Shown here: positions 1 through 64,000 of the stretch, piece after piece
Position numbering within the stretch: position 1 is the first letter of the stretch
Layout of the letters: each line of letters starts with the position of its first letter
Assembly (NCBI RefSeq): GCF_030167915.1
Contig: NZ_JARGNB010000001.1
Coordinates: forward strand, 992,001-1,056,000
DNA length: 64,000 nt
Source: Aquabacterium humicola
GTDB lineage: Bacteria > Pseudomonadota > Gammaproteobacteria > Burkholderiales > Burkholderiaceae_C
Reading direction: 5' to 3'
Notes under the pieces: model-generated
Database searches by the model: none
The model's input: only the letters and a program-made list of their open reading frames with translations
Told to the model about the DNA's origin: nothing
Program-made: the position numbers and the translations under genes

Positions 1-2
1 GG

Positions 3-131
3 CTGGGTCTGGGGCTCGTGATCTCGGCCCAGCTGGTGCGTGCTGCAGGCGGCACGCTGCGCGCGGCCAATCGTCCCGACGGTGGGGCCTGTTTCACCGT
101 CGAGCTGCCCGGTGGCGTCCCCGAGGAGTGA
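3..131 (+). CDS. Sensor histidine kinase, C-terminal end only
   Basis: The window opens inside a gene whose last 42 codons read through a typical histidine-kinase G2 box (GLGLVISAQLV), then a short strand-rich tail ending in FTVELP. This is the end of a HATPase_c ATP-binding domain. The stop codon at 129-131 lies 7 bases before the GTG start of the response regulator, so the two are almost certainly one two-component operon. By analogy with DctB/DctD the kinase would be a membrane sensor that phosphorylates the next protein. Its sensor domain lies outside the window, so the signal cannot be stated. Confidence 0.8.
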   Translation: MGLGLVISAQLVRAAGGTLRAANRPDGGACFTVELPGGVPEE

Positions 132-138
132 ATCGAAC

Positions 139-1503
<1,365 letters not shown>

Positions 1504-1540
1504 TCCGGTCGCTTCGGGAGGCCATTCGCTCCGGTGCGGC

Positions 1541-2410
1541 TCAGCGGGCACTGGCGCCCGGCGCTTCGCGTTGCAGGGCCCGGCGGTGATGCTCGGCCAA
1601 CAGGGTGCGCAGTTCCTCGGCGTACTCCGGCCGCGCGAAATAGGCTCCGACCTCCTGGATGCGTCCGGCCAGCGGCGAACGCTTGGATACGGAGAGCCAC
1701 AAGTCACCGACGAGCGCAGGGTGCTCCAGCGGCAGCACCCGGCCGGCCAAGCCCGCGCGTTCGATCTCGATCAGCCCAGCTTCCCAGCCGAAGGGCACGA
1801 TGTCCAGGCGGCCGAGCGTCAACATGCGCAGCGCCTGTTGCACGACACTGACGCGGCTGACTTGCGTCTCGCGTTCCAGGAACGCGTCGAAGTCCGGCCC
1901 CATGCTGACCCCCAGGACCAGGCCGGTGCGGGAACCGGCCAGCGCTTGCCAGGGCTGCGCCCGCAGGCTGGAGACCTTGTCGGCAGGCACGAACACGGCG
2001 ATCCGGTTCTGCGCCATGCGCGGCTCCGAAAAGACGGCGTAGCGTTCGCGCTCAGGGTTGCGGAAGGCGCAGATGTTCACGTCGACGTCGCCGGAGGCCA
2101 CCATCTCCTGACAGCGCTTCCAGGGCCCGACGAAACCCAGGTCGACTCGGTAGCCCAGGCGTTCGATCGCACGCCGTGCCACGTCGGCACAGACACCCAC
2201 GATGTGCGCATCCTGCTGCCAATTCCAGGGCGGGTAGTCGTGATGACCACAAGCGCGAACCACGGGGCGGTCGGCCGCGGCCGCCAATGAGGGCAGCAGC
2301 GCCGCGCCGGCGCACAAGGCCATGCGCACCAACGCCGATCCGAACGCCGACGGCGCGACGTGCCAAGCAGGGGCGAAGCGCACTCCGGTCATGTCGATCC
2401 ATGCGCGCAT
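1541..2410 (-). CDS. Periplasmic solute-binding protein, family 3 (amino-acid type)
   Basis: 289 residues. A hydrophobic, alanine-rich export signal (ending near ALLPSLAAAADRP) is followed by a two-lobed family 3 solute-binding fold. Recognisable parts are the N-lobe start RACGHHDYPPWNW, the segment GDVDVNICAFRNPERERYAVFS, the hinge-type VLGVSMGPDFDAF, and DIVPFGWEAGL in the second lobe. These proteins bind amino acids or similar polar ligands for ABC importers or act as receptors. No permease or ATPase sits beside it, so it may serve a distant transporter or the neighbouring two-component system. The start at 2410 was chosen for an AAGGA site 7 bases upstream; a longer frame exists but lacks one. 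It converges on the DctD-like gene with a 37-base gap. Confidence 0.75.
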   Translation of the reverse strand: MRAWIDMTGVRFAPAWHVAPSAFGSALVRMALCAGAALLPSLAAAADRPVVRACGHHDYPPWNWQQDAHIVGVCADVARRAIERLGYRVDLGFVGPWKRCQEMVASGDVDVNICAFRNPERERYAVFSEPRMAQNRIAVFVPADKVSSLRAQPWQALAGSRTGLVLGVSMGPDFDAFLERETQVSRVSVVQQALRMLTLGRLDIVPFGWEAGLIEIERAGLAGRVLPLEHPALVGDLWLSVSKRSPLAGRIQEVGAYFARPEYAEELRTLLAEHHRRALQREAPGASAR

Positions 2411-2717
2411 TCCACTGTCCTTCACCCCGCCGCCATGGCGGTGATTTGTCATGGTGATCCGCCGCCCGACGGACGTCAACGCCGACTCGCCGACTACACC
2501 CGACCCTCCGCGAGCTGGGGTGCACCCGAGCCCAATGTGGCCCGACCGCGCCACTCGAGGTGGACCATTCCCGAGTTGCTGTCGAGAGCACACCCTGCAT
2601 GTCGCCGACGGCATCTGACGCGTCGAAGCCGCGCCCCCCGAAAGACGCCCATCGAACTGCTTGTCGGCCGGAATTGGTATGCAGACAGCGGTACATCAGG
2701 CCAGCCAGCCGAACGCT
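2411..2717. other. Intergenic stretch, no gene recognised
   Basis: About 307 bases between two leftward genes. It should hold the promoter of the solute-binding gene. A 12-base palindrome (CCGCCATGGCGG, 2430-2441) lies just upstream of that gene's ribosome-binding site and could form a small leader hairpin. No convincing -35/-10 pair or sigma-54 promoter was found, and open frames here show no protein character. Confidence 0.4.
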
Positions 2718-3383
2718 TCACGCTGGCGGCTGATGGCGCCGAGCGCCTGTCGAAGTAACTGGGAACCACGCATCTCGATCCAGTCTCGTGAAGCTCACGA
2801 AACACGTTCCAGCCTGCGGCAAGCCGTCGAGCCGGGCGAAGCCGCGGGCGTCTAGCTGGCCACTTCGCTGCTCGCCGCTGGGCAGGCGAACCGCGAACGG
2901 TTCTGCAGGAATCGGCCGGTCGTCCTCGCCGATCAACTCGATCTCGATCCAATGTGCTGGTTGGGCAAGAGGAACGGTCGCTGCGGCGGACGGTTCCGTA
3001 GCGGCCGGCGGAGTGCCGCGAAGCATCGAGGGCGAGACGGCCAGCTCGCGCGTGTGACGCGCCCAACCTGTCGCTTCCGCATGGGCCATCGGGCGCTGGC
3101 GCAGTTCCCAAAGCCGCAGTTCGCCCGAGCCCAGCATGTGCTCGACCTGCTCGAACACCTGTTCGTCGCTGCGCCGCCAGAGATCAAGCCAGATGTCATC
3201 GAGCAGCGGCCGCAGTCGAGCAGCCCCACAAGCGCGCAACCAGCGCCGCACATTTCCCCGCACGCGTTCCGGCGCCAGCGCAACTCGCTCGACCGAGTGC
3301 CCGAACTGGCTGCCATCGGCATCCGGCGATGCCGGGCGAAGCTCGACCGTGGCCACATCCGCCATGAACTGCACCGACCACAT
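2718..3383 (-). CDS. Uncharacterised protein with C-terminal beta-sandwich-like module (secretion-linked type)
   Basis: 221 residues, no signal peptide or membrane segment. The first 120 residues are an Arg/Leu-rich helical part I do not recognise. After a Pro/Ala linker, residues 144-209 form a compact strand-rich module starting HWIEIELIGEDDRPIPAEPF with a GQLDARGFARLDGLP turn. From memory, this pattern recurs in proteins coded beside VgrG/PAAR-type secretion genes, but no such gene is in this window. The start at 3383 is set by a perfect AGGAGG at 3390-3395, 6 bases upstream. It is divergent from the LysM gene at 3595, which carries a related module, so the two probably work together. Function is unknown. 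Confidence 0.6.
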   Translation of the reverse strand: MWSVQFMADVATVELRPASPDADGSQFGHSVERVALAPERVRGNVRRWLRACGAARLRPLLDDIWLDLWRRSDEQVFEQVEHMLGSGELRLWELRQRPMAHAEATGWARHTRELAVSPSMLRGTPPAATEPSAAATVPLAQPAHWIEIELIGEDDRPIPAEPFAVRLPSGEQRSGQLDARGFARLDGLPQAGTCFVSFTRLDRDAWFPVTSTGARRHQPPA

Positions 3384-3594
3384 CGCCATCCTCCTGATAC
3401 CGGTCCCGGCCTCCAGCGACTCCGTCACGCAACAGCTGCTTCCGATGCCACTTTAGGCGCCCCCGCCCCAGGCGCTCATACGCGATGGAATTTGTCACTC
3501 GCCTGCGCGCGAAGCGCCGCGCATGGCGCAGACTGGCTGCCCGCTGACTTGGCCGGTTATGCCAGCCGCAGCGTCGATCAGGGAGATGAGCACG

Positions 3595-4215
3595 ATGGCA
3601 CGCCAGCACGTGGTGCAAGCGGGTGACTGCATCGCCAGCATCGGTTTCCTTCACGGCTTCCTGCCGGACACGATCTGGAACGATGCGGCCAATGGCTCGC
3701 TGCGCGCACAGCGCCGCGACGGCAACGTGCTGGCGCCCGGCGACGTCGTGACCGTCCCGGACCCGCATCCGAAGCATTGCGCCTGCGCAACGGACCGCCG
3801 TCATGTCTTTCGCCGGCGCGGCGTACCGGAGCTGCTGCGCCTGCAGTTCCTGCGCGGGGGCCGGCCGCGCGTCGGCCTGGCCTACGAACTGTGGGTGGAC
3901 GGCCAGCTCAGCACGGGCACGACCGACGACGAGGGCCGCATCGTCGTACACATTCCGCCGGCGGCGCGCGAGGCCACGCTGATGCTGGGCGCGCATGAAC
4001 GGTTCCGGCTGCAGCTCGGGGGCCTCGAGCCCTCCGAAGAGGCGAGTGGCGCGCGGCGCCGCCTCGTGAACCTGGGGCTGCTGGACAGCGAAGACTCCGG
4101 CACGGAAGGCTTCGCCAGGGCGCTGCGGCGCTTTCAGCGCCGACACGGCCTCGCCATCACCGGATCGCTCGACGAAGCGACCGGCCATGCGTTACGGGAC
4201 GTGCATGGCGCGTAG
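3595..4215 (+). CDS. LysM / peptidoglycan-binding domain protein, cytoplasmic type
   Basis: 206 residues without a signal peptide. Residues 4-55 form a LysM-like domain (HVVQAGDCIASIGFLHGF to LAPGDVVTVP). Residues 72-143 form a beta module with the motif ELWVDGQLSTGTTDDEGR. Residues 150-200 form a peptidoglycan-binding domain 1 (FARALRRFQRRHGLAITG). Such LysM-beta-PGB proteins lacking Sec signals are, as I recall, common beside contractile secretion loci, which suggests a cell-wall-docking structural or cargo part. The start at 3595 is preferred because GGGAG (3581-3585) is 9 bases away; the in-frame ATG at 3586 directly abuts that site. It overlaps the large downstream gene by 11 bases, so the two are co-translated. 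Confidence 0.7.
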   Translation: MARQHVVQAGDCIASIGFLHGFLPDTIWNDAANGSLRAQRRDGNVLAPGDVVTVPDPHPKHCACATDRRHVFRRRGVPELLRLQFLRGGRPRVGLAYELWVDGQLSTGTTDDEGRIVVHIPPAAREATLMLGAHERFRLQLGGLEPSEEASGARRRLVNLGLLDSEDSGTEGFARALRRFQRRHGLAITGSLDEATGHALRDVHGA

Positions 4216-7200
4216 CCTTCTGCCGGGGCCGCTGCGGTCGGAGCCGCAGACGCTCGAGCCGCTGCACACCGCCGTGGCACGCGGGGCAAAGTGGCCATCA
4301 CCGCGGCGCCCTCGGCAGGAATCAGTGTGGGTGCTCAGCGCGGCGCAGCCAATGGGCGGCTTCGGCGGACTCGAACCGACTTCGAACGAGGACAGCAAGA
4401 TCAACGTCTTCGAACAGCACGACGTCCACCTCGCGTTCCTGTACCAGGATGAGTCTCCTCGTGGAACGCCAGGACCTTGGCTCTTGCGCCTCGAAGCCTT
4501 GGAGGCGGAGTGGTTCGCCGCCGTCTGGCAGGTGCTCAAGACGCAGTTCGGCGGCGATGCGCTGCAGACCACGCTGGCGGCAGCGCTCGGCGGCCAGTCG
4601 ATCCAGGCCGGCCACCCCCAGCTTCCACCGGACGTGCGGCGGCGGCTGTTCGAACTGCACCTGCGCTACATGACCCGCACCATGCTGGCTGGCGATCCGG
4701 CCCCGGTCGGGCTGATCGAGCTGCTGGCGGGCGACGCGTTCATCGACCGCGATGCCCTGCGTGAGGGCGACTGGTTCGTCGTGGAGTTCATTGCCGGCCC
4801 GCCGTTGGACCCGCTGCGTCAGCCGGAGGATGAGGGCGAACTCACGTACGCGCCCCTGGGCCTGACCCGCGCGCAGGACGGCCCACCGCGGCTGTGCGAC
4901 CTGCTGCGCATCGAGCCCTTGGCGCGGCTCGACCCACCCTTGCACGCAATGCTGCAGGCGCTGCACTTCCCTCAGCCTGATCCCGATGCAAAGCCCGGCC
5001 ACGCTGCGCCGCCAGGGGGAACCCCGGGAGGCGGCGATCCGGTCCTCGCGGTCGACCTGCAGGGCACGCTCTACTGGCACACCGACAGCGGCGTTGTGCC
5101 CATCAGCGGCCCGGCCGGGGCCTCGGCCGCAATTCCACCATCCGGCGGTTCGCCACCATTGATGCGCCAGTTCGCACGGGCGAACAAGCGGCGCCGTATC
5201 GACGTGGGGGGAGGAGCCGGCTTGCCCGCCGGCGGCGGCGGCGGACCCCCAGTGGGTGGCGCGGGTGGCGCTCCGGTCGGGCTGCCCGCGGTGGGCGGAC
5301 CACCTGGGGGCGGCCCGGCGGTGGCCGTGGCGCCGCCGCTGAACCCGATGGCGCCGCACCCGGGCGCGTTCCAACCCTTCGTCGGCGCCAACTTGGTCGG
5401 CGCTGGCAACAACATCGCGCTGTACGACCGTGCCGGCCGGATCGTGGCCTTTGTCGACTATGGCCTGCCGACGAACGTGAACATCAACACCTATCCGGCG
5501 GCGGCGCCCGACCCCTGTGTCTGCGACGACCCCCTGATGGTGCTATCGCACTGGGACTACGACCACTACGCGATGGTGCGGCAGGTGCCTGCCGCATTGA
5601 GGCGACGCTGGATCGCACCGCAACAGGTCTTCGGCAGCGTTGCAGGGCGCGAGCTGTATGTGCGCCTCCTGGTCGAAGTGCCCAATGGCGCGGCGCTACA
5701 ACTGTGGCCGACGCCCGGGGTCGCTGCCGTGCCAAGCCACCTGATGACGCCGTTCGGGTTCGCCGAACGGGCCACCGGCCCGGCTGTCAATGACGATGGC
5801 ATCGTGATGTACGTGCGGGTGCAGGACGATCCAGCCGCGATTCCGGCCGCCGCCATGCCTCCAGGCTTCGGGGCGCGGGTCGCTCCCGCGGTCGCGGTGC
5901 CGCCGGGCATGGTGCCCGGCATGGTGCTGAACACCGCCGTCATCGTGACGCCGCCTGTCGCACCCGGATTCATCGACGGCGAGTGGGTGGACTACATGCT
6001 GGCCGGGGTCTTCAACCCGGCGCTGGTGGCGATCGCAGCTGTGGCGGGCGGCGGCCTTGCGCCTCCGGCGGCCGCTCAACCTGCGGGGTTCGGCCAGGTG
6101 CTGGTAGCCACCGGCAACATGGCCTTGTGGATTCCGCCCGCCGGGGCGCCTCTGCCCCCGGCCGTGGGCGGCAACTACGTGCCCAGCGTCCCCAGCGCGC
6201 TGGGATGGTGGGCGGTCAGCGCGGCCGACTTTGTGGCGCTGGGCGGTTTCATTGTTGATTTCCCGCCGGCTGCCACCGGCGCCCCGCACCAGCACATGAT
6301 GTGCTTGTCCCCGACGCCGGGCAGCAACTGGCTCCCAGTGGCGGCGGGCCTGCCGGGCGCGCCCGGGGCGCTGCCAGCGCCGGGCGCCCTGGTGGTGCCT
6401 GCGGTCGGCCTCGCCGCCGGCGCCGCAATGTGGCAACCCATCTGGGGCGGCGGGGCCGGCGCGTGCTGGGCGATTCCTCTGCAGCCGGTGGCTGCGGCCG
6501 CCATTCCTCCGCTTCCCGGTGGGCCAGCGGCGCTGCCGACGACACCCGGCGCCGCCCCGGTGACACCGCAGGAGCGCTATGTCGTGCTGCCGGGCGATGC
6601 GGGCTACCACCACCTGCCCGCGCTTGCCGGCTGGCCGGCGGCACTTGCCGCTGCGGGAGGCGCGGCGGCCGCCGGCGCCGTGCCGTTGCACGCGGTGGGT
6701 TTGGTCGCCACGCACCACGGCTCTGATAGCTGGATCCCGGCCGCTGGCGCCGCCGCGGCCTTGCAGCACATCCCGCTGGAGCCCGGCATCGCGGGCGTAC
6801 TGGCCGCCCCCGTCGCAGCAAGCGACAAGATCGTCTACTCGTACGGCACACGCATCGGCGGGCCCCACAACGGCGCGCACTGCTATGCGGTGGGCGGTCC
6901 GGGTCATCCGCGACCTGCGGCGTTGGCGGCCTATCAGGCCAATGGCTGGGGCAACGCCCCGGTGCTGCCGGCACCGCCCGTGACGTCCACCTTCCACCGC
7001 CTCGACACCGCTCCGCATGACTTCGAAAGTGCGCAGCCCTACGACCCCTTGCCCGTGGCCGTCCCCGCCACGCCTGCACAGGCCAACGCCCAGGGGCATC
7101 TGAACGGCAACGTGGCGCTGGGATGGGATGCATTGGCCGGTGGTCCGCTCACAGGCGACCACTTTCCGCCAGCGCATGTCGCGGCGGCCGCGCCCGGCGC

Positions 7201-7267
7201 CGGAGCCCCGGCACCGCTGCGACGGATCTGCGCCGGCTGCGCGGCTGCGCGCGACTACTTCTTCTGA
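4205..7267 (+). CDS. Very large metallo-beta-lactamase-fold protein, ComEC-like active site
   Basis: 1020 residues, no signal peptide. The first 250 residues are an unrecognised globular region, followed by a Gly/Pro-rich linker. Then comes a metallo-beta-lactamase core: IVAFVDYGLP, then the metal motif LSHWDYDHY (His449, Asp451, Asp453, His454), and late in the chain ATHHGSDSW (His837-His838). The H-x-D-x-D-H and HHGS pair resembles the hydrolase domain of ComEC/Rec2 rather than class B lactamases. About 380 residues of Ala/Pro/Gly-rich sequence separate the two motifs, a huge insertion for this fold. The C-terminus ends CAGCAAARDYFF. A phosphodiester or nucleotide target is plausible from the motif; an effector role is inference from the LysM neighbour. 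The ATG at 4187 is an alternative start. Confidence 0.65.
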   Translation: MARSLLPGPLRSEPQTLEPLHTAVARGAKWPSPRRPRQESVWVLSAAQPMGGFGGLEPTSNEDSKINVFEQHDVHLAFLYQDESPRGTPGPWLLRLEALEAEWFAAVWQVLKTQFGGDALQTTLAAALGGQSIQAGHPQLPPDVRRRLFELHLRYMTRTMLAGDPAPVGLIELLAGDAFIDRDALREGDWFVVEFIAGPPLDPLRQPEDEGELTYAPLGLTRAQDGPPRLCDLLRIEPLARLDPPLHAMLQALHFPQPDPDAKPGHAAPPGGTPGGGDPVLAVDLQGTLYWHTDSGVVPISGPAGASAAIPPSGGSPPLMRQFARANKRRRIDVGGGAGLPAGGGGGPPVGGAGGAPVGLPAVGGPPGGGPAVAVAPPLNPMAPHPGAFQPFVGANLVGAGNNIALYDRAGRIVAFVDYGLPTNVNINTYPAAAPDPCVCDDPLMVLSHWDYDHYAMVRQVPAALRRRWIAPQQVFGSVAGRELYVRLLVEVPNGAALQLWPTPGVAAVPSHLMTPFGFAERATGPAVNDDGIVMYVRVQDDPAAIPAAAMPPGFGARVAPAVAVPPGMVPGMVLNTAVIVTPPVAPGFIDGEWVDYMLAGVFNPALVAIAAVAGGGLAPPAAAQPAGFGQVLVATGNMALWIPPAGAPLPPAVGGNYVPSVPSALGWWAVSAADFVALGGFIVDFPPAATGAPHQHMMCLSPTPGSNWLPVAAGLPGAPGALPAPGALVVPAVGLAAGAAMWQPIWGGGAGACWAIPLQPVAAAAIPPLPGGPAALPTTPGAAPVTPQERYVVLPGDAGYHHLPALAGWPAALAAAGGAAAAGAVPLHAVGLVATHHGSDSWIPAAGAAAALQHIPLEPGIAGVLAAPVAASDKIVYSYGTRIGGPHNGAHCYAVGGPGHPRPAALAAYQANGWGNAPVLPAPPVTSTFHRLDTAPHDFESAQPYDPLPVAVPATPAQANAQGHLNGNVALGWDALAGGPLTGDHFPPAHVAAAAPGAGAPAPLRRICAGCAAARDYFF

Positions 7268-7287
7268 GCATCCCAACGTCGGAAGCT

Positions 7288-7311
7288 CAGAAGCGGGCGC
7301 TTGCCCTTCTG
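7288..7311 (+). terminator. Stem-loop after the metallo-hydrolase gene
   Basis: CAGAA, two bulged bases, GGGC, loop GCTT, GCCC, TTCTG form a hairpin 21 bases past the stop. There is no T-run after it, so it is at best a weak or Rho-assisted terminator. Confidence 0.4.
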
Positions 7312-7400
7312 ATTCCGCCAAGCAGCGCCGCGGTCCTGGCCAGGCATGCGCGGCGATGGGGCGCAGGACACATGAACGCGCGTGCAGACAGCGCCGCCTC

Positions 7401-7417
7401 CGTTCAGCGTTCGTTCA
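7401..7417 (+). promoter_or_regulatory. Predicted PhoP-type operator: CGTTCA-N5-CGTTCA
   Basis: Two direct hexamers, CGTTCA at 7401-7406 and at 7412-7417, are 11 bp apart, one helical turn. The second begins 51 bases before the ATG at 7463. The spacing and sequence resemble the PhoP box (two GTTTA-type half-sites 11 bp apart). A near-identical arrangement lies before the gene at 10341, so the response regulator coded at 8263 is the likely binder. Confidence 0.55.
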
Positions 7418-7462
7418 CGCAGGCACCGGCAGGATGCGCTCATGACCTACACCGGAGCCTCC

Positions 7463-7969
7463 ATGAAACACCTCGGCCTTGCTTCCCTGCTGGCAACCGC
7501 AGCCCTCGGTGTGCACGCCGAGCCGTTCTTCGACCAGGCCCGTGTGCGCGACGTCGAGCCGCAGTACGAGCGCGTGAGCGTTCCGCGGGAGGAGTGCACC
7601 CGGCAGTGGGTCAACGAGCGCCAACCTGTCGGACCGCATCGCAACCCTGGCGGCGTCGTGATCGGGGGCATCGCGGGCGCCGTGCTCGGCAACCAGGTCG
7701 GCAAGGGCCATGGACGGGAAGCCGCGACGGCCGTGGGTGCGGTCGTGGGCGCACTGGCCGGCGACCGCATCGCCAACCGCGGTGACCGGTGGGAGCAGCA
7801 CGACGACGTCCCGCGTGAGGTGACGACCTGCCGCACCGTGCACGAGGTCCAGGCCCGCATCGTCGGCTACCAGGTCACCTACGAGTACCGCGGACAGCAC
7901 TTCACCACGCTGATGCGCGAGAACCCCGGGCCGAACCTGCGGGTGCGCGTCTCCGTTGATCCCGCCTGA
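7463..7969 (+). CDS. Glycine-zipper (17-kDa surface antigen type) envelope protein
   Basis: 168 residues. A signal peptide (about 1-19, cleaved near GVHAEP) is followed by a short region with a Cys and then a glycine zipper (GGVVIGGIAGAVLGNQVG and AAATAVGAVVGALAGDRIAN-like repeats, about 64-103) typical of the 2TM/Rickettsia 17-kDa antigen family. The C-terminal part has a second Cys (TTCRTV) and a strand-rich tail. These proteins insert in or line the outer membrane or periplasm and are often induced by envelope stress. GGAG sits 5 bases before the chosen ATG; an in-frame ATG at 7442 lacks a site. The direct-repeat operator upstream predicts control by the adjacent two-component system. Confidence 0.75.
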   Translation: MKHLGLASLLATAALGVHAEPFFDQARVRDVEPQYERVSVPREECTRQWVNERQPVGPHRNPGGVVIGGIAGAVLGNQVGKGHGREAATAVGAVVGALAGDRIANRGDRWEQHDDVPREVTTCRTVHEVQARIVGYQVTYEYRGQHFTTLMRENPGPNLRVRVSVDPA

Positions 7970-8003
7970 CACCCGTTTCGACGGTAGTACGATCCTGCCG
8001 CAC

Positions 8004-8240
8004 ATGAAGTCGCTTCTCGAGCTTGCCTGCGCCCTGCTGATCGTGATGACCACCCCCGCGTGGGCCGACATCGGCCGGGACGAAGCTGCCGCGGCGGCGC
8101 AGCGCGTGAGCGCCGGGCGCGTGTTGTCGGTGGAGAAGGTCGAGTCGGAACGCCGGCCGGTGTGGCGGGTGAAGATCCTCACCGCGCAAGGCGAAGTCCG
8201 GGTGATCCTGATCGACGCCGTCAGCGGGCGACCGGTGTAG
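8004..8240 (+). CDS. Small secreted PepSY-domain protein
   Basis: 78 residues. Signal peptide about 1-22 (LLELACALLIVMTTPAWA), then a single PepSY-type domain: helix DEAAAAAQRVSAGRVLSVEKV and strands VWRVKILTAQGEVRVILIDA. PepSY proteins of this size are often coded directly before PhoP/PhoQ-like genes and are thought to bind or inhibit peptidases or modulate the sensor. The following response regulator starts 22 bases after the stop, which supports one operon. The ribosome-binding site before 8004 is weak. Confidence 0.78.
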   Translation: MKSLLELACALLIVMTTPAWADIGRDEAAAAAQRVSAGRVLSVEKVESERRPVWRVKILTAQGEVRVILIDAVSGRPV

Positions 8241-8262
8241 GTGTGCCCGTGCGGCGGCAAGC

Positions 8263-8934
8263 ATGCGCCTGTTGTTGATCGAGGACGATGCCGCGTTGCG
8301 GCTCGGGCTCGCGCGCCAGCTCGAAGCAGACGGGCACCGGGTCGATCAGGCGGCAGACGGTGAAGACGGCCTCTTCCAGGCGCGCGAGTATCCGGTCGAC
8401 CTGGCGATCGTGGACCTGGGACTGCCGAAGCTGAACGGCCTGACGGTGGTGCAGCGCCTGCGGGCGGACGGTCGAACCCTGCCGATCCTCATCCTCACGG
8501 CGCGCGGCAACTGGCAGGACAAGGTGGTGGGGCTGGAAGCGGGCGCCGACGACTACCTGGTCAAGCCCTTCGAGTACCCCGAGCTGGCCGCGCGCATCAA
8601 GGCCTTGCTGAGGCGTTCACTGAAGGCCACGTCGGACGTGCTGACGCTGGGGCCGATCGCCATCGACTTCGCGGCGCAGGTCGCGCGCCTGAACGGCGAG
8701 GCCCTCGACCTGACCGCCTTCGAGTACCGGCTGCTCGAGTACCTGGTGCGCGAGCGGGCGCGGGTGGTGAGCAAGCAGGAACTCTCCGACTACCTCTACC
8801 CGCACGACGAGGACCGGGACAGCAACGTGCTGGAGGTGCTGATCGGCCGGCTGCGCCGCAAGCTCGACCCGGACGGCCGCCTGACGCCGATCGAGACGCT
8901 GCGCGGGCGGGGTTACCGATTCACCCTCGGATGA
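8263..8934 (+). CDS. OmpR/PhoP-family response regulator
   Basis: 223 residues. Receiver domain 1-115 with acidic pair Glu7-Asp8-Asp9, phospho-acceptor Asp51 (VDLGLPKLNG) and Lys101 (VKPFEYPEL). The winged-helix output domain runs about 127-222, ending RGRGYRFTLG, the usual recognition-helix and wing pattern of this family. It activates or represses promoters as a dimer on tandem half-sites 11 bp apart. Two such sites lie in this window, at 7401 and 10272, before flanking envelope genes. The stop overlaps the kinase start by 4 bases (ATGA), which indicates translational coupling. PhoP is the closest subfamily by appearance; magnesium sensing is not shown. Confidence 0.9.
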   Translation: MRLLLIEDDAALRLGLARQLEADGHRVDQAADGEDGLFQAREYPVDLAIVDLGLPKLNGLTVVQRLRADGRTLPILILTARGNWQDKVVGLEAGADDYLVKPFEYPELAARIKALLRRSLKATSDVLTLGPIAIDFAAQVARLNGEALDLTAFEYRLLEYLVRERARVVSKQELSDYLYPHDEDRDSNVLEVLIGRLRRKLDPDGRLTPIETLRGRGYRFTLG

Positions 8935-10262
8935 GGTTTCACGACTCGATCCGTGCCCGCCTGATCATCGGCGCCACGCTGGTGCTGATCGCCTTCGTGG
9001 CGGGGGCCGGGCTCGCCGTGCAGCGCGCGCATGCCGACAGCGTGCGCGCGGCCCGCTTCGCCCAGCTGCGCAGCACCGTGTACCTGTTGCTGGCCGGCGC
9101 CGAGGTCGACGCCGGCGGCGCGCTGGTGATGCCCGAGAGCTTCCCCGAGCCCCGACTGTCGTTGCCGGGCTCCGGCCTGTACGCGAGCATCGTCGACGTC
9201 GCTCGCGGTGAGGCGTGGCACTCGTCGTCGGTCGTTGGCCTGAACCCGCCCTTCCAGCGCGGCGTGGCCGTGGGTCAGTGGCGGCAGGAAACGCTTGCGG
9301 CAGGCGATCGGGCGTACCTTGCCGTCGGCTATGGCGTGAAGTGGGCGGGGCGAACGCAGGCGGCACCGCTGGTGCTGTCGGTGCTGGAGGACAAGGCGGA
9401 GCTCGACCGCGAGGTCGGCATCTTCGAGCGCACCTTGTGGACCTGGCTCGGCGGCGCCGCCGTGCTGCTGCTGCTGGCGCAGACCGTGCTGCTGGAATGG
9501 GGGCTGTCGCCCCTGCGGCGCATCACGCGGGAGATCCGCCGCATCGAGCATGGCGAGCAGGCCGAGGTGGCGGGACGCTACCCCGCGGAGATCGCCGCGC
9601 TGACGGGCAACCTCAACACCCTGATCCGGCAGGAGCGCGTGCGCCAGACGCGCTACAAGGAGGCCCTGAGCTTTCTCGCCCACAGCCTGAAGACGCCGCT
9701 GGCCGTGCTGCGCACCGCGGTGCGTGAGCCGGCCCGCCTGGAAGCCGCCGTGAAGGAGCAGGTGGCGCGCATGGACGACATCGTGCAGCACCAGCTCGGC
9801 CGGGCGGCGGCCAGCGGCGCGGCTCGCTTCGTGCCCTACCTGCCGCTTGCACCGGTCCTGACCCGCACGCGCGACTCGCTGCAGAAGGTCTATGCCGACA
9901 AGGGCCTGGCGTTCTCGGTCGACTGCCCGCCCGAACTCAGCTGGCGGATCGACGAAGGCGATGCCTTCGAGATGTTCGGCAACGTGATGGACAACGCGGC
10001 CAAGTGGGCGCGGCACCGGGTCGCCGTGAAGGCCTGGCGCGATGCGGAGGGGTTGAACATCCGCATCGACGACGATGGCCCGGGATTCAGCGATACGCAG
10101 TCGGTGCTGCGGCTGCATGTGCGCGGCGACGAGCAGGTGCCCGGCCACGGCGTCGGCCTGGCCGTGGTCAACGACCTGGTGGCCAGCCATGAAGGACAGA
10201 TGACCCTGACCCGCTCGGACCTGGGCGGTGCGCGGCTCGACATCACCCTCCCGGCCTTCTGA
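8931..10262 (+). CDS. Sensor histidine kinase, PhoQ-like
   Basis: 443 residues. Topology: membrane segment about 11-30, a periplasmic sensor of about 140 residues (31-170) with one PGSGLYASIVD-type strand region, second membrane segment about 172-190, HAMP-like linker, then an H-box SFLAHSLKTPL with His251. An N-box (NVMDNAAKWA) and G-boxes (DDDGPGF, GHGVGLAVV) complete the ATPase. PhoQ-type kinases respond to divalent cations, cationic peptides or low pH in the periplasm. The sensor here is not especially acidic, so the ligand is open. It shares 4 bases with the regulator gene and should phosphorylate it. Confidence 0.88.
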   Translation: MRFHDSIRARLIIGATLVLIAFVAGAGLAVQRAHADSVRAARFAQLRSTVYLLLAGAEVDAGGALVMPESFPEPRLSLPGSGLYASIVDVARGEAWHSSSVVGLNPPFQRGVAVGQWRQETLAAGDRAYLAVGYGVKWAGRTQAAPLVLSVLEDKAELDREVGIFERTLWTWLGGAAVLLLLAQTVLLEWGLSPLRRITREIRRIEHGEQAEVAGRYPAEIAALTGNLNTLIRQERVRQTRYKEALSFLAHSLKTPLAVLRTAVREPARLEAAVKEQVARMDDIVQHQLGRAAASGAARFVPYLPLAPVLTRTRDSLQKVYADKGLAFSVDCPPELSWRIDEGDAFEMFGNVMDNAAKWARHRVAVKAWRDAEGLNIRIDDDGPGFSDTQSVLRLHVRGDEQVPGHGVGLAVVNDLVASHEGQMTLTRSDLGGARLDITLPAF

Positions 10263-10271
10263 CCGATCTGA

Positions 10272-10292
10272 CTTCGGTTCAGCTTCGGTTCA
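10272..10292 (+). promoter_or_regulatory. Predicted PhoP-type operator: CTTCGGTTCA repeated at 11 bp
   Basis: The 10-mer CTTCGGTTCA occurs at 10272-10281 and again at 10283-10292, an exact 11-bp direct repeat. Its core GGTTCA-N5-GGTTCA matches the CGTTCA-N5-CGTTCA site at 7401. The second half-site begins 54 bases before the ATG at 10341, against 51 at the other gene. It lies just after the kinase stop codon. Confidence 0.6.
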
Positions 10293-10340
10293 TCCACGGG
10301 GGCACAACATGGCGCCATGCCAACCCCGATGGAGTCTGCG

Positions 10341-10763
10341 ATGAGCAAGAGCAAGTGGTTCGTCTTCAGCGCGCTGGCGCTGGCAGGCATGCTCGGCGCC
10401 GGTGCGGCACGTGCCGGCCACGGGGCCGACGTGCAGTGGTCGGTGACGATCGGCACGCCGGTCTACACCCGGCCGGCGCCGGTGGTCGTGCAGCCCTATC
10501 CCGTTTACCGCGTCGCCGCCCCCTTCTACCATGGGCCGTATCACGGGCCTTATCACGGGCCGTACCGCGATCACCGCTTCTACCGCGAGCCGACGCGCTG
10601 GGACCATGACGGCGACGGGATCCCGAATCGCCACGACCGCGTGTACAACCCACGCTGGGACGTCGATGGCGACGGCATCCCCAACCGGCGCGACCGGGAT
10701 CGCGACGGCGACGGCATCCCGAACTGGCACGATCGCCACGACGGCCGCGACTGGCGTCGCTGA
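10341..10763 (+). CDS. Secreted protein with thrombospondin type 3-like calcium-binding repeats
   Basis: 140 residues. Signal peptide about 1-26 (SALALAGMLGAGAARA), a strand-like Val/Pro region, a tandem His-Gly-Pro-Tyr run (GPYHGPYHGPY), then three DxDGDGIPN units (WDHDGDGIPN, WDVDGDGIPN, DRDGDGIPN). These are the calcium-chelating loops of thrombospondin type 3 repeats. It probably binds Ca2+ or another divalent cation in the periplasm or at the surface. A predicted PhoP-type operator precedes it, which links it to the adjacent two-component system. The ATG at 10341 has TGGAG 8 bases upstream; the earlier in-frame ATGs would spoil the signal peptide. Confidence 0.75.
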   Translation: MSKSKWFVFSALALAGMLGAGAARAGHGADVQWSVTIGTPVYTRPAPVVVQPYPVYRVAAPFYHGPYHGPYHGPYRDHRFYREPTRWDHDGDGIPNRHDRVYNPRWDVDGDGIPNRRDRDRDGDGIPNWHDRHDGRDWRR

Positions 10764-10775
10764 GGCCGGGCACCG

Positions 10776-11189
10776 GTGCGCCCCATGCAGGACGCGTCTG
10801 CCGGGCCGACGGCCAGCTTCGGTCTGACGCTCGTGAACGCGCTGCGCCGCGCGTGGCGACGCGCCCGGGCTGCGGGCGCCGTCGAGCCGACGACGCTGCT
10901 TTTCCTCGACATCGAGGACGCCGTGGGCGGCGCAAGAATGGGCTGGGGACCGGAGATCGCCGACCTGCACCGGCGCCTGGCGCGTCTGGCGGCGTCGATC
11001 GACCGGAGCACCTGCCACGGCGTGCAGCGCAGGGGCACGGTCTTCCGGATGACGTTCGAGACCCGGCGACCGGGGGCGCTGCAGGCCGCGCTCGTGCGCG
11101 CGATCGAAACCGAGGCCGCGGCCCCGTTCGTTGAGATCCATGCGCGCAGCGCGGGAGATGCCTCCGCCAGCTTGCTGGCATGGCCGTGA
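10776..11189 (+). CDS. Hypothetical protein, unrecognised
   Basis: 137 residues from a GTG (ATG alternative at 10785). Codon third positions are almost all G or C, which supports real coding. The protein has a basic helical N-terminus, a hydrophobic strand (TTLLFLDIED), a helical middle (EIADLHRRLARLAASI) and a strand VFRMTFETR. No signal peptide, membrane segment or known motif is visible. It lies between the calcium-repeat gene and the export operon, on the same strand as both, with about 96 bases to the next start. Confidence 0.5.
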   Translation: MRPMQDASAGPTASFGLTLVNALRRAWRRARAAGAVEPTTLLFLDIEDAVGGARMGWGPEIADLHRRLARLAASIDRSTCHGVQRRGTVFRMTFETRRPGALQAALVRAIETEAAAPFVEIHARSAGDASASLLAWP

Positions 11190-11285
11190 TCCGGGTGCGT
11201 CGGCGTCTTGCCCGAGCCGTCGGCCACGAGCACGTCGAGCCGCCAGGGACCGATCGGGTCCGCGGGGGGCAGAATCGCCGCGACG

Positions 11286-12461
11286 ATGAAGCTCCCTTCC
11301 CGCTCACAACGGTGGTGGCGCCGCGGGCTGCTGCTGCTGGCAATGATCGCCGCGCTGGCCGCCGCGGTGTCGTGGTTCGGCCGCAGCAAGCCGGTCGCGG
11401 TGGTGGTGGCCGAGGTCACGCGTGGCAGGGTCGAATCGACCGTCGCCAATACACGCGCCGGCAGCATCGAGGCCTGCCAGCGCACCAGGCTGTCGACCAT
11501 CAGCGGCGGCCGCATCGAGCTGCTGGCGGTCAAGGAGGGTGACCGCGTCAAGAAGGGCCAACTGCTGATGAAGCTGTGGAACGACGACCAGCAGGCGCAG
11601 CAGGCGCTGGCGCAGGCGCAGCTCGAGACCACGCGCCGCCGCGTGGCCGAGGCCTGCACCATGGCCGACGCGGCCGAACGCGAGGCACGGCGCCAGACCA
11701 CGCTGCGCGAGCAGGGTTTCGTATCGAGCGCGCGTGAGGACGCCGCGCGCAGCGAGGCCGATGCACGCCGCGGCAGCTGTGCCGCCGCGCAGGCCGACGT
11801 GCGGCAGGCCCAGGCGCGGGTGGAGGTCACCCGCGTCGAGCAAAGCCGCACGCTGCTGCGGGCGCCGTTTGCCGGCACGGTGGCCAAGATCGTCGGCGAG
11901 GTTGGCGAGTACTCCACGCCCTCGCCGCCCGGCGTGCCGACGCCGCCGGCGATCGACCTGATCGACGACACCTGCCTGTACGTCAAGGCGCCACTGGACG
12001 AGGTGGACGCGCCGCGCATCCGGCCCGGCCAGGTGGTGCGCATCTCGATCGACGCGCTGCCGCGGCAGAGCTTTCCGGGCCGCGTCAAGCGCATCGCCCC
12101 CTTCGTCTCGGCGATCGAGAAGCAGGCGCGCACCGTCGACATCGACGTGAGCTTCGACCAGCGCGAAGCGATCGGTGCGCTCTTGGTGGGCTACAGCGCC
12201 GATGTCGAGGTGGTGCTCGAGGTGCGCGAGCAGGTGCTGCGCGTGCCCGCGGCCGCGTTGGGCGAAGGCAACCGTGCGCTGGTGGTCGAGGGCGACCGGC
12301 TGGTCGAGCGCCGGCTGAAGACGGGCCTGGCCAACTGGGAGCATGCCGAGGTGCTGGAAGGCCTGGCCGCTGGCGAGCGGGTGGTCACCTCGCTCGAACG
12401 CGAAGGCGTCAAGCCCGGCGCGCGCGTGACCGTCGAGGCCGCGCCGGCCAGGGCACGCTGA
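11286..12461 (+). CDS. Periplasmic adaptor (membrane fusion) protein, MacA-like
   Basis: 391 residues. One N-terminal membrane anchor (about 16-36, GLLLLAMIAALAAAVSWF), a lipoyl/barrel-sandwich start (GGRIELLAVKEGDRVKKGQLL), a long Gln/Ala/Arg-rich coiled-coil hairpin (about 100-185), the second lipoyl half (RAPFAGTVAKIVGEVGEY), then a beta-barrel and membrane-proximal domain. This is the layout of HlyD/MacA adaptors that join an inner-membrane ABC exporter to an outer-membrane channel. Genes for the ATPase and two permeases follow within 16 to 39 bases. No TolC-type gene is present. The substrate is unknown. Confidence 0.88.
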   Translation: MKLPSRSQRWWRRGLLLLAMIAALAAAVSWFGRSKPVAVVVAEVTRGRVESTVANTRAGSIEACQRTRLSTISGGRIELLAVKEGDRVKKGQLLMKLWNDDQQAQQALAQAQLETTRRRVAEACTMADAAEREARRQTTLREQGFVSSAREDAARSEADARRGSCAAAQADVRQAQARVEVTRVEQSRTLLRAPFAGTVAKIVGEVGEYSTPSPPGVPTPPAIDLIDDTCLYVKAPLDEVDAPRIRPGQVVRISIDALPRQSFPGRVKRIAPFVSAIEKQARTVDIDVSFDQREAIGALLVGYSADVEVVLEVREQVLRVPAAALGEGNRALVVEGDRLVERRLKTGLANWEHAEVLEGLAAGERVVTSLEREGVKPGARVTVEAAPARAR

Positions 12462-12477
12462 AGCCGCGCCGAACACG

Positions 12478-13176
<699 letters not shown>

Positions 13177-13215
13177 AGCGCGTCGCGCAGGCAGTCACGT
13201 GAGCGCGGCGCCTCG

Positions 13216-14424
13216 ATGAAAGCGCGCGACATCCTCGCCTTCGCCGGCAGCGCCGCCGGCGGCAGCCCGCTGCGCACCGCGCTGATGATGGTGGCGATGG
13301 CCATCGGCGTCGCCGCCGTGGTGGTGCTCACCGCGCTCGGCGACGGTGCGCGGCGCTACGTGGTCGACCAGTTCTCCTCGATCGGCAGCAACCTGGTGAT
13401 CGTGCTGCCCGGCCGCTCGCAGACCGGCGGCTTGAGCCCGGCCAGCGCGATCACCAGCACCACGCGCGACCTGACGATCGCCGACGCCCGCGCGCTGGAG
13501 CGTGCCGGCGCGGTGCGCCGACTGGCGCCGATCATCGTCGGCCTGTCGGAGGCCAGCACCACCGGCCGGCTGCGCGAGACCGCGGTGCTGGGCACCACCA
13601 GCGAGTTCACCGCGGTGCGCCGGCTGCCGCTGGCGCAGGGCCGCTTCCTGCCCGACGACGAATGGAGCCGCGGCTCCTCGGTGGTCGTGCTCGGCGCGGA
13701 ACTCAAGCGCGAGCTGTTCGGCGCGCAGCCGGCACTGGGCCAGTGGATGCGCCTGGGCGAGCGCCGGCTGCGCGTGATCGGCGTGCTGGCCCCGGCCGGC
13801 CAGGGGCTGAACATGAACACCGACCAGCTGGCGATCGTGCCGGTGGTGCTGGCGCAGGCGATGTTCAACTCGAACACGCTGTTCCGCATCCTGGTCGAGG
13901 CGCGCAGCCGCGAGGCCATTCCCGCCGCCAAGGCCCAGGTGAGCGAGATCCTGAAGCAGCGCCACGACGGCGAGGAAGACGTCACCGTGATCACGCAGGA
14001 CGCGGTGCTGGCCACCTTCGACCGCGTGCTGGCGGCGCTGACCGCCGGTGTCGCCGGCATCGCCGCGATCAGCCTGGCGGTGGCCGGCATCCTGGTGATG
14101 AACGTGATGCTGGTGTCGGTGACGCAGCGCAGCGCGGAGGTCGGCCTGCTGAAGGCGCTGGGCGCCAGCGCGCGCACCATCCGCGCCGCCTTCCTGACCG
14201 AGGCGGCGCTGCTGTCGGTGGCCGGCGCGGTGCTCGGCTACGGCGTCGGCCACTTCGGTGCCTTCGTGATCCGCCAGCTCTACCCGGCCTTCCCGGCCTG
14301 GCCGCCGACCTGGGCGGTGCTGGCGGCGCTGGCCACTGCGCTGCTCACCGGCCTCCTGTTCGGCGTGTTGCCGGCGCAGCGCGCCGCCGCGCTCGACCCC
14401 GTGGCCGCGCTGGGACGGCGTTAG
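13216..14424 (+). CDS. ABC exporter permease 1, MacB/FtsX fold
   Basis: 402 residues. First membrane helix about 23-45 ([18 protein letters not shown]), a large periplasmic MacB-type core (about 50-275), then three C-terminal helices (about 280-395) with the FtsX signature around [11 protein letters not shown]. This is the mechanotransmission fold that pushes substrate through the periplasmic adaptor rather than across the inner membrane. It starts 39 bases after the ATPase stop. Confidence 0.87.
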
Positions 14425-14438
14425 CACGGCACACAGGC

Positions 14439-15638
14439 ATGCGGCTGCAGGACGCGATCGGCATGTCGTGGCGCGCGCTCAGCGCGCACCGGCTGCGCAG
14501 TTTTCTCACGCTGCTGGGCATCGCGGTGGGCATCGCCGCGGTGATCCTGCTGACCTCCATCGGCGAGGGGCTGCACCGCTTCGTGCTGGCCGAGTTCACG
14601 CAGTTCGGCACCAACGTCATCGGCATCACGCCGGGCAGGACCACCACCGGCGGCGCCAACCCGGGCTTTCCGTCGTCGGTGCGGCCGCTGACGCTGGCCG
14701 ACGCGCAGGCGCTGCGCCGCGTTCCGCAGGTGCTGCAGGTCGCGCCCGGCGTGACCGGCAATGCCGAGGTCGAAGGCAACGGCCGGCTGCGCCGCGTGAT
14801 GGTCTACGGCACCACGCCGACATTGATCGAGGCCTTCAAGCTGAGCATCCGCAGCGGCCGGTTCCTGCCGCCCGATGATGCCGACAGCGCACGCAACTTT
14901 GTCGTGCTGGGCGCCAAGCTGCAGCGCGAGCTGTTCGGCGCGGACAGCCCGCTGGGCACGCGGCTGCGGGTGGGCAGCCTGCAGTTCCGCGTCATCGGCG
15001 TGCTGCAGCCGCGCGGCCAGTTCCTGGGCATCGACCTCGACGACGTGGCCTACATCCCGGCGGCGCGCGCGCTGGAACTGTTCAACCGCGACGGGCTGAT
15101 GGAGATCAACCTGAGCTACGCCGAAGGCGCCAATGCGCACCAGGTGGCCGATGCCGCGAAGGCGGTGCTGGCGGCGCGCCACGGCCGCGAGGACTTCACG
15201 CTGGTGACGCAGGAAGACATGCTGCGCACGCTGTCGAACATCCTCGACGTGCTGACGATGGCGGTGGCCGCGCTGGGCAGCATCTCGCTGCTGGTCGGCG
15301 GCGTCGGCATCGTCACGATCATGACCATCGCTGTGGCCGAGCGCACCGCCGAGATCGGCCTGCTGGTGGCGCTGGGGGCGCGCCGCGCCACCGTGCTGCG
15401 CCTCTTCCTCGGCGAGGCAGTCGTGCTGTCCGCCGCCGGTGGGCTGCTCGGCCTGGCGATCGGCATCGCGCTGGCGCAGGCGCTGCGGCTGGCGGTGCCG
15501 GCGCTGCCGGTGCAGACGCCCTTGCTGTTCCTCGTGCTGGCCGAATGCGTGGCGCTGGTGATCGGACTGGCGGCGGGGGTGCTTCCGGCGCGGCGGGCAG
15601 CGCGGCTGGATCCGGTGGAGGCGTTGCGGGCGGAGTAG
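14439..15638 (+). CDS. ABC exporter permease 2, MacB/FtsX fold
   Basis: 399 residues, same plan as the preceding permease: helix near 20-42 (LTLLGIAVGIAAVILLT), periplasmic core, three C-terminal helices with EIGLLVALGARRATVLRLF. The two permeases are clearly related but diverged, so the transporter is probably a heterodimer, as in LolC/LolE or two-permease MacB-like systems. The start ATG at 14439 lies 14 bases after the first permease stop. ATPase, adaptor and both permeases form one operon. Confidence 0.87.
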   Translation: MRLQDAIGMSWRALSAHRLRSFLTLLGIAVGIAAVILLTSIGEGLHRFVLAEFTQFGTNVIGITPGRTTTGGANPGFPSSVRPLTLADAQALRRVPQVLQVAPGVTGNAEVEGNGRLRRVMVYGTTPTLIEAFKLSIRSGRFLPPDDADSARNFVVLGAKLQRELFGADSPLGTRLRVGSLQFRVIGVLQPRGQFLGIDLDDVAYIPAARALELFNRDGLMEINLSYAEGANAHQVADAAKAVLAARHGREDFTLVTQEDMLRTLSNILDVLTMAVAALGSISLLVGGVGIVTIMTIAVAERTAEIGLLVALGARRATVLRLFLGEAVVLSAAGGLLGLAIGIALAQALRLAVPALPVQTPLLFLVLAECVALVIGLAAGVLPARRAARLDPVEALRAE

Positions 15639-15646
15639 CGGCAGCC

Positions 15647-15805
15647 ATGCCGTCTGAATTCTTCAGGACCTCGACGACCTGGGTGGTGGACTTCCGCTGC
15701 GAGGGCCGCCCGCGTCGCTGGTTCAAGGTCTTCGGCCCCGGAGTGGACGTGCGCGAGCGGATGGCCGCCGAACTGCGCCACCTGTATGGCGACCGGGCCG
15801 ATTGA
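15647..15805 (+). CDS. Small hypothetical protein, 52 residues
   Basis: It begins 8 bases after the permease stop. The sequence is strand-rich at the start (TTWVVDFRCEGRPRRWFKVF) with a helical end (RERMAAELRHLYGD). No signal peptide or membrane segment. The codon use fits its neighbours and the tight spacing suggests it belongs to the export operon. I do not recognise a family. Confidence 0.5.
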   Translation: MPSEFFRTSTTWVVDFRCEGRPRRWFKVFGPGVDVRERMAAELRHLYGDRAD

Positions 15806-15880
15806 TGGCGATCAACGAGCGCAGCGGTCCGCAGGTATCTGATCGCCAGTGCGCCGCTTGTTCCTACAGGAGAAGACACC

Positions 15881-17065
15881 ATGACCAGCCGACACATCGT
15901 TCTCTGCCATCCGGTCCGCACTGCGATCGGCACCTATGGCGGCAGCCTCAAGGACGTGCCTGCCACCGACCTGGGTGCCGCGGCGATCCGCGAAACGCTG
16001 AAGCGGTCAGGCCTCGCGGCCGACAAGATCGAAACGCTGGTGATGGGCAACGTCATCCAGGCCGGTGGCAAGATGAACCCGGCCCGGCAGGCCGGCATCG
16101 CCGCGGGGCTGCCGATCGAGGTGCCGGCGCTGTCGGTGAACCGCGTGTGCGGCTCCGGTGCCCAGGGTGTCGTGAGCGCGGCACTCGAGATCTGGTCCGG
16201 CATGATCGACTGCGCCATCGCCGGCGGCATGGAGAACATGGACCGTGCGCCCTACCTGTTGCCGCAGGGCCGCTGGGGCGCCCGCATGGGCGATGTGACG
16301 ATGTTCGACAGCATGCTCTACGACGGCCTGAACGACGCCTTCAGCGGCAAGCACTCCGGCTGGCACACGGAGGACCTGGTCCTGAAGAACGGCATCAGCC
16401 GCGAGGACCAGGACCGCTGGGCGCTGCGTTCGCAGCAGCGCTTCGCAGCGGCCCAGGCCGCAGGCAAGTTCGAGGCGGAGATCGTTGCCGTCGAGGTGCC
16501 GGGCCGCAAGGGTCCGACGCTGTTTGCCAAGGACGAACACAACCGACCGGAGACCACCGCCGAGTCGCTGGCCAAGCTCAAGCCCGCCTTCCGCAAGGAG
16601 GGCACCATCACCGCCGGCAATGCGCCGGGCCTGAACTCGGCCGGTGCGGCGATGGTCGTCACGCACGCCGCGTGGGCCGAGAAGCAGGGCCTCCTGCCGA
16701 TGGCTCGCCTGGTCAGCTACGGCGTCGGCGCGGTTGAGCCCGGATTCTTCGGCCTGGGGCCGGTACCGGCCGTGCACCAGGCGCTGCAGCGCGCGGGCTG
16801 GTCGGCGGGTGACGTCGACCGGGTCGAGATCAACGAGGCCTTCGCGGCCATCGCGCTCGCCTGCCTGCGGGAGATCGGCTTCCCCGAAGACATCGTCAAC
16901 GTCGATGGCGGTGCGATCGCCCACGGCCATCCGATCGGTGCGAGCGGTGCCGTGCTGGCCACCAAGCTGCTGCACGCCATCCAGCGCGGCGAGGCACAGC
17001 GGGGCATCGTCACCCTGTGCATCGGCGGCGGACAAGGCATCGCGCTGGCCATCGAACGGGTCTGA
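15881..17065 (+). CDS. Acetyl-CoA acetyltransferase (thiolase)
   Basis: 394 residues, the usual thiolase length. The acylated cysteine is Cys90 in [10 protein letters not shown]. The catalytic His lies in GHPIGASG and the second Cys in LCIGGGQG, near the C-terminus. The family condenses two acetyl-CoA to acetoacetyl-CoA or cleaves 3-ketoacyl-CoA, either for polyhydroxybutyrate synthesis or for degradation. No phaB/phaC neighbour is present, so a phbA role is not assured. AGGAG lies 8 bases before the ATG. It stands alone, with its own upstream region of about 75 bases. Confidence 0.92.
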
Positions 17066-17140
17066 GCGAGCCGGCCGGGTCTACCGGGGCAGCTCCGACA
17101 AGCTGGCGGCTGAGGCGCCGAGTCAGCTGCAGCTTGATGA

Positions 17141-17251
17141 CTTGATGACACCACCGCGCCGCGTTACGACCACCTCGAGACACAGCTCGACCTGGTGGGC
17201 AAGGCCGGTGAGCAGAACTACCTGCAATCGCAGATGGGCGGCGGCAGCTGA
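17141..17251 (+). pseudogene. C-terminal gene remnant, no start codon
   Basis: A 36-codon frame between a stop at 17138 and TGA at 17249 reads like a genuine protein end ([19 protein letters not shown], then GGGS). It has no start codon or upstream coding, so it looks like the 3' end of a deleted gene. The parent family was not recognised. Confidence 0.3.
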
Positions 17252-17389
17252 CGACCCTTCGAGCACGCGCCGGGCGACCGTGCGCGAGTCCCCGATCGTC
17301 ACGACGATCCTCACGCGCGGCCGCTGCGCGCGAAAGCGGGCGAGCACCGGCACGACGTTGTGGGGTCCGATGGCCCCGATCGCCCGCAT
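17248..17389 (-). pseudogene. LysR-family regulator fragment
   Basis: About 47 residues match the beginning of a LysR substrate-binding domain in style: GPHNVVPVLARFRAQ, then RVRIVVTIGDSRTVARRVLEG. Likeness ends at the Gly, exactly where the opposite-strand remnant ends, after which the frame becomes low-complexity. There is no helix-turn-helix upstream. It is a broken piece left by a rearrangement, not a working regulator. Confidence 0.45.
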
Positions 17390-17703
17390 CGCGCAATCCT
17401 GCCCGTTCCGCTAGCTTCTATTTGGGGCGTCCAGCGAAACGCCACGGGCGCCGCCTCATCAGCAGGAAACCATGCGAACCGCTGAGCACGCATCGACGCG
17501 CGCCAGCGGTGATGGGCATCAGGGACGACGGGCCCAGCGCTCGAAGGTCTGCAACGTGCCCCGGACTTGACAGAGTCCCTTGACCGCTCCTCTAGCGCGC
17601 CTCGCGCCTCGGCGCATCGCTTCGGACCACGAGCGGGCCGATTCGGCGCTCGGTGGCGACCGAGGACACCACTCCCTCGCCCGTTGTCGAGATCGCCAAA
17701 AGA

Positions 17704-17728
17704 CAAACGGCGCCGAAGGCGCCGTTTG
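17704..17728 (-). terminator. Rho-independent terminator of the tRNA unit
   Basis: A perfect 11-bp stem (CAAACGGCGCC / GGCGCCGTTTG) with a 3-base loop. Read leftward it is followed by TCTTTT. It lies 112 bases past tRNA-Glu and ends the tRNA-Ala/tRNA-Glu transcript. Confidence 0.8.
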
Positions 17729-17839
17729 CTTTGCTGCTTCATGCCATAAGGTGTCAACGCCTCAAGCGTAACCACTCTCGACATTTGCCAGGTCACCGTC
17801 GCGATTCTTCTTGAGAATCAGCGACTCAACATCTAACGC

Positions 17840-17915
17840 TGGCGTCCCCTAGGGGATTCGAACCCCTGTTACAACCGTGAAAGGGTCGTGTCCTAGGCCT
17901 CTAGACGAAGGGGAC
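17840..17915 (-). tRNA. tRNA-Glu (anticodon TTC)
   Basis: 76 bases including an encoded CCA. The acceptor GTCCCCT pairs with AGGGGAC; the anticodon arm CCCTTTCACGG presents TTC; the T-arm has GGTTCGAATC. It lies 40 bases after tRNA-Ala and downstream of gltX, whose product charges it. Confidence 0.96.
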
Positions 17916-17955
17916 TGTGATCCTTCATTCCCTTGAACAGCGCCACCGTGAATCT

Positions 17956-18031
<76 letters not shown>

Positions 18032-18069
18032 GAGGGTTTCGCGAAAAGCACTGTTCAAGCGAGTCCGCG

Positions 18070-18097
18070 ACTATAGCACAGGACTTTTCGCGTGCAA
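18070..18097 (-). promoter_or_regulatory. Sigma-70 promoter of the tRNA pair
   Basis: Read leftward: TTGCAC, 16 bases, TATAGT, with the start site expected near 18063, about 30 bases before tRNA-Ala. A GC-rich stretch (CGCGGACTCG) follows the -10, as is usual for stringently controlled stable-RNA promoters. Confidence 0.65.
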
Positions 18098-18119
18098 GGC
18101 ACGCAGCCCGCATTCCGGG

Positions 18120-19517
18120 TCACGCAGCCAGGCGCGCGAGCACGGTTTCACGGTCGAACAGCGCGAGCACCGCATCGATCGACGGCGTCTGCGCGCGGCC
18201 GCAGACGAGCAGGCGCACCGGGATCGCGAGCTGCGGCATCTTGAGCTTGTGCTCGCCGATCGTGTCCTTGATCGCCTGGCTGATCGCGGCCTTGTCCCAG
18301 GCCACGGTCGCCAGGCGCTCGCGCAGCGCAGCGAGCGCAGTGCGCACGGTATCGGTCGTCTGTGCAGCCAGTTCGTCGGCCGGTGGCGTCACCGGCGCTT
18401 CGTACATCGCGAGCCAGTCGGCCAGCTCCACCGTCGTGCTGCAGCGGTCCTTGAACAGCGCGCAGCGCGCGGCCAGGCGTTCGTCGGCGGCGACGGTGAG
18501 GCCGCGCCGCGCGAACTGCTGCGCGACCAGCGTCGCGAGCCGCGCATCGTCGGCCTGCTTCAGGTACTGCGCGTTGACCCACGCCAGCTTCGCCGGGTCC
18601 CACTGCGCCGGGCTCTTCGCGAGATGCGTGCCATCGAACCACTGCACGACCTGCTCACGCGTGAAGAGCTCGTGGTCGCCATGGCTCCAGCCCAGTCGCG
18701 CCAGGTAGTTCAGCATCGCCTCAGGCAGGTAGCCGCCCTCCTCGTACGCGGTGACGCTGACCGCGCCACGGCGCTTCGACAGCTTCAGGCCGTCGTCGCC
18801 GAGGATGATCGGGCAGTGGCCGAAGCGCGGCAGCGGTGCCTTCAGCGCTTCGAAGATGTTGATCTGCCACGGCGTGTTGTTGATGTGCTCGTCGCCGCGG
18901 AAGACATGCGTGATCGCCATGTCCCAGTCGTCGACGACGACCGCGAAGTTGTAGGTCGGCACCCCGTCCGGCCTCAGGATGATCAGGTCGTCGATTTCCT
19001 CGTTGGCGATCGAGATCGGGCCCTTGACGAGGTCGTCCCAGGTGACGACGCCGTCGACGGGATTCGCGAAACGCACCACCGGCTTCACGTCAGCCGGCAC
19101 CGGCGGCAGCACCTTGCCGGGCGCCGGGCGCCAGGTGCCGTCGTAGCGGCGCTTCTCGCCGCGCGCTTCCTGGCCGGCCTTCATCGCATCGAGCTCTTCG
19201 GGCGTGCAGTAGCAGCGGTAGGCGGTGCCGGCGGCGATCATCTGCTCGATCACCGCGAGGTAGCGATCGAGGCGCTGCATCTGGTAGATCGGGCCTTCGT
19301 CGTAGTCGAGGCCCAGCCAGCGCATGGCCGCGAGGATCTGGTCGACCGAGTCCTGCGTCGAGCGCGCGACGTCGGTGTCCTCGATGCGCAGCACGAACTC
19401 GCCGCCGAAGTGGCGCGCGAAGGCCCACGAGTACAACGCGGTGCGCGCGGTGCCCAGGTGCAGGAAGCCCGTCGGCGACGGGGCGATGCGGGTGCGGATC
19501 TTGGATGGAGTGCTCAT
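18120..19517 (-). CDS. gltX: Glutamyl-tRNA synthetase
   Basis: 465 residues, the normal length. It is a class I synthetase: the HIGH-type motif is in [14 protein letters not shown] near residue 13, and the KMSKS-type motif is KLSKR at 245-249. The Rossmann fold carries the RIEDTD glutamate site and the CYCTPEELD connective segment; an anticodon-binding helical domain fills the C-terminal third. It attaches glutamate to tRNA-Glu in the cytoplasm, and the cognate tRNA gene lies about 200 bases downstream on the same strand. It ends the long leftward run and starts 8 bases after the metZ stop. Confidence 0.96.
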
Positions 19518-19525
19518 CGGGGAAG

Positions 19526-20764
19526 TCAGATCGTGGCGAGGCCGCGGGCAAGGTCGTTCTTCAGGTCCTCGACGTCGTCGAGGCCGACGGCCACGCGGAT
19601 CAGGCCCTGCGTGATGCCGGCGGCCAGGCGCTGCGCCTCCGTCAGCCGGCCGTGCGACGTGCTCGCGGGATGCGTGATGGTGGTCTTGGTATCGCCGAGG
19701 TTGGCGGTGATCGAGCAGATGCGGGTGTGGTCGATCAGCGCGAAGGCATTGCGGCGGCCGGCCTCGGCGCCCTCGCCGCGCACGATGAAGGACACCACGG
19801 CGCCACCCGAGCCGCCCTGCTGGCGCATCGCCAGCGCGTGCTGCGGATGGGATTCCAGCCCCGGGTAGTAGACCCGCTCGACCTGCGGCTGCGCCTGCAG
19901 CCACTGCGCCAGCTGCAGCGCCCGCGCGCTCTGCTCGCGCATGCGGATCGACAGCGTCTCCAGCCCCTTCAACACGACCCACGCATTGAAGGGCGACAGG
20001 CTCATGCCGGCCGAGCGCATCACCGGCACGAACTTCGACTCGATCGCGTCAGCCGGCCCGCAGATCGCGCCGGCGATCACGCGGCCCTGGCCATCGAGGT
20101 ACTTGGTGCCCGAGTGGATGATGAAGTCGGCGCCGTACTCGGCGGGCCGCTGCAGCGCCGGCGAGCAGAAGCAGTTGTCTACCGCCAGCACCGCGCCCGC
20201 GCCATGCGCGATCTCGGCCAGCGCGGCGATGTCGCAGACCTCGGTCAGCGGGTTGCTCGGCGTCTCGGCGAAGAGCAGCTTCGTGGTCGGCTTCAGGGCC
20301 GCCTGCCACTCGGCGACGTCGGTCTGCGAGACGAACGTGGTGTCGACGCCGAACTTGCCGAACTCGCCCTGCAGCAGCTTGATCGTCGAGCCGAACACGC
20401 TGCGCGAGCAGATCACGTGGTCGCCGGCCTTCAACAGGCCCATCACCAGCAGCATGATGGCCGCCATGCCGCTGGACGTCGCGATGCAGCCGCTGGTGCC
20501 TTCGAGCGCCGCGAGCCGGCGCTCCATCATCGTCACCGTCGGGTTCGAGAAGCGGCTGTAGACGAAGGCCTCCTCCTCGTTCGCGAAGCGGGCCGCGGCG
20601 GTGGCGGCGTCGGGATGCACGAAGCTCGAGGTCAGGTACAGCGCCTCGGAGTTCTCGCCCCACGGCGACGGCGGCAGGCCTTCGCGCACGGCCAGCGTAT
20701 CGAGCCGTGCGTCGGGCGGCAGCGCAACGCGGGGAATGCCCTTCGGTGCCGTCGAATCGCTCAT
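19526..20764 (-). CDS. metZ: O-succinylhomoserine sulfhydrylase
   Basis: 412 residues. A PLP-dependent Cys/Met-metabolism fold-type I enzyme with the Schiff-base lysine Lys221 in [11 protein letters not shown] and the family segments YSRFSNPTV and [10 protein letters not shown]. It replaces the succinyl group of O-succinylhomoserine with sulfide to give homocysteine. The choice of metZ over metB or metC rests on its position after purF, the standard arrangement in betaproteobacteria and pseudomonads. Its ATG overlaps the purF stop by 4 bases. Confidence 0.92.
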
Positions 20765-22284
20765 TGTTCGACCCGGCTCTGCAGAGTCAGCCGCGTGCGC
20801 GCGTCGCCGTCCTCGTCGTCCTTGCGCGCTTCGGTGCGCTGCTGCTCGATGGCCTCGAAGTCCGCCACGCTGACGTCGCCGGTGATGTAGGTGCCGTCGA
20901 AACACGAGGCCTCGAAGCCGGCGAGCGACGGGTTCAGCTGCTTGACGACGCGCTTCATCGCGTCGACGTCCTGGTAGATCAGCGCATCGGCGCCGATGTA
21001 TTCGCGGATCTGCTCGACGCTGCGGTTGTGCGCGATCAGTTCCTCGCGCGTCGGCATGTCGATGCCGTAGACGTTGGGATAACGCACCGGCGGCGCGGCC
21101 GAGGCCATGAAGACCTTGCGCGCGCCGGCCTCGCGGGCCATCTGCACGATCTCCTTGCTGGTGGTGCCGCGCACGATGGAATCGTCGACCAGCAGCACGT
21201 TGCGGCCCTTGAACTCCTGCGCGATGGCGTTGAGCTTCTGGCGCACGCTCTTCTTGCGCACGCCCTGCCCCGGCATGATGAAGGTGCGGCCGACGTAGCG
21301 GTTCTTCACGAAGCCCTCGCGGTAGGGCTTGCCGATCTTCTGCGCCAGCTGCATCGCGGACGGGCGGCTCGACTCGGGGATCGGGATAACGACGTCGATC
21401 TCGGTCGGCGGCATCGTCGAGATCACGCGCTGCGCCAGCGTCTCGCCGAGGTTCAACCGCGCCTGGTAGACCGAGATGCCGTCGATCACCGAATCCGGCC
21501 GGGCGAGGTAGACGAACTCGAACATGCACGGGTTCAGCGACGGCTTCTCGGCGCATTGCTCGGCGTGGATGCGGCCGTCGAGGTCGATGAACACCGCCTC
21601 GCCGGGCGCGACGTCGCGCAGCACCTGGTGGCCGGTGCCTTCGAGCGCGACCGTCTCGCTGGCGACCATCACTTCGTGGCCGTCGGGCGTGTCGGATTCG
21701 CCGATCACCAGCGGACGGATGCCGTAGGGATCGCGGAACGCCAGCAGTCCATAACCCGCGATCAGAGCGACCACGGCATAAGAGCCGCGGATGCGCTTGT
21801 GCACCTCGCGCACCGCGCGGAACACCAGCTGCGGCGTCAGCGGCACGTCGCGGCCGGCACGCTCGAACTCGTGCGCCAGCACGTTGATCAGCACCTCGGT
21901 GTCGCTGCCGGTATTGATGTGGCGGCGGTCGATGTCGAACAGCTCCTGCTTCAGCGCATGCGCGTTGGTCAGGTTGCCGTTGTGCACCAGCACGATGCCG
22001 TAGGGCGCGTTGACGTAGAAGGGCTGCGCCTCTTCCTCGTTGAACGCGTTGCCGGCGGTGGGGTAGCGCACCTGGCCGAGGCCGACGGTGCCCGGCAGCG
22101 CGCGCATGTTGCGCGTGCGGAAGACGTCCTTGACCATGCCGCGCGCCTTGTGCATGAAGCACTGCGTGCCCTGCATCGTGACGATGCCGGCGGCGTCCTG
22201 GCCGCGGTGCTGCAGCAGCAGCAGCGCGTCGTAAATCAGCTGGTTGACGGGCGTCTTCGAGATGACGCCGACGATGCCGCACAT
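20761..22284 (-). CDS. purF: Amidophosphoribosyltransferase
   Basis: 507 residues. The mature protein would begin with the catalytic Cys2 (CGIVGV) of the N-terminal glutamine amidotransferase domain (to about 235). The C-terminal phosphoribosyltransferase domain has the PRPP loop VLLVDDSIVRGTT. It makes 5-phosphoribosylamine, the first step of purine synthesis. It sits in the conserved folC-SPOR-cvpA-purF-metZ order and starts 31 bases after cvpA. Confidence 0.97.
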   Translation of the reverse strand: MCGIVGVISKTPVNQLIYDALLLLQHRGQDAAGIVTMQGTQCFMHKARGMVKDVFRTRNMRALPGTVGLGQVRYPTAGNAFNEEEAQPFYVNAPYGIVLVHNGNLTNAHALKQELFDIDRRHINTGSDTEVLINVLAHEFERAGRDVPLTPQLVFRAVREVHKRIRGSYAVVALIAGYGLLAFRDPYGIRPLVIGESDTPDGHEVMVASETVALEGTGHQVLRDVAPGEAVFIDLDGRIHAEQCAEKPSLNPCMFEFVYLARPDSVIDGISVYQARLNLGETLAQRVISTMPPTEIDVVIPIPESSRPSAMQLAQKIGKPYREGFVKNRYVGRTFIMPGQGVRKKSVRQKLNAIAQEFKGRNVLLVDDSIVRGTTSKEIVQMAREAGARKVFMASAAPPVRYPNVYGIDMPTREELIAHNRSVEQIREYIGADALIYQDVDAMKRVVKQLNPSLAGFEASCFDGTYITGDVSVADFEAIEQQRTEARKDDEDGDARTRLTLQSRVEQ

Positions 22285-22315
22285 GGGGAGGTCCTTGGCA
22301 AAGCGAATGAGACGG

Positions 22316-22831
22316 TCAGGCGGGCAGGTGGCGCGCGATCTCGTGCGGCAGCACCGGCTTCAGGCCCTTGAGCAGGCTGCCGAGCCAGGCGGCGCCCTTC
22401 GATTCGGTCCATGCGGCCGAGCGCGCGGCCGGCGTGAAGGTGACCAGCGTCGCGACGACCAGCAGCAGCACCAGGCCGCGCAGCAGGCCGAACGCGCCGC
22501 CGAGCGCGCGGTCGGGGATCGTCAGCGGCGTCGCATGGATGATCAGGCGCACCAGGCGCGCGACCAGGGACCAGGCCAGCAGCGCCAGCAGGAACGTGAT
22601 GGCGAACGCGACGCCCTGGTGCAGCGCGCTGCCGGGCGCGCCGATCGGGATGTACCGGCCCAGCGCCGGCGAGAAGGCCTGCGCGACGATGTAGGCGACC
22701 ACCCAGCCGGCGAGCGACATCAGCTCGAACACCAAGCCGCGCCACAGGCCGATCAGCACCGACAGCAGCAGCACCGCCAGCAGGGTCCAGTCGACCCAGC
22801 CGAGCGCGGGCAGCATCACGGTGTCGGCCAT
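22316..22831 (-). CDS. cvpA: CvpA family inner-membrane protein
   Basis: 171 residues with four predicted membrane segments, the first within WVDWTLLAVLLLSVLIGLWRG, and the family's conserved Gly-rich second helix. It is named for colicin V production in E. coli but its general role is still unclear. Its position directly before purF is conserved widely. A 6-base gap separates it from the SPOR gene. Confidence 0.9.
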   Translation of the reverse strand: MADTVMLPALGWVDWTLLAVLLLSVLIGLWRGLVFELMSLAGWVVAYIVAQAFSPALGRYIPIGAPGSALHQGVAFAITFLLALLAWSLVARLVRLIIHATPLTIPDRALGGAFGLLRGLVLLLVVATLVTFTPAARSAAWTESKGAAWLGSLLKGLKPVLPHEIARHLPA

Positions 22832-22837
22832 CGTTGT

Positions 22838-23668
22838 CTACAGCGTGAGGATCGCCGCCGGCAGGCCGGCGGCCTTCAGGCGCGCGGCGGCCTTGTCGGC
22901 TTCGTCGCGGGTCGCGAACGGGCCGACGCGCACGCGGGTGCGCTTGGCGCCGTCGGCCTCGATCACCTGCGTATAGGTCTTCATGCCGAGCTTCTCGACC
23001 TTCAGACGCGCGTCGCGCAGCTTGTCGGCATCGGTGTAGGCACCGACCTGCACGACGAGGCGGCCGGCGGCGTCGGAAGCCGCCTTCGCGGCGGCGGCCT
23101 TGCCTTCGAGCAGCGCCTGCGCACGCTGGCCGTCGTCGGCCGGTCTGGCGGCCGGGGCGCTGGCGCGTGCCGGCGCGGGCGCCGGTGCCGAGGCAGCGCG
23201 CGCGACCGCGGCCGATGCGGGCTTCGAGGCCGCGACGGCCGGCGGCCTTGACGCGGCCGCCGGCGCCGAAGCAACAACGCGGGCCGTGACGTCGCGCCCC
23301 TGATCGGTCGCGCGTTCAGTGGTGACGTCCGCCGGCGCGGCCGACGCCGTCCGCGCCGCTGGCACTGGGGCCTCGACCAGCGCCGGCGGTGTCGCCGGCA
23401 CCGGCGCCGCCCGCGTGACCGCCTGCGGCCGCTGCAGCGGCGGCGCGTTCTCCTTGCGGGGAATCTCGATCGGGATGTCGACGGGGATCGGCCGCGGCTG
23501 GGTCTCGAAGACCAGCGGGAAGCCGATGACGCCGATGCCCAGCAGCACCGTCGCGCCGATCAGCCGCTGGCGCGCCTTCGTGCGGGCCTGGGCCACGGCA
23601 TCGGGGGACGCGGCGGCATCGCTCGCCGGGGTGCTTGCTTTGCGCTGGAAGAAGGACAACAGACCCAT
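22838..23668 (-). CDS. SPOR-domain protein, DedD-like
   Basis: 276 residues. A short cytoplasmic N-terminus, one membrane segment (about 37-55, LIGATVLLGIGVIGFPLVF), a Pro/Ala-rich periplasmic spacer of about 130 residues, and a C-terminal SPOR domain (about 200-276: RLVVQVGAYTDADKLRDAR to KAAGLPAAIL). SPOR domains bind denuded septal peptidoglycan, so the protein should localise to the division site. DedD sits between folC and cvpA in enterics too, which supports the naming. Confidence 0.88.
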   Translation of the reverse strand: MGLLSFFQRKASTPASDAAASPDAVAQARTKARQRLIGATVLLGIGVIGFPLVFETQPRPIPVDIPIEIPRKENAPPLQRPQAVTRAAPVPATPPALVEAPVPAARTASAAPADVTTERATDQGRDVTARVVASAPAAASRPPAVAASKPASAAVARAASAPAPAPARASAPAARPADDGQRAQALLEGKAAAAKAASDAAGRLVVQVGAYTDADKLRDARLKVEKLGMKTYTQVIEADGAKRTRVRVGPFATRDEADKAAARLKAAGLPAAILTL

Positions 23669-23706
23669 GCGAGCCAGGGTGGCCGCCGCGGTGCGGACTG
23701 AAGCCG

Positions 23707-25014
23707 TCAGCCCATGTGCCGGGCCGTCAGCCGGGGCAGGCCCTCCTTCAGCACACCGCCGACGGTGTAGAACGATCCGAAGACGACGATTCTATCCGTC
23801 GGGTCCGACGCGGCCGCGGCCTGCCGCAGCGCGTCCGAGGGGTTCGCATGGGTGCTGACCATCACGTTGCGTCCGGCCGGCTGCGCGGCGCGCACCGCGT
23901 CGGCCAGTTCCTGCGCCGTGGCCGCGCGCGGCAGTGGCAGGTCGGTGAGGTACCAGCGGTCGACGATCGGCGCGACGTGCTTCAGCAGGCTCGGAATGTC
24001 CTTGTCGCGCATCGCACCGAACACCGCGTGCGTGGTCGGGAAAAAGCCCATCTGGTCGAGGTTCAGCGCCAGCGCGGCGACCGACTGCGGGTTGTGCGCG
24101 ACATCGAGCACCAGCGTCGGCTGCCCCGGGATGATCTGGAAGCGCCCGGCCAGCTCGACCAGCGCAAAGCCTTGGCGCACGGCCTGCGCAGTGATCGGCA
24201 GGCGCTCGCGCAGCGCCTCGAACGCGGCGAGCGCGCCGGAAGCGTTCAGCAGTTGGTTCGCGCCGCGCAGCGCCGGATAGGCCAGTGCATTCCAGCGCCG
24301 CCCGCGGCCGCTCCAGCTCCACTGCTGCTGGTCGCCCTGGAAGTTGAAGTCGCGGCCGATCAGCCAGAGGTCGGCGCCGAGCGCTTGCGCATGCGCGGCG
24401 ATACTCGCCGGCGGCTGCGGGTCGCTGACGACCACCGGCTTGCCCGCACGCGCGATGCCGGCCTTCTCGCGGCCGATCGACTCGCGGTCGGGCCCGAGGA
24501 ACTCGGTGTGGTCGAGCGCGATGCTGGTGATCACCGCGCAGTCGGCATCGATCGCATTGACCGCATCAAGCCGCCCGCCCATGCCGACCTCGAGGATGAC
24601 GAAGTCCAGCTTCGACTCGGCCAGTGCGCGCATGATGGCCAGCGTCGTGAACTCGAAGTAGGTCAGCGTCAGGCCGAGCGCCAGGCGCGCGGCTTCCACC
24701 GCCTCGAAGTGCGGCAGCAGCGTCGCCGCGTCGCACATCGCGCCGTTGATGCGGCAACGCTCCTCGAAGTGCACGAGGTGAGGCTTGATGTACAGCCCGA
24801 CGCGGTAGCCGGCCTGCAGCGCGATGCTTTCCAGCATCGCGCAGGTCGAGCCCTTGCCGTTGGTGCCGGCGACGCTGACCACCGGCGTGTCGCCGAACGA
24901 CAGGCCGAGGTGGTCGCGCACCGCGATCACCCGGTCGAGCGTCATGTCGATGGTCTTCGGATGCAGGCGCTCGCAATGCGCGAGCCAGTCATCGAGAGTG
25001 GTGGGCGTGTGCAT
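23707..25014 (-). CDS. folC: Folylpolyglutamate / dihydrofolate synthase
   Basis: 435 residues. Mur-ligase fold with the ATP loop VSVAGTNGKGST near 46-57, the central-domain segment EVGMGGRLDAVN, and a C-terminal domain with LVLDVAHNP. It adds glutamate to dihydropteroate and to folates. The start at 25014 sits 53 bases after the accD stop. accD-folC is a standard bacterial pairing. Confidence 0.95.
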   Translation of the reverse strand: MHTPTTLDDWLAHCERLHPKTIDMTLDRVIAVRDHLGLSFGDTPVVSVAGTNGKGSTCAMLESIALQAGYRVGLYIKPHLVHFEERCRINGAMCDAATLLPHFEAVEAARLALGLTLTYFEFTTLAIMRALAESKLDFVILEVGMGGRLDAVNAIDADCAVITSIALDHTEFLGPDRESIGREKAGIARAGKPVVVSDPQPPASIAAHAQALGADLWLIGRDFNFQGDQQQWSWSGRGRRWNALAYPALRGANQLLNASGALAAFEALRERLPITAQAVRQGFALVELAGRFQIIPGQPTLVLDVAHNPQSVAALALNLDQMGFFPTTHAVFGAMRDKDIPSLLKHVAPIVDRWYLTDLPLPRAATAQELADAVRAAQPAGRNVMVSTHANPSDALRQAAAASDPTDRIVVFGSFYTVGGVLKEGLPRLTARHMG

Positions 25015-25067
25015 CAAGACAAACCGGGCCGCGAGGGCCCGGTCTTGAAGTTGCAGGAGCGTGCTCG

Positions 25068-25940
<873 letters not shown>

Positions 25941-25968
25941 CGTGTTCCTTTGCGCTGCATCGGCAGCA

Positions 25969-26777
25969 TCAGGGCGTGTCCAGCGCGCTGCGGATCTCGG
26001 CCATGAAGGCCTTCGCCGCGGCGGCGACCTGTTCGCGCGGCTGGTCGTTGAGGATCTGCACCAGCCGCGACCCGATCACCACCGCATCGGCGACCCGGGC
26101 CACGGCCCGGGCGGTCTGCGCATCGCGAATCCCGAAGCCTACACCCACCGGAATCTTGACATGCCGGCGGATGCGTGGCACGGCGTCGGCCACCGCCGAG
26201 GTGTCGAGGTGGCCGGCGCCGGTGACGCCCTTCAGCGACACGTAGTAGACGTAGCCCGAGGCGATGCGTGCGACCTGCTCGATGCGGGCATCGGTCGAGG
26301 TGGGTGCGAGCAGGAAGATCAGGTCGAGGCCGGCCGCCTTGAGATCGCCGGCGAAGGCTTCGCACTCCTCGGGCGGGTAGTCGACGACCAAGACGCCGTC
26401 GACACCGGCCTCCTTCGCCGCGGCGATGAAGGCGCCGGCGCCGAGCCGCTGGTCGTAACGCTCGACCGGGTTCGCGTAACCCATCAGCACGACCGGTGTC
26501 TTGTCGTCATGGCGGCGGAAGGCCTTCACCGTGTCGAAGACCTGCGGCAGCCCGATGCCCTTGGCCAGCGCGCGTTCGGACGCCTGCTGGATCACCGGGC
26601 CGTCGGCCATCGGGTCGGAGAACGGCACGCCGAGCTCGATGATGTCGGCGCCGCCGTCGGCCAGTGCGCGCATCACGTCGGCGGAGGTCTCGGCGTAGGG
26701 ATCGCCGCAGGTGACGTAGGGGATCAGCGCCTTGCGATTCGCCTGCTGCAACGCGTTCAGGGTGGCGGTGATGCGGC

Positions 26778-26781
<4 letters not shown>
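25969..26781 (-). CDS. trpA: Tryptophan synthase alpha subunit
   Basis: 270 residues, a TIM barrel. The catalytic Glu is in [16 protein letters not shown] and the catalytic Asp in VVDYPPEE. The phosphate loop is [11 protein letters not shown]. It cleaves indole-3-glycerol phosphate to indole, which is channelled to TrpB. Its ATG overlaps the trpB stop by 4 bases. Confidence 0.97.
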
Positions 26782-28040
<1,259 letters not shown>

Positions 28041-28089
28041 GATGGTGTCCTGACAACGCAGGCGCCGCGCGGGGCGGTCGCCAAGGGGT

Positions 28090-28743
28090 TCAGTTGTCGG
28101 CGTCGGCGATGCGGGCATCCGCCTCGCGCACGGCTTCGCAGAAACGGCGCATCAGCGCGGGATCCTTGATGCCTTTGGCGCTCTCGACGCCGGAGCTCAC
28201 GTCAACGGCCCAGGGCCGGACGCTCATGACCCCATCGATCACGTTTGCAGGATTCAACCCACCAGACAAAACGACCGGAAGGGGCACGTGGGCGGGAACG
28301 AGAGACCAATCGAACGCCTTTCCACCTCCGCCGTAGCCTTCGACATGGGCGTCGAGCAGCAGGCCGGCGGCGCTTGCATAAGCGGTGGCGAAGTCTAACA
28401 AAGCGAGGCCGGGCGACATGCGCGCGGCACGCAGGTAGGGGCGGCGGAAGCGTTCGCAGTCGGCGGGCGGCTCGTCGCCGTGGAACTGCAGCAGCGCGTT
28501 CGGGATGGCGTCGAGCGCCGCCTCGACCTCGTCGCGGTGCGCGTTGACGAACAGCAGCACCGGCGTCACGAAGGGCGGCAGCCGCCGCGCCAGCTCGGTG
28601 GCGCGCCGCAGGCTGACCGCGCGCGGGCTCTTCGGGTACAGCACGAAGCCGATCGCGTCGGCACCGCCGGCGACGGCGGCGTCGAGGTCGCCCTCGCGGG
28701 TGAGGCCGCAGATCTTGATGCGGGTACGGGTGGTGAGGCTCAT
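28090..28743 (-). CDS. trpF: Phosphoribosylanthranilate isomerase
   Basis: 217 residues, a TIM barrel. Catalytic Cys in [10 protein letters not shown] near residue 12; catalytic Asp in the C-terminal strand AVDVSSGVE; phosphate loop VVLSGGLNP. It performs the Amadori rearrangement in tryptophan synthesis. Its ATG overlaps the truA stop by 4 bases. The order truA-trpF-trpB-trpA is typical of beta- and gammaproteobacteria with split trp genes. Confidence 0.95.
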
Positions 28744-29528
28744 GCGATCCAGTCCATCGCCGGCGTGTGCTCGGGCAGTCCGAGCGCGGCATCGTACTGC
28801 GGACCGACGAAGTACAGGCCCTCCGCGGCGAAGGTCGGCGCGGCAGCGTCGCGGTCGCGCGAAGCGAGCACGGCATCGATCCAGCCGGGCAGCTGCCGGG
28901 CCGTACCGACCGCCACCAGGCAGCCCATGATGTTGCGGATCATGTGGTGCAGGAAGGCGTTGCCGTGGAAATCGAAGCGCCAGTAGGCGCCGTGGCGCGT
29001 GATGTCGACGGCGTAGAGCGTCTTGACCGGGCTGGCCGCCTGGCACTCCGACGAGCGGAACGAGCTGAAGTCGTGCTCGCCGATCAGGCGTGCGGCGGCA
29101 TCGCGCATCGCATCGCGGTCGAGCGGGCGGAAGCTCCAGCCGACGGCGTCGGCCTCCAGCGCCGGGCGCACCGGCGACTCGAGCAGCAGGTAGCGGTAGC
29201 GGCGGCTGCGCGCGCTGTTGCGGGCGTGGAAGTCCGGCGGCACCTCGCGGCTCCACTGCACCGCGATGTCCGGCGGCAGGTAGCGGTTGGTGCCGCGCAC
29301 CCAGCTGAAGGCATCCCGCTCGACCGGGCTGTCCAGGTGCACGACCTGGTTCAGCCCATGCACGCCGGCATCGGTGCGCCCGGCGCAGAGCGTCGTGACC
29401 GGCGCGTCGACGAAGGCCGACAGCGCAGCCTCCAGCTTGTCCTGCACGGTGCGGCCGCCAGGCTGGCTCTGCCAGCCCTGGTAGGCGGTGCCGCGGTAGG
29501 CAACCCCCAGCGCGATGCGCGTGGTCAC
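28740..29528 (-). CDS. truA: tRNA pseudouridine(38-40) synthase
   Basis: 262 residues. The catalytic Asp53 lies in CAGRTDAGVHG; other family segments are FHARNSARSRRYRY and FLHHMIRNIMG. It converts uridines 38-40 of the anticodon arm in many tRNAs. It overlaps the fimV stop by 4 bases. Confidence 0.96.
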   Translation of the reverse strand: MTTRIALGVAYRGTAYQGWQSQPGGRTVQDKLEAALSAFVDAPVTTLCAGRTDAGVHGLNQVVHLDSPVERDAFSWVRGTNRYLPPDIAVQWSREVPPDFHARNSARSRRYRYLLLESPVRPALEADAVGWSFRPLDRDAMRDAAARLIGEHDFSSFRSSECQAASPVKTLYAVDITRHGAYWRFDFHGNAFLHHMIRNIMGCLVAVGTARQLPGWIDAVLASRDRDAAAPTFAAEGLYFVGPQYDAALGLPEHTPAMDWIA

Positions 29529-32077
29529 CCCAATTCGTCGAGCATGCCTTGCGCCTTGGCCTTCAGCGTGCCGCTGCTCTTGGCGATGACTTCCTCGAGC
29601 AGGTCGCGCGCGCCTTCCATGTCGCCGATCTGGCGGAATTCCTCGGCCAGCTCGAGCTTGCGCGCGATCGGGTCGGCCTCGTCCGGCGGCAGTTCGGAGT
29701 TGGGCGCGCTGATCGGCAGCGTCTCGTCGCCGGCCGGCGCGGGCGTGTTCAGCGAGAACTCGCCGAAGTCCAGCGCGGGCTCGTTGCTCGGTGCCGGGGC
29801 GGCCGTGTGGCGCGGCAGCGGGGCGGTCAGGTCGAGCGACAGGTCGTCGAGGTTGAAGTCCATCGCCGAAGGCGCGGGCGCCGGGGCACCGGTGCGCTTG
29901 GAGATCGTCACCGGCTCGTTGCCGAAATCGAAGTCGAGGTCGACGTTGGCCGGCGCGGCGGTCGAATCGGTAGGCAGCGGCCGCGTCATCTCCATCGGCG
30001 ACGGCGCCGGCATCGGCGGCATCGTGGGGCTGTCGTCGAGGTCGAGGTCGAGGTCGAGCGCGCTCGCCGGCGGTTCGACCGGCAGGGTCGCGTCGCTGCC
30101 GAACATCGGCTGCTGCGACGGCAGCACCGACTGCGGCAGCGTCGTCGCGCTCAGCGGCTCGTGCACCGCCTGGCCGTCGCGCATCACCTCTTCCGGACGG
30201 CCGCCCGGCTGGTACAGCGGATTGTTCGGGTCGATGCCTCGGCCCATCTCCTGGGCCTTTTCCCAGTCCGCGCCGGTGCCCTGGGTGATCGAGAACAGCT
30301 GGGTCGCCAGCAGTTCGAAGCCCTTGGTGTCGCGCCGCTTCGCGTAGACCTCGAGCAGCTTGGTGCGGATGGCCAGGCGATCCGGCGTCGTGCGCATCGC
30401 CTCCTTGAGGATCTCCTCGGCCTGCAGGTCGCGGCCGTAGGCCAGGTAGACGTCGGCCTCGGCCACCGGATCGACGTCGCCGATCGCATCGAGCTGGCTC
30501 AGCGAGAAGCCCATCGACGAGGCGCCGGCGGACTGGTCGGTGGTATCGACCCGCTGGCCGCCGCTGGCACCGAAGAACGAGTCCGGCTGCACGCGGCTCT
30601 CGAGGAACGAGGTCTCCGAGCGGTCCTTGCGCGGGCCGCGGCCGCGCAAGCGGTAGTAGGCCAGGCCGGCGAGCACCAGCGCGATGATGCCGGCGCCGGG
30701 CAGCGCGAGCGGGCTGTCGACGATGGTGTCGAGGAAGCTCGGCTCCGGCGCGGGAGCCGGGGTCGGCTTGGCGCCGCCGAGCGACGGTGCGGAAGGCTTC
30801 GCCGGCGCCGCCGCGGGGGCTGGTGCGGGTGCGGGTGCGGGTGCGGCCGCCGACGGGGTGGCGGCGGGCGCCGGGGACGGAGCCGGCGCCTGTGCCACCG
30901 GCGCCGGCGCGGGCGGTGTCGGCGCAGCGGCGGGCGCCGGGGCCGGCGCGGACGGCGCCTGGGCGGCGGCGGTGCCCTGCTGCAGCTTCTTCAGTTCCTC
31001 GACGTTGCGGGTGAGTTCGGCGACGCGCGTCGCGTTGTCCTTGCGCTCGGTCGACTTGGAGATCGCCGCTTCCGGCGCCGACGCAGCCTGCGACAGCTTC
31101 AGCTTGTCCGGCGAGGTGGCGCCGGCGGACTTGCGGTCGTCGACGGCGGCCTGCACCTTGCCGCGCGCCTGCCGGCCGGCTTCACCGGTGCCGGTCGCCG
31201 GCGCGCCTTCGGCCAGGCGATGCCGGTAGCTGCCGAAGTCGGCGCTCTGCGCGACGATGACCTCGCGCGCTTCGGCCGGCGTGATCGCCTTGACGGTTTC
31301 GGCCGACGGCACCGACAGCACGACACCGGACTTGAGCCGGTTCATGTTGTTGCCGATGAAAGCGTCCGGGTTGCCGCGGAACAGGCCGACCAGCATCTGG
31401 TCGAGCGCGACACCGGGGCGCTGCGTGCGGCTGGCGACGCGCGACAGCGTGTCGCCCGGACGCACGGTGTAGCTGTCGCCACCCGCTGCCGGCGCGGGGG
31501 CGGGCGCGGGACGCGGCGCGGCGGCCACCGGCGGGGGCGCCGGTGCGCGCGGCGCAGGTGCGGGGGCGGCTGCCGTGGGCGCCGGGGCGGGCGCGGCCGG
31601 CGCCGGCGCCATCGACGGGGCGACCGGGGCCTGCGCCTGCACCGGCGGCGCCTGGCGCGAGGTCGGCGGGTCGATCAGCAGCGTGAACTCGCGCACCAGG
31701 CGGCCGTTGGCCCAGGTCAGCTCGAGGATGACGTCGACGAAGGGTTCCTGCACCGCACGATCGGTCTGCACGCGCAGGTAGGGGCGGCCATCGGGGCGGC
31801 GGGCCAGCACGGCCTGGGCGCCGGCCAGCGCGCTGTTGTATTCGACACCGGCGGCGCGGTAGGCGTCGGGCGACGCGATGCGCACCGACAGCGTCGACGC
31901 CTCTTCCGGCGTCAGCGTCGTGATGTCGATCTCGGCGCGCAGCGATTCGCCGAGCGCCGATTGCACGTTCAGCCGGCCCAGGCCGAGGGCCCAGGCGTCG
32001 ACGACGGGCGAACCGAGTGCAGCCGCCGCGGCAAGCGCCAGTGCAGTGCGGGCAGTGAGGAACGTGCGTTTGTTCAA
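29525..32077 (-). CDS. fimV: FimV-like inner-membrane hub protein
   Basis: 850 residues. Signal peptide about 1-30, then the FimV N-terminal domain (LGRLNVQSALGESLRAEIDI). A LysM domain lies at about 197-261 (YTVRPGDTLSRV). Next come long Ala/Pro-rich linkers, one membrane segment about 454-476, an acidic Asp/Pro-rich cytoplasmic region with TPR-like helices, and the conserved FimV C-terminal domain (KLELAEEFRQIGDMEGARDLLEEV). FimV organises polar type IV pilus and twitching functions by binding peptidoglycan and cytoplasmic partners. Linker length is variable in the family. It precedes truA, as in Pseudomonas and betaproteobacteria, and has its own promoter. Confidence 0.9.
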   Translation of the reverse strand: MNKRTFLTARTALALAAAAALGSPVVDAWALGLGRLNVQSALGESLRAEIDITTLTPEEASTLSVRIASPDAYRAAGVEYNSALAGAQAVLARRPDGRPYLRVQTDRAVQEPFVDVILELTWANGRLVREFTLLIDPPTSRQAPPVQAQAPVAPSMAPAPAAPAPAPTAAAPAPAPRAPAPPPVAAAPRPAPAPAPAAGGDSYTVRPGDTLSRVASRTQRPGVALDQMLVGLFRGNPDAFIGNNMNRLKSGVVLSVPSAETVKAITPAEAREVIVAQSADFGSYRHRLAEGAPATGTGEAGRQARGKVQAAVDDRKSAGATSPDKLKLSQAASAPEAAISKSTERKDNATRVAELTRNVEELKKLQQGTAAAQAPSAPAPAPAAAPTPPAPAPVAQAPAPSPAPAATPSAAAPAPAPAPAPAAAPAKPSAPSLGGAKPTPAPAPEPSFLDTIVDSPLALPGAGIIALVLAGLAYYRLRGRGPRKDRSETSFLESRVQPDSFFGASGGQRVDTTDQSAGASSMGFSLSQLDAIGDVDPVAEADVYLAYGRDLQAEEILKEAMRTTPDRLAIRTKLLEVYAKRRDTKGFELLATQLFSITQGTGADWEKAQEMGRGIDPNNPLYQPGGRPEEVMRDGQAVHEPLSATTLPQSVLPSQQPMFGSDATLPVEPPASALDLDLDLDDSPTMPPMPAPSPMEMTRPLPTDSTAAPANVDLDFDFGNEPVTISKRTGAPAPAPSAMDFNLDDLSLDLTAPLPRHTAAPAPSNEPALDFGEFSLNTPAPAGDETLPISAPNSELPPDEADPIARKLELAEEFRQIGDMEGARDLLEEVIAKSSGTLKAKAQGMLDELG

Positions 32078-32214
32078 GGCGTCTCCACAAAGGCTTCGGC
32101 GGACCTGTTCAGGCCCGCCGCCAGAGCAATCATCTCAGTCATCGCCGGGCCACCCCGTGCGGGGGCGCTAGGAACCCGGCGAACGCCTGGCGCACAGCCT
32201 AAATGCCCGAAACC

Positions 32215-32243
32215 ACAATAGCATCAAGCATATAGGCTGACAA
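32215..32243 (-). promoter_or_regulatory. Sigma-70 promoter of fimV
   Basis: Read leftward: TTGTCA, 17 bases, TATTGT. Transcription should begin near 32208, leaving a 5' leader of about 130 bases before fimV. This suggests that fimV-truA-trpFBA and beyond have a promoter separate from leu/asd. Confidence 0.65.
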
Positions 32244-32295
32244 GCTCATGCAAAACCTGACGTTCTGCATGATCCTGCACAGCCGTTGCGACTGG

Positions 32296-32320
32296 TTGCC
32301 AGATGTTGCCTTCTGGCAAC
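32296..32320 (-). terminator. Stem-loop after asd
   Basis: Two competing hairpins: TTGCCAGA/TCTGGCAA (8 bp, 32296-32319) and GTTGCC-TTCT-GGCAAC (32305-32320). They lie 19-43 bases past the asd stop. No T-run follows on the leftward strand, so this is a weak terminator candidate or an RNA-processing site. Confidence 0.4.
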
Positions 32321-32338
32321 GCCTGTTTTCGGCCCGCG

Positions 32339-33466
32339 TTACTGGTCGAGCAGGATGCGCAGCATACGGCGCAGCGGCTCGGCTGCGCCCCACAGCAGCT
32401 GGTCGCCGATGGTGAACGCGCCGAGGTAATCCGGGCCCATCGCCAGCTTGCGCAGGCGGCCGACCGGGATCGTCATCGTGCCGGTCACCGCCACCGGCGT
32501 CAGGTCGCGGATGGTGGCTTCGCGCGTATTCGGGACCACCTTCACCCACTCGTTGTCGGCGGCGATCATGGCCTCGATGTCGGCCAGCGGCACGTCCTTC
32601 TTCAGCTTGAAGGTCAGCGCCTGGCTGTGGCAGCGCATCGCGCCGACACGCACGCAGAAGCCGTCGACCGGAATGGCCGCAGTGCCGAACCCCTCGCCCT
32701 GGCCAAGGATCTTGTTGGTCTCGGCCATGCCCTTCCACTCTTCCTTGGATTGGCCATTGCCCAGGTCCTTGTCGATCCACGGGATCAAAGAGCCGCCGAG
32801 CGGCACGCCGAAGTTCGCCGTCTCCTCGGCCGACAGCGCACGCTGCTTGGCGATGACCTGGCGGTCGATCTCGAGGATCGCGCTCTTCGGATCGTCGAGC
32901 AGCGCCTTGACCGATGCGTTCAGCGTGCCGTACTGCGTCAGCAGCTCGCGCATGTGCTGCGCGCCGCCGCCGGAGGCCGCCTGGTAGGTCTGCGTGCTCA
33001 TCCACTCGACGAGGCCCGCCTTGTACAGCGCACCGACCCCCATCAGCATGCAGCTGACCGTGCAGTTGCCACCGATCCAGTTCTTGCCGCCCTTGGCCAG
33101 CGCGTTCTTGATCACCGGCATGTTGACGGGGTCGAGGATGATGACCGCGTCGTCCTTCATGCGCAGCGTGGACGCCGCGTCGATCCAGTGGCCGTTCCAG
33201 CCCGCCGCGCGCAGCTTCGGGAAGACCTCGGTCGTGTAGTCGCCGCCCTGCGCGGTGATGACGATGTCGCAGCGCTTGAGCTGCTCGATGTCGAACGCGT
33301 CCTGCAGCCGGGTTTCGTTCTTCGCCATCGCCGGGGCGGCGCCACCGGCATTGCTGGTGGAGAAGAACAGCGGTTCGATCAGCGCGAAGTCACCTTCGGC
33401 CTGCATCCGCTCCATCAGCACGGAACCGACCATTCCGCGCCAGCCGACCAATCCAACGAGAGCCAT
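32339..33466 (-). CDS. asd: Aspartate-semialdehyde dehydrogenase
   Basis: 375 residues. NADP loop [17 protein letters not shown] at the N-terminus and catalytic Cys135 in [12 protein letters not shown]; the C-terminal catalytic His is in [12 protein letters not shown]'s neighbourhood. It reduces aspartyl phosphate to the semialdehyde for Met, Thr, Lys and diaminopimelate. I chose the ATG at 33466 over the in-frame GTG at 33475 because GGAAAGG is 8 bases upstream and proteins of this family open with this motif. It follows leuB at 90 bases. Confidence 0.95.
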
Positions 33467-33489
33467 ATCAATCACCTTTCCGTCGATCC

Positions 33490-33525
33490 GGACCCCAGCT
33501 TCCCCGGCTCGAATCGCCGGGGTCC
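33490..33525 (-). promoter_or_regulatory. Nested inverted repeat between leuB and asd
   Basis: GGACCCC (33490-33496) can pair with GGGGTCC (33519-33525), while CCCCGGC (33502-33508) can pair with GCCGGGG (33516-33522). The right arms overlap, so the two stems exclude each other. It lies in the leader just before asd and may be a terminator, attenuator or simple spacer hairpin. Confidence 0.35.
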
Positions 33526-33556
33526 AGGTGTGGGGCGAAACGAATCCGGAGCTGGG

Positions 33557-34666
33557 TCAGCTCTTGGTAATGGTGGTAATGGTTTTGACCGACGCGCCAC
33601 GGACGGCCGAGACCACGGCATCGCCCATTTCGCGCGTGCTCACCTTCTGCGTGCCCTCGGACCAGATGTCGGCCGTGCGAAGCCCGGCGGACAGCACCGT
33701 GCGCACCGCGGATTCGATCCGGTCGGCGGCTTCGGCTTGGTTGAGGGAGAAGCGGAGCATCATGGCTGCGGACAGGATTGTAGCCAGAGGATTGGCGATG
33801 CCCTTACCGGCGATGTCCGGCGCGCTGCCGTGGCTGGGTTCGTAGAGGCCCTTGTTGTTCCGGTCCAACGACGCCGACGGCAGCATGCCGATCGAACCGG
33901 TCAGCATCGCGGCCTCGTCTGACAGGATGTCGCCGAACATGTTGCCGGTGACGACGACGTCGAACTTCTTCGGCGCCTTCACCAGCTGCATCGCCGCGTT
34001 GTCGACGTACATGTGGTCGAGCGCTACGTCCGGGTACTGCACATGCACCTCGGTGACGACGTCCTTCCAGAACTGGAAGGTCTCCAGCACGTTGGCCTTG
34101 TCGACGCTGGTGACGCGCTTGCCGCGCTTGCGCGCCGCCTGGAACGCGACATGCGCGATGCGCTCGATCTCGGGCTTCGAGTAGCGCATCGTGTCGAAGG
34201 CTTCCTCGGCGCCGGGGAAGTGGCCGTCGACCGCGGTGCGGCGGCCGCGCGGGGCGCCGAAGTAGATGTCGCCGGTGAGCTCGCGGATGATCAGGATGTC
34301 CAGCCCCGCGACCAGCTCCGGCTTCAGGCTCGACGCATGCGTCAGCTGCTCGTAGCAGATCGCCGGACGGAAGTTGGCGAAAAGGCCCAGGTGCTTGCGC
34401 AGGCCCAGGATCGCCTGCTCGGGCCGCAGCGCGCGCTCGAGCTTGTCGTACTTCCAGTCGCCGACGGCGCCGAACAGCACCGCGTCCGCGGCCTTCGCGA
34501 GGTTCAGCGTGGCTTCCGGCAGCGGATGGCCGTGCGCTTCGTACGCGGCACCGCCGACCAGCGCGGTCTCCGACTCGAAGGACAGGTCCAGGGCCTGCAG
34601 CACCTTGACGGCTTCGGCGACGATTTCGGTACCGATGCCGTCGCCCGGCAGGATCGCGATCTTCAT
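33557..34666 (-). CDS. leuB: 3-isopropylmalate dehydrogenase
   Basis: 369 residues. Isocitrate/isopropylmalate dehydrogenase fold; substrate Args in the [21 protein letters not shown] region, active-site VDKANVL, metal-binding DNAAMQL and [11 protein letters not shown], and the NAD-type [12 protein letters not shown] loop. It oxidises and decarboxylates 3-isopropylmalate in leucine synthesis. It begins 19 bases after the small membrane protein gene. Confidence 0.96.
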
Positions 34667-34685
34667 GGGAATGTCTTTCGAAGGA

Positions 34686-34988
34686 TCAGTGGGAATCTCG
34701 GGGGTCGCCCAGCCAGTGCACCAGGCGGTACTCGCAGGCCTTGAAGACGACGTAGGCGGCCATCGCGACGAAGCCGCTGACCAGCAGCTCGGCCAACTGC
34801 GCGGCACCGCCGTCCATCAGGCCCTGCCAGCCGTGGTCGAGCAGCAGGGCGCCGTTGGCACGCAGCAGGAAGAACAGGTTCAGCGAGCCGACGCCGAACG
34901 CAAAGAACGCGAGGCTCATCACGACGAAGCTGAGCCACAGCCGGCTCAGCACGATCCGATGGAACCAGCGCTTGATCACCGATGCCAC
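34686..34988 (-). CDS. Small membrane protein within the leu operon
   Basis: 100 residues with two predicted membrane helices (about 18-42, [18 protein letters not shown]; about 64-84, [18 protein letters not shown]). Basic ends suggest an inner-membrane protein. It lies between leuD and leuB with gaps of 12 and 19 bases, so it is co-transcribed. The family is unnamed as far as I know, although a small gene here is familiar in Burkholderiales. A role in leucine metabolism is not implied by its sequence. Confidence 0.75.
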
Positions 34989-35000
34989 GTCTTTTGAAGG

Positions 35001-35648
35001 CTAGAGCTCGCGGTGCGCGAGCCAGGGCATCTTCGCCAGCCGCTCGGCCTCGAAGGCCTTGATCTTGTCGGCGTGGCGCAAGGTCAGGCCGATGTCGTCG
35101 AAGCCGTTGACCAGGCAGTACTTGCGGAAGGGCTGCACGTCGAAGTTGATCTCGGTGCCATCGCCCTTGACCACCACCTGCCGCGGCAGGTCGATCGTCA
35201 GCCGGTAGCCGGGAAAGGCGGCGACCTCGTCGAACAGCTGCGAGACCACCGATGCCGGCAGCACGATCGGCAGCACGCCGTTCTTGAAGCAGTTGTTGAA
35301 GAAGATGTCGGCGAAGCTGGGCGCGATCAGCGCGCGGAAGCCGTACTGCTCCAGCGCCCACGGTGCGTGCTCGCGGCTGGAGCCGCAGCCGAAGTTCTCG
35401 CGCGCCAGCAGCACCGAGGCGCCGGCGTAGCGCGGCTGGTTCAGCACGAAATCCGGGTTCGGCTTACGCGCGGCCGGGTCCTGGCCGGGCTGGCCCGGGT
35501 CGAGGTAGCGCCATTCGTCGAACAGGTTCGGGCCGAAGCCCGAGCGCTTGATCGACTTCAGGAACTGCTTCGGGATGATCGCGTCGGTGTCGACGTTGGC
35601 GCGGTCCATCGGGGCGACGAGGCCCTGGTGCACGGTGAAGGCTTGCAT
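35001..35648 (-). CDS. leuD: 3-isopropylmalate dehydratase small subunit
   Basis: 215 residues. Aconitase swivel domain: [18 protein letters not shown] start and [19 protein letters not shown] substrate loop. With LeuC it isomerises 2- to 3-isopropylmalate. It starts 13 bases after the leuC stop, so the two subunits are made together. Confidence 0.96.
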
Positions 35649-35661
35649 GGCGGGTGGTTCC

Positions 35662-37089
35662 TCAGACGCGGCGAATGTCGACGAAGTGGCCGTTCAGCGC
35701 GGCCGCCGCGGCCATCGCCGGGCTGACCAGGTGCGTGCGGCCGCCGGCGCCCTGCCGGCCTTCGAAGTTGCGGTTGCTGGTCGACGCGCAGCGTTCGCCA
35801 GGCTCGAGCCGGTCGGCGTTCATCGCCAGGCACATCGAGCAGCCCGGCTCGCGCCATTCGAAGCCCGCGGCCTTGAAGACCTCGTGCAACCCCTCGGCCT
35901 CGGCCTGCGCCTTCACCAGGCCCGAGCCCGGCACGACCAGCGCAAGCTTCACGTTGCCCGCCACCTTGCCGCCGATGCGGCGCACGACGGCAGCAGCCTC
36001 ACGCATGTCCTCGATGCGGCTGTTGGTGCACGAGCCGATGAAGACCTTGTCGATGCGCACGTCCGCGATGGCCTTGTTCGGCTCCAGGCCCATGTAGGCC
36101 AGCGCACGCTCGATCGCGCCGCGCCGCACGTCGTCCTTCTCCTTCTCGGGATCGGGCACGCGGTCCTCGATCGACAGCACCATCTCCGGCGAAGTGCCCC
36201 AGGTGACCTGCGGCTTCAACTGGCTGGCATCGAGCTCGACCACCTTGTCGAAGTGCGCGCCAGGGTCGGAATGCAGCGTGCGCCAGTGCGTGATGGCATG
36301 TTCCATCTCGACGCCCTTGGGCGCGAACGGCCGCCCCTGGACGTACGCGATCGTGATGTCGTCGACGGCCACCAGGCCCGCGCGCGCGCCGGCCTCGATC
36401 GCCATGTTGCAGACCGTCATGCGGCCTTCCATGCTCAGCGCGCGAATCGCGGAGCCGCCGAACTCGATCGTGTAGCCGGTGCCGCCGGCCGTGCCGATCC
36501 TGCCGATGATCGCCAGCACGATGTCCTTCGCGGTCAGGCCGCGAGCGAGCGTGCCGTCGACCTTCACGAGCATGTTCTTCGCCTTCTTGGCGAGCAGCGT
36601 CTGCGTCGCCAGCACGTGCTCGACCTCGCTCGTGCCGATGCCGTGCGCCAGCGCGCCGAAGGCGCCGTGCGTCGACGTGTGGCTGTCCCCGCAGACCACC
36701 GTCATGCCCGGCAGCGTCGCACCCTGCTCGGGGCCGATGACGTGCACGATGCCCTGGCGCTTGTCGAGGAACGGGAAGTACGCGGCGGCGCCGAAGGCGG
36801 CGATGTTGGTGTCCAGCGTCGTGATCTGCTGCTTGCTGATCGGGTCGGCGATGCCGTCGTAGCCGCGCTCCCAGCCGGTGGTGGGCGTGTTGTGGTCGGC
36901 GGTGGCGACGACCGAGCTGATGCGCCAGACCTTGCGGTCGGCCAGGCGCAGCCCCTCGAAGGCCTGCGGGCTGGTGACCTCGTGCACCAGGTGGCGGTCG
37001 ATGTACAGCACGGACGTGCCGTCTTCCTCGGTGTGGACGACGTGTTCGTCCCAGAGCTTGTCGTAGAGGGTGCGGGGGGCGGCGCTCAT
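35662..37089 (-). CDS. leuC: 3-isopropylmalate dehydratase large subunit
   Basis: 475 residues. Aconitase family; the 4Fe-4S cysteines are in [12 protein letters not shown] and CSMCLAMN, and the substrate His segment is [13 protein letters not shown]. It carries the iron-sulfur catalytic core of the dehydratase. Its ATG lies one base after the stop of an upstream LysR gene on the same strand, so the regulator and enzyme may be coupled. Confidence 0.96.
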
Positions 37090-37090
37090 G

Positions 37091-38080
37091 TCACGGCTTC
37101 CTCGGTCGGGGGCGGGATTGTCGCGCTGCGGGTTTCGGCTCGGAAGCCTGGGCCACGGGCGCGGGCATGTCGGAAACGACGGGCAGATCAGGCGAAGCGG
37201 CGGGGCACAGCGCGTCGACGAAGCGCTGCACGATGGTCGGCAGCACCTCCTGCGGCCTTACAGCCAGCAGGTAGTGGCGGCGCGCCCAGTCTTCGTGCAG
37301 CGCCAGCGGCTGCACGGCAAAGATGCGGCCGGCGCGCTCGGCGACCAGCGCCGGCAGGATCGCGACGCCGAGGCCGGCCTCGACCAGCTGCGCGATGGCA
37401 TCGAAGCCGCGCACCTGGATGCGTTCGTTCAGCGGCCGGCCCAGTGCCTGCGCACGCTCGCGCATCAGCTCATGCGCGGCGGCCCCGAGGTGCAGGCCGA
37501 CGATGTCGAAGTCCAGCAGCGCATCGAAGGCCACCGCGCCACGCTTCGCCAGCACGTGGCCCTGCGGCACCAGCACCGCGAGACGGCCCTCGCGGTACGG
37601 ACAGCAGCGCAGCTCGGCCTCGTGCTGCGGCGGCACGAAGATGCCGACGTCGGCGCGGCCGGTGGCCACCGCGGCCTGCACCTCGGCGCTGGTCAGGTCC
37701 TCGAGGCTGATGCGGATGCCCGGATGGGCTTTCGAGAACGCCGCCAGGTCGGCCGGCAGCCATTCGGCGATCGCGCTGGCATTGGCCGCCACCCGCAGGT
37801 GGCCCTTGATGCCGCGCGAGAACTCGACCACCTCGCTCTCCAGCGCATGCAGCGCGGTGTTCAGCGAGCGGATGTGGCGCACCAGCGCACGGCCGGCCTC
37901 GGTGGGCTCGACGCCGCGCGCGCGGCGCTCGAACAGCGGCACGCCCAGGCGCGCCTCGAGGTCCGACAGCCGCTTGCTCGCCGCGGCCAGCGCCAGGTGC
38001 TCGCGCTCGGCGCCACGCGTGATGCTGCGCGTCTCGGCGATGGCGAGCACGAGGTTGAGGCTGGTGAGGTCGAAGCGCAT
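37091..38080 (-). CDS. LysR-type transcriptional regulator heading the leu operon
   Basis: 329 residues. Helix-turn-helix in the first 60 ([20 protein letters not shown]), then a substrate-binding domain ([20 protein letters not shown]), and a Pro/Arg-rich tail after about residue 300. LysR proteins normally face away from their target, but this one lies directly upstream of leuC on the same strand with a 1-base gap. Control of leucine genes is plausible but unproven. The ATG at 38080 begins [16 protein letters not shown], the normal LysR opening; the longer frame to 38179 lacks likeness. Confidence 0.85.
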
Positions 38081-38191
38081 GGCGGCGAAGGGGCGGACCG
38101 CAATGATGCGCGAAGGCTCGGCGCCGTGTGCACGGGAAACAGAAATCCAGGCTTCGCGATCAGCGAAACCTTGGACCATCCAGCGGGCGGA

Positions 38192-38944
38192 TCACTCCCG
38201 CTGCTGGGCTGCCAGCACCTCGCGCACCGCCGTCAGCTGCCGGCGCGACACCGCCAGCCAGTCGCCATTGCTCATCTGCACCGACCAGCCTTCTTCGCCG
38301 TCGTCGTCGCCGCGGCGTTCGAGCGCGCGCACCGCCGACACCGCGACCACCGCGTTGCGGTGCACGCGCAGGAAACCGTCGCCGAGGCGCTGCTCCAGGT
38401 CGGCCAGCGCGTCGTCCAGCGTCCAGCGCCCGCGGCCGCTGCACAGCGTCACGTACTTCTGCTCGGCCTTCAGGTAGATCACCTCGGCGGCCGGCACCCG
38501 CAGCACGCGGCCGCGGTCGCTGACGACCAGCACGGGCCCGGTCGGCGCGGACTCGGCGCGCTGCACGCGGCGCTCGGCGGCACGCAGCAGCGCGGCCTGC
38601 AGGCGTTCGCGGCGCACCGGCTTGGTCAGGTAGTCGGTCGCGTCGACCTCGAAGGCCCGCAGCGCATGGTCGGCGTGCGCGGTGACGAAGACCACCAGTG
38701 GCGGCTCGGGCTGGCGCCGCAGGTCGTCGGCGAAGCCGAGGCCGTCGCGGCCGGGCATCGCGATGTCCAGCAGCACGAGGTCGCAGGGCGTCTGCTGCAG
38801 CAGCGCGAGCGCGGCCGACGCGTCGCCGGCCTCGCCGACCACCCGCGCCGGCGGCTCGGTATTGGCCTCGATCAGCGAGCGCAGCCGCAGCCGCGCGAGC
38901 GGCTCGTCGTCGACGATCAGCACCGACAGCGGGGTTCGTTCCAT
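38192..38944 (-). CDS. LytTR response regulator, AlgR-like
   Basis: 250 residues. Receiver domain with acidic pair Asp-Asp-Glu at 12-14, phospho-acceptor in LLDIAMPGRDG, and a conserved Lys in LTKPVRRERL. The C-terminal LytTR DNA-binding domain (about 140-245) has EVIYLKAEQKYV and FLRVHRNAVV. In Pseudomonas AlgR controls alginate, twitching and virulence genes and lies next to argH, as here. It starts 11 bases after the partner kinase stop. Confidence 0.88.
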   Translation of the reverse strand: MERTPLSVLIVDDEPLARLRLRSLIEANTEPPARVVGEAGDASAALALLQQTPCDLVLLDIAMPGRDGLGFADDLRRQPEPPLVVFVTAHADHALRAFEVDATDYLTKPVRRERLQAALLRAAERRVQRAESAPTGPVLVVSDRGRVLRVPAAEVIYLKAEQKYVTLCSGRGRWTLDDALADLEQRLGDGFLRVHRNAVVAVSAVRALERRGDDDGEEGWSVQMSNGDWLAVSRRQLTAVREVLAAQQRE

Positions 38945-38955
38945 CGTTGTGATTC

Positions 38956-40110
38956 CTACAGCGGCAGGTCGATGCGCGCCCGCCAGAGGCCATCGACGAC
39001 GCCGGTTTCCAGCCCGGCGGCGACATCGTGCAGCAGCCGCAGCCGCTCGCGCACGTTGGCCAGCGCGATGCCGCTGCCGGGCGGGCCGGGTTCGTCGGGC
39101 AGCGTATTGGTGACGGTCAGCTCGGCCGTGCCCAGGCGCGCGCGGGTGCGCACCAGGATGCGGCCGCCGCCCACCGCCGGCTCGATGCCGTGGCGCACCG
39201 CGTTCTCGACCAGCGGCTGCAGCACCAGCGGCGGCACGCGCGCGCCGGCCGCGGCCGGATCGAGGTCCCAGGTGACCTGCAGGCGGTCGCCGAAGCGCAG
39301 CTTCTCGATCGCCAGGTAGCGCTGCGCGAGCTCGATCTCCTCGTCCAGCGTCACCGCGGCACCGGTCTCGGCCAGCGCCACGCGGAACAACTGCGCCAGG
39401 TCCTCCAGCACCGTCTCGGCGCGGTCGGGGTCGATGCGCACCAGCGCCAGCGCGGTGTTCAGCGCGTTGAACAGGAAGTGCGGCCGGATGCGCGACTGCA
39501 GCTCGGCCAGTCGGGCACCGATCTCGATCGGCTGCGCCGCGCGCGAGCGCAGGCCGAGCCAGCTCCAGACCAGCGTCGCGATCGCCGCGCCGCCGACCGC
39601 GGCGGCCCCGGCGGCGAAGGGCGTCGCCGGGGCCAGCGCGAGCACCGCGATCGAGCCCCAGCCGATCACCGCCGCACTGGCGCCCAGCAGCGCGATCAGC
39701 GACTGGCGCACGCGCTGGCGCAGGCGCCCGAGCCACGGCCGCAGCGCGCACACCGTCGGCAGCCAGACCAGGCTGGCGCCGAGCGACGCAAAGGCCAGCG
39801 TGGCCGCGCGCCACAGCCAGTCGATCCAGCCGACCGACGCCGGCAGCGTCGCCACCGCCACCACCAGCTGCACGAAGATCATCACGCGCAGCCCCAGCGC
39901 GGGCCGGCACAGGTCGAACTGCGAGCTCAGGCGCTCGCGTTCGCGCTGCTCGTGTTCGTGCAGCGGGTCGAAGGCGCTGACCTCGAAGAAGGCGCTGCGG
40001 CCATTGCGCGGCAGCCGCGTGGTGTCGGGCCACAGGCTCGCGGGACGGCTGGGCGATTCACCGGCCGGTGGCGCCGGGGGGTCGGGCTCGGATCGGATCG
40101 GCGTGGCCAT
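38956..40110 (-). CDS. LytS/AlgZ (FimS)-type sensor histidine kinase
   Basis: 384 residues. A Pro-rich N-terminus, then about four to five membrane helices (about 75-185), and a His_kinase domain of the LytS/YehU type with [16 protein letters not shown] carrying the phospho-His, followed by an ATPase with [15 protein letters not shown] and [13 protein letters not shown]. It lacks the extracellular 5TM-LYT sensor, as in AlgZ. It forms an operon with the AlgR-like gene and is divergent from argH. Confidence 0.85.
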
Positions 40111-40153
40111 CGAGGGACGCGCTGCGGGCGGCGTCGCGGCGGAAGGTGCCCGG

Positions 40154-40159
40154 GATAAT
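40154..40159 (+). promoter_or_regulatory. Likely -10 element for argH
   Basis: GATAAT preceded by GGG sits 52 bases before the argH ATG. No clear -35 is visible at 17 bases, so the promoter would be weak or activator-dependent. Confidence 0.4.
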
Positions 40160-40210
40160 ACGGGCTGTCGGCCGCGCGTTCGTGCAGCCCTCCCCCGTCT
40201 TCCATCCAGC

Positions 40211-41620
40211 ATGTCCGGCAATCAACTCGACAAGAAGTCCCAGGCCTGGTCGGCCCTGTTTTCCGAGCCGATGAGCGAGCTCGTCAAGCGCTACACCGCG
40301 AGCGTCGACTTCGACAAGCGCCTCTGGCGCGCCGACATCGACGGCAGCCTGGCGCATGCCGGCATGCTGGCCGCGCAGGGCATCATCGGTGCGCAGGACC
40401 TGGCCGACATCCAGCGCGGCATGGCGCAGATCGTCGCCGAGATCGAAGGCGGCACCTTCGCCTGGAAGCTCGACCTCGAGGACGTGCACCTGAACATCGA
40501 GGCGCGGCTGACGCAGCTGGTCGGCGATGCCGGCAAGCGCCTGCACACCGGCCGCTCGCGCAACGACCAGGTGGCCACCGACGTGCGCTTGTGGCTGCGC
40601 GGCGAGATCGATCGCCTCGGCCCGCTGCTGGTCGCGATGCAGCACGCGCTGGTCGAGCTGGCGGCGCAGCATGCCGACACCGTGATGCCCGGCTTCACGC
40701 ACCTGCAGGTCGCGCAGCCGGTGAGCTTCGCGCACCACCTTCTGGCCTACGTCGAGATGTTCGCGCGCGATGCCGAGCGCCTGGCCGACGTGCGCAAGCG
40801 CGTCAACCGCCTGCCGCTGGGCGCTGCGGCGCTGGCGGGCACCAGCTACCCGCTGGATCGCCACGCCGTCGCCAAGGCGCTCGGCTTCGACGGGATCTGC
40901 GAGAACTCGCTCGACGCCGTCAGCGACCGCGACTTCGCGCTGGAGTTCGCCTCGTTCGCCTCGATCACGATGGTGCACGTCTCGCGGCTCGCCGAGGAGA
41001 TCGTGCTGTGGATGAGCCAGAACTTCGGCTTCATCGACCTCGCCGACCGCTACTGCACCGGCTCGTCGATCATGCCGCAGAAGCGCAATCCGGACGTCGC
41101 CGAGCTGGCGCGCGGCAAGAGCGGCCGCGTGGTCGGCCACCTGATGGGCCTGATCACGCTGATGAAGGGCCAGCCGCTGACCTACAACAAGGACAACCAG
41201 GAAGACAAGGAGCCGCTGTTCGACACCGTCGACACGGTGGCCGACACGCTGCGCATCATGGCCGAGATGGTCGAGGGCATCGTCGTCAAGCCCGAGGCGA
41301 TGGAGCGCGCCGCGCTGCGCGGCTACGCCACCGCCACCGACCTGGCCGACTACCTGGCGAAAAAAGGCCTGCCCTTCCGCGATGCGCACGAGGTCGTCGC
41401 GCATGCGGTGAAGCAGGCGATGGCGCAAGGCGTCGACCTGTCGGCGCTGCCGCTGGCCGCGCTGCAGGCCTTCCACCCGTCGATCGAGGCCGACGTGCTG
41501 CCGCTGCTGAGCCTGCGCGGCTCGCTCGAGGCGCGCCGCGTGGCCGGCGGCACCGCGCCCGAGCAGGTGCGCTTGCAGGTGGCGCGGCACCGCGCGAGGT
41601 TGTCCGCACCGGCCGCCTGA
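40211..41620 (+). CDS. argH: Argininosuccinate lyase
   Basis: 469 residues. Fumarase/aspartase superfamily: [24 protein letters not shown], the signature loop [12 protein letters not shown] with the catalytic Ser, and [12 protein letters not shown]. It splits argininosuccinate into arginine and fumarate. It diverges from the algZ/algR-like pair, the same order as in Pseudomonas aeruginosa. It ends 31 bases from a convergent OmpA-like gene. Confidence 0.97.
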
Positions 41621-41651
41621 GCAACCACCCCAGCGCCCGGCCGCGTCGGGT

Positions 41652-42530
41652 CTAGCGCTTCACCAGCTCGACGCGCCGGTTCTTCGCCCGGCCGTCCTCG
41701 CTGCGGTTGTCGGCCAGCGGCACGGTCTGGCCGTAGCCTTTGGCCGTCAGGCGCGTGGCGGCGATGCCGCGGCCGACCAGGGCCTGCATCACGCTCGCGG
41801 CGCGCGCCTGCGACAGCTTCAGGTTGCCGTCCGCCGTGCCGGCGTTGTCGGTGTGGCCGCCGACCTCCAGCTTCAGGGCCGGCGCGGCCTTCAACATCTG
41901 CGCGGCCTGGTCGAGCTGCGACTGCGATTCGGCCTTGATCGTCGCCAGCCCGGTGTCGAAGTGCAGGTACAGGCTGACGCGGCCGTCCTTGTTCAGCCTG
42001 TCGAGCAGGTCGTTGGCGACGATGTCCTGCGTCATGGCCTGGCGTTCGACGATGAAGAGCTCGTAGCCGCCGCCGGCATCGAAGGGCACCACCATCGCCC
42101 AGGTCTCGCCGGCCGCGCGCGCCAGCTTGAACAGCGCCGCCCGGTCGCGGGTCGAGCCGTTGTGGCACAGCGCCTTGTCGGCGGTGATGCCCGCGCCTTC
42201 GACCACCACCGTGCCGCCGGCGGCGCGCACCGCGTTCGCGAAGTTGCGCTGGATCTGCAGCGCGCTGCCGGCCGGGCGGCCGTCGATCAGGCGGTAGTCG
42301 TAGCGCCAGGTGCGACCCTCGATGGTCTGCTCGGCCCCCGAGCAGTCCTCGCTGATCCTGGTCTGGAAGCTCATCGCGTCGAACTCCTTCATCTCGCAGT
42401 CGACGATCTGGTAGTTCGGCATGCGGTTGAACGCGGGGTGATCCTTGCAGCCTTCGACATCGGCAGCATGGACGGCGGGCACGGCAAGCAAGGCCAGCGC
42501 GATGGCGGCGGCCGTTCTCGGCAGGAACAT
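41652..42530 (-). CDS. OmpA-family outer-membrane/peptidoglycan-anchoring protein
   Basis: 292 residues. Signal peptide about 1-22 (AAAIALALLAVPAVHAAD), an unrecognised N-terminal domain with four Cys (disulfide-prone), then a C-terminal OmpA domain (about 175-292: LHFDTGLATIKAES, GGHTDNAG, LSQARAASV, NRRVELVKR). The OmpA domain grips diaminopimelate in peptidoglycan. The N-terminal part is not a beta-barrel, so the protein is likely periplasmic. GAGGG lies about 12 bases before the chosen ATG at 42530. Confidence 0.85.
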   Translation of the reverse strand: MFLPRTAAAIALALLAVPAVHAADVEGCKDHPAFNRMPNYQIVDCEMKEFDAMSFQTRISEDCSGAEQTIEGRTWRYDYRLIDGRPAGSALQIQRNFANAVRAAGGTVVVEGAGITADKALCHNGSTRDRAALFKLARAAGETWAMVVPFDAGGGYELFIVERQAMTQDIVANDLLDRLNKDGRVSLYLHFDTGLATIKAESQSQLDQAAQMLKAAPALKLEVGGHTDNAGTADGNLKLSQARAASVMQALVGRGIAATRLTAKGYGQTVPLADNRSEDGRAKNRRVELVKR

Positions 42531-42649
42531 GGTGGACAAGCCCTCGGGCAATCGACGAAGCGCGCGATGCTATCGGCGCCGGGCGCTCGATCGGCCGTGC
42601 GGCCGATAACGGCGGAGCGGCGCGTGAAATGCGCCCGCCTCGCTTTACA

Positions 42650-43120
42650 TCACGGCAACTTCTTCTCCGCGTCGGAGATCGGCTGGCCCTTGTCGAAGAC
42701 CACCTTCCAGACGCCCGGCGCCTCCTGGCGCCAGATCGAATTGAAACGCGACACGCGCTGGCCCGAGGGGTCGCGCACCGGCCCGGTGGAATGGGCCAGC
42801 GTGCCGTCGGCCAGCACCTCGACCTGGTCCGGCTCCCAGGAGAAAGGCGCCTGCTTGCCGTCATAGAAGGCCTTCCAGCCTTCGATCACCGCGGCCCTGC
42901 CGCGCAGCACGGTGTTGTTGCCGTAGAAGACGGCGTGCTCGGACAGGTGCCGGCCGAAGGCGGCGAGGTCGCGGTCGGCCATCGACCTGGCGAACGAACG
43001 TTCGGCCGCCTCCACCTGCTGGCGCAGCGCGGCGAGGTCCGGCGCGCTCGCCTGTGCGTGCACGTCGCCCAGGCTCATGGCCGCCGCCACCAGGCCGGCG
43101 CCGAGGACGGCGGGCCGCAT
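42650..43120 (-). CDS. Secreted SnoaL/DUF4440-like protein
   Basis: 156 residues. Signal peptide about 1-22 (ending SLGDVHAQ), then an NTF2-like cone: helix VEAAERSFARSMADRDLAAF, FGRHLSEHAVFYG, RGRAAVIEGWKAFYDG, and strands WEPDQVEVLADGTLAHSTG. Family members are small binding or isomerase folds; here the exported location makes a ketosteroid-isomerase-type enzyme less likely. It sits one base past the next gene's stop on the same strand, so they are co-transcribed. Confidence 0.75.
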   Translation of the reverse strand: MRPAVLGAGLVAAAMSLGDVHAQASAPDLAALRQQVEAAERSFARSMADRDLAAFGRHLSEHAVFYGNNTVLRGRAAVIEGWKAFYDGKQAPFSWEPDQVEVLADGTLAHSTGPVRDPSGQRVSRFNSIWRQEAPGVWKVVFDKGQPISDAEKKLP

Positions 43121-43121
43121 C

Positions 43122-43481
43122 TCAACGCGACGCCGCGGACAGCGCCTGCGGTTCCTCGTGCAGCAGCCACAGCAGCAGGATCAGCGCCGCGGCGCCGCCG
43201 ATCGGGAACAGCAGCACCGCGGCCGCGACCGGCGCGATCGCCGAACGGCGCATGCGGCGCACGCCGATGCCCAGCAGCACCCAGTGCAACGGGATCGCGA
43301 CCGCGATCACCAGTCCCAGTGCCACCATGCGCGGCACCGATCCGGTGGTGTCGTTGACCATCGGCGGCAGGAACATCGCGATCGCCGCGACCGCGGCGAC
43401 CAGCGCCAGCGCCGAATCGGCGAGGGCCCGGCGGGCCGGCTTGTTGATCATCTCGAGCGTCTCCGAATTCGATCGGGCCAT
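43122..43481 (-). CDS. Small membrane protein, unrecognised
   Basis: 119 residues with three predicted membrane helices (about 23-43, 51-72, 83-106), a short cytoplasmic N-terminus and a Glu/Ala-rich C-terminus. No family motif. It forms a two-gene unit with the SnoaL-like gene just downstream. Confidence 0.6.
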   Translation of the reverse strand: MARSNSETLEMINKPARRALADSALALVAAVAAIAMFLPPMVNDTTGSVPRMVALGLVIAVAIPLHWVLLGIGVRRMRRSAIAPVAAAVLLFPIGGAAALILLLWLLHEEPQALSAASR

Positions 43482-43535
43482 CGTACGCCGAAGCCTGCTT
43501 GGCGTGCACCCACAATCCCCGGAATGGTCCGCCCT

Positions 43536-43699
43536 CTGCTCACTGCGTTCGCTCCCCCAAGGATCCGAAGGATCCCTCCCTGGATCCAGGGGGGCTCAGC
43601 GCCCTTCGGGCGGCCGGGCGGGCGAACTGTCGACCCCCTGCTCACTGCGTTCGCTCCCCCCAAGGGGGGCTCAGCGCCCTTCGGGCGGCCGGACGGGCG
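43536..43699. repeat. Imperfect intergenic repeat, two copies
   Basis: Copy 1 (43536-43624) and copy 2 (43638-43699) share CTGCTCACTGCGTTCGCTCC, a poly-C/poly-G hairpin, and CTCAGCGCCCTTCGGGCGG, which folds as CGCCC-TTC-GGGCG. Copy 1 carries a 28-base insertion with three GGATCC-like repeats between its hairpin arms. Such elements recur in intergenic spaces of Rubrivivax/Methylibium-type genomes, as I recall. It fills the gap between the small membrane gene and the polymerase. Confidence 0.75.
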
Positions 43700-43702
43700 C
43701 TG

Positions 43703-44857
43703 ATGTCCCCGCCCCGCGCCCGCCGCTGGATCGCGCACCTCGACATGGACGCGTTCTACGCCTCGGTCGAGCTGCTGCGCTACCCGGACCTGCGGGCCAA
43801 GCCGGTGGTCATCGGGGGCGGGCGGCGCCACCAGCCGGAGTTGCTGGCCGACGGCACCCGACGTTATGCGCGCCTGGCCGACTACACCGGCCGCGGCGTC
43901 ATCACCACCGCCACCTACCCGGCGCGCGACCTCGGCGTGCATTCCGGCATGGGTCTGATGAAGGCCGCGCTGCGGGCGCCGCAGGCGGTGCTGCTGCCGA
44001 CCGACTTCGAGCAGTACCGGCTGTACTCGCGCCGCTTCAAGGCCGCGGTGGCCGAGGTGGCGCCGCTGATCGAGGACCGCGGCATCGACGAGATCTACAT
44101 CGACCTGACTGACCTGCCCGGCGCGCAGGAGCCGGTCGGCCACGACCCGCACGGCGGCGTGCGCGCGATCGCGCTGGACATCAAGAACAACGTGCGCAGC
44201 GCCACCGGCCTCAGCTGCTCGATCGGCGTGACGCCGAACAAGCTGTTGTCGAAGATCGCCAGCGAGCTCGACAAGCCCGATGGCCTGACCCTGTTGACGC
44301 ACGACGAGCTGCCGACGCGCATCTGGCCGCTGCCGGTGCGGCGCATCAACGGCATCGGCCCGAAGGCCGGAGAGAAGCTCGCGACGCTGGGCATCCACAC
44401 GATCGGCGAGCTCGCCGAGCGCGAGCGGCCCTGGCTGATCCAGCACTTCGGCCGGGCCTACGGCGCCTGGCTGCACGACGCGTCGCACGGCGTCGACGAC
44501 CGGCCGGTGGTCACGCACAGCGAGCCGGTGACGATCAGCCGCGAGACCACCTTCGACCGCGACCTGCACGCCCGGCGCGACAAGGCCGAGCTCTCGGGCA
44601 TCTTCACCCGGCTGGTCGAGCAGCTGGCGCTGGACCTGCAGCGCAAGGGCTATGTCGGCCGCACGATCGGCATCAAGCTGCGCTTCGACGACTTCAAGAC
44701 CGTCACCCGCGACATGACGATCGCCGACCCCACCGCAGACGCCGCGACGATCCGGCTCGCCGCCGGGCTGTGCCTGAAGCGCGTGGACCTGGCAAGGCGC
44801 ATCCGCCTGCTCGGCGTGCGCGTAAGTGCGCTGCGGCGTGCCGGGCAGCGCGCCTGA
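43703..44857 (+). CDS. dinB: Y-family DNA polymerase IV (DinB-type), variant
   Basis: 384 residues. Palm start HLDMDAFYASVELLRYP with the first catalytic Asp, the second catalytic carboxylates in RGIDEIYIDLTD (usual form SIDEAYLD), a helix-hairpin-helix GIGPKAGEKLATLGI, and a little-finger domain ending RIRLLGVRVS. A segment of about 30 residues (RRHQPELLADGTRRYARLAD and onward) sits in the fingers, absent from E. coli DinB. It performs error-prone bypass of damaged bases. No LexA box was seen upstream. The ATG at 43703 lies 4 bases past the intergenic repeat; no good ribosome-binding site is visible. Confidence 0.85.
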   Translation: MSPPRARRWIAHLDMDAFYASVELLRYPDLRAKPVVIGGGRRHQPELLADGTRRYARLADYTGRGVITTATYPARDLGVHSGMGLMKAALRAPQAVLLPTDFEQYRLYSRRFKAAVAEVAPLIEDRGIDEIYIDLTDLPGAQEPVGHDPHGGVRAIALDIKNNVRSATGLSCSIGVTPNKLLSKIASELDKPDGLTLLTHDELPTRIWPLPVRRINGIGPKAGEKLATLGIHTIGELAERERPWLIQHFGRAYGAWLHDASHGVDDRPVVTHSEPVTISRETTFDRDLHARRDKAELSGIFTRLVEQLALDLQRKGYVGRTIGIKLRFDDFKTVTRDMTIADPTADAATIRLAAGLCLKRVDLARRIRLLGVRVSALRRAGQRA

Positions 44858-44862
44858 GCCTG

Positions 44863-44880
44863 CCCCGGGTCGCACCGGGG
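44863..44880 (+). terminator. Stem-loop after dinB
   Basis: CCCCGG, 6-base loop, CCGGGG, starting 6 bases after the stop. No T-run, so only a weak terminator candidate. Confidence 0.35.
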
Positions 44881-44918
44881 TGTGCGCCGCACGACCCGCC
44901 ACCTAAGATGGACGCACG

Positions 44919-45578
44919 ATGAAGAACACGCTCCTGGCCGCTTCCCTCCTCGCCCTGCTGCAGGCCGCCGCCCACGGCGGGCAGGTGCAGATCAGCGTCA
45001 CGACGCCGGACGGCCAGCCGGCCGCCGACGTCGCGGTGATGGTGCATCCCACGGCCGCATGGACCGCGCAGCCGCTGCCCGAGCCGGTGGTGATCGCGCA
45101 GCGCAACATCCGCTTCGTGCCCTTCGTGACCGTCGTGCCGGTCGGTGCGACGGTGCGCTTCGTCAACCAGGACCGCTTCGACCACCACGTGCGCTCGCAG
45201 CCGGGCGGGCCGCTCGGCAACGTCGCGCCGGCCAGGCAGTTCGAGTTCCGCATGGCCGCCGCGGGCAAGGACCCCACGCCGGCGGACCTGAAGATGGACG
45301 TGCCCGGCACCGTCGCCCTCGGCTGCCACCTGCACGGCTCGATGCGCGGCCATGTCGTCGTCAGCACGACGCCGTGGTTCGCGGTCACCGACGACAAGGG
45401 CGTCGCGACCATCGCCGGCGTGCCCGACGGCCAGGTCGAGCTGAAGCTGTGGCATCCCGAACAGCTGAGCGACCAGGCCGCGATCCGGCTGCAGGTGGCG
45501 GGCAGCGCCAGCGCCGACGCCAGGCTCAACTTCGCGCCGCGCCGCCGCGGCGCCGCCGCACCGCCGCCGCGGTACTGA
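44919..45578 (+). CDS. Secreted cupredoxin-like copper protein
   Basis: 219 residues. Signal peptide about 1-20, then a plastocyanin-like fold: VTVVPVGATVRFVNQDRF, a His pair at 89-90 and the Cys136-His-Leu-His139-x-x-Met142 loop (GCHLHGSMRG). These match type-1 copper ligands (His, Cys, His, Met). A carboxypeptidase-regulatory-like tail (about 150-200) follows, then a basic Pro-rich end. It resembles methylamine-utilisation-type plastocyanins of proteobacteria. The last 53 bases overlap the convergent cohesin gene. Electron transfer in the periplasm is likely; its partner is unknown. Confidence 0.78.
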   Translation: MKNTLLAASLLALLQAAAHGGQVQISVTTPDGQPAADVAVMVHPTAAWTAQPLPEPVVIAQRNIRFVPFVTVVPVGATVRFVNQDRFDHHVRSQPGGPLGNVAPARQFEFRMAAAGKDPTPADLKMDVPGTVALGCHLHGSMRGHVVVSTTPWFAVTDDKGVATIAGVPDGQVELKLWHPEQLSDQAAIRLQVAGSASADARLNFAPRRRGAAAPPPRY

Positions 45579-46176
45579 GGGCGGCGACGAGCGCGGCGGC
45601 CAGCAGCGCTCCGGCAGGGGGTTCGTCGATCGCGATCGTGACGTTCTGAACCATCACGCCGCCGATCGCATCGCCCACCTGGTCGGCGAGCATCAGGTCG
45701 GTGAACTGCAGCGTCGTGTACGCACCGACCCCGGTCCCGGTGCCGTGGAACAGCAGGGTGGCCAGCAGCAACGGGCCACCGGACTGCAAGTCGTCGAGGT
45801 AGGGCCCGACGCAGAACGCGCAACCGAGCGCCGAGCCCTCGAGAAGCGAGACCTCGACCAGCGTGATCTGGCCGAGCCAGAAGGCGTCGACGACGTCGAC
45901 CACCGTCTGCGCCGCGTCCTGCGGATCGCCGAGCGCCTGGCCCACGGTCACGTCGTAGAGCGTCAGCATGGACGGGTCGTAGTGCAGCGACAGGTCGATG
46001 CCGGCCAGCTGCGTGCCCGGCGCCAGCCCGGACAGCACGAGGTCGACCTCCAGCGCCTCGGTGCCGTGCACCTTGGTGCGGTCCGGAATGAACTGCAGCA
46101 CCGGTCCGGCGTGTGCGGCGGCAGCCAGCACGACCGCCAGCAACCCGGCGGCGAGCGAATGGATCAGCGTTCTCAT
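45526..46176 (-). CDS. Secreted cohesin-domain protein with PEP-CTERM-like tail
   Basis: 216 residues. Signal peptide about 1-23 (LLAVVLAAAAHAGP). Residues about 27-180 have cohesin character: strand VLQFIPDRTKVHG, GIDLSLHYDPSMLTLYDV, VGQALGDP, and closing TTLQFTDLMLADQ. The tail is IDEPP, a hydrophobic helix and RRRRGG (about 184-210), a loose PEP-CTERM sorting signal. Cohesins bind dockerins in a calcium-dependent way. The next gene upstream on the same strand codes a protease ending in a dockerin-like module, 17 bases away, so the two likely bind each other at the cell surface. Its 3' end overlaps the copper protein gene by 53 bases. Confidence 0.75.
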   Translation of the reverse strand: MRTLIHSLAAGLLAVVLAAAAHAGPVLQFIPDRTKVHGTEALEVDLVLSGLAPGTQLAGIDLSLHYDPSMLTLYDVTVGQALGDPQDAAQTVVDVVDAFWLGQITLVEVSLLEGSALGCAFCVGPYLDDLQSGGPLLLATLLFHGTGTGVGAYTTLQFTDLMLADQVGDAIGGVMVQNVTIAIDEPPAGALLAAALVAALSTAAAVRRRRGGAARS

Positions 46177-46193
46177 CGAAGGTCCCTGTGAAG

Positions 46194-48269
46194 TCACTTG
46201 GCACAACCCGGATGCGCGCAGCGCAGCATCGCCTTGCGTGCATCGAGGATCGTGATTCGGCCGTCGCGGTCGATGTCGCGCGGGTCGCTGCGGCACAGCG
46301 CCGGCCCGCGCATCGACAGCGTGATCGCCGTGATGTCGTCGCGGTCGACCTGGCCGTCCTGCAGCACGTCGCCGTTCTGCAGCACGTGGTTGCAGGCCGC
46401 GACCTCGGGCGCGCCGACCCCGATGAAGCGCACCGGATCGACCGCGGCGATGCGGGTGAAGCTGCCGTTGCCCAGGCGGTCGAGACGGAATTCGACCGGG
46501 CCCAGCGAGCTGCCGGCCGGGCCGGCGTAGTACATGAACATCACCGGCAGCGGGCCGTTCAGGTCGAACTGGGGCAGCGCGTCGGTGAAGTCGGCGATGA
46601 AGCGCTGGTCCGGAGCGAATGCCCGCGGGCTGTGTTCGTCCGGGTGCGGCAGCACGTCGGGCGTGCTGAAGCTCGCAAACGACAGCGCGGGAACGCCGAG
46701 CCCGGCCCGCACCTCGCCGTTGGTGCGCTGGCTCGATACCAGCTGCCCGGCCGCGTACAGCCGCGGCCGGTACCGCGCACGGTCCTCGGCGGTCACCGCG
46801 TCGATGTGCGCCCTCGCGTAGTCGTAGGCCACCCAGAAGAAGCCGTTCGACGTGCCGCCGGCGGTGTTCGGCACGCCCCACTGCGGCGAGGCCGAGTTCG
46901 CCATCAGCAGCGCACCGCGGCGGTTCTGTCCGCTCGCGTCGACATAGGGCCGGTCGTCGTCGTAGCCGACGATGGTGACGGCGTGCCCGCCGGAAAGCTT
47001 GCCGCCATTGTCGTAAAGCACATCGTTGTTCATGCCGGGGCAGTCGACGCCGGTCTGCTGGCAGCCGCGGTCCCAGCCCCAGTGCATCACGTTCTCGTAC
47101 TGGATGAAGGCCGAGGCCGCGATGCCGCCGTTCGCGAGATGCTGCTTGAGCGCGTCGAAGCCGGCCGGGCTGGTCATGTCGAAGAACGCGCTCGATGCCG
47201 TGCGGCGCGGCAGCGCCTCGATCCACTGCGCCTCGGTCGGCCACCCGTACACCACGTCGTCGAAGCGCCACGGGTCGTACGGCCGCGACTGCCAGTTGCC
47301 GATGCCCCAGCGCTCGAGGGCATTCATGCCGTCCCACAGCGAGCTGCCGCCGTCATCGGTCGTCCACTGGCCGTCCTTGCCGAAGGCCGCCCACTTGATC
47401 AGCGGGTACAGGAAAGCGGGACTGGCGATGTGCTCGGTCGCTCGCGACGGCCGCGGCGGGGCGATCGTCTGATTGCAGGCATCGAACTTCGCGCCGTCCC
47501 AGACGTGCTGCCCGGGGTTGGCGGGATCGGGGCTGGAGATCGGGCAGTCGGGCTGGCCGGTGCAGCGCAGCACGAAGGCGCCGACCGGCGGTTCGGCGCG
47601 CGCGACATGGCACTCGGGGTCGCGGGGCAGCCAGGTGCCCGAGACGTCGAGGCCTTCGTCCATCGCCTGCGTGTAGGTGGCCCAGTAGTAGCCCACCGAC
47701 CAGGCGACGCAGGAAGCGCGCCCCTCCTGGTCGCCGATCGGCGGGAAGTGGTGCGACAGGCTGTTGTCGACGGCCGCCGGAAGGCCGGCGGCCGCGCCGG
47801 CCAGCAGGGCCCGCCGCCTCGACAGCGCGTTCGGCGCCGGCTTGGCCACGCGCCCGGCGCGGGCCCGTTGCGCGTCGGTGGCGCCGCTGGTGCAGTGCCG
47901 AGGCATCAGCGCGACGCGCTCCTGCGCCGACATCGCCGGCTGCAGCGCACGCGCGGCCGCTGCGGCGGGTGCTGGCACCGCCAGCGGCTGCACACGCTCG
48001 ACCCGGTGGATGCTGCGTGCCGCGGCGAGCGCATGCGGCGGCAGGCTCGCCACCAGCACGTCGCCGGCCGCATAACCCCTGATGACGCCGCCGAAGGACA
48101 CCAGGTTGTCACGGACGCGCAGCACATCGGCGTCGGACGCCGTCCGCGCCAGGTGCACACGCACCGTCACCAGTGCGGTCGCCGGGACCTGCGCCGCCAC
48201 GTGGGGCGCCACTGCGAGCAACGCGGCCGCGAAGGCCAGCCGCACGCCATGCCGATGACCGGTGTCCAT
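46194..48269 (-). CDS. Secreted papain-like (C1) cysteine protease with C-terminal dockerin-like module
   Basis: 691 residues. Signal peptide about 1-27, then an inhibitor/prodomain-like region to about 165. The C1A-like catalytic domain follows: Cys187 in QEGRASCVAWSVGYYW, His429 in GGHAVTIVGYDDD, Asn458 in MANSASPQWG (usual NSWG). A beta-rich domain runs about 500-625. The last 59 residues hold two calcium-loop repeats (DVLQDGQVDRDDI and DIDRDGRITILDARK), the type I dockerin pattern. It is cotranscribed with the cohesin gene 17 bases downstream. The ATG at 48269 has GAAGGGAG 6 bases upstream. Only the dockerin name is an inference; the protease triad is directly visible. Confidence 0.8.
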   Translation of the reverse strand: MDTGHRHGVRLAFAAALLAVAPHVAAQVPATALVTVRVHLARTASDADVLRVRDNLVSFGGVIRGYAAGDVLVASLPPHALAAARSIHRVERVQPLAVPAPAAAAARALQPAMSAQERVALMPRHCTSGATDAQRARAGRVAKPAPNALSRRRALLAGAAAGLPAAVDNSLSHHFPPIGDQEGRASCVAWSVGYYWATYTQAMDEGLDVSGTWLPRDPECHVARAEPPVGAFVLRCTGQPDCPISSPDPANPGQHVWDGAKFDACNQTIAPPRPSRATEHIASPAFLYPLIKWAAFGKDGQWTTDDGGSSLWDGMNALERWGIGNWQSRPYDPWRFDDVVYGWPTEAQWIEALPRRTASSAFFDMTSPAGFDALKQHLANGGIAASAFIQYENVMHWGWDRGCQQTGVDCPGMNNDVLYDNGGKLSGGHAVTIVGYDDDRPYVDASGQNRRGALLMANSASPQWGVPNTAGGTSNGFFWVAYDYARAHIDAVTAEDRARYRPRLYAAGQLVSSQRTNGEVRAGLGVPALSFASFSTPDVLPHPDEHSPRAFAPDQRFIADFTDALPQFDLNGPLPVMFMYYAGPAGSSLGPVEFRLDRLGNGSFTRIAAVDPVRFIGVGAPEVAACNHVLQNGDVLQDGQVDRDDITAITLSMRGPALCRSDPRDIDRDGRITILDARKAMLRCAHPGCAK

Positions 48270-48360
48270 CGCAACTCCCTTCAAGCCGTGAATCCAGCTT
48301 AGGAGTCAGCCCGTCGCGCGCGTTGCGTTTGCGCAATCGTTGCGCCCCGCGGGGCGCCGG

Positions 48361-48774
48361 TCAGGCGCCGGTGGCCCGACGTGTCGGCAGCCGCCACAAC
48401 CAGGTGCCGACGGCCAGGCAGCAGGCCGCCGGCAGCCAGGCCAGGCGCAGCGGCAGCATGAAGGCGCCCCAGGTCGAGCCGATGACCATCATCACCGTCG
48501 CGAACTGCTTGGCGCGCAGCGGCACCGCGTGGTGCAGCCGCCAGTCCCGCACCAGCGGGCCGAAGCGCGGATGGTGCAGCAGCCACGCTTCCCAGCGCGC
48601 ACTGCCGCGCGAGAAGCAGTAGGCCGCCAGCAGCACGAAGGGCGTGGTGGGCAGCAGCGGCAGGAAGATGCCGACGATGCCGGTCAGCAGACACATCCAG
48701 CCGGCGATCAGCCACAGCCAGCGCTGCCACAGCGGGCGGTCGGGCGGCGGGACAGCCTCGGTGGGAACCGTCAT
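48361..48774 (-). CDS. DUF454 (YbaN-like) inner-membrane protein
   Basis: 137 residues. Pattern RWLWLIAGWMCLLTGIVGIFLPLLPTTPF with the conserved PLLPTTPF loop and LLHHPRFGPLVRDWRLH, then a hydrophobic end (about 85-120). The family is short, membrane-bound and of unknown function; YbaN sits near priB-unrelated genes in E. coli. It stands alone, 92 bases from the protease start. Confidence 0.85.
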   Translation of the reverse strand: MTVPTEAVPPPDRPLWQRWLWLIAGWMCLLTGIVGIFLPLLPTTPFVLLAAYCFSRGSARWEAWLLHHPRFGPLVRDWRLHHAVPLRAKQFATVMMVIGSTWGAFMLPLRLAWLPAACCLAVGTWLWRLPTRRATGA

Positions 48775-48884
48775 CGGGCCATGCTAACCGCGTGAGCGAC
48801 CGGCACGGCGGCGCCGGCGTCATCGTCGGCATCGGCGCCGCCGGGGCGGCCGGCGGTCCGGCCCAGCGGCTACAGTCCCCCGCC

Positions 48885-49811
48885 ATGCCCGCTGCGCCGC
48901 GCGACCTGCGCTTCCCGTCGATCGAAGGCCTGCGCGCCTTCGAAGCCGCGGCACGCCTGGGCAGCTTCGAGCGCGCCGCCGACGAACTCGCGATCACCGC
49001 CAGCGCGGTCGGCAAGCGCCTCGCGACACTCGAGGAGCTGCTCGGCACGCCGCTGCTGACGCGCAGCGGCAAGGCGCTGGCGCTGACCGCCGCCGGCAAG
49101 GAATACCTCGAGCAGGTGCGCTCGGCGCTCGGGCTGCTCGCCGCGATGCCGCTGCACCAGCGCACCGTGCAGCGCATCGAGCGGCTGCGCGTCACCGCGC
49201 CGCCGACCTTCGCGCGCCAGATCCTCGTGCCGCGGCTGGAGTCGTTCACGCGGGCCCATCCGCAGATCGAGCTCGAGCTGCTGCTGTCGATTCCCTACCT
49301 CGACCGCTCGCCGCACGACTGCGACGTCGAAGTCTGGGCCGCCGGCGGCCGCGCGCCCGAACGCATCGGTCGGCCGCTGCTCGACGACCGCGTGCTGCCG
49401 GTGGCCGCACCGGCGCTGCTGGCGAAGCTGCCGCCGTTGCAGCGCCCGGCGGACCTGGGCGCCGCGCCCCTGCTGCGCACGCCGCTGGAGCCGTGGACGC
49501 CGTGGTTCCGCGCCGCAGGGCTCGACTGGCCGGAGCCGACCGGCGGGCCGCGGCTGATCGACCTCGGGCTGACGCTGGAGGCCGCGGTGTCGGGCCAGGG
49601 CATCGCGCTGGCGCGGCCCTCGCTCGCCCGCGCCTGGCTCGAGACCGGCACGCTGCAGCCGCTGTTCGCCATCACCTCGCCGGCGGCCAATCCGTACTTC
49701 CTGTCGCCCACCGACGTGCAGGGCGCCGCGGCCGCCTTCGCCGACTGGCTGCGCGCGGTCTGCGCCGAGGCCGAGGCCTGGGCGGCGGAATGGCTTTCCG
49801 GCCTCGGCTGA
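48885..49811 (+). CDS. LysR-type regulator, GcvA-like
   Basis: 308 residues. Helix-turn-helix about 15-70 (AFEAAARLGSFERAADEL, TASAVGKRLATLEELLGT), then substrate-binding domain (RLRVTAPPTFARQILVPRLE). The opening LRFPSIEGLRAFEAAARLGS resembles GcvA and related activators. It precedes the lactate dehydrogenase gene on the same strand by 68 bases and may control it. The ATG at 48885 gives the normal LysR start; a longer frame to 48792 lacks likeness. Confidence 0.82.
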   Translation: MPAAPRDLRFPSIEGLRAFEAAARLGSFERAADELAITASAVGKRLATLEELLGTPLLTRSGKALALTAAGKEYLEQVRSALGLLAAMPLHQRTVQRIERLRVTAPPTFARQILVPRLESFTRAHPQIELELLLSIPYLDRSPHDCDVEVWAAGGRAPERIGRPLLDDRVLPVAAPALLAKLPPLQRPADLGAAPLLRTPLEPWTPWFRAAGLDWPEPTGGPRLIDLGLTLEAAVSGQGIALARPSLARAWLETGTLQPLFAITSPAANPYFLSPTDVQGAAAAFADWLRAVCAEAEAWAAEWLSGLG

Positions 49812-49879
49812 CGAAGTTTCCGGCCGCGCGCCGGCCACGCCGCTAGCATCGCCGTCGAACGAGGAGACGAGGCCCGACC

Positions 49880-51034
49880 ATGACCGTCATCACCAACATC
49901 GAAGACCTGCGCGTGCTGGCCCAGAAGCGCGTGCCGCGCATGTTCTACGACTACGCCGACTCCGGCAGCTGGACCGAAGGCACCTACCGCGCCAACAGCG
50001 AGGAGTTCCAGCGCATCAAGCTGCGCCAGCGCGTCGCGGTGAACATGGAAGGCCGCAGCACCGCGACGACGATGGTCGGCGTGCCCGTCTCGATGCCGGT
50101 GGCGCTGGCGCCGGTCGGCTCCACCGGCATGCAGCATGCGGACGGCGAGATCCTGGCCGCGCGCGCGGCCGAGAAGTTCGGCGTGCCCTTCACGCTGTCG
50201 ACGATGAGCATCTGCTCGCTCGAGGACGTCGCCGCGAACACCACCAAGCCGTTCTGGTTCCAGCTCTACGTGATGCGCGACCGCGCGTTCAGCCAGCGGC
50301 TGATCGAACGCGCGAAGGCAGCGAAGTGCGGCGCGCTGGTGCTGACGCTGGACCTGCAGATCCTCGGCCAGCGCCACAAGGACCTGAAGAACGGCCTGTC
50401 GGTGCCGCCGAAGCCGACCTTCGCCGCGCTGGCCAACCTGGCCACCAAGCCGCGCTGGATCCTGGGCATGGCCGGCACGAAGCGGCGCCAGTTCGGCAAC
50501 ATCGTCGGTCACGTCGAGGGCGTCAACGACATGAGCTCGCTGTCCGAGTGGACCGCCCAGCAGTTCGACCCGACGCTCAACTGGGGCGACGTCGAGTGGA
50601 TCAAGAAGCACTGGGGCGGCAAGCTGATCTTGAAGGGCATCCAGGACGTCGAGGACGCCAAGCTCGCGGTGGCCAGCGGCGCCGACGCGCTGATCGTCAG
50701 CAACCACGGCGGCCGCCAGCTCGACGGCGCACAGTCCAGCATCGGGGCGCTGCCGGCGATCGTCGACGCGGTCGGCTCGCAGATCGAGGTGCACATGGAC
50801 GGCGGCGTGCGCTCCGGACAGGACGTGCTGAAGGCGCGTGCGCTCGGCGCGCGCGGCTGCTACATCGGCCGCGCCTTCATCTACGGCCTGGGCGCGATGG
50901 GCGAAGCCGGCGTCACGAAGGCGCTGGAAGTGATCCACAAGGAGCTCGACCTGACGATGGCCTTCTGCGGCCGCACGCAGATCGAGCAGGTCGACAAGAG
51001 CATCCTGCTGCCCGGCACCTTCCCGACCGCCTGA
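49880..51034 (+). CDS. lldD: L-lactate dehydrogenase (FMN-dependent alpha-hydroxy-acid oxidase family)
   Basis: 384 residues, a TIM barrel. Substrate-binding Tyr in RMFYDYADSGSWTEG, FMN-binding PVALAPVGSTG, the catalytic base His276 in SNHGGRQLDG, and the phosphate loop DGGVRSGQDVLKA. These enzymes oxidise L-lactate to pyruvate, passing electrons to the respiratory chain. A glycolate or mandelate specificity cannot be excluded. GAGGAGACGAGG lies about 10 bases before the ATG. Confidence 0.88.
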   Translation: MTVITNIEDLRVLAQKRVPRMFYDYADSGSWTEGTYRANSEEFQRIKLRQRVAVNMEGRSTATTMVGVPVSMPVALAPVGSTGMQHADGEILAARAAEKFGVPFTLSTMSICSLEDVAANTTKPFWFQLYVMRDRAFSQRLIERAKAAKCGALVLTLDLQILGQRHKDLKNGLSVPPKPTFAALANLATKPRWILGMAGTKRRQFGNIVGHVEGVNDMSSLSEWTAQQFDPTLNWGDVEWIKKHWGGKLILKGIQDVEDAKLAVASGADALIVSNHGGRQLDGAQSSIGALPAIVDAVGSQIEVHMDGGVRSGQDVLKARALGARGCYIGRAFIYGLGAMGEAGVTKALEVIHKELDLTMAFCGRTQIEQVDKSILLPGTFPTA

Positions 51035-51036
51035 CG

Positions 51037-51063
51037 CCGGGCCGGCCGGCCGCGCCGGCCCGG
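51037..51063 (+). terminator. GC-rich stem-loop after lldD
   Basis: A perfect 10-bp stem (CCGGGCCGGC / GCCGGCCCGG) with a 7-base loop starts 3 bases past the stop. There is no T-run, so it may act as a Rho-assisted terminator or mRNA 3' stabiliser. Confidence 0.4.
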
Positions 51064-51088
51064 CACGGCGGGTCGCCGACAATCCGGC

Positions 51089-52488
51089 ATGACCGCCTCT
51101 CCTGCCGGCGCGCCGACCGGCCCCGCCTTCGACATCCTCCCGCTCGCCCCCGAGGTCCTGGCCAACCTGCGCCAGCTCGGCTACGAGCGCATGACCCCCA
51201 TCCAGGCCGCCAGCCTGCCGCTGGCGCTGGCCGGCCAGGACCTGATCGCGCAGGCCAAGACCGGCAGCGGCAAGACCGCGTCGTTCGGCCTGCCGCTGCT
51301 GGCCAACCTGAATGCGCGCCGCTTCGCGGTGCAGGCCCTGGTGCTGTGCCCGACGCGCGAGCTCGCCGAACAGGTCGCGCAGGAGATCCGCCGCCTCGCC
51401 CGCTCGGAGGAGAACATCAAGGTGATCACCTTGTGCGGCGGCGCCGCGATACGCACCCAGATCACCAGCCTGGAGCACGGCGCGCACGTGATCGTCGGCA
51501 CGCCGGGCCGGGTGCTCGATCACCTGTCGCGGCAGACGCTCGCGCTCGACGCGCTGAACACGCTGGTGCTCGACGAGGCCGATCGCATGCTGGACATGGG
51601 CTTCGCCGACGACATGGCCGCGGTGATCGGCCACTGCCCGAAACAGCGCCAGACGCTGCTGTTCTCCGCCACCTTCCCCGACGACGTCGCGAAGCTGGCC
51701 GGCCGCTACCTGCGCGAGCCGAAGCAGGTGAAGCTCACCGAGCAGCATGCGGCGGCCACGATCCGCCAGCGCTTCTACGAGGTCGCCGAGGACCAGCGCC
51801 TGCATGCGGTCGGCCTGCTGCTGAACCACTACCGGCCGGTCAGCACGCTGGCGTTCTGCAATACCAAGCAGCAGTGCCGCGACCTGGTGGCGGTGCTGCG
51901 CGCGCAAGGCCTGTCGGCGCTCGAGCTGCACGGCGACCTCGAGCAGCGCGATCGCGACCAGGTGCTGGTGCAGTTCGCCAACCGCAGCTGCAGCGTGCTG
52001 GTGGCCACCGACGTCGCCGCGCGCGGCCTCGACATCGCGCAGCTCGAAGCGGTGATCAACGTCGACATCTCGCCCGAGCCCGAGGTGCACGTGCACCGCA
52101 TCGGACGCACCGGCCGTGCGGGAGAGGCCGGCTGGGCCTTCAGCCTCGCCAGCCTGGACGAGATGGGCCGTGTCGGCCGCATCGACGAGCTGCAGGGCCG
52201 CGAGAGCGAATGGCATGCCTTGAGCGAGCTGGTGCCCACGTCCGCCGAGCCGCTGCACCCGCCGATGGCGACGCTGCAGATCCTGGGCGGACGCAAGGAA
52301 AAGATCCGTGCCGGCGACGTGCTGGGCGCGCTGACCAAGGACCACGGCTTCACGGCCACGCAGATCGGCAAGATCGACATCAACGACTTCTCGACCTACG
52401 TGGCGGTCGAACGCGGCATCGCGAAGGACGCGCTGCGCAAGCTCAATGCCGGCAAGGTGAAGGGCAAGACGGTGAAGGCACGCGCGCT

Positions 52489-52492
<4 letters not shown>
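51089..52492 (+). CDS. dbpA: ATP-dependent RNA helicase, DbpA type
   Basis: 467 residues. Q-motif ERMTPIQAASLPLALAGQD, Walker A AQAKTGSGKT, DEAD-box VLDEADRMLDMGF, SAT (LFSATFPDD), and motif VI VHRIGRTGRAGEAG. The C-terminal RNA-recognition domain (about 395-467) has ILGGRKEKIRAGDVLGALTK, typical of DbpA, which binds hairpin 92 of 23S rRNA during 50S assembly. Its stop overlaps the next helicase start (GTGA). Confidence 0.92.
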
Positions 52493-53799
<1,307 letters not shown>

Positions 53800-53805
53800 G
53801 CCTGA

Positions 53806-53831
53806 GCCGCCCCCGGCGACGAGGGGGCGGC
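53806..53831 (+). terminator. Bidirectional-position terminator between helicase and LysR genes
   Basis: A perfect 9-bp stem (GCCGCCCCC / GGGGGCGGC) with an 8-base loop, followed by CGTTCTTC. It lies in the 38-base gap of two convergent genes, 7 bases after the helicase stop. Confidence 0.6.
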
Positions 53832-53837
53832 CGTTCT

Positions 53838-54743
53838 TCACACTTCGGCCCCCGGCAAGCGCCGCAACGCGGCTTCCAGCGCCGCCAGCGCATGCCGCAC
53901 CTTGGCCGGCTGCGCACCACGCTGCGGGGTCACCCCCCACACCGGCGTGCTGGGCAGCCGCCAGCCAGTCAGCAGCGGCACGACGCGGCCGGCGCGCAGG
54001 TCCTCGTCGGCATCCGGCCGCACCAGCAGCGCCAGCCCGAGGCCGGCGGCGCACAGCTGCTCGATCGTCAGCTGGTTGTTGCTGACGATGCGCGGCTCGA
54101 CCCGAAGCCGCTCGACGCGCCCGTCGGCCGCCGCCAGCTCGAGCATCAGGCCGCCTTCGGACCGCGCATCACCGCCCAGCCACTCGTGCCGGGCCAGGTC
54201 GGCCGGCGTCTCCGGCACGCCGGCGCGCGCCAGGTAGGCCGGCGACGCGCACAGCACCCAGCCGAAGCTGCACAGGCGCCGCGCGACCCAGCTGGAGTCG
54301 GGCATGCGGCCGGCGCGCAGCGCGAGGTCGACGCGGGCTTCGATCAGGTCGATCATCGCGTCGTCGACCAGCAGCCGCAGCTTCAGCGCCGGGTGCTGTG
54401 CCAGCAGCGGCGCCAGCGCCGGGCCGACGTGGCGCGCGAAGCCCACCGGCGCCGCCAGCCGCAGTTCCCCATCGAGCGCGTCACGCGCCAGCTGCAGCTG
54501 CTCGCGCGCCTGCGCGGCCGACTGCACCAGCGCCTCGCAGTGCGCATGCACGCGCTGGCCGACCTCGGTCAGCGCGAGCTTGCGCGTCGAGCGGTGCAGC
54601 AGCGTCACGCCGTGCGCGGTCTCCAGCGCGCGCACCCGCTGGCTCACCGCCGAGGGGGTCATGCCGAGCTGGCGCGCGGCACCGCTCATCGAGCCCGCAC
54701 GGACCACGGCCGCGAACACCGACATCGCCTGCAAGTCATCCAT
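53838..54743 (-). CDS. LysR-type regulator divergent from an NAD(P)-binding protein
   Basis: 301 residues. Helix-turn-helix about 1-60 (MSVFAAVVRAGSMSGAARQL, MTPSAVSQRVRALETAHG), substrate-binding domain about 90-295. The divergent oxidoreductase gene at 54861 is the likely target. A 17-bp dyad with the LysR T-N11-A form lies 15 bases upstream of its start, so autoregulation and control of the neighbour from one site are expected. Confidence 0.85.
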   Translation of the reverse strand: MDDLQAMSVFAAVVRAGSMSGAARQLGMTPSAVSQRVRALETAHGVTLLHRSTRKLALTEVGQRVHAHCEALVQSAAQAREQLQLARDALDGELRLAAPVGFARHVGPALAPLLAQHPALKLRLLVDDAMIDLIEARVDLALRAGRMPDSSWVARRLCSFGWVLCASPAYLARAGVPETPADLARHEWLGGDARSEGGLMLELAAADGRVERLRVEPRIVSNNQLTIEQLCAAGLGLALLVRPDADEDLRAGRVVPLLTGWRLPSTPVWGVTPQRGAQPAKVRHALAALEAALRRLPGAEV

Positions 54744-54757
54744 GTCGACCCTCCATC

Positions 54758-54774
54758 TTGAAGCTGCACTTCAA
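54758..54774. promoter_or_regulatory. LysR-type operator TTGAAG-N5-CTTCAA
   Basis: A perfect 17-bp dyad (TTGAAGCTGCACTTCAA) with the T-N11-A core of LysR boxes. It lies between the LysR start (54743) and the promoter of the divergent oxidoreductase gene. Confidence 0.6.
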
Positions 54775-54799
54775 TCAGATGGCGATTCTCAACGGCTAG

Positions 54800-54828
54800 T
54801 TGGCTGATCGTGAAGCGGGAATCATAAG
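54800..54828 (+). promoter_or_regulatory. Sigma-70 promoter of the NAD(P)-binding gene
   Basis: TTGGCT, 17 bases, CATAAG. The -35 begins 26 bases after the LysR dyad, a spacing typical for LysR activation. Start site near 54835. Confidence 0.45.
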
Positions 54829-54860
54829 CAACGTTGCATTCCACCCCCGGAGACTTCCCC

Positions 54861-55517
54861 ATGAACATCGCCCTCATCGGCGCCAGCGGCTTCGTCGGCA
54901 GCGCCGTGCTCGACGAACTGCTGCAGCGCGGTCACCGCGTCACCGCGATCGTTCGTGACGCCACGAAGCTGGCACCGCGCGACGGCCTGACCGTGGTCGC
55001 GGCCGACGTGCAGCAGGCCGCGCAGGTCGCGCAGGCGGTCGAAGGACACGACGCCGTGGTCAGCGCCTTCAATCCCGGCTGGTCCGACCCGAAGCTCTAC
55101 GACCTGTTCCTCGCGGGCAGCCGCGCGATCGTCGCGGGCCTCAAGCGCGCCGGCACCCCGCGCGCGCTGATCGTCGGCGGCGCCGGCAGCCTGTTCGTCG
55201 CGCCCGGCGTGCAGCTGGTCGACACGCCGGCCTTCCTGGACCACGTGCCGCCGAACATCGTGCCCGGCGCGCAGGCCGCGCGCGATGCACTGGGCGAGCT
55301 GCGCGGCGAGACGCAGCTGGACTGGGTCTACCTGTCGCCGCCGGCCATGCTGAAGCCGGGCCCGCGCAGCGGCGCCTACCGCCTCGGTGGCGAAGAGCTG
55401 CTGATGGACGGCGCGCAGCCGGCCGGCATCACGGTGGCCGACCTCGCGGTGGCGATCGCCGACGAGCTCGCGACGCCGAAGCACCGCCGGCAGCGCTTCA
55501 CGGTGGCCTCAGCCTGA
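54861..55517 (+). CDS. NAD(P)-binding (NmrA-like) oxidoreductase
   Basis: 218 residues. A Rossmann N-terminus ([20 protein letters not shown]) with the GASGFVG loop of NmrA-type/atypical short-chain dehydrogenases, the segment [13 protein letters not shown] and [15 protein letters not shown]. Such YwnB/YtfG-like proteins are often NADPH-dependent quinone or redox-stress reductases, commonly divergent from a LysR or MarR gene. No catalytic Tyr-Lys pair was identified, so sensor or non-enzymatic roles are open. GGAGA lies 13 bases before the ATG. Its last 9 bases overlap the convergent CoA-transferase. Confidence 0.8.
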
Positions 55518-57503
55518 TCGGCCGGCGTCCTGGTCCTGGTCCTGGCCCAGACCCAGGTCCTGGTCCAGGCCGGCCTGCGCGGCGCCGGCGCTGTCGTACA
55601 GCCTGGGCGTGACGCCGCGCGCGGCCAGCGCCGGCCCCAGCTTCGCGCGCAGGAAGGCCGAGGTCGTGTAGCGCACGACGCTGCGGTAGTGCCGCTCGAC
55701 CATCAGCCGCACCATGGCCGCCCAGTCGTCCTCGACCTCCGGGTCGAGCGCAAAGTGGTCGTAGTTGACGACGACGTCGACCTTGTAGGGCAGCGCCACG
55801 AGCAGGCGCTCGACCTCGCCGCGCACCGCCTCGACATCTTCCGGGCGCCGGATCGACAGGTGCTCGAAGTTGATGAACAGCGTGCGCCGGGCCTCGTCGA
55901 GATGGAAGCGCTCGGCCAGCGGCAGCAGCAGCAGGCGCGCGCGCAGGCCCATCGGCTCGTCGGCGAAGATCGCCGCGTCCATCAGCGCCGGCGGGCGCTC
56001 CATCACCGGCTCGAAGTCCATCAGCGCGAGGATGTCGCGCTGCAGGTCGACGCCGGGCGCGATCTCGATCAGCTCGAGGCCACGTTCGTGAAGCCGGAAT
56101 ACGCAGCGCTCGGTGACGTAGAGCACCGGCTGGCCGCGCCGCCAGGCCTCGCGGCCGGAGAAGGTCACCTGCTCGACGCGGCGCACGAACTTCGGCGCCG
56201 GCCGGCCGTCGGCGCCCTTGGCGCAGAAGCTGCCGACGAAGACCACGCGCTGCGCGTTCTGGCTGATGTTGATGAAGCCGCCGGCGCCGGCCAGGCGCGG
56301 GCCGAAGCGGCTGACGTTGAGATTGCCCTCGGCATCGGCCTGCGCGAGGCCGAGGATCGCGATGTCCAGCCCGCCGCCGTCGTAGAGGTCGAACTGGTAG
56401 GGCTGGTCGATGATCGCCTGGGTATTCACCGCGGCGCCGAAGTTCAGCCCGCCGGCGGGGATGCCGCCGATCACGCCGGGCTCGGCGGTCAGCGTGATCA
56501 GGTCGATCACCCGCTCCTCGGCGGCCACCGCGGCGACCCCCTCCGGCATGCCGATGCCCAGGTTCACGACCGCGTTCGGCTTCAGCTCCAGCGCCGCGCG
56601 GCGCGCGATCAGCTTGCGTTCGCCCGGGGCCATCGGCTCGACCCGGCCCGCCGGCACGCGCAGCTCGCCGGCGAACGCCGCGCTGTAGGGCTCGGCGAAG
56701 GTCTGCCAGTGGTAGCTGGGGTCCTCGGCGAGCACGATGCAGTCGACCAGCGCGCCGGGGATCTTGACCTCGCGCGGATGCAGCGACTGCGGCGCCGCGA
56801 GGCGCTCGACCTGCACGATGACGATGCCGCCGGAGTTGTGCGCGGCCATCGCGATCGCCAGCGCCTCCAGCGTCAGGGCCTCGCGCTCCATCGTGATGTT
56901 GCCGTCGGTGTCGGCGGTGGTGCCGCGGATGAAGGCGACGTCGATCGGGAAGGCCTTGTAGAAGAGGTAGTCCTCGCCGTCGATGGGCATCAGCCGCACC
57001 CGCTCCTCGGTGCTGCGGGTATTGATCGCACCGCCGCCCTGGCGCGGGTCGACGAAAGTGCCGAGGCCGACGCGCGACAGGTGCCCGGGCTTGCCCGCCG
57101 CGATGTCGCGGAACAGGTGCGAGATCACGCCCTGCGGCAGGTTCCAGGCCTCGATCTCGCCGGCGACCGCGAGCTTCTGCAGCGCCGGCACGAGGCCCCA
57201 GTGGCCGCCGATCACCCGGCCGACGAGGCCCGGATGGCCCAGGTGGTTGAGGCCGCGCGAGCGCCCGTCGCCCTGCCCCGCCGCGTACACCAGGCCGAGG
57301 TTGCGCGGCGCCCCGGTCGCCAGGAAACGCTGCTCCAGCGCCACCGCCAGGTTTTCCGGGAAACCGATGCCGACGAAGCCGCCGGTGGCCAGCATGTCGC
57401 CGTCGGCCAGCAATTGCACCGCTTCCGCCGCGCTGACCACCTTGCCGCGGCTGCCGGCCCGCAGCGCGCTCATGCGCTGGTGCGCATGGGATGAATGAGG
57501 CAT
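55509..57503 (-). CDS. Acyl-CoA:acetate/propionate CoA-transferase, YdiF-like
   Basis: 664 residues. Two fused halves of the type I CoA-transferase fold: alpha-type N-terminus ([20 protein letters not shown]) and beta-type second half ([19 protein letters not shown]). The catalytic Glu341 is in [15 protein letters not shown], as in YdiF and propionate CoA-transferase. The extra 110 residues beyond typical length include an NGxxxxL-poor C-terminal domain and a low-complexity Gln/Asp/Leu tail ([16 protein letters not shown]). Start at 57503 because AGGAGGAG is 7 bases upstream. It may activate short acids at the expense of acetyl-CoA. Confidence 0.85.
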
Positions 57504-57553
57504 GTCGCGTCTCCTCCTACCCCGACAATTGAAGCTTTCCGACGCGCTATTTT

Positions 57554-57571
57554 GCTGACACGAAGCTGACA
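57554..57571. promoter_or_regulatory. 11-bp direct repeat GCTGACA in a divergent promoter region
   Basis: GCTGACA at 57554-57560 and 57565-57571, with flanking GAA also repeated (GCTGACACGAA / GCTGACAGGAA). The one-turn spacing fits a tandem-binding regulator such as an OmpR-type protein. It lies between the CoA-transferase and the small membrane gene at 57619 and could serve either. Confidence 0.45.
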
Positions 57572-57618
57572 GGAAGCCTAAGATCCGGGCAAGTCCCCAG
57601 TTCGCGAGGAGGCCCACG

Positions 57619-57891
57619 ATGCTCAGCCTGCAGCAGTTGTCGATGGTGAAGCGCTGGCACCAGGCGCATCACCGCGAGAAGGGCCTGGAGTACCAGCTGT
57701 GGGACGCGATGCTGACCTGCTGGATCCTGGGCTGGATGGGCCTGCCGGCCGCGATGCTGCTGGCGCCGGAGATCGGCCTGCTCGCCTGCCCCCTGCTGTA
57801 CGTCGCGCCGTCGCTCTACGTGCGGCTGCGCGCGCGCCTGCATCGCCTGGGCGTGCTGCGCTGCGACTGGCTGTCGAGCGCGGTGGCCTGA
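57619..57891 (+). CDS. Small membrane-associated protein, unrecognised
   Basis: 90 residues. A His/Lys-rich start ([20 protein letters not shown]), a hydrophobic centre (about 30-68, with [20 protein letters not shown]) forming one or two membrane helices, and a basic Arg-rich tail. GAGGAGGCCC lies before the ATG. No known family motif. It converges on the gene at 57911 with a 19-base gap. Confidence 0.6.
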
Positions 57892-57910
57892 CGCGGCCCG
57901 GACCGGCCGG

Positions 57911-58201
57911 TCAGCGCCCGCCCTGGTAGATCTCGAACAGCATCAGCGCCAGGCGGCGCAGCAGCGGGTCGACCGACCCGTGCGCCATCGCGATGCGCTC
58001 GAAGGCGTAGGCGCGGTCGTAGCGCATGCGCTGGACCGCGACCGCCTCGCCGAAGCCTTCCATGCGGAACTGGAAGCTCGCCAGCAGTCCCATGTCGATG
58101 CAACAGGCCGGCACCAGCGCCGGCAGAACACGGCCACCGCCAAAGTAGGCCTGCGGCAGGCGCTCGAGTTCGGCGGGGGTGGCGGGGGACGCGGTGGACA
58201 T
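57911..58201 (-). CDS. Hypothetical protein, unrecognised
   Basis: 96 residues. A short Ala/Pro N-terminus, a Gly-rich turn (YFGGGRVLPALVPACCIDMG), and a helical end (YDRAYAFERIAMAHGSVDPLLRRLALMLFEIYQG). No membrane span or motif recognised. GC-biased third positions support it as real. It lies between the small membrane gene and dcd. Confidence 0.5.
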   Translation of the reverse strand: MSTASPATPAELERLPQAYFGGGRVLPALVPACCIDMGLLASFQFRMEGFGEAVAVQRMRYDRAYAFERIAMAHGSVDPLLRRLALMLFEIYQGGR

Positions 58202-58293
58202 CGCGGCGGCCTCGGCGTGATGGGCAGTGGAGCCATCTTGCGCGTGCGCGCCGCACCGCGATGTGCCGAGAAACGGCCGCGCGGGATGTCAGT

Positions 58294-58863
58294 TCAGGTC
58301 TTCGGCAGCGTCACGCCGCGCTGGCCCTGGTACTTGCCGCCGCGGTCCTTGTAGCTGGTCTCGCAGACCTCGTCGCTCTCGAAGAACAGCACCTGTGCGC
58401 AGCCTTCGCCGGCATAGATCTTCGCCGGCAGCGGCGTCGTATTGCTGAACTCCAGCGTCACGTAGCCTTCCCATTCCGGCTCGAAAGGCGTGACGTTGAC
58501 GATGATCCCGCAGCGGGCGTAGGTGCTCTTGCCGAGGCAGATCGTCAGCACGTTGCGCGGGATGCGGAAGTATTCGAGCGTGCGCGCCAGCGCGAAGCTG
58601 TTCGGCGGAATGATGCAGACGTCGGACTCGATGTCGACGAAGCTCTTCTCGTCGAAGTTCTTCGGGTCGACCACCGTCGAGTGGATGTTGGTGAAGACCT
58701 TGAATTCCGGCGCGCAGCGGATGTCGTAGCCGTAGCTCGACGTGCCGTAGCTGACGATCTTGTGCCCGTCGGCCGATTGGCGCACCTGGCCCGGCTCGAA
58801 CGGCTCGATCATGCCGTGCTGCTCGGCCATGCGGCGGATCCACTTGTCGCTCTTGATGCTCAT
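58294..58863 (-). CDS. dcd: dCTP deaminase
   Basis: 189 residues. dUTPase-like trimeric fold with [11 protein letters not shown], the catalytic Glu region [15 protein letters not shown] and the closing [11 protein letters not shown]. It deaminates dCTP to dUTP for dTTP synthesis. The start at 58863 begins [17 protein letters not shown], the family's N-terminus; a longer frame does not match. Confidence 0.95.
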
Positions 58864-58964
58864 GGCCTGGATTCTAAGAAGGACCGGGGTGCGGGCCAGC
58901 CCGCATGGCGGGCCATCTGCAGCTGTGCTGAGATGGCGCAATCGAGACAGTTGGGAGAGCCGTC

Positions 58965-59501
58965 ATGGCCGCCAGTCCGTTCCGCCCGGCGAACGACCTG
59001 CTCGTGCAGTACGCCGAGTACCACCGCGACCGCCGCAACATCGTCACCCACTTCTTCGGCATCCCGCTGATCGTCTTCGCGATCGGCGTGCTGCTGGCGC
59101 GCGTCGATGTCGCCGGCGTGAAGCTCGCGTGGATCGTCTGGGCGCTGACGACGGCCTGGTACCTGACGCGCGGGCAGCTGGCCCTGGGCATCGCGGTCAG
59201 CGTGGTCAACGGGGCCCTGATCGCGCTGGCGATCCCGCTGGCGGCCGGCTCGCTCGGCAGCTGGCTGGGCTGGGGCCTCGGCGTGTTCGCGGCCGGCTGG
59301 GTGCTGCAGTTCATCGGCCATTACTACGAAGGCCGCAAGCCGGCCTTCGTCGACGACCTCGTCGGCCTGCTGGTCGGCCCGATGTTCGTGGTCGCCGAGT
59401 GGCTCTTCGCTGCCGGCTGGGGCCGCGAGCTGCTGGCCGAGATCGAGCGCCGCGCCGGCCCCGCGCACCTGCGCGACCTGGCCGCGCCGATGGCGCGCTA
59501 G
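58965..59501 (+). CDS. DUF962 / Mpo1-like membrane protein
   Basis: 178 residues. Pattern YAEYHRDRRNIVTHFFGIPLI, then four membrane helices (about 37-55, 62-80, 88-105, 110-126), with HYYEGRKPAFVDDLVGLLVGPMFVV. Yeast Mpo1 is an iron-dependent 2-hydroxy fatty acid dioxygenase with three conserved histidines; His21, His29 and the HYYEGRKPA His are candidates here. Divergent from dcd. Confidence 0.8.
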   Translation: MAASPFRPANDLLVQYAEYHRDRRNIVTHFFGIPLIVFAIGVLLARVDVAGVKLAWIVWALTTAWYLTRGQLALGIAVSVVNGALIALAIPLAAGSLGSWLGWGLGVFAAGWVLQFIGHYYEGRKPAFVDDLVGLLVGPMFVVAEWLFAAGWGRELLAEIERRAGPAHLRDLAAPMAR

Positions 59502-59523
59502 GCCGGCCCTGAAGACCGGTGCG

Positions 59524-60543
59524 ATGAGCCCGGCCGCCCGCGGCCCGGTGCTGGTGATGGGCACCGGCAGCGTCGGCGGCTGGCTCGGCGGCCGGCTGCA
59601 GGCCGCCGGCGTCGAGGTGCACTTCGTCGGCCGGCCGCGGGTGCTGAAGGCGCTCGCCAGCCGGGGCCTGCGCCTGACCGACCTCGACGGCGGCGACCTG
59701 CGCCTGAGCGCCCACGCGCTGCACCTGCACGAACACGTGCCGGCCGGCCTCGTGCCGGCGCTGGTGCTGCTGTGCGTCAAGAGCGCGGCCACCGCGGAGG
59801 CCGCGCGCGAGCTCGGCGCGCAGCTGCCGCCCGGCACGCCGGTGCTGTCGATGCAGAACGGCATCGCCAACGCGATCGCCGCGCAGCAGGCGGCGCCGTC
59901 GCTGCGCTGTCTGCCGGGCATGGTGCCCTACAACATCGCCGAGCTCGCTCCGGGCCACCTGCACCGCGGCACCGATGGCGTGCTGGCGGCGCAGCGCGAC
60001 CCGGTGCTCGAGGCCTGGCAGCCGGTGTTCGCCGCCGCGGGGCTGCCGGTCGAGCTGCATGCCGACCTGCGCTCGGTGCAATGGGGCAAGCTGCTGCTGA
60101 ACCTGAACAACGCGGTCAATGCGCTGTCCGGCCTGCCGCTGCGCGCGCAACTGCTCGACCGCGACCTGCGCCGCTGCACCGCGGCGCTGATCGACGAAAC
60201 GCTCGACGTGCTGGCCGCCGCCGGCATCGCGCCGGCCCGGATGTCGCCGCTGCCGCCGCGCTGGATCCCGCGGGTGCTGCGGCTGCCGACGCCTCTGTTC
60301 CGCATCGTCGCGGCGCGCATGCTGCGCATCGATCACCAGGCCCGCTCGAGCATGGCCGACGACCTGGCGCTCGGCCGCATCACCGAGGTCGACGCGCTGC
60401 AGGGCGAGGTCGTGCGGCTGGCGCAGCGCCACGGCGTCGCTGCGCCGCGCAACCAGCGCATTGCGGCGCTGGTCGAGGCCTGGCCGGTGCGGCGCCACCC
60501 CTTCGCCGGCGCCGAGCTGTGCCGGGCGCTGGAAACCGCGTGA
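59524..60543 (+). CDS. panE: 2-dehydropantoate 2-reductase
   Basis: 339 residues. NADP loop MGTGSVGGWLGGRLQAAG, LLCVKSAATAEAARELG, SMQNGIANAIAAQQ, and the C-terminal helical domain with WGKLLLNLNNAVNALSGLPL carrying the catalytic Lys. ApbA/PanE family reductase of the pantothenate (CoA) pathway. It begins 22 bases after the DUF962 gene. Some paralogues act on other 2-oxo acids, so the specificity is inferred. Confidence 0.85.
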   Translation: MSPAARGPVLVMGTGSVGGWLGGRLQAAGVEVHFVGRPRVLKALASRGLRLTDLDGGDLRLSAHALHLHEHVPAGLVPALVLLCVKSAATAEAARELGAQLPPGTPVLSMQNGIANAIAAQQAAPSLRCLPGMVPYNIAELAPGHLHRGTDGVLAAQRDPVLEAWQPVFAAAGLPVELHADLRSVQWGKLLLNLNNAVNALSGLPLRAQLLDRDLRRCTAALIDETLDVLAAAGIAPARMSPLPPRWIPRVLRLPTPLFRIVAARMLRIDHQARSSMADDLALGRITEVDALQGEVVRLAQRHGVAAPRNQRIAALVEAWPVRRHPFAGAELCRALETA

Positions 60544-60616
60544 GCCCACCCGGATACTGTACAAATCCACAGTCATCCGTCGCAGAATCGGCCACCGCCA
60601 ACTCCGGGAGCCGACC

Positions 60617-61045
60617 ATGACCACGAATCCGGGCACCGTGCCCACCCCAACCACCCGCTGCGCGAGCGGCCGCTTCGAGGTGCAGATGACGCCGCAGCCC
60701 GCGCGCGACGACGCCGCATCGCCGCTGCTGGGCCGCCTGACGCTCGACAAGCAGTTCAGCGGCGACCTGCAGGCCACCGGTCGCGGCGAGATGCTGACCG
60801 CCGGCACCGATGAGATCGGCTCGGCGGGTTATGTCGCGATCGAGCATGTCAGCGGCACGCTGCACGGCCGCCGCGGCAGCTTCGTGTTCCAGCACAGCGG
60901 GCAGATGAACCGCGGGGCGCCGATGCTGACGATCAGCGTGGTGCCCGATTCCGGCACCGGGGAGTTGATCGGCCTGGCCGGCACGTTCCAGATCGACATC
61001 GTCGACGGCCGGCACCTGTACCGCTTCGACTACACGCTACCCTGA
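60617..61045 (+). CDS. DUF3224-like protein
   Basis: 142 residues, no signal peptide. Pattern [70 protein letters not shown]. The family is an all-beta barrel of unknown function, often annotated as DUF3224. GGGAG lies 7 bases before the ATG. Its last 16 bases overlap the convergent nitroreductase gene. Confidence 0.75.
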   Translation: MTTNPGTVPTPTTRCASGRFEVQMTPQPARDDAASPLLGRLTLDKQFSGDLQATGRGEMLTAGTDEIGSAGYVAIEHVSGTLHGRRGSFVFQHSGQMNRGAPMLTISVVPDSGTGELIGLAGTFQIDIVDGRHLYRFDYTLP

Positions 61046-61638
61046 ACATCCGCGGGCGGCTGCCAGTCGCCCAGCACGTCCACGGCACGGGGCTTGGGCA
61101 GCACCCGCTGCGGGCTGCCGACCGGCGTGCCCAGCGCCACCCAGCCCACCAGTTGTTCGCCGGTCCGGCAGAACGCCGCCTGGATCGCCGGCTGGCGCAC
61201 CTTCGCACCCGAGAGCATCTTGCCGCCGAAGCCCAGCGCCGCCGCGGCGTTCAGCAGGTTGGTCAGCGCCCCGCCGAGGCAGGCCCACTGCTCGTGCACC
61301 GGCACCTGCGGGTGACCGGGATCGAGCCGCGCGATCACCGCGACAGTGACCGGCGCGCGGCGCGCGCGGTCGGCGTCCAGCGCGGCGCCGGCGGCATCCT
61401 TGCCGCCTTCGAGCGCCGCCCGTTCGAACAGCGCCGCCAGGCCCTCCCGGGCCGCGCCCCGCACCACGGCGAAACGGAACGGCACCAGCCCGGCATGGTC
61501 GGGCGCGCGCAGCGCCGCCTCGACCATGCGTTGAAGCTGCGCCTCGTCCGGCCCCGGTTCGGCCAGGTGCTTGGCGCCGACCGACTGGCGCGCGCACAGC
61601 AGCGCCAGCAGGTCATGGCCGCTCACTTCGCTGGTCAT
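61030..61638 (-). CDS. Nitroreductase family protein, YdjA-like
   Basis: 202 residues. NAD(P)H-FMN oxidoreductase fold: [60 protein letters not shown] and [12 protein letters not shown]. The GL(V)PFRF and ACLGGALTN segments match YdjA-type minimal nitroreductases rather than NfsA/NfsB. Its ATG overlaps the mobA stop by 4 bases, so it is coupled to molybdenum cofactor maturation. Confidence 0.82.
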
Positions 61639-62246
61639 TCGTCCTGCAACGAGCGCAGCTCGTCGAGCGTATTGGCGTTGAAGAAGGCGCCGGCATCGTC
61701 GAAGACCACCTCGACCCCGCGCTGGCCCGAGGTCCAGCGGTCGATCTTGCGCTCGCCGGCCCGCACGGCTGCGGCGAGCGCCTCGCGCAGGCTCGCCCGC
61801 ATCAGGCAGAACACCGGCTGGCGCCGGTGCTCGCCGGCCTCGATCGTCGCCGCGATCGCCAGGTCGGCCCGGGCATCGCTGGCAGCGCGTGACAGGCGAG
61901 CGACCAGGTCGGGCGGAAAGTCCGGCGTATCGCATGGCACGGTGACCAGCCACGGCGTCTCGCAATGCTCGAGCCCGGCGAGGAAGCCGGCGAGCGGGCC
62001 GGGGTAGTCGGGCAGCGCATCGGGCCACACCGGCACGCCGAATGCCGCATAGGCCTCGAGGTGGCGGTTGGCATTGAGCATCGTGCGGCCGACCTGCGGC
62101 GCCAGGCGCTCCAGCGCATGCAGCGCCAGCGGCCGGCCGCGGTGCAGCTGCAGGCCCTTGTCGACCCCGCCCATGCGGCTGCCGCGGCCACCGGCCAGCA
62201 CCAGACCGGTGATGTGGTCGCGGTCGATCCGGGCGGCGATGTCCAT
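61635..62246 (-). CDS. mobA: Molybdenum cofactor guanylyltransferase
   Basis: 203 residues. Nucleotidyltransferase opening [18 protein letters not shown], then [43 protein letters not shown] and [11 protein letters not shown]. It links GMP to molybdopterin to give the bis-MGD form used by DMSO-reductase-family enzymes such as formate dehydrogenase. Divergent from fdhD by 66 bases, which suits a joint role. Confidence 0.92.
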
Positions 62247-62312
62247 CGCGCCGACTGTAGCGTCGGGCAGGCCCTGGCATCGGCCGGAGCCGCTTGGGTC
62301 TATGCTGGCGCG

Positions 62313-63191
62313 ATGGCTTCCCCTTCGCCGCTCGACCACGCCGCGCCCCTGCCGCGCCTGACCCAGGCCGCGGCCGAGTCGATGCGCGAGATCACGATCG
62401 TCGACGAGTACGGCACGCAGCGGACCATCCACATCCCCGCCGAACGCCCGCTGACCCTCTTCGTCGACAAGCGCGAGCTGGTCACGCTGATGACGCTCGG
62501 CGCCTCGCCCGAGCTGCTGGTGCTGGGCTACCTGCTGAACCAGCGGCTGATCGGGGCGGCGGCGGAGGTCGAGTCGGTCACCGTCGACTGGGACGTCGCC
62601 GCCGCGGCGGTGAAGACGCATGCCGGCATCGCCGACGTCGAGGCCCGCACCGCGCGGCGCGTGGTGACCACCGGCTGCGGCCAGGGCACGGTGTTCGGCG
62701 ACCTGATGGCGCAGCTCGGCGCCGTGCACCTGCCCGATGCGCAGTCCGCGCGCATCCGCCAGCGCACGCTGGTCGGCGTGCTGGAGTCGATGCGGCAGCA
62801 GGACAGCATCCACCGCCGCGCCGGCTCGGTGCACGGCTGCGCGCTCTTCGCCGGGACCCAGCTGCTGCACTTCGTCGAGGACGTCGGCCGCCACAACGCG
62901 ATCGACACGATCGCCGGCTGGATGGCGATGCGGGGCATCCGCGGCGCCGACAAGCTGTTCTACACGACCGGCCGGCTGACCAGCGAGATGGTGATGAAGG
63001 CCGCGCACATGGGCGTGCCGATCATCGTGTCGCGCAACGGGGTGACGGCGATGGGCCATGCGCTCGCGACGCAGCTCGGCATGACGCTGTTCGGCCGCGC
63101 GGCGAACCGCCACTTCCTCTGCTACACGGGCTTCGAGCGATTCGAACCGGAACCCGAGACACCCGGCGCGGTGCGCGTGGTGGCGGGCTGA
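62313..63191 (+). CDS. fdhD: FdhD, formate dehydrogenase accessory sulfurtransferase
   Basis: 292 residues. Family blocks: [31 protein letters not shown], then the sulfur-transfer motif [12 protein letters not shown] with a single Cys instead of the usual CxxC, then [28 protein letters not shown], and [13 protein letters not shown]. It transfers sulfur from the desulfurase IscS to molybdenum cofactor for formate dehydrogenases. No FDH structural gene is in the window. mobA is divergent. Confidence 0.9.
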
Positions 63192-63198
63192 GCCCGCC

Positions 63199-63678
63199 CT
63201 ACTGCATCGCCCAGCTGATGCCCACCACCAGCACGACCAGCAGCACGATGAACGGCCCCCACAGCGTGGTCACCTGCGCGGCGCCGCGCAGCGCGGGACT
63301 GCCCGCACCCAGCACGCCACGACGGCCGCTGCCGTTCTTCTCGCCGGGATAACGCCGGTAGCGCTGGGTGCGCTGCTCCCAGTCGGCGACGTCGAGGTAG
63401 GGGCGACGATGCGCGCTGTACACCTGCGCGCCGAGCCGGTCGGCCAGCACGAACATCGCGGCGACGAGCCGCGCGTTGGCATGGTGCGCCGAGATGTAGC
63501 CGTCGTGCCAGCTCAGCCCCCGGCGCTGGCTGCCCCGCAGCATCGCGCGCACGGGCCCGCCACCCTGCACGTGGTGTACTTCGAGTTCCGGCAAGGTGAC
63601 CACCGCGTCGTGCCATTCGTCCGCCGTGATCGGGGTTTCGCGCCAGCCACTGCGCGCTACGTAGGCCCGAAGTCCCAT
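63199..63678 (-). CDS. Hypothetical protein with C-terminal membrane anchor
   Basis: 159 residues. A soluble domain ([58 protein letters not shown]), then a hydrophobic tail (about 138-156: [15 protein letters not shown]). No signal peptide, so it is a tail-anchored type. Not recognised as a named family. Convergent with fdhD, 7 bases apart. Confidence 0.55.
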
Positions 63679-63688
63679 GGATCCATTG

Positions 63689-63710
63689 CCCCCAACGACG
63701 GGGGTTTCCT
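63689..63710 (+). promoter_or_regulatory. CCCCC/GGGGG hairpin with T-rich tail
   Basis: A 5-bp C/G stem with a 6-base loop, followed on the + strand by TTTCCTTTTG. It lies in the leader of the leftward gene at 63678. No + gene ends nearby, so it may act on the leftward mRNA 5' end rather than as a terminator. Confidence 0.3.
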
Positions 63711-63869
63711 TTTGTTACCGCACTGTGGCTTGGCGTGCAGGCAGCGTCAAGACAGCGGGCGACGCAAACCACGTCGCGCTCGCCATTGACGCGGACAATG
63801 CACGGCACAGGGCCGCCTGGACGAGCTTATCGGCGTGCCCGCAACGAACTGAAGACCGGGGATTCCCGC

Positions 63870-64000
63870 ATGAAAGTGATTGCCGGCCTGATCGGCTGGC
63901 TGCTGCTGGTGGCCGTGCTGGCCTATGGCGCGCTCTGCCTGGCGATGGCCCTGATGCAGGACTCGCTGCTGTACTTCCCGACGCCGCCGTCCAAGCGCGC
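63870..64000 (+). CDS. Alpha/beta hydrolase, N-terminal part (runs off the window)
   Basis: 44 codons visible. One membrane anchor (IAGLIGWLLLVAVLAYGALCL), then QDSLLYFPTPPSKR, the start of the YfhR/Bem46-type alpha/beta hydrolase domain. The nucleophile and His lie beyond the right edge. These serine hydrolases face the periplasm; the substrate is unknown. Confidence 0.65.
   Translation, partial: MKVIAGLIGWLLLVAVLAYGALCLAMALMQDSLLYFPTPPSKR

What the first reader, a model, noticed from the sequence alone, without database searches (positions are those of the whole stretch)
45526..48269. Cohesin protein beside a dockerin-bearing cysteine protease
Seen: a papain-like protease (Cys187, His429, Asn458) whose last 59 residues hold two DxDxDG-type repeats of dockerin pattern, followed 17 bases later on the same strand by a cohesin-like protein with a signal peptide and a PEP-CTERM-like anchor. 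Known: cohesin-dockerin pairs hold cellulosomes together in clostridia, and stray modules occur in other bacteria. Inferred: a two-part surface complex in which the cohesin anchors the protease. A C1 protease carried by a dockerin in a betaproteobacterium would be an unusual cargo.
Basis: partly seen in the sequence, partly recalled or inferred. Interest (0 to 1): 0.8.

Follow-up and report, generated by a model that had tools for sequence, protein, structure and literature searches.

The report
Protease that docks onto cohesin anchor
A bacterium carries a secreted protease with a plug-like tail next to a gene for the probable socket protein, and the same plug-and-socket gene pair, with many different enzymes or adhesins as cargo, turns up in related bacteria.

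Summary
On the minus strand, 46194-48269 encodes a C1-like cysteine protease with a 59-residue dockerin tail; 17 bases on, 45526-46176 encodes a cohesin protein with a PEP-CTERM-like end. Profiles without any sequence of this genome pick only these two of 539 window ORFs. The pair is not a stray: the genome has four such dockerins and four such cohesins, neighbours in all four cases, once in one continuous frame. In fetched loci of Burkholderiales and other Gammaproteobacteria 31 of 37 strong dockerins have a cohesin nearby, while cargo varies: proteases, esterase, nucleases, adhesins. The dockerins show two strictly co-varying cysteine pairs. Best reading: a one-cohesin/one-dockerin display cassette in which an exosortase-sorted cohesin holds a secreted cargo at the surface or in the exopolysaccharide. 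Binding and location are untested; the protease domain rests on motifs and weak similarity (its model failed); this cohesin's PEP-CTERM is degenerate. No held open-access paper contains cohesin or dockerin together with PEP-CTERM.

The parts
46194..48269 (-). C1-like cysteine protease with C-terminal dockerin, 691 aa, stop included
   Evidence: weak similarity to Lpg2622 (6a0n, E 0.0017) and to two plasmid genes annotated 'C1 family peptidase' (E 9e-5)
48189..48269 (-). probable signal peptide of the protease, residues 1-27
   Evidence: read by eye; no predictor was run
46770..47777 (-). papain-like catalytic region, residues 165-500, with Cys187, His429, Asn458 and GDQ 179-181
   Evidence: the model of this part failed; PF00112 not matched
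46197..46373 (-). dockerin tail, residues 633-691; second calcium loop D665/D667/D669/D676 complete, first loop has Leu636 at the third ligand position (ligand positions recalled); C-x4-C pair Cys684/Cys689
46177..46193 (-). 17-base intergenic gap with AGGGA before the cohesin ATG; suggests one operon and coupled translation
45526..46176 (-). single-cohesin protein with signal-peptide-like start and PEP-CTERM-like end, 216 aa, stop included
45634..46101 (-). cohesin core
   Evidence: PF00963 E 0.0017 on the core alone, still under the cut-off; relatives' profile matches solved cohesins
45529..45627 (-). degenerate PEP-CTERM-like end: DEPP, hydrophobic stretch, RRRR (residues 184-216)
   Evidence: read and aligned with the tails of relatives; not matched by PF07589 or TIGR02595

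Best explanation
The two genes form an operon for a two-part exported complex. Both proteins leave the cytoplasm by their own signal peptides (inferred). The dockerin at the end of the protease folds around calcium and plugs into the single cohesin of its neighbour (inferred from family and pairing). The cohesin protein is recognised through its PEP-CTERM-like end by one of the cell's two exosortases, which removes that end and delivers the cohesin to the surface or the exopolysaccharide layer (inferred from what is proposed for other PEP-CTERM proteins). The protease is thereby kept near the cell instead of diffusing away. The cassette is general: cargo changes while the dockerin and cohesin parts stay.
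Against: No binding, calcium or location data. Pfam scores of both window modules are below the curated cut-offs. The first calcium loop has Leu at a ligand position. PEP-CTERM models do not match this cohesin. Six of 37 strong dockerins have no cohesin found nearby; two of the six (L064, L075) have another PEP-CTERM protein there. Of 22 weaker dockerin hits in the same loci 12 have none. 9 of 21 cohesin matches in the order are not within 5 kb of a dockerin match (compared by eye). The distance correlation may reflect common descent of the species. The fused model does not show whether the modules touch (pTM 0.64, no coordinates laid). No intact homologue of the protease in 199 relatives or 369 genomes of the class besides its own, so this cargo cannot be traced.
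Confidence: 0.7

Rival explanations
1. Same docking, other destination: the cohesin only escorts its cargo, is cut free by exosortase, and the complex ends in the exopolysaccharide or floc matrix (or the medium), not on the cell.
For: A PEP-CTERM protein is tied to floc formation and bound exopolysaccharide in Aquincola (passages of PMC9850573). The anchor end of P0002 is degenerate.
Against: Nothing in the sequence separates the two destinations.
Confidence: 0.3
2. The two modules are real folds but do not bind each other: the dockerin-like tail is a calcium-stabilised export or stability tag and the cohesin protein binds something else, for example a sugar.
For: Some dockerins of the same type have no cohesin nearby (6 of 37), some cohesins no dockerin (9 of 21). 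Scores of the window modules are low.
Against: 1:1 pairing in this genome, both gene orders, a shared frame, and variable cargo with constant ends.
Confidence: 0.13
3. The cohesin protein is a guard of the protease (inhibitor or export chaperone) and not an anchor.
For: Several cargos are proteases or nucleases and the guard would be made together with them.
Against: Cargos also include IgGFc-binding and PKD/cadherin proteins that should need no guard. In sequence the docking tail is far from the catalytic residues.
Confidence: 0.06
4. Chance neighbours: EF-hand-like repeats beside an unrelated Ig-like PEP-CTERM protein.
For: Single-sequence Pfam scores below cut-off.
Confidence: 0.02

Closest known systems
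Sortase-anchored scaffoldins of Ruminococcus cellulosomes
   Same: a surface protein of the cohesin system is placed by a sorting enzyme (passage of PMC11557425); R. flavefaciens also has many dockerin-bearing peptidases (passages of PMC2930009)
   Different: here Gram-negative, exosortase-type end, one cohesin per protein, partner gene next door; no cellulase cargo over a cut-off in the 40 proteins scanned
dDoc_0689 of a C. thermocellum S8 protease
   Same: a protease whose first dockerin has an intramolecular clasp, prefers a cell-bound cohesin and may anchor the protease to the cell (passage of PMC12484212)
   Different: double dockerin inside a cellulosome-making organism
'Planctosome' proposed for freshwater Planctomycetes
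   Same: non-cellulosomal cohesin/dockerin complex proposed to hold peptidases, M12B among them (passages of PMC6461901)
   Different: large multi-domain anchor and adaptor with a lamin-tail domain; here a small single-cohesin protein with an exosortase-type end beside each cargo
Cohesin- and dockerin-like ORFs of Saccharophagus degradans
   Same: such modules in a bacterium without a classical cellulosome (passage of PMC2386152)
   Different: the passages seen propose testing the binding but describe no gene pairs or exosortase link
PEP-CTERM/exosortase sorting
   Same: 22 of 27 aligned neighbours match PF07589, exosortases present
   Different: here the sorted protein carries a docking module for a second protein

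Membership tests
Cohesin (PF00963) | match over the curated cut-off | tested here: not met
   P0002 18.1 bits, cut-off 24.1; the partner in the C34 pair of this genome does pass (24.4 bits)
Cohesin (PF00963) | homology to known cohesins by family profile | tested here: met
   profile without this genome finds P0002 at 4.6e-19; profile of 39 cores finds solved cohesins, best 6.4e-12; 22 of 39 cores match PF00963
Cohesin (PF00963) | cohesin fold | tested here: inconclusive
Dockerin type I (PF00404) | match over the curated cut-off | tested here: not met
   11.7 bits, cut-off 22.9; two of the other three dockerins of the genome pass
Dockerin type I (PF00404) | two loop-helix calcium motifs | tested here: met
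   family profile finds solved dockerins and, without this genome, this tail at 2e-17; tail modelled at block pLDDT 78-96 with two helices; but the first loop has Leu at the third ligand position, and the tail model was not compared with solved folds
Dockerin type I (PF00404) | calcium-dependent binding of a cohesin | not testable with these tools
   no bench work; no interface output from the model
PEP-CTERM sorted protein (PF07589 / TIGR02595) | match to the motif model | tested here: not met
   P0002 unmatched, while 22 of 27 aligned neighbours match PF07589 and 16 of 27 TIGR02595 at E 0.05
PEP-CTERM sorted protein (PF07589 / TIGR02595) | exosortase in the genome | tested here: met
   two matches over the cut-off, 1.3e-68 and 4.7e-66
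Peptidase C1 (papain, PF00112) | match to the family model | tested here: not met
   not listed for the protein at E 10 nor found in the genome
Peptidase C1 (papain, PF00112) | Cys-His-Asn in C1 order with a preceding Gln | tested here: met
   GDQ 179-181, C187, H429, N458; motif recalled; His-Asn part aligned to 6a0n at 0.0017
Peptidase C1 (papain, PF00112) | papain fold | tested here: inconclusive
   model failed, mean pLDDT 45.6
Cellulosome | scaffoldin with several cohesins and cellulose-degrading cargo | tested here: not met
   single-cohesin partners; 40 dockerin proteins scanned show no glycoside hydrolase over a cut-off (one weak Glyco_hydro_2_N, 25.9 bits, cut-off 28, in L129); the rest of the genome was not searched for cellulases

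The most novel reading that the evidence does not exclude
A so far undescribed, modular surface-display system of Pseudomonadota: exosortase-sorted single-cohesin proteins paired gene by gene with dockerin-bearing cargos (proteases, esterases, nucleases, adhesins, RHS proteins), several orthogonal pairs per genome, many of the dockerins stapled by two co-varying cysteine pairs, and in one case made as a single polyprotein cut apart by exosortase and signal peptidase.
Probability: 0.55. Interest if true: 0.8.

Novelty: new variant of a known kind. Interest (0 to 1): 0.68.

Why it matters
Cohesin-dockerin plugs are known mainly from cellulosomes. A recurrent one-plug/one-socket cassette tied to exosortase sorting would give a testable job to many 'stray' modules in Gram-negative bacteria, link PEP-CTERM sorting to the display of enzymes that have no anchor of their own, and offer new small binding pairs, some perhaps disulphide-stapled and orthogonal, for engineering.

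Tried and rejected
Considered and rejected: chance neighbours; a cellulosome (single cohesins, no cellulase cargo over a cut-off among 40 proteins scanned); the secretin-like ORF (my reading) at C1:2260310, the best PF00963 match of the genome, as another partner: the cohesin-core profile did not list it and no dockerin match lies near it. Two further PF00404 matches of the genome are far below the cut-off (C2 and C41, 15.3 and 13.3 bits) and were not matched by the dockerin profiles.

Led nowhere: orthologues of the protease (a broken fragment in 1 of 199 relatives; none in 369 genomes of the class besides its own); structure of the protease domain; reading an interface from the fused model (no coordinates are laid; the listed matches cover the cohesin part). 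The first half of the script printed no scores; only its second half is used. Two rows first aligned as cohesins (L064, L075) are another PEP-CTERM family and were dropped from the core profile; L061 was dropped as the same stretch as L084; of 41 cohesin hits L135 and L137 were left out of the 39-row core alignment. Weaker dockerin hits were fetched too: of 22 with script E-values from 1e-15 to 1e-6, 12 have no cohesin nearby, so the pairing holds for the strong type and not for every EF-hand-like tail. Not scanned with Pfam: the dockerin proteins of L076, L078, L080, L123, the second ones of L060 and L124, and others of the weak class. The review Peer et al. 2009 on non-cellulosomal modules was not held.
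Full report
WHAT IS THERE. On the minus strand 48269-46194 encodes a 691-residue protein with a signal-peptide-like start, and after 17 bases (with AGGGA before the ATG) 46176-45526 encodes a 216-residue protein. Against Pfam the first protein shows only a sub-threshold Dockerin_1 match at 633-677 (11.7 bits, cut-off 22.9) and the second a sub-threshold Cohesin match (18.1 bits, cut-off 24.1); NCBIfam lists nothing at E 1. On these scores alone the claim would have stayed open.

BEYOND CHANCE. Profiles were built from relatives with the four rows of this genome removed (35 cohesin and 24 dockerin rows left). Against all 539 stop-to-stop ORFs of at least 60 residues in the window, the cohesin profile hits only the cohesin ORF (4.6e-19) and the dockerin profile only the protease ORF (2e-17). 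The 39-row cohesin-core profile finds solved cohesins first, 3l8q_A at 6.4e-12, and the 28-row dockerin profile finds a cellulosomal dockerin first, 2y3n_B at 1.7e-11, with calmodulins further down. 22 of the 39 cohesin cores match PF00963 at E 0.01 or better, and no other family is matched.

THE GENOME. The window is C1:992001-1056000 of a 7.39-Mb assembly of 44 contigs. The tool places it in one genus with G015, whose contig has the length (788,610) of NZ_JABRWJ010000003.1, Aquabacterium terrae; so the source is probably a relative of that organism (inference). The genome has four dockerin tails of this type (E 0.01, 1e-4) and four cohesin cores of this type at E 1e-5 or better. They are neighbours in all four cases: the window pair; C34:514945 with 515223, where the cargo looks like a beta-propeller protein (my reading; Pfam gives only EF-hand matches); C23:166835 with 166269; and C23:404002 with 406915. 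In the last one cohesin, PEP-CTERM end, a second signal-peptide-like stretch, cargo and dockerin lie in one open frame without a stop; an internal start is possible. The core profile includes these four cohesins, so what adds is that no unpaired one was found. PF00963 itself also finds a cohesin in a secretin-like ORF (my reading) elsewhere. Two exosortases are present.

THE RECURRENT PAIR. In the fetched loci 37 dockerins were strong (script E below 1e-15); 31 have a same-strand cohesin nearby: 21 with the cohesin downstream, 9 upstream, 1 in the same frame. In L125 and L088 the distance is 0.9 and 1.9 kb; in L124 one cohesin serves two dockerins. Four of the 37 come from loci fetched because of their cohesin; without them it is 27 of 33. 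The six exceptions are L064 and L075 (another PEP-CTERM protein in the cohesin's place) and L068, L076, L078 and L080. Of 22 weaker dockerin hits 12 have no cohesin nearby. A cohesin-core search of 399 genomes of the order gave 14 genomes, 13 of them among the 25 dockerin genomes (Fisher 8e-17). Comparing the places listed in the two calls by eye, 12 of 21 cohesins lie within 5 kb of a dockerin match; 9 do not, including three strong ones in two genomes (G103, G324) that also have dockerins without a cohesin nearby, which leaves room for pairing at a distance. The profiles contain many of the sequences that they find again, so these counts describe the type and are not an independent discovery rate.

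CARGO. Pfam scans of 40 dockerin proteins from 40 loci show Peptidase_C25 (L079, L087), M12B reprolysin (L082), subtilase S8 (L126), GDSL esterase (L072), calcineurin-like phosphoesterase (L077), endonuclease/exonuclease domains (L069, L130), IgGFc_binding (L062, L065, L073, L086, L124), VWA (L066), PKD/cadherin (L067, L074), RHS with PASTA (L121), sorbosone dehydrogenase (L134) and NHL (L129); several others have no clear match besides the tail. Of these, L079, L082, L087, L129, L130 and L134 have weaker dockerins outside the 37, though each has a cohesin hit in its locus. The C1-like protease of the window is thus one of several protease cargos. It is rare: only a decayed fragment in 1 of 199 relatives and nothing in 369 genomes of the class besides its own.

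THE PROTEASE. Peptidase_C1 does not match. Residues 165-500 match Legionella Lpg2622 (6a0n) at 0.0017 around the His and Asn, and the region matches two Leptospira plasmid genes annotated 'C1 family peptidase' at 9e-5, 27% over about residues 280-440. The structure prediction failed for this part (mean pLDDT 45.6) but modelled the dockerin tail well (block pLDDT 78-96, last four residues 60) with two helices. C1-like is likely, not proven.

DOCKERIN DETAILS. In 36 distinct strong dockerins the first residue and the position in 'xRxC' are both Cys in 27 and neither in 9, never one alone; the later pair C-x4-C is complete in 34 and absent in 2, never single (the one gapped first position, L069, is Ser). 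One of the two without C-x4-C is a row whose tail runs into other sequence (L080). This suggests two disulphides, one joining head and tail, like the intramolecular clasp known from cellulosomal dockerins, described there as a hydrophobic stacking (passage of PMC4728124). The sequences are related, so the p-values are not to be taken literally. The window dockerin has only the C-x4-C pair. Its second calcium loop is complete and its first has Leu at the third ligand position (ligand positions recalled).

HOW IT PROBABLY WORKS. Shown: co-occurrence, adjacency, cohesin fold of a homologue, presence of exosortase. Inferred: export, docking through calcium loops, sorting of the cohesin by exosortase, and retention of the protease at the surface or in the exopolysaccharide. 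A PEP-CTERM protein is tied to floc formation and bound exopolysaccharide in Aquincola (passages of PMC9850573), which makes the matrix a real alternative to the membrane. The two dockerin halves are unlike each other, which speaks for a single binding mode (inference). The four pairs of the genome differ by 58-71% in the dockerins and 72-78% in the cohesins, which would fit separate specificities. Dockerin and cohesin distances correlate (r 0.455, 0 of 10000 permutations; nearest neighbour agrees in 9 of 31, shuffles reach at most 7), but common descent of the species was not removed.

WHAT IS KNOWN. Non-cellulosomal modules were noted in Saccharophagus (PMC2386152, passages), proposed as a peptide-degrading 'planctosome' (PMC6461901, passages) and counted in ANME archaea (PMC5244752, passages). 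A clostridial protease with a clasped dockerin may be anchored to the cell (PMC12484212, passages), R. flavefaciens has many dockerin-bearing peptidases (PMC2930009, passages), and Ruminococcus cellulosomes use sortase for anchoring (PMC11557425, passages). Searches of the held open-access papers for cohesin with PEP-CTERM, dockerin with PEP-CTERM, and all three terms found none; dockerin with exosortase found only PMC5244752. A control search shows that papers with PEP-CTERM and exosortase are held. Subscription papers and preprints are not covered. I file it as a new variant of cohesin-dockerin docking.

Noticed in passing
L012:7000-11508 minus (G000 C23:404002-407352 and flanks): One open frame holds cohesin, PEP-CTERM end, a second signal-peptide-like stretch, cargo and dockerin: a possible polyprotein to be cut by exosortase and signal peptidase (or two genes with an internal start).
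   Followed up: partly
L088:5314-6513 minus: In a relative the cohesin-PEP-CTERM frame also runs on into a second signal-peptide-like stretch and a small domain, with the dockerin frame about 1.5 kb further downstream.
   Followed up: no
window 45811-45822 minus; cohesins of L072 and L124: Three of the 39 aligned cohesin cores share a CxxC insertion (CAFC, CVFC, CVFC); its role is unknown.
   Followed up: no
L060:477-2945 and 4396-6855 plus: Tandem copies of the whole pair with identical dockerin tails and diverged cohesins (84% identity over the joined stretch).
   Followed up: no
L067, L121, L123, L124 (second dockerin), L078: Dockerins of the same type near the start of very long frames (RHS with PASTA in L121, PKD repeats in L067), with a cohesin upstream in four of the five: docking at the head instead of the tail.
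   Followed up: partly
L064:6184-6984 plus and L075:6280-7032 plus: Another PEP-CTERM family takes the place of the cohesin after the dockerin gene; it may be a different socket.
   Followed up: no
G000 C1:2260310-2260597 (L013:4794-7694 plus): The best PF00963 match of the genome lies in a secretin-like ORF (my reading), apparently unrelated to the pairs.
   Followed up: no
window 45526-45578: The cohesin gene overlaps tail to tail by 53 bases with a plus-strand ORF (44919-45578) for a probably secreted protein.
   Followed up: no
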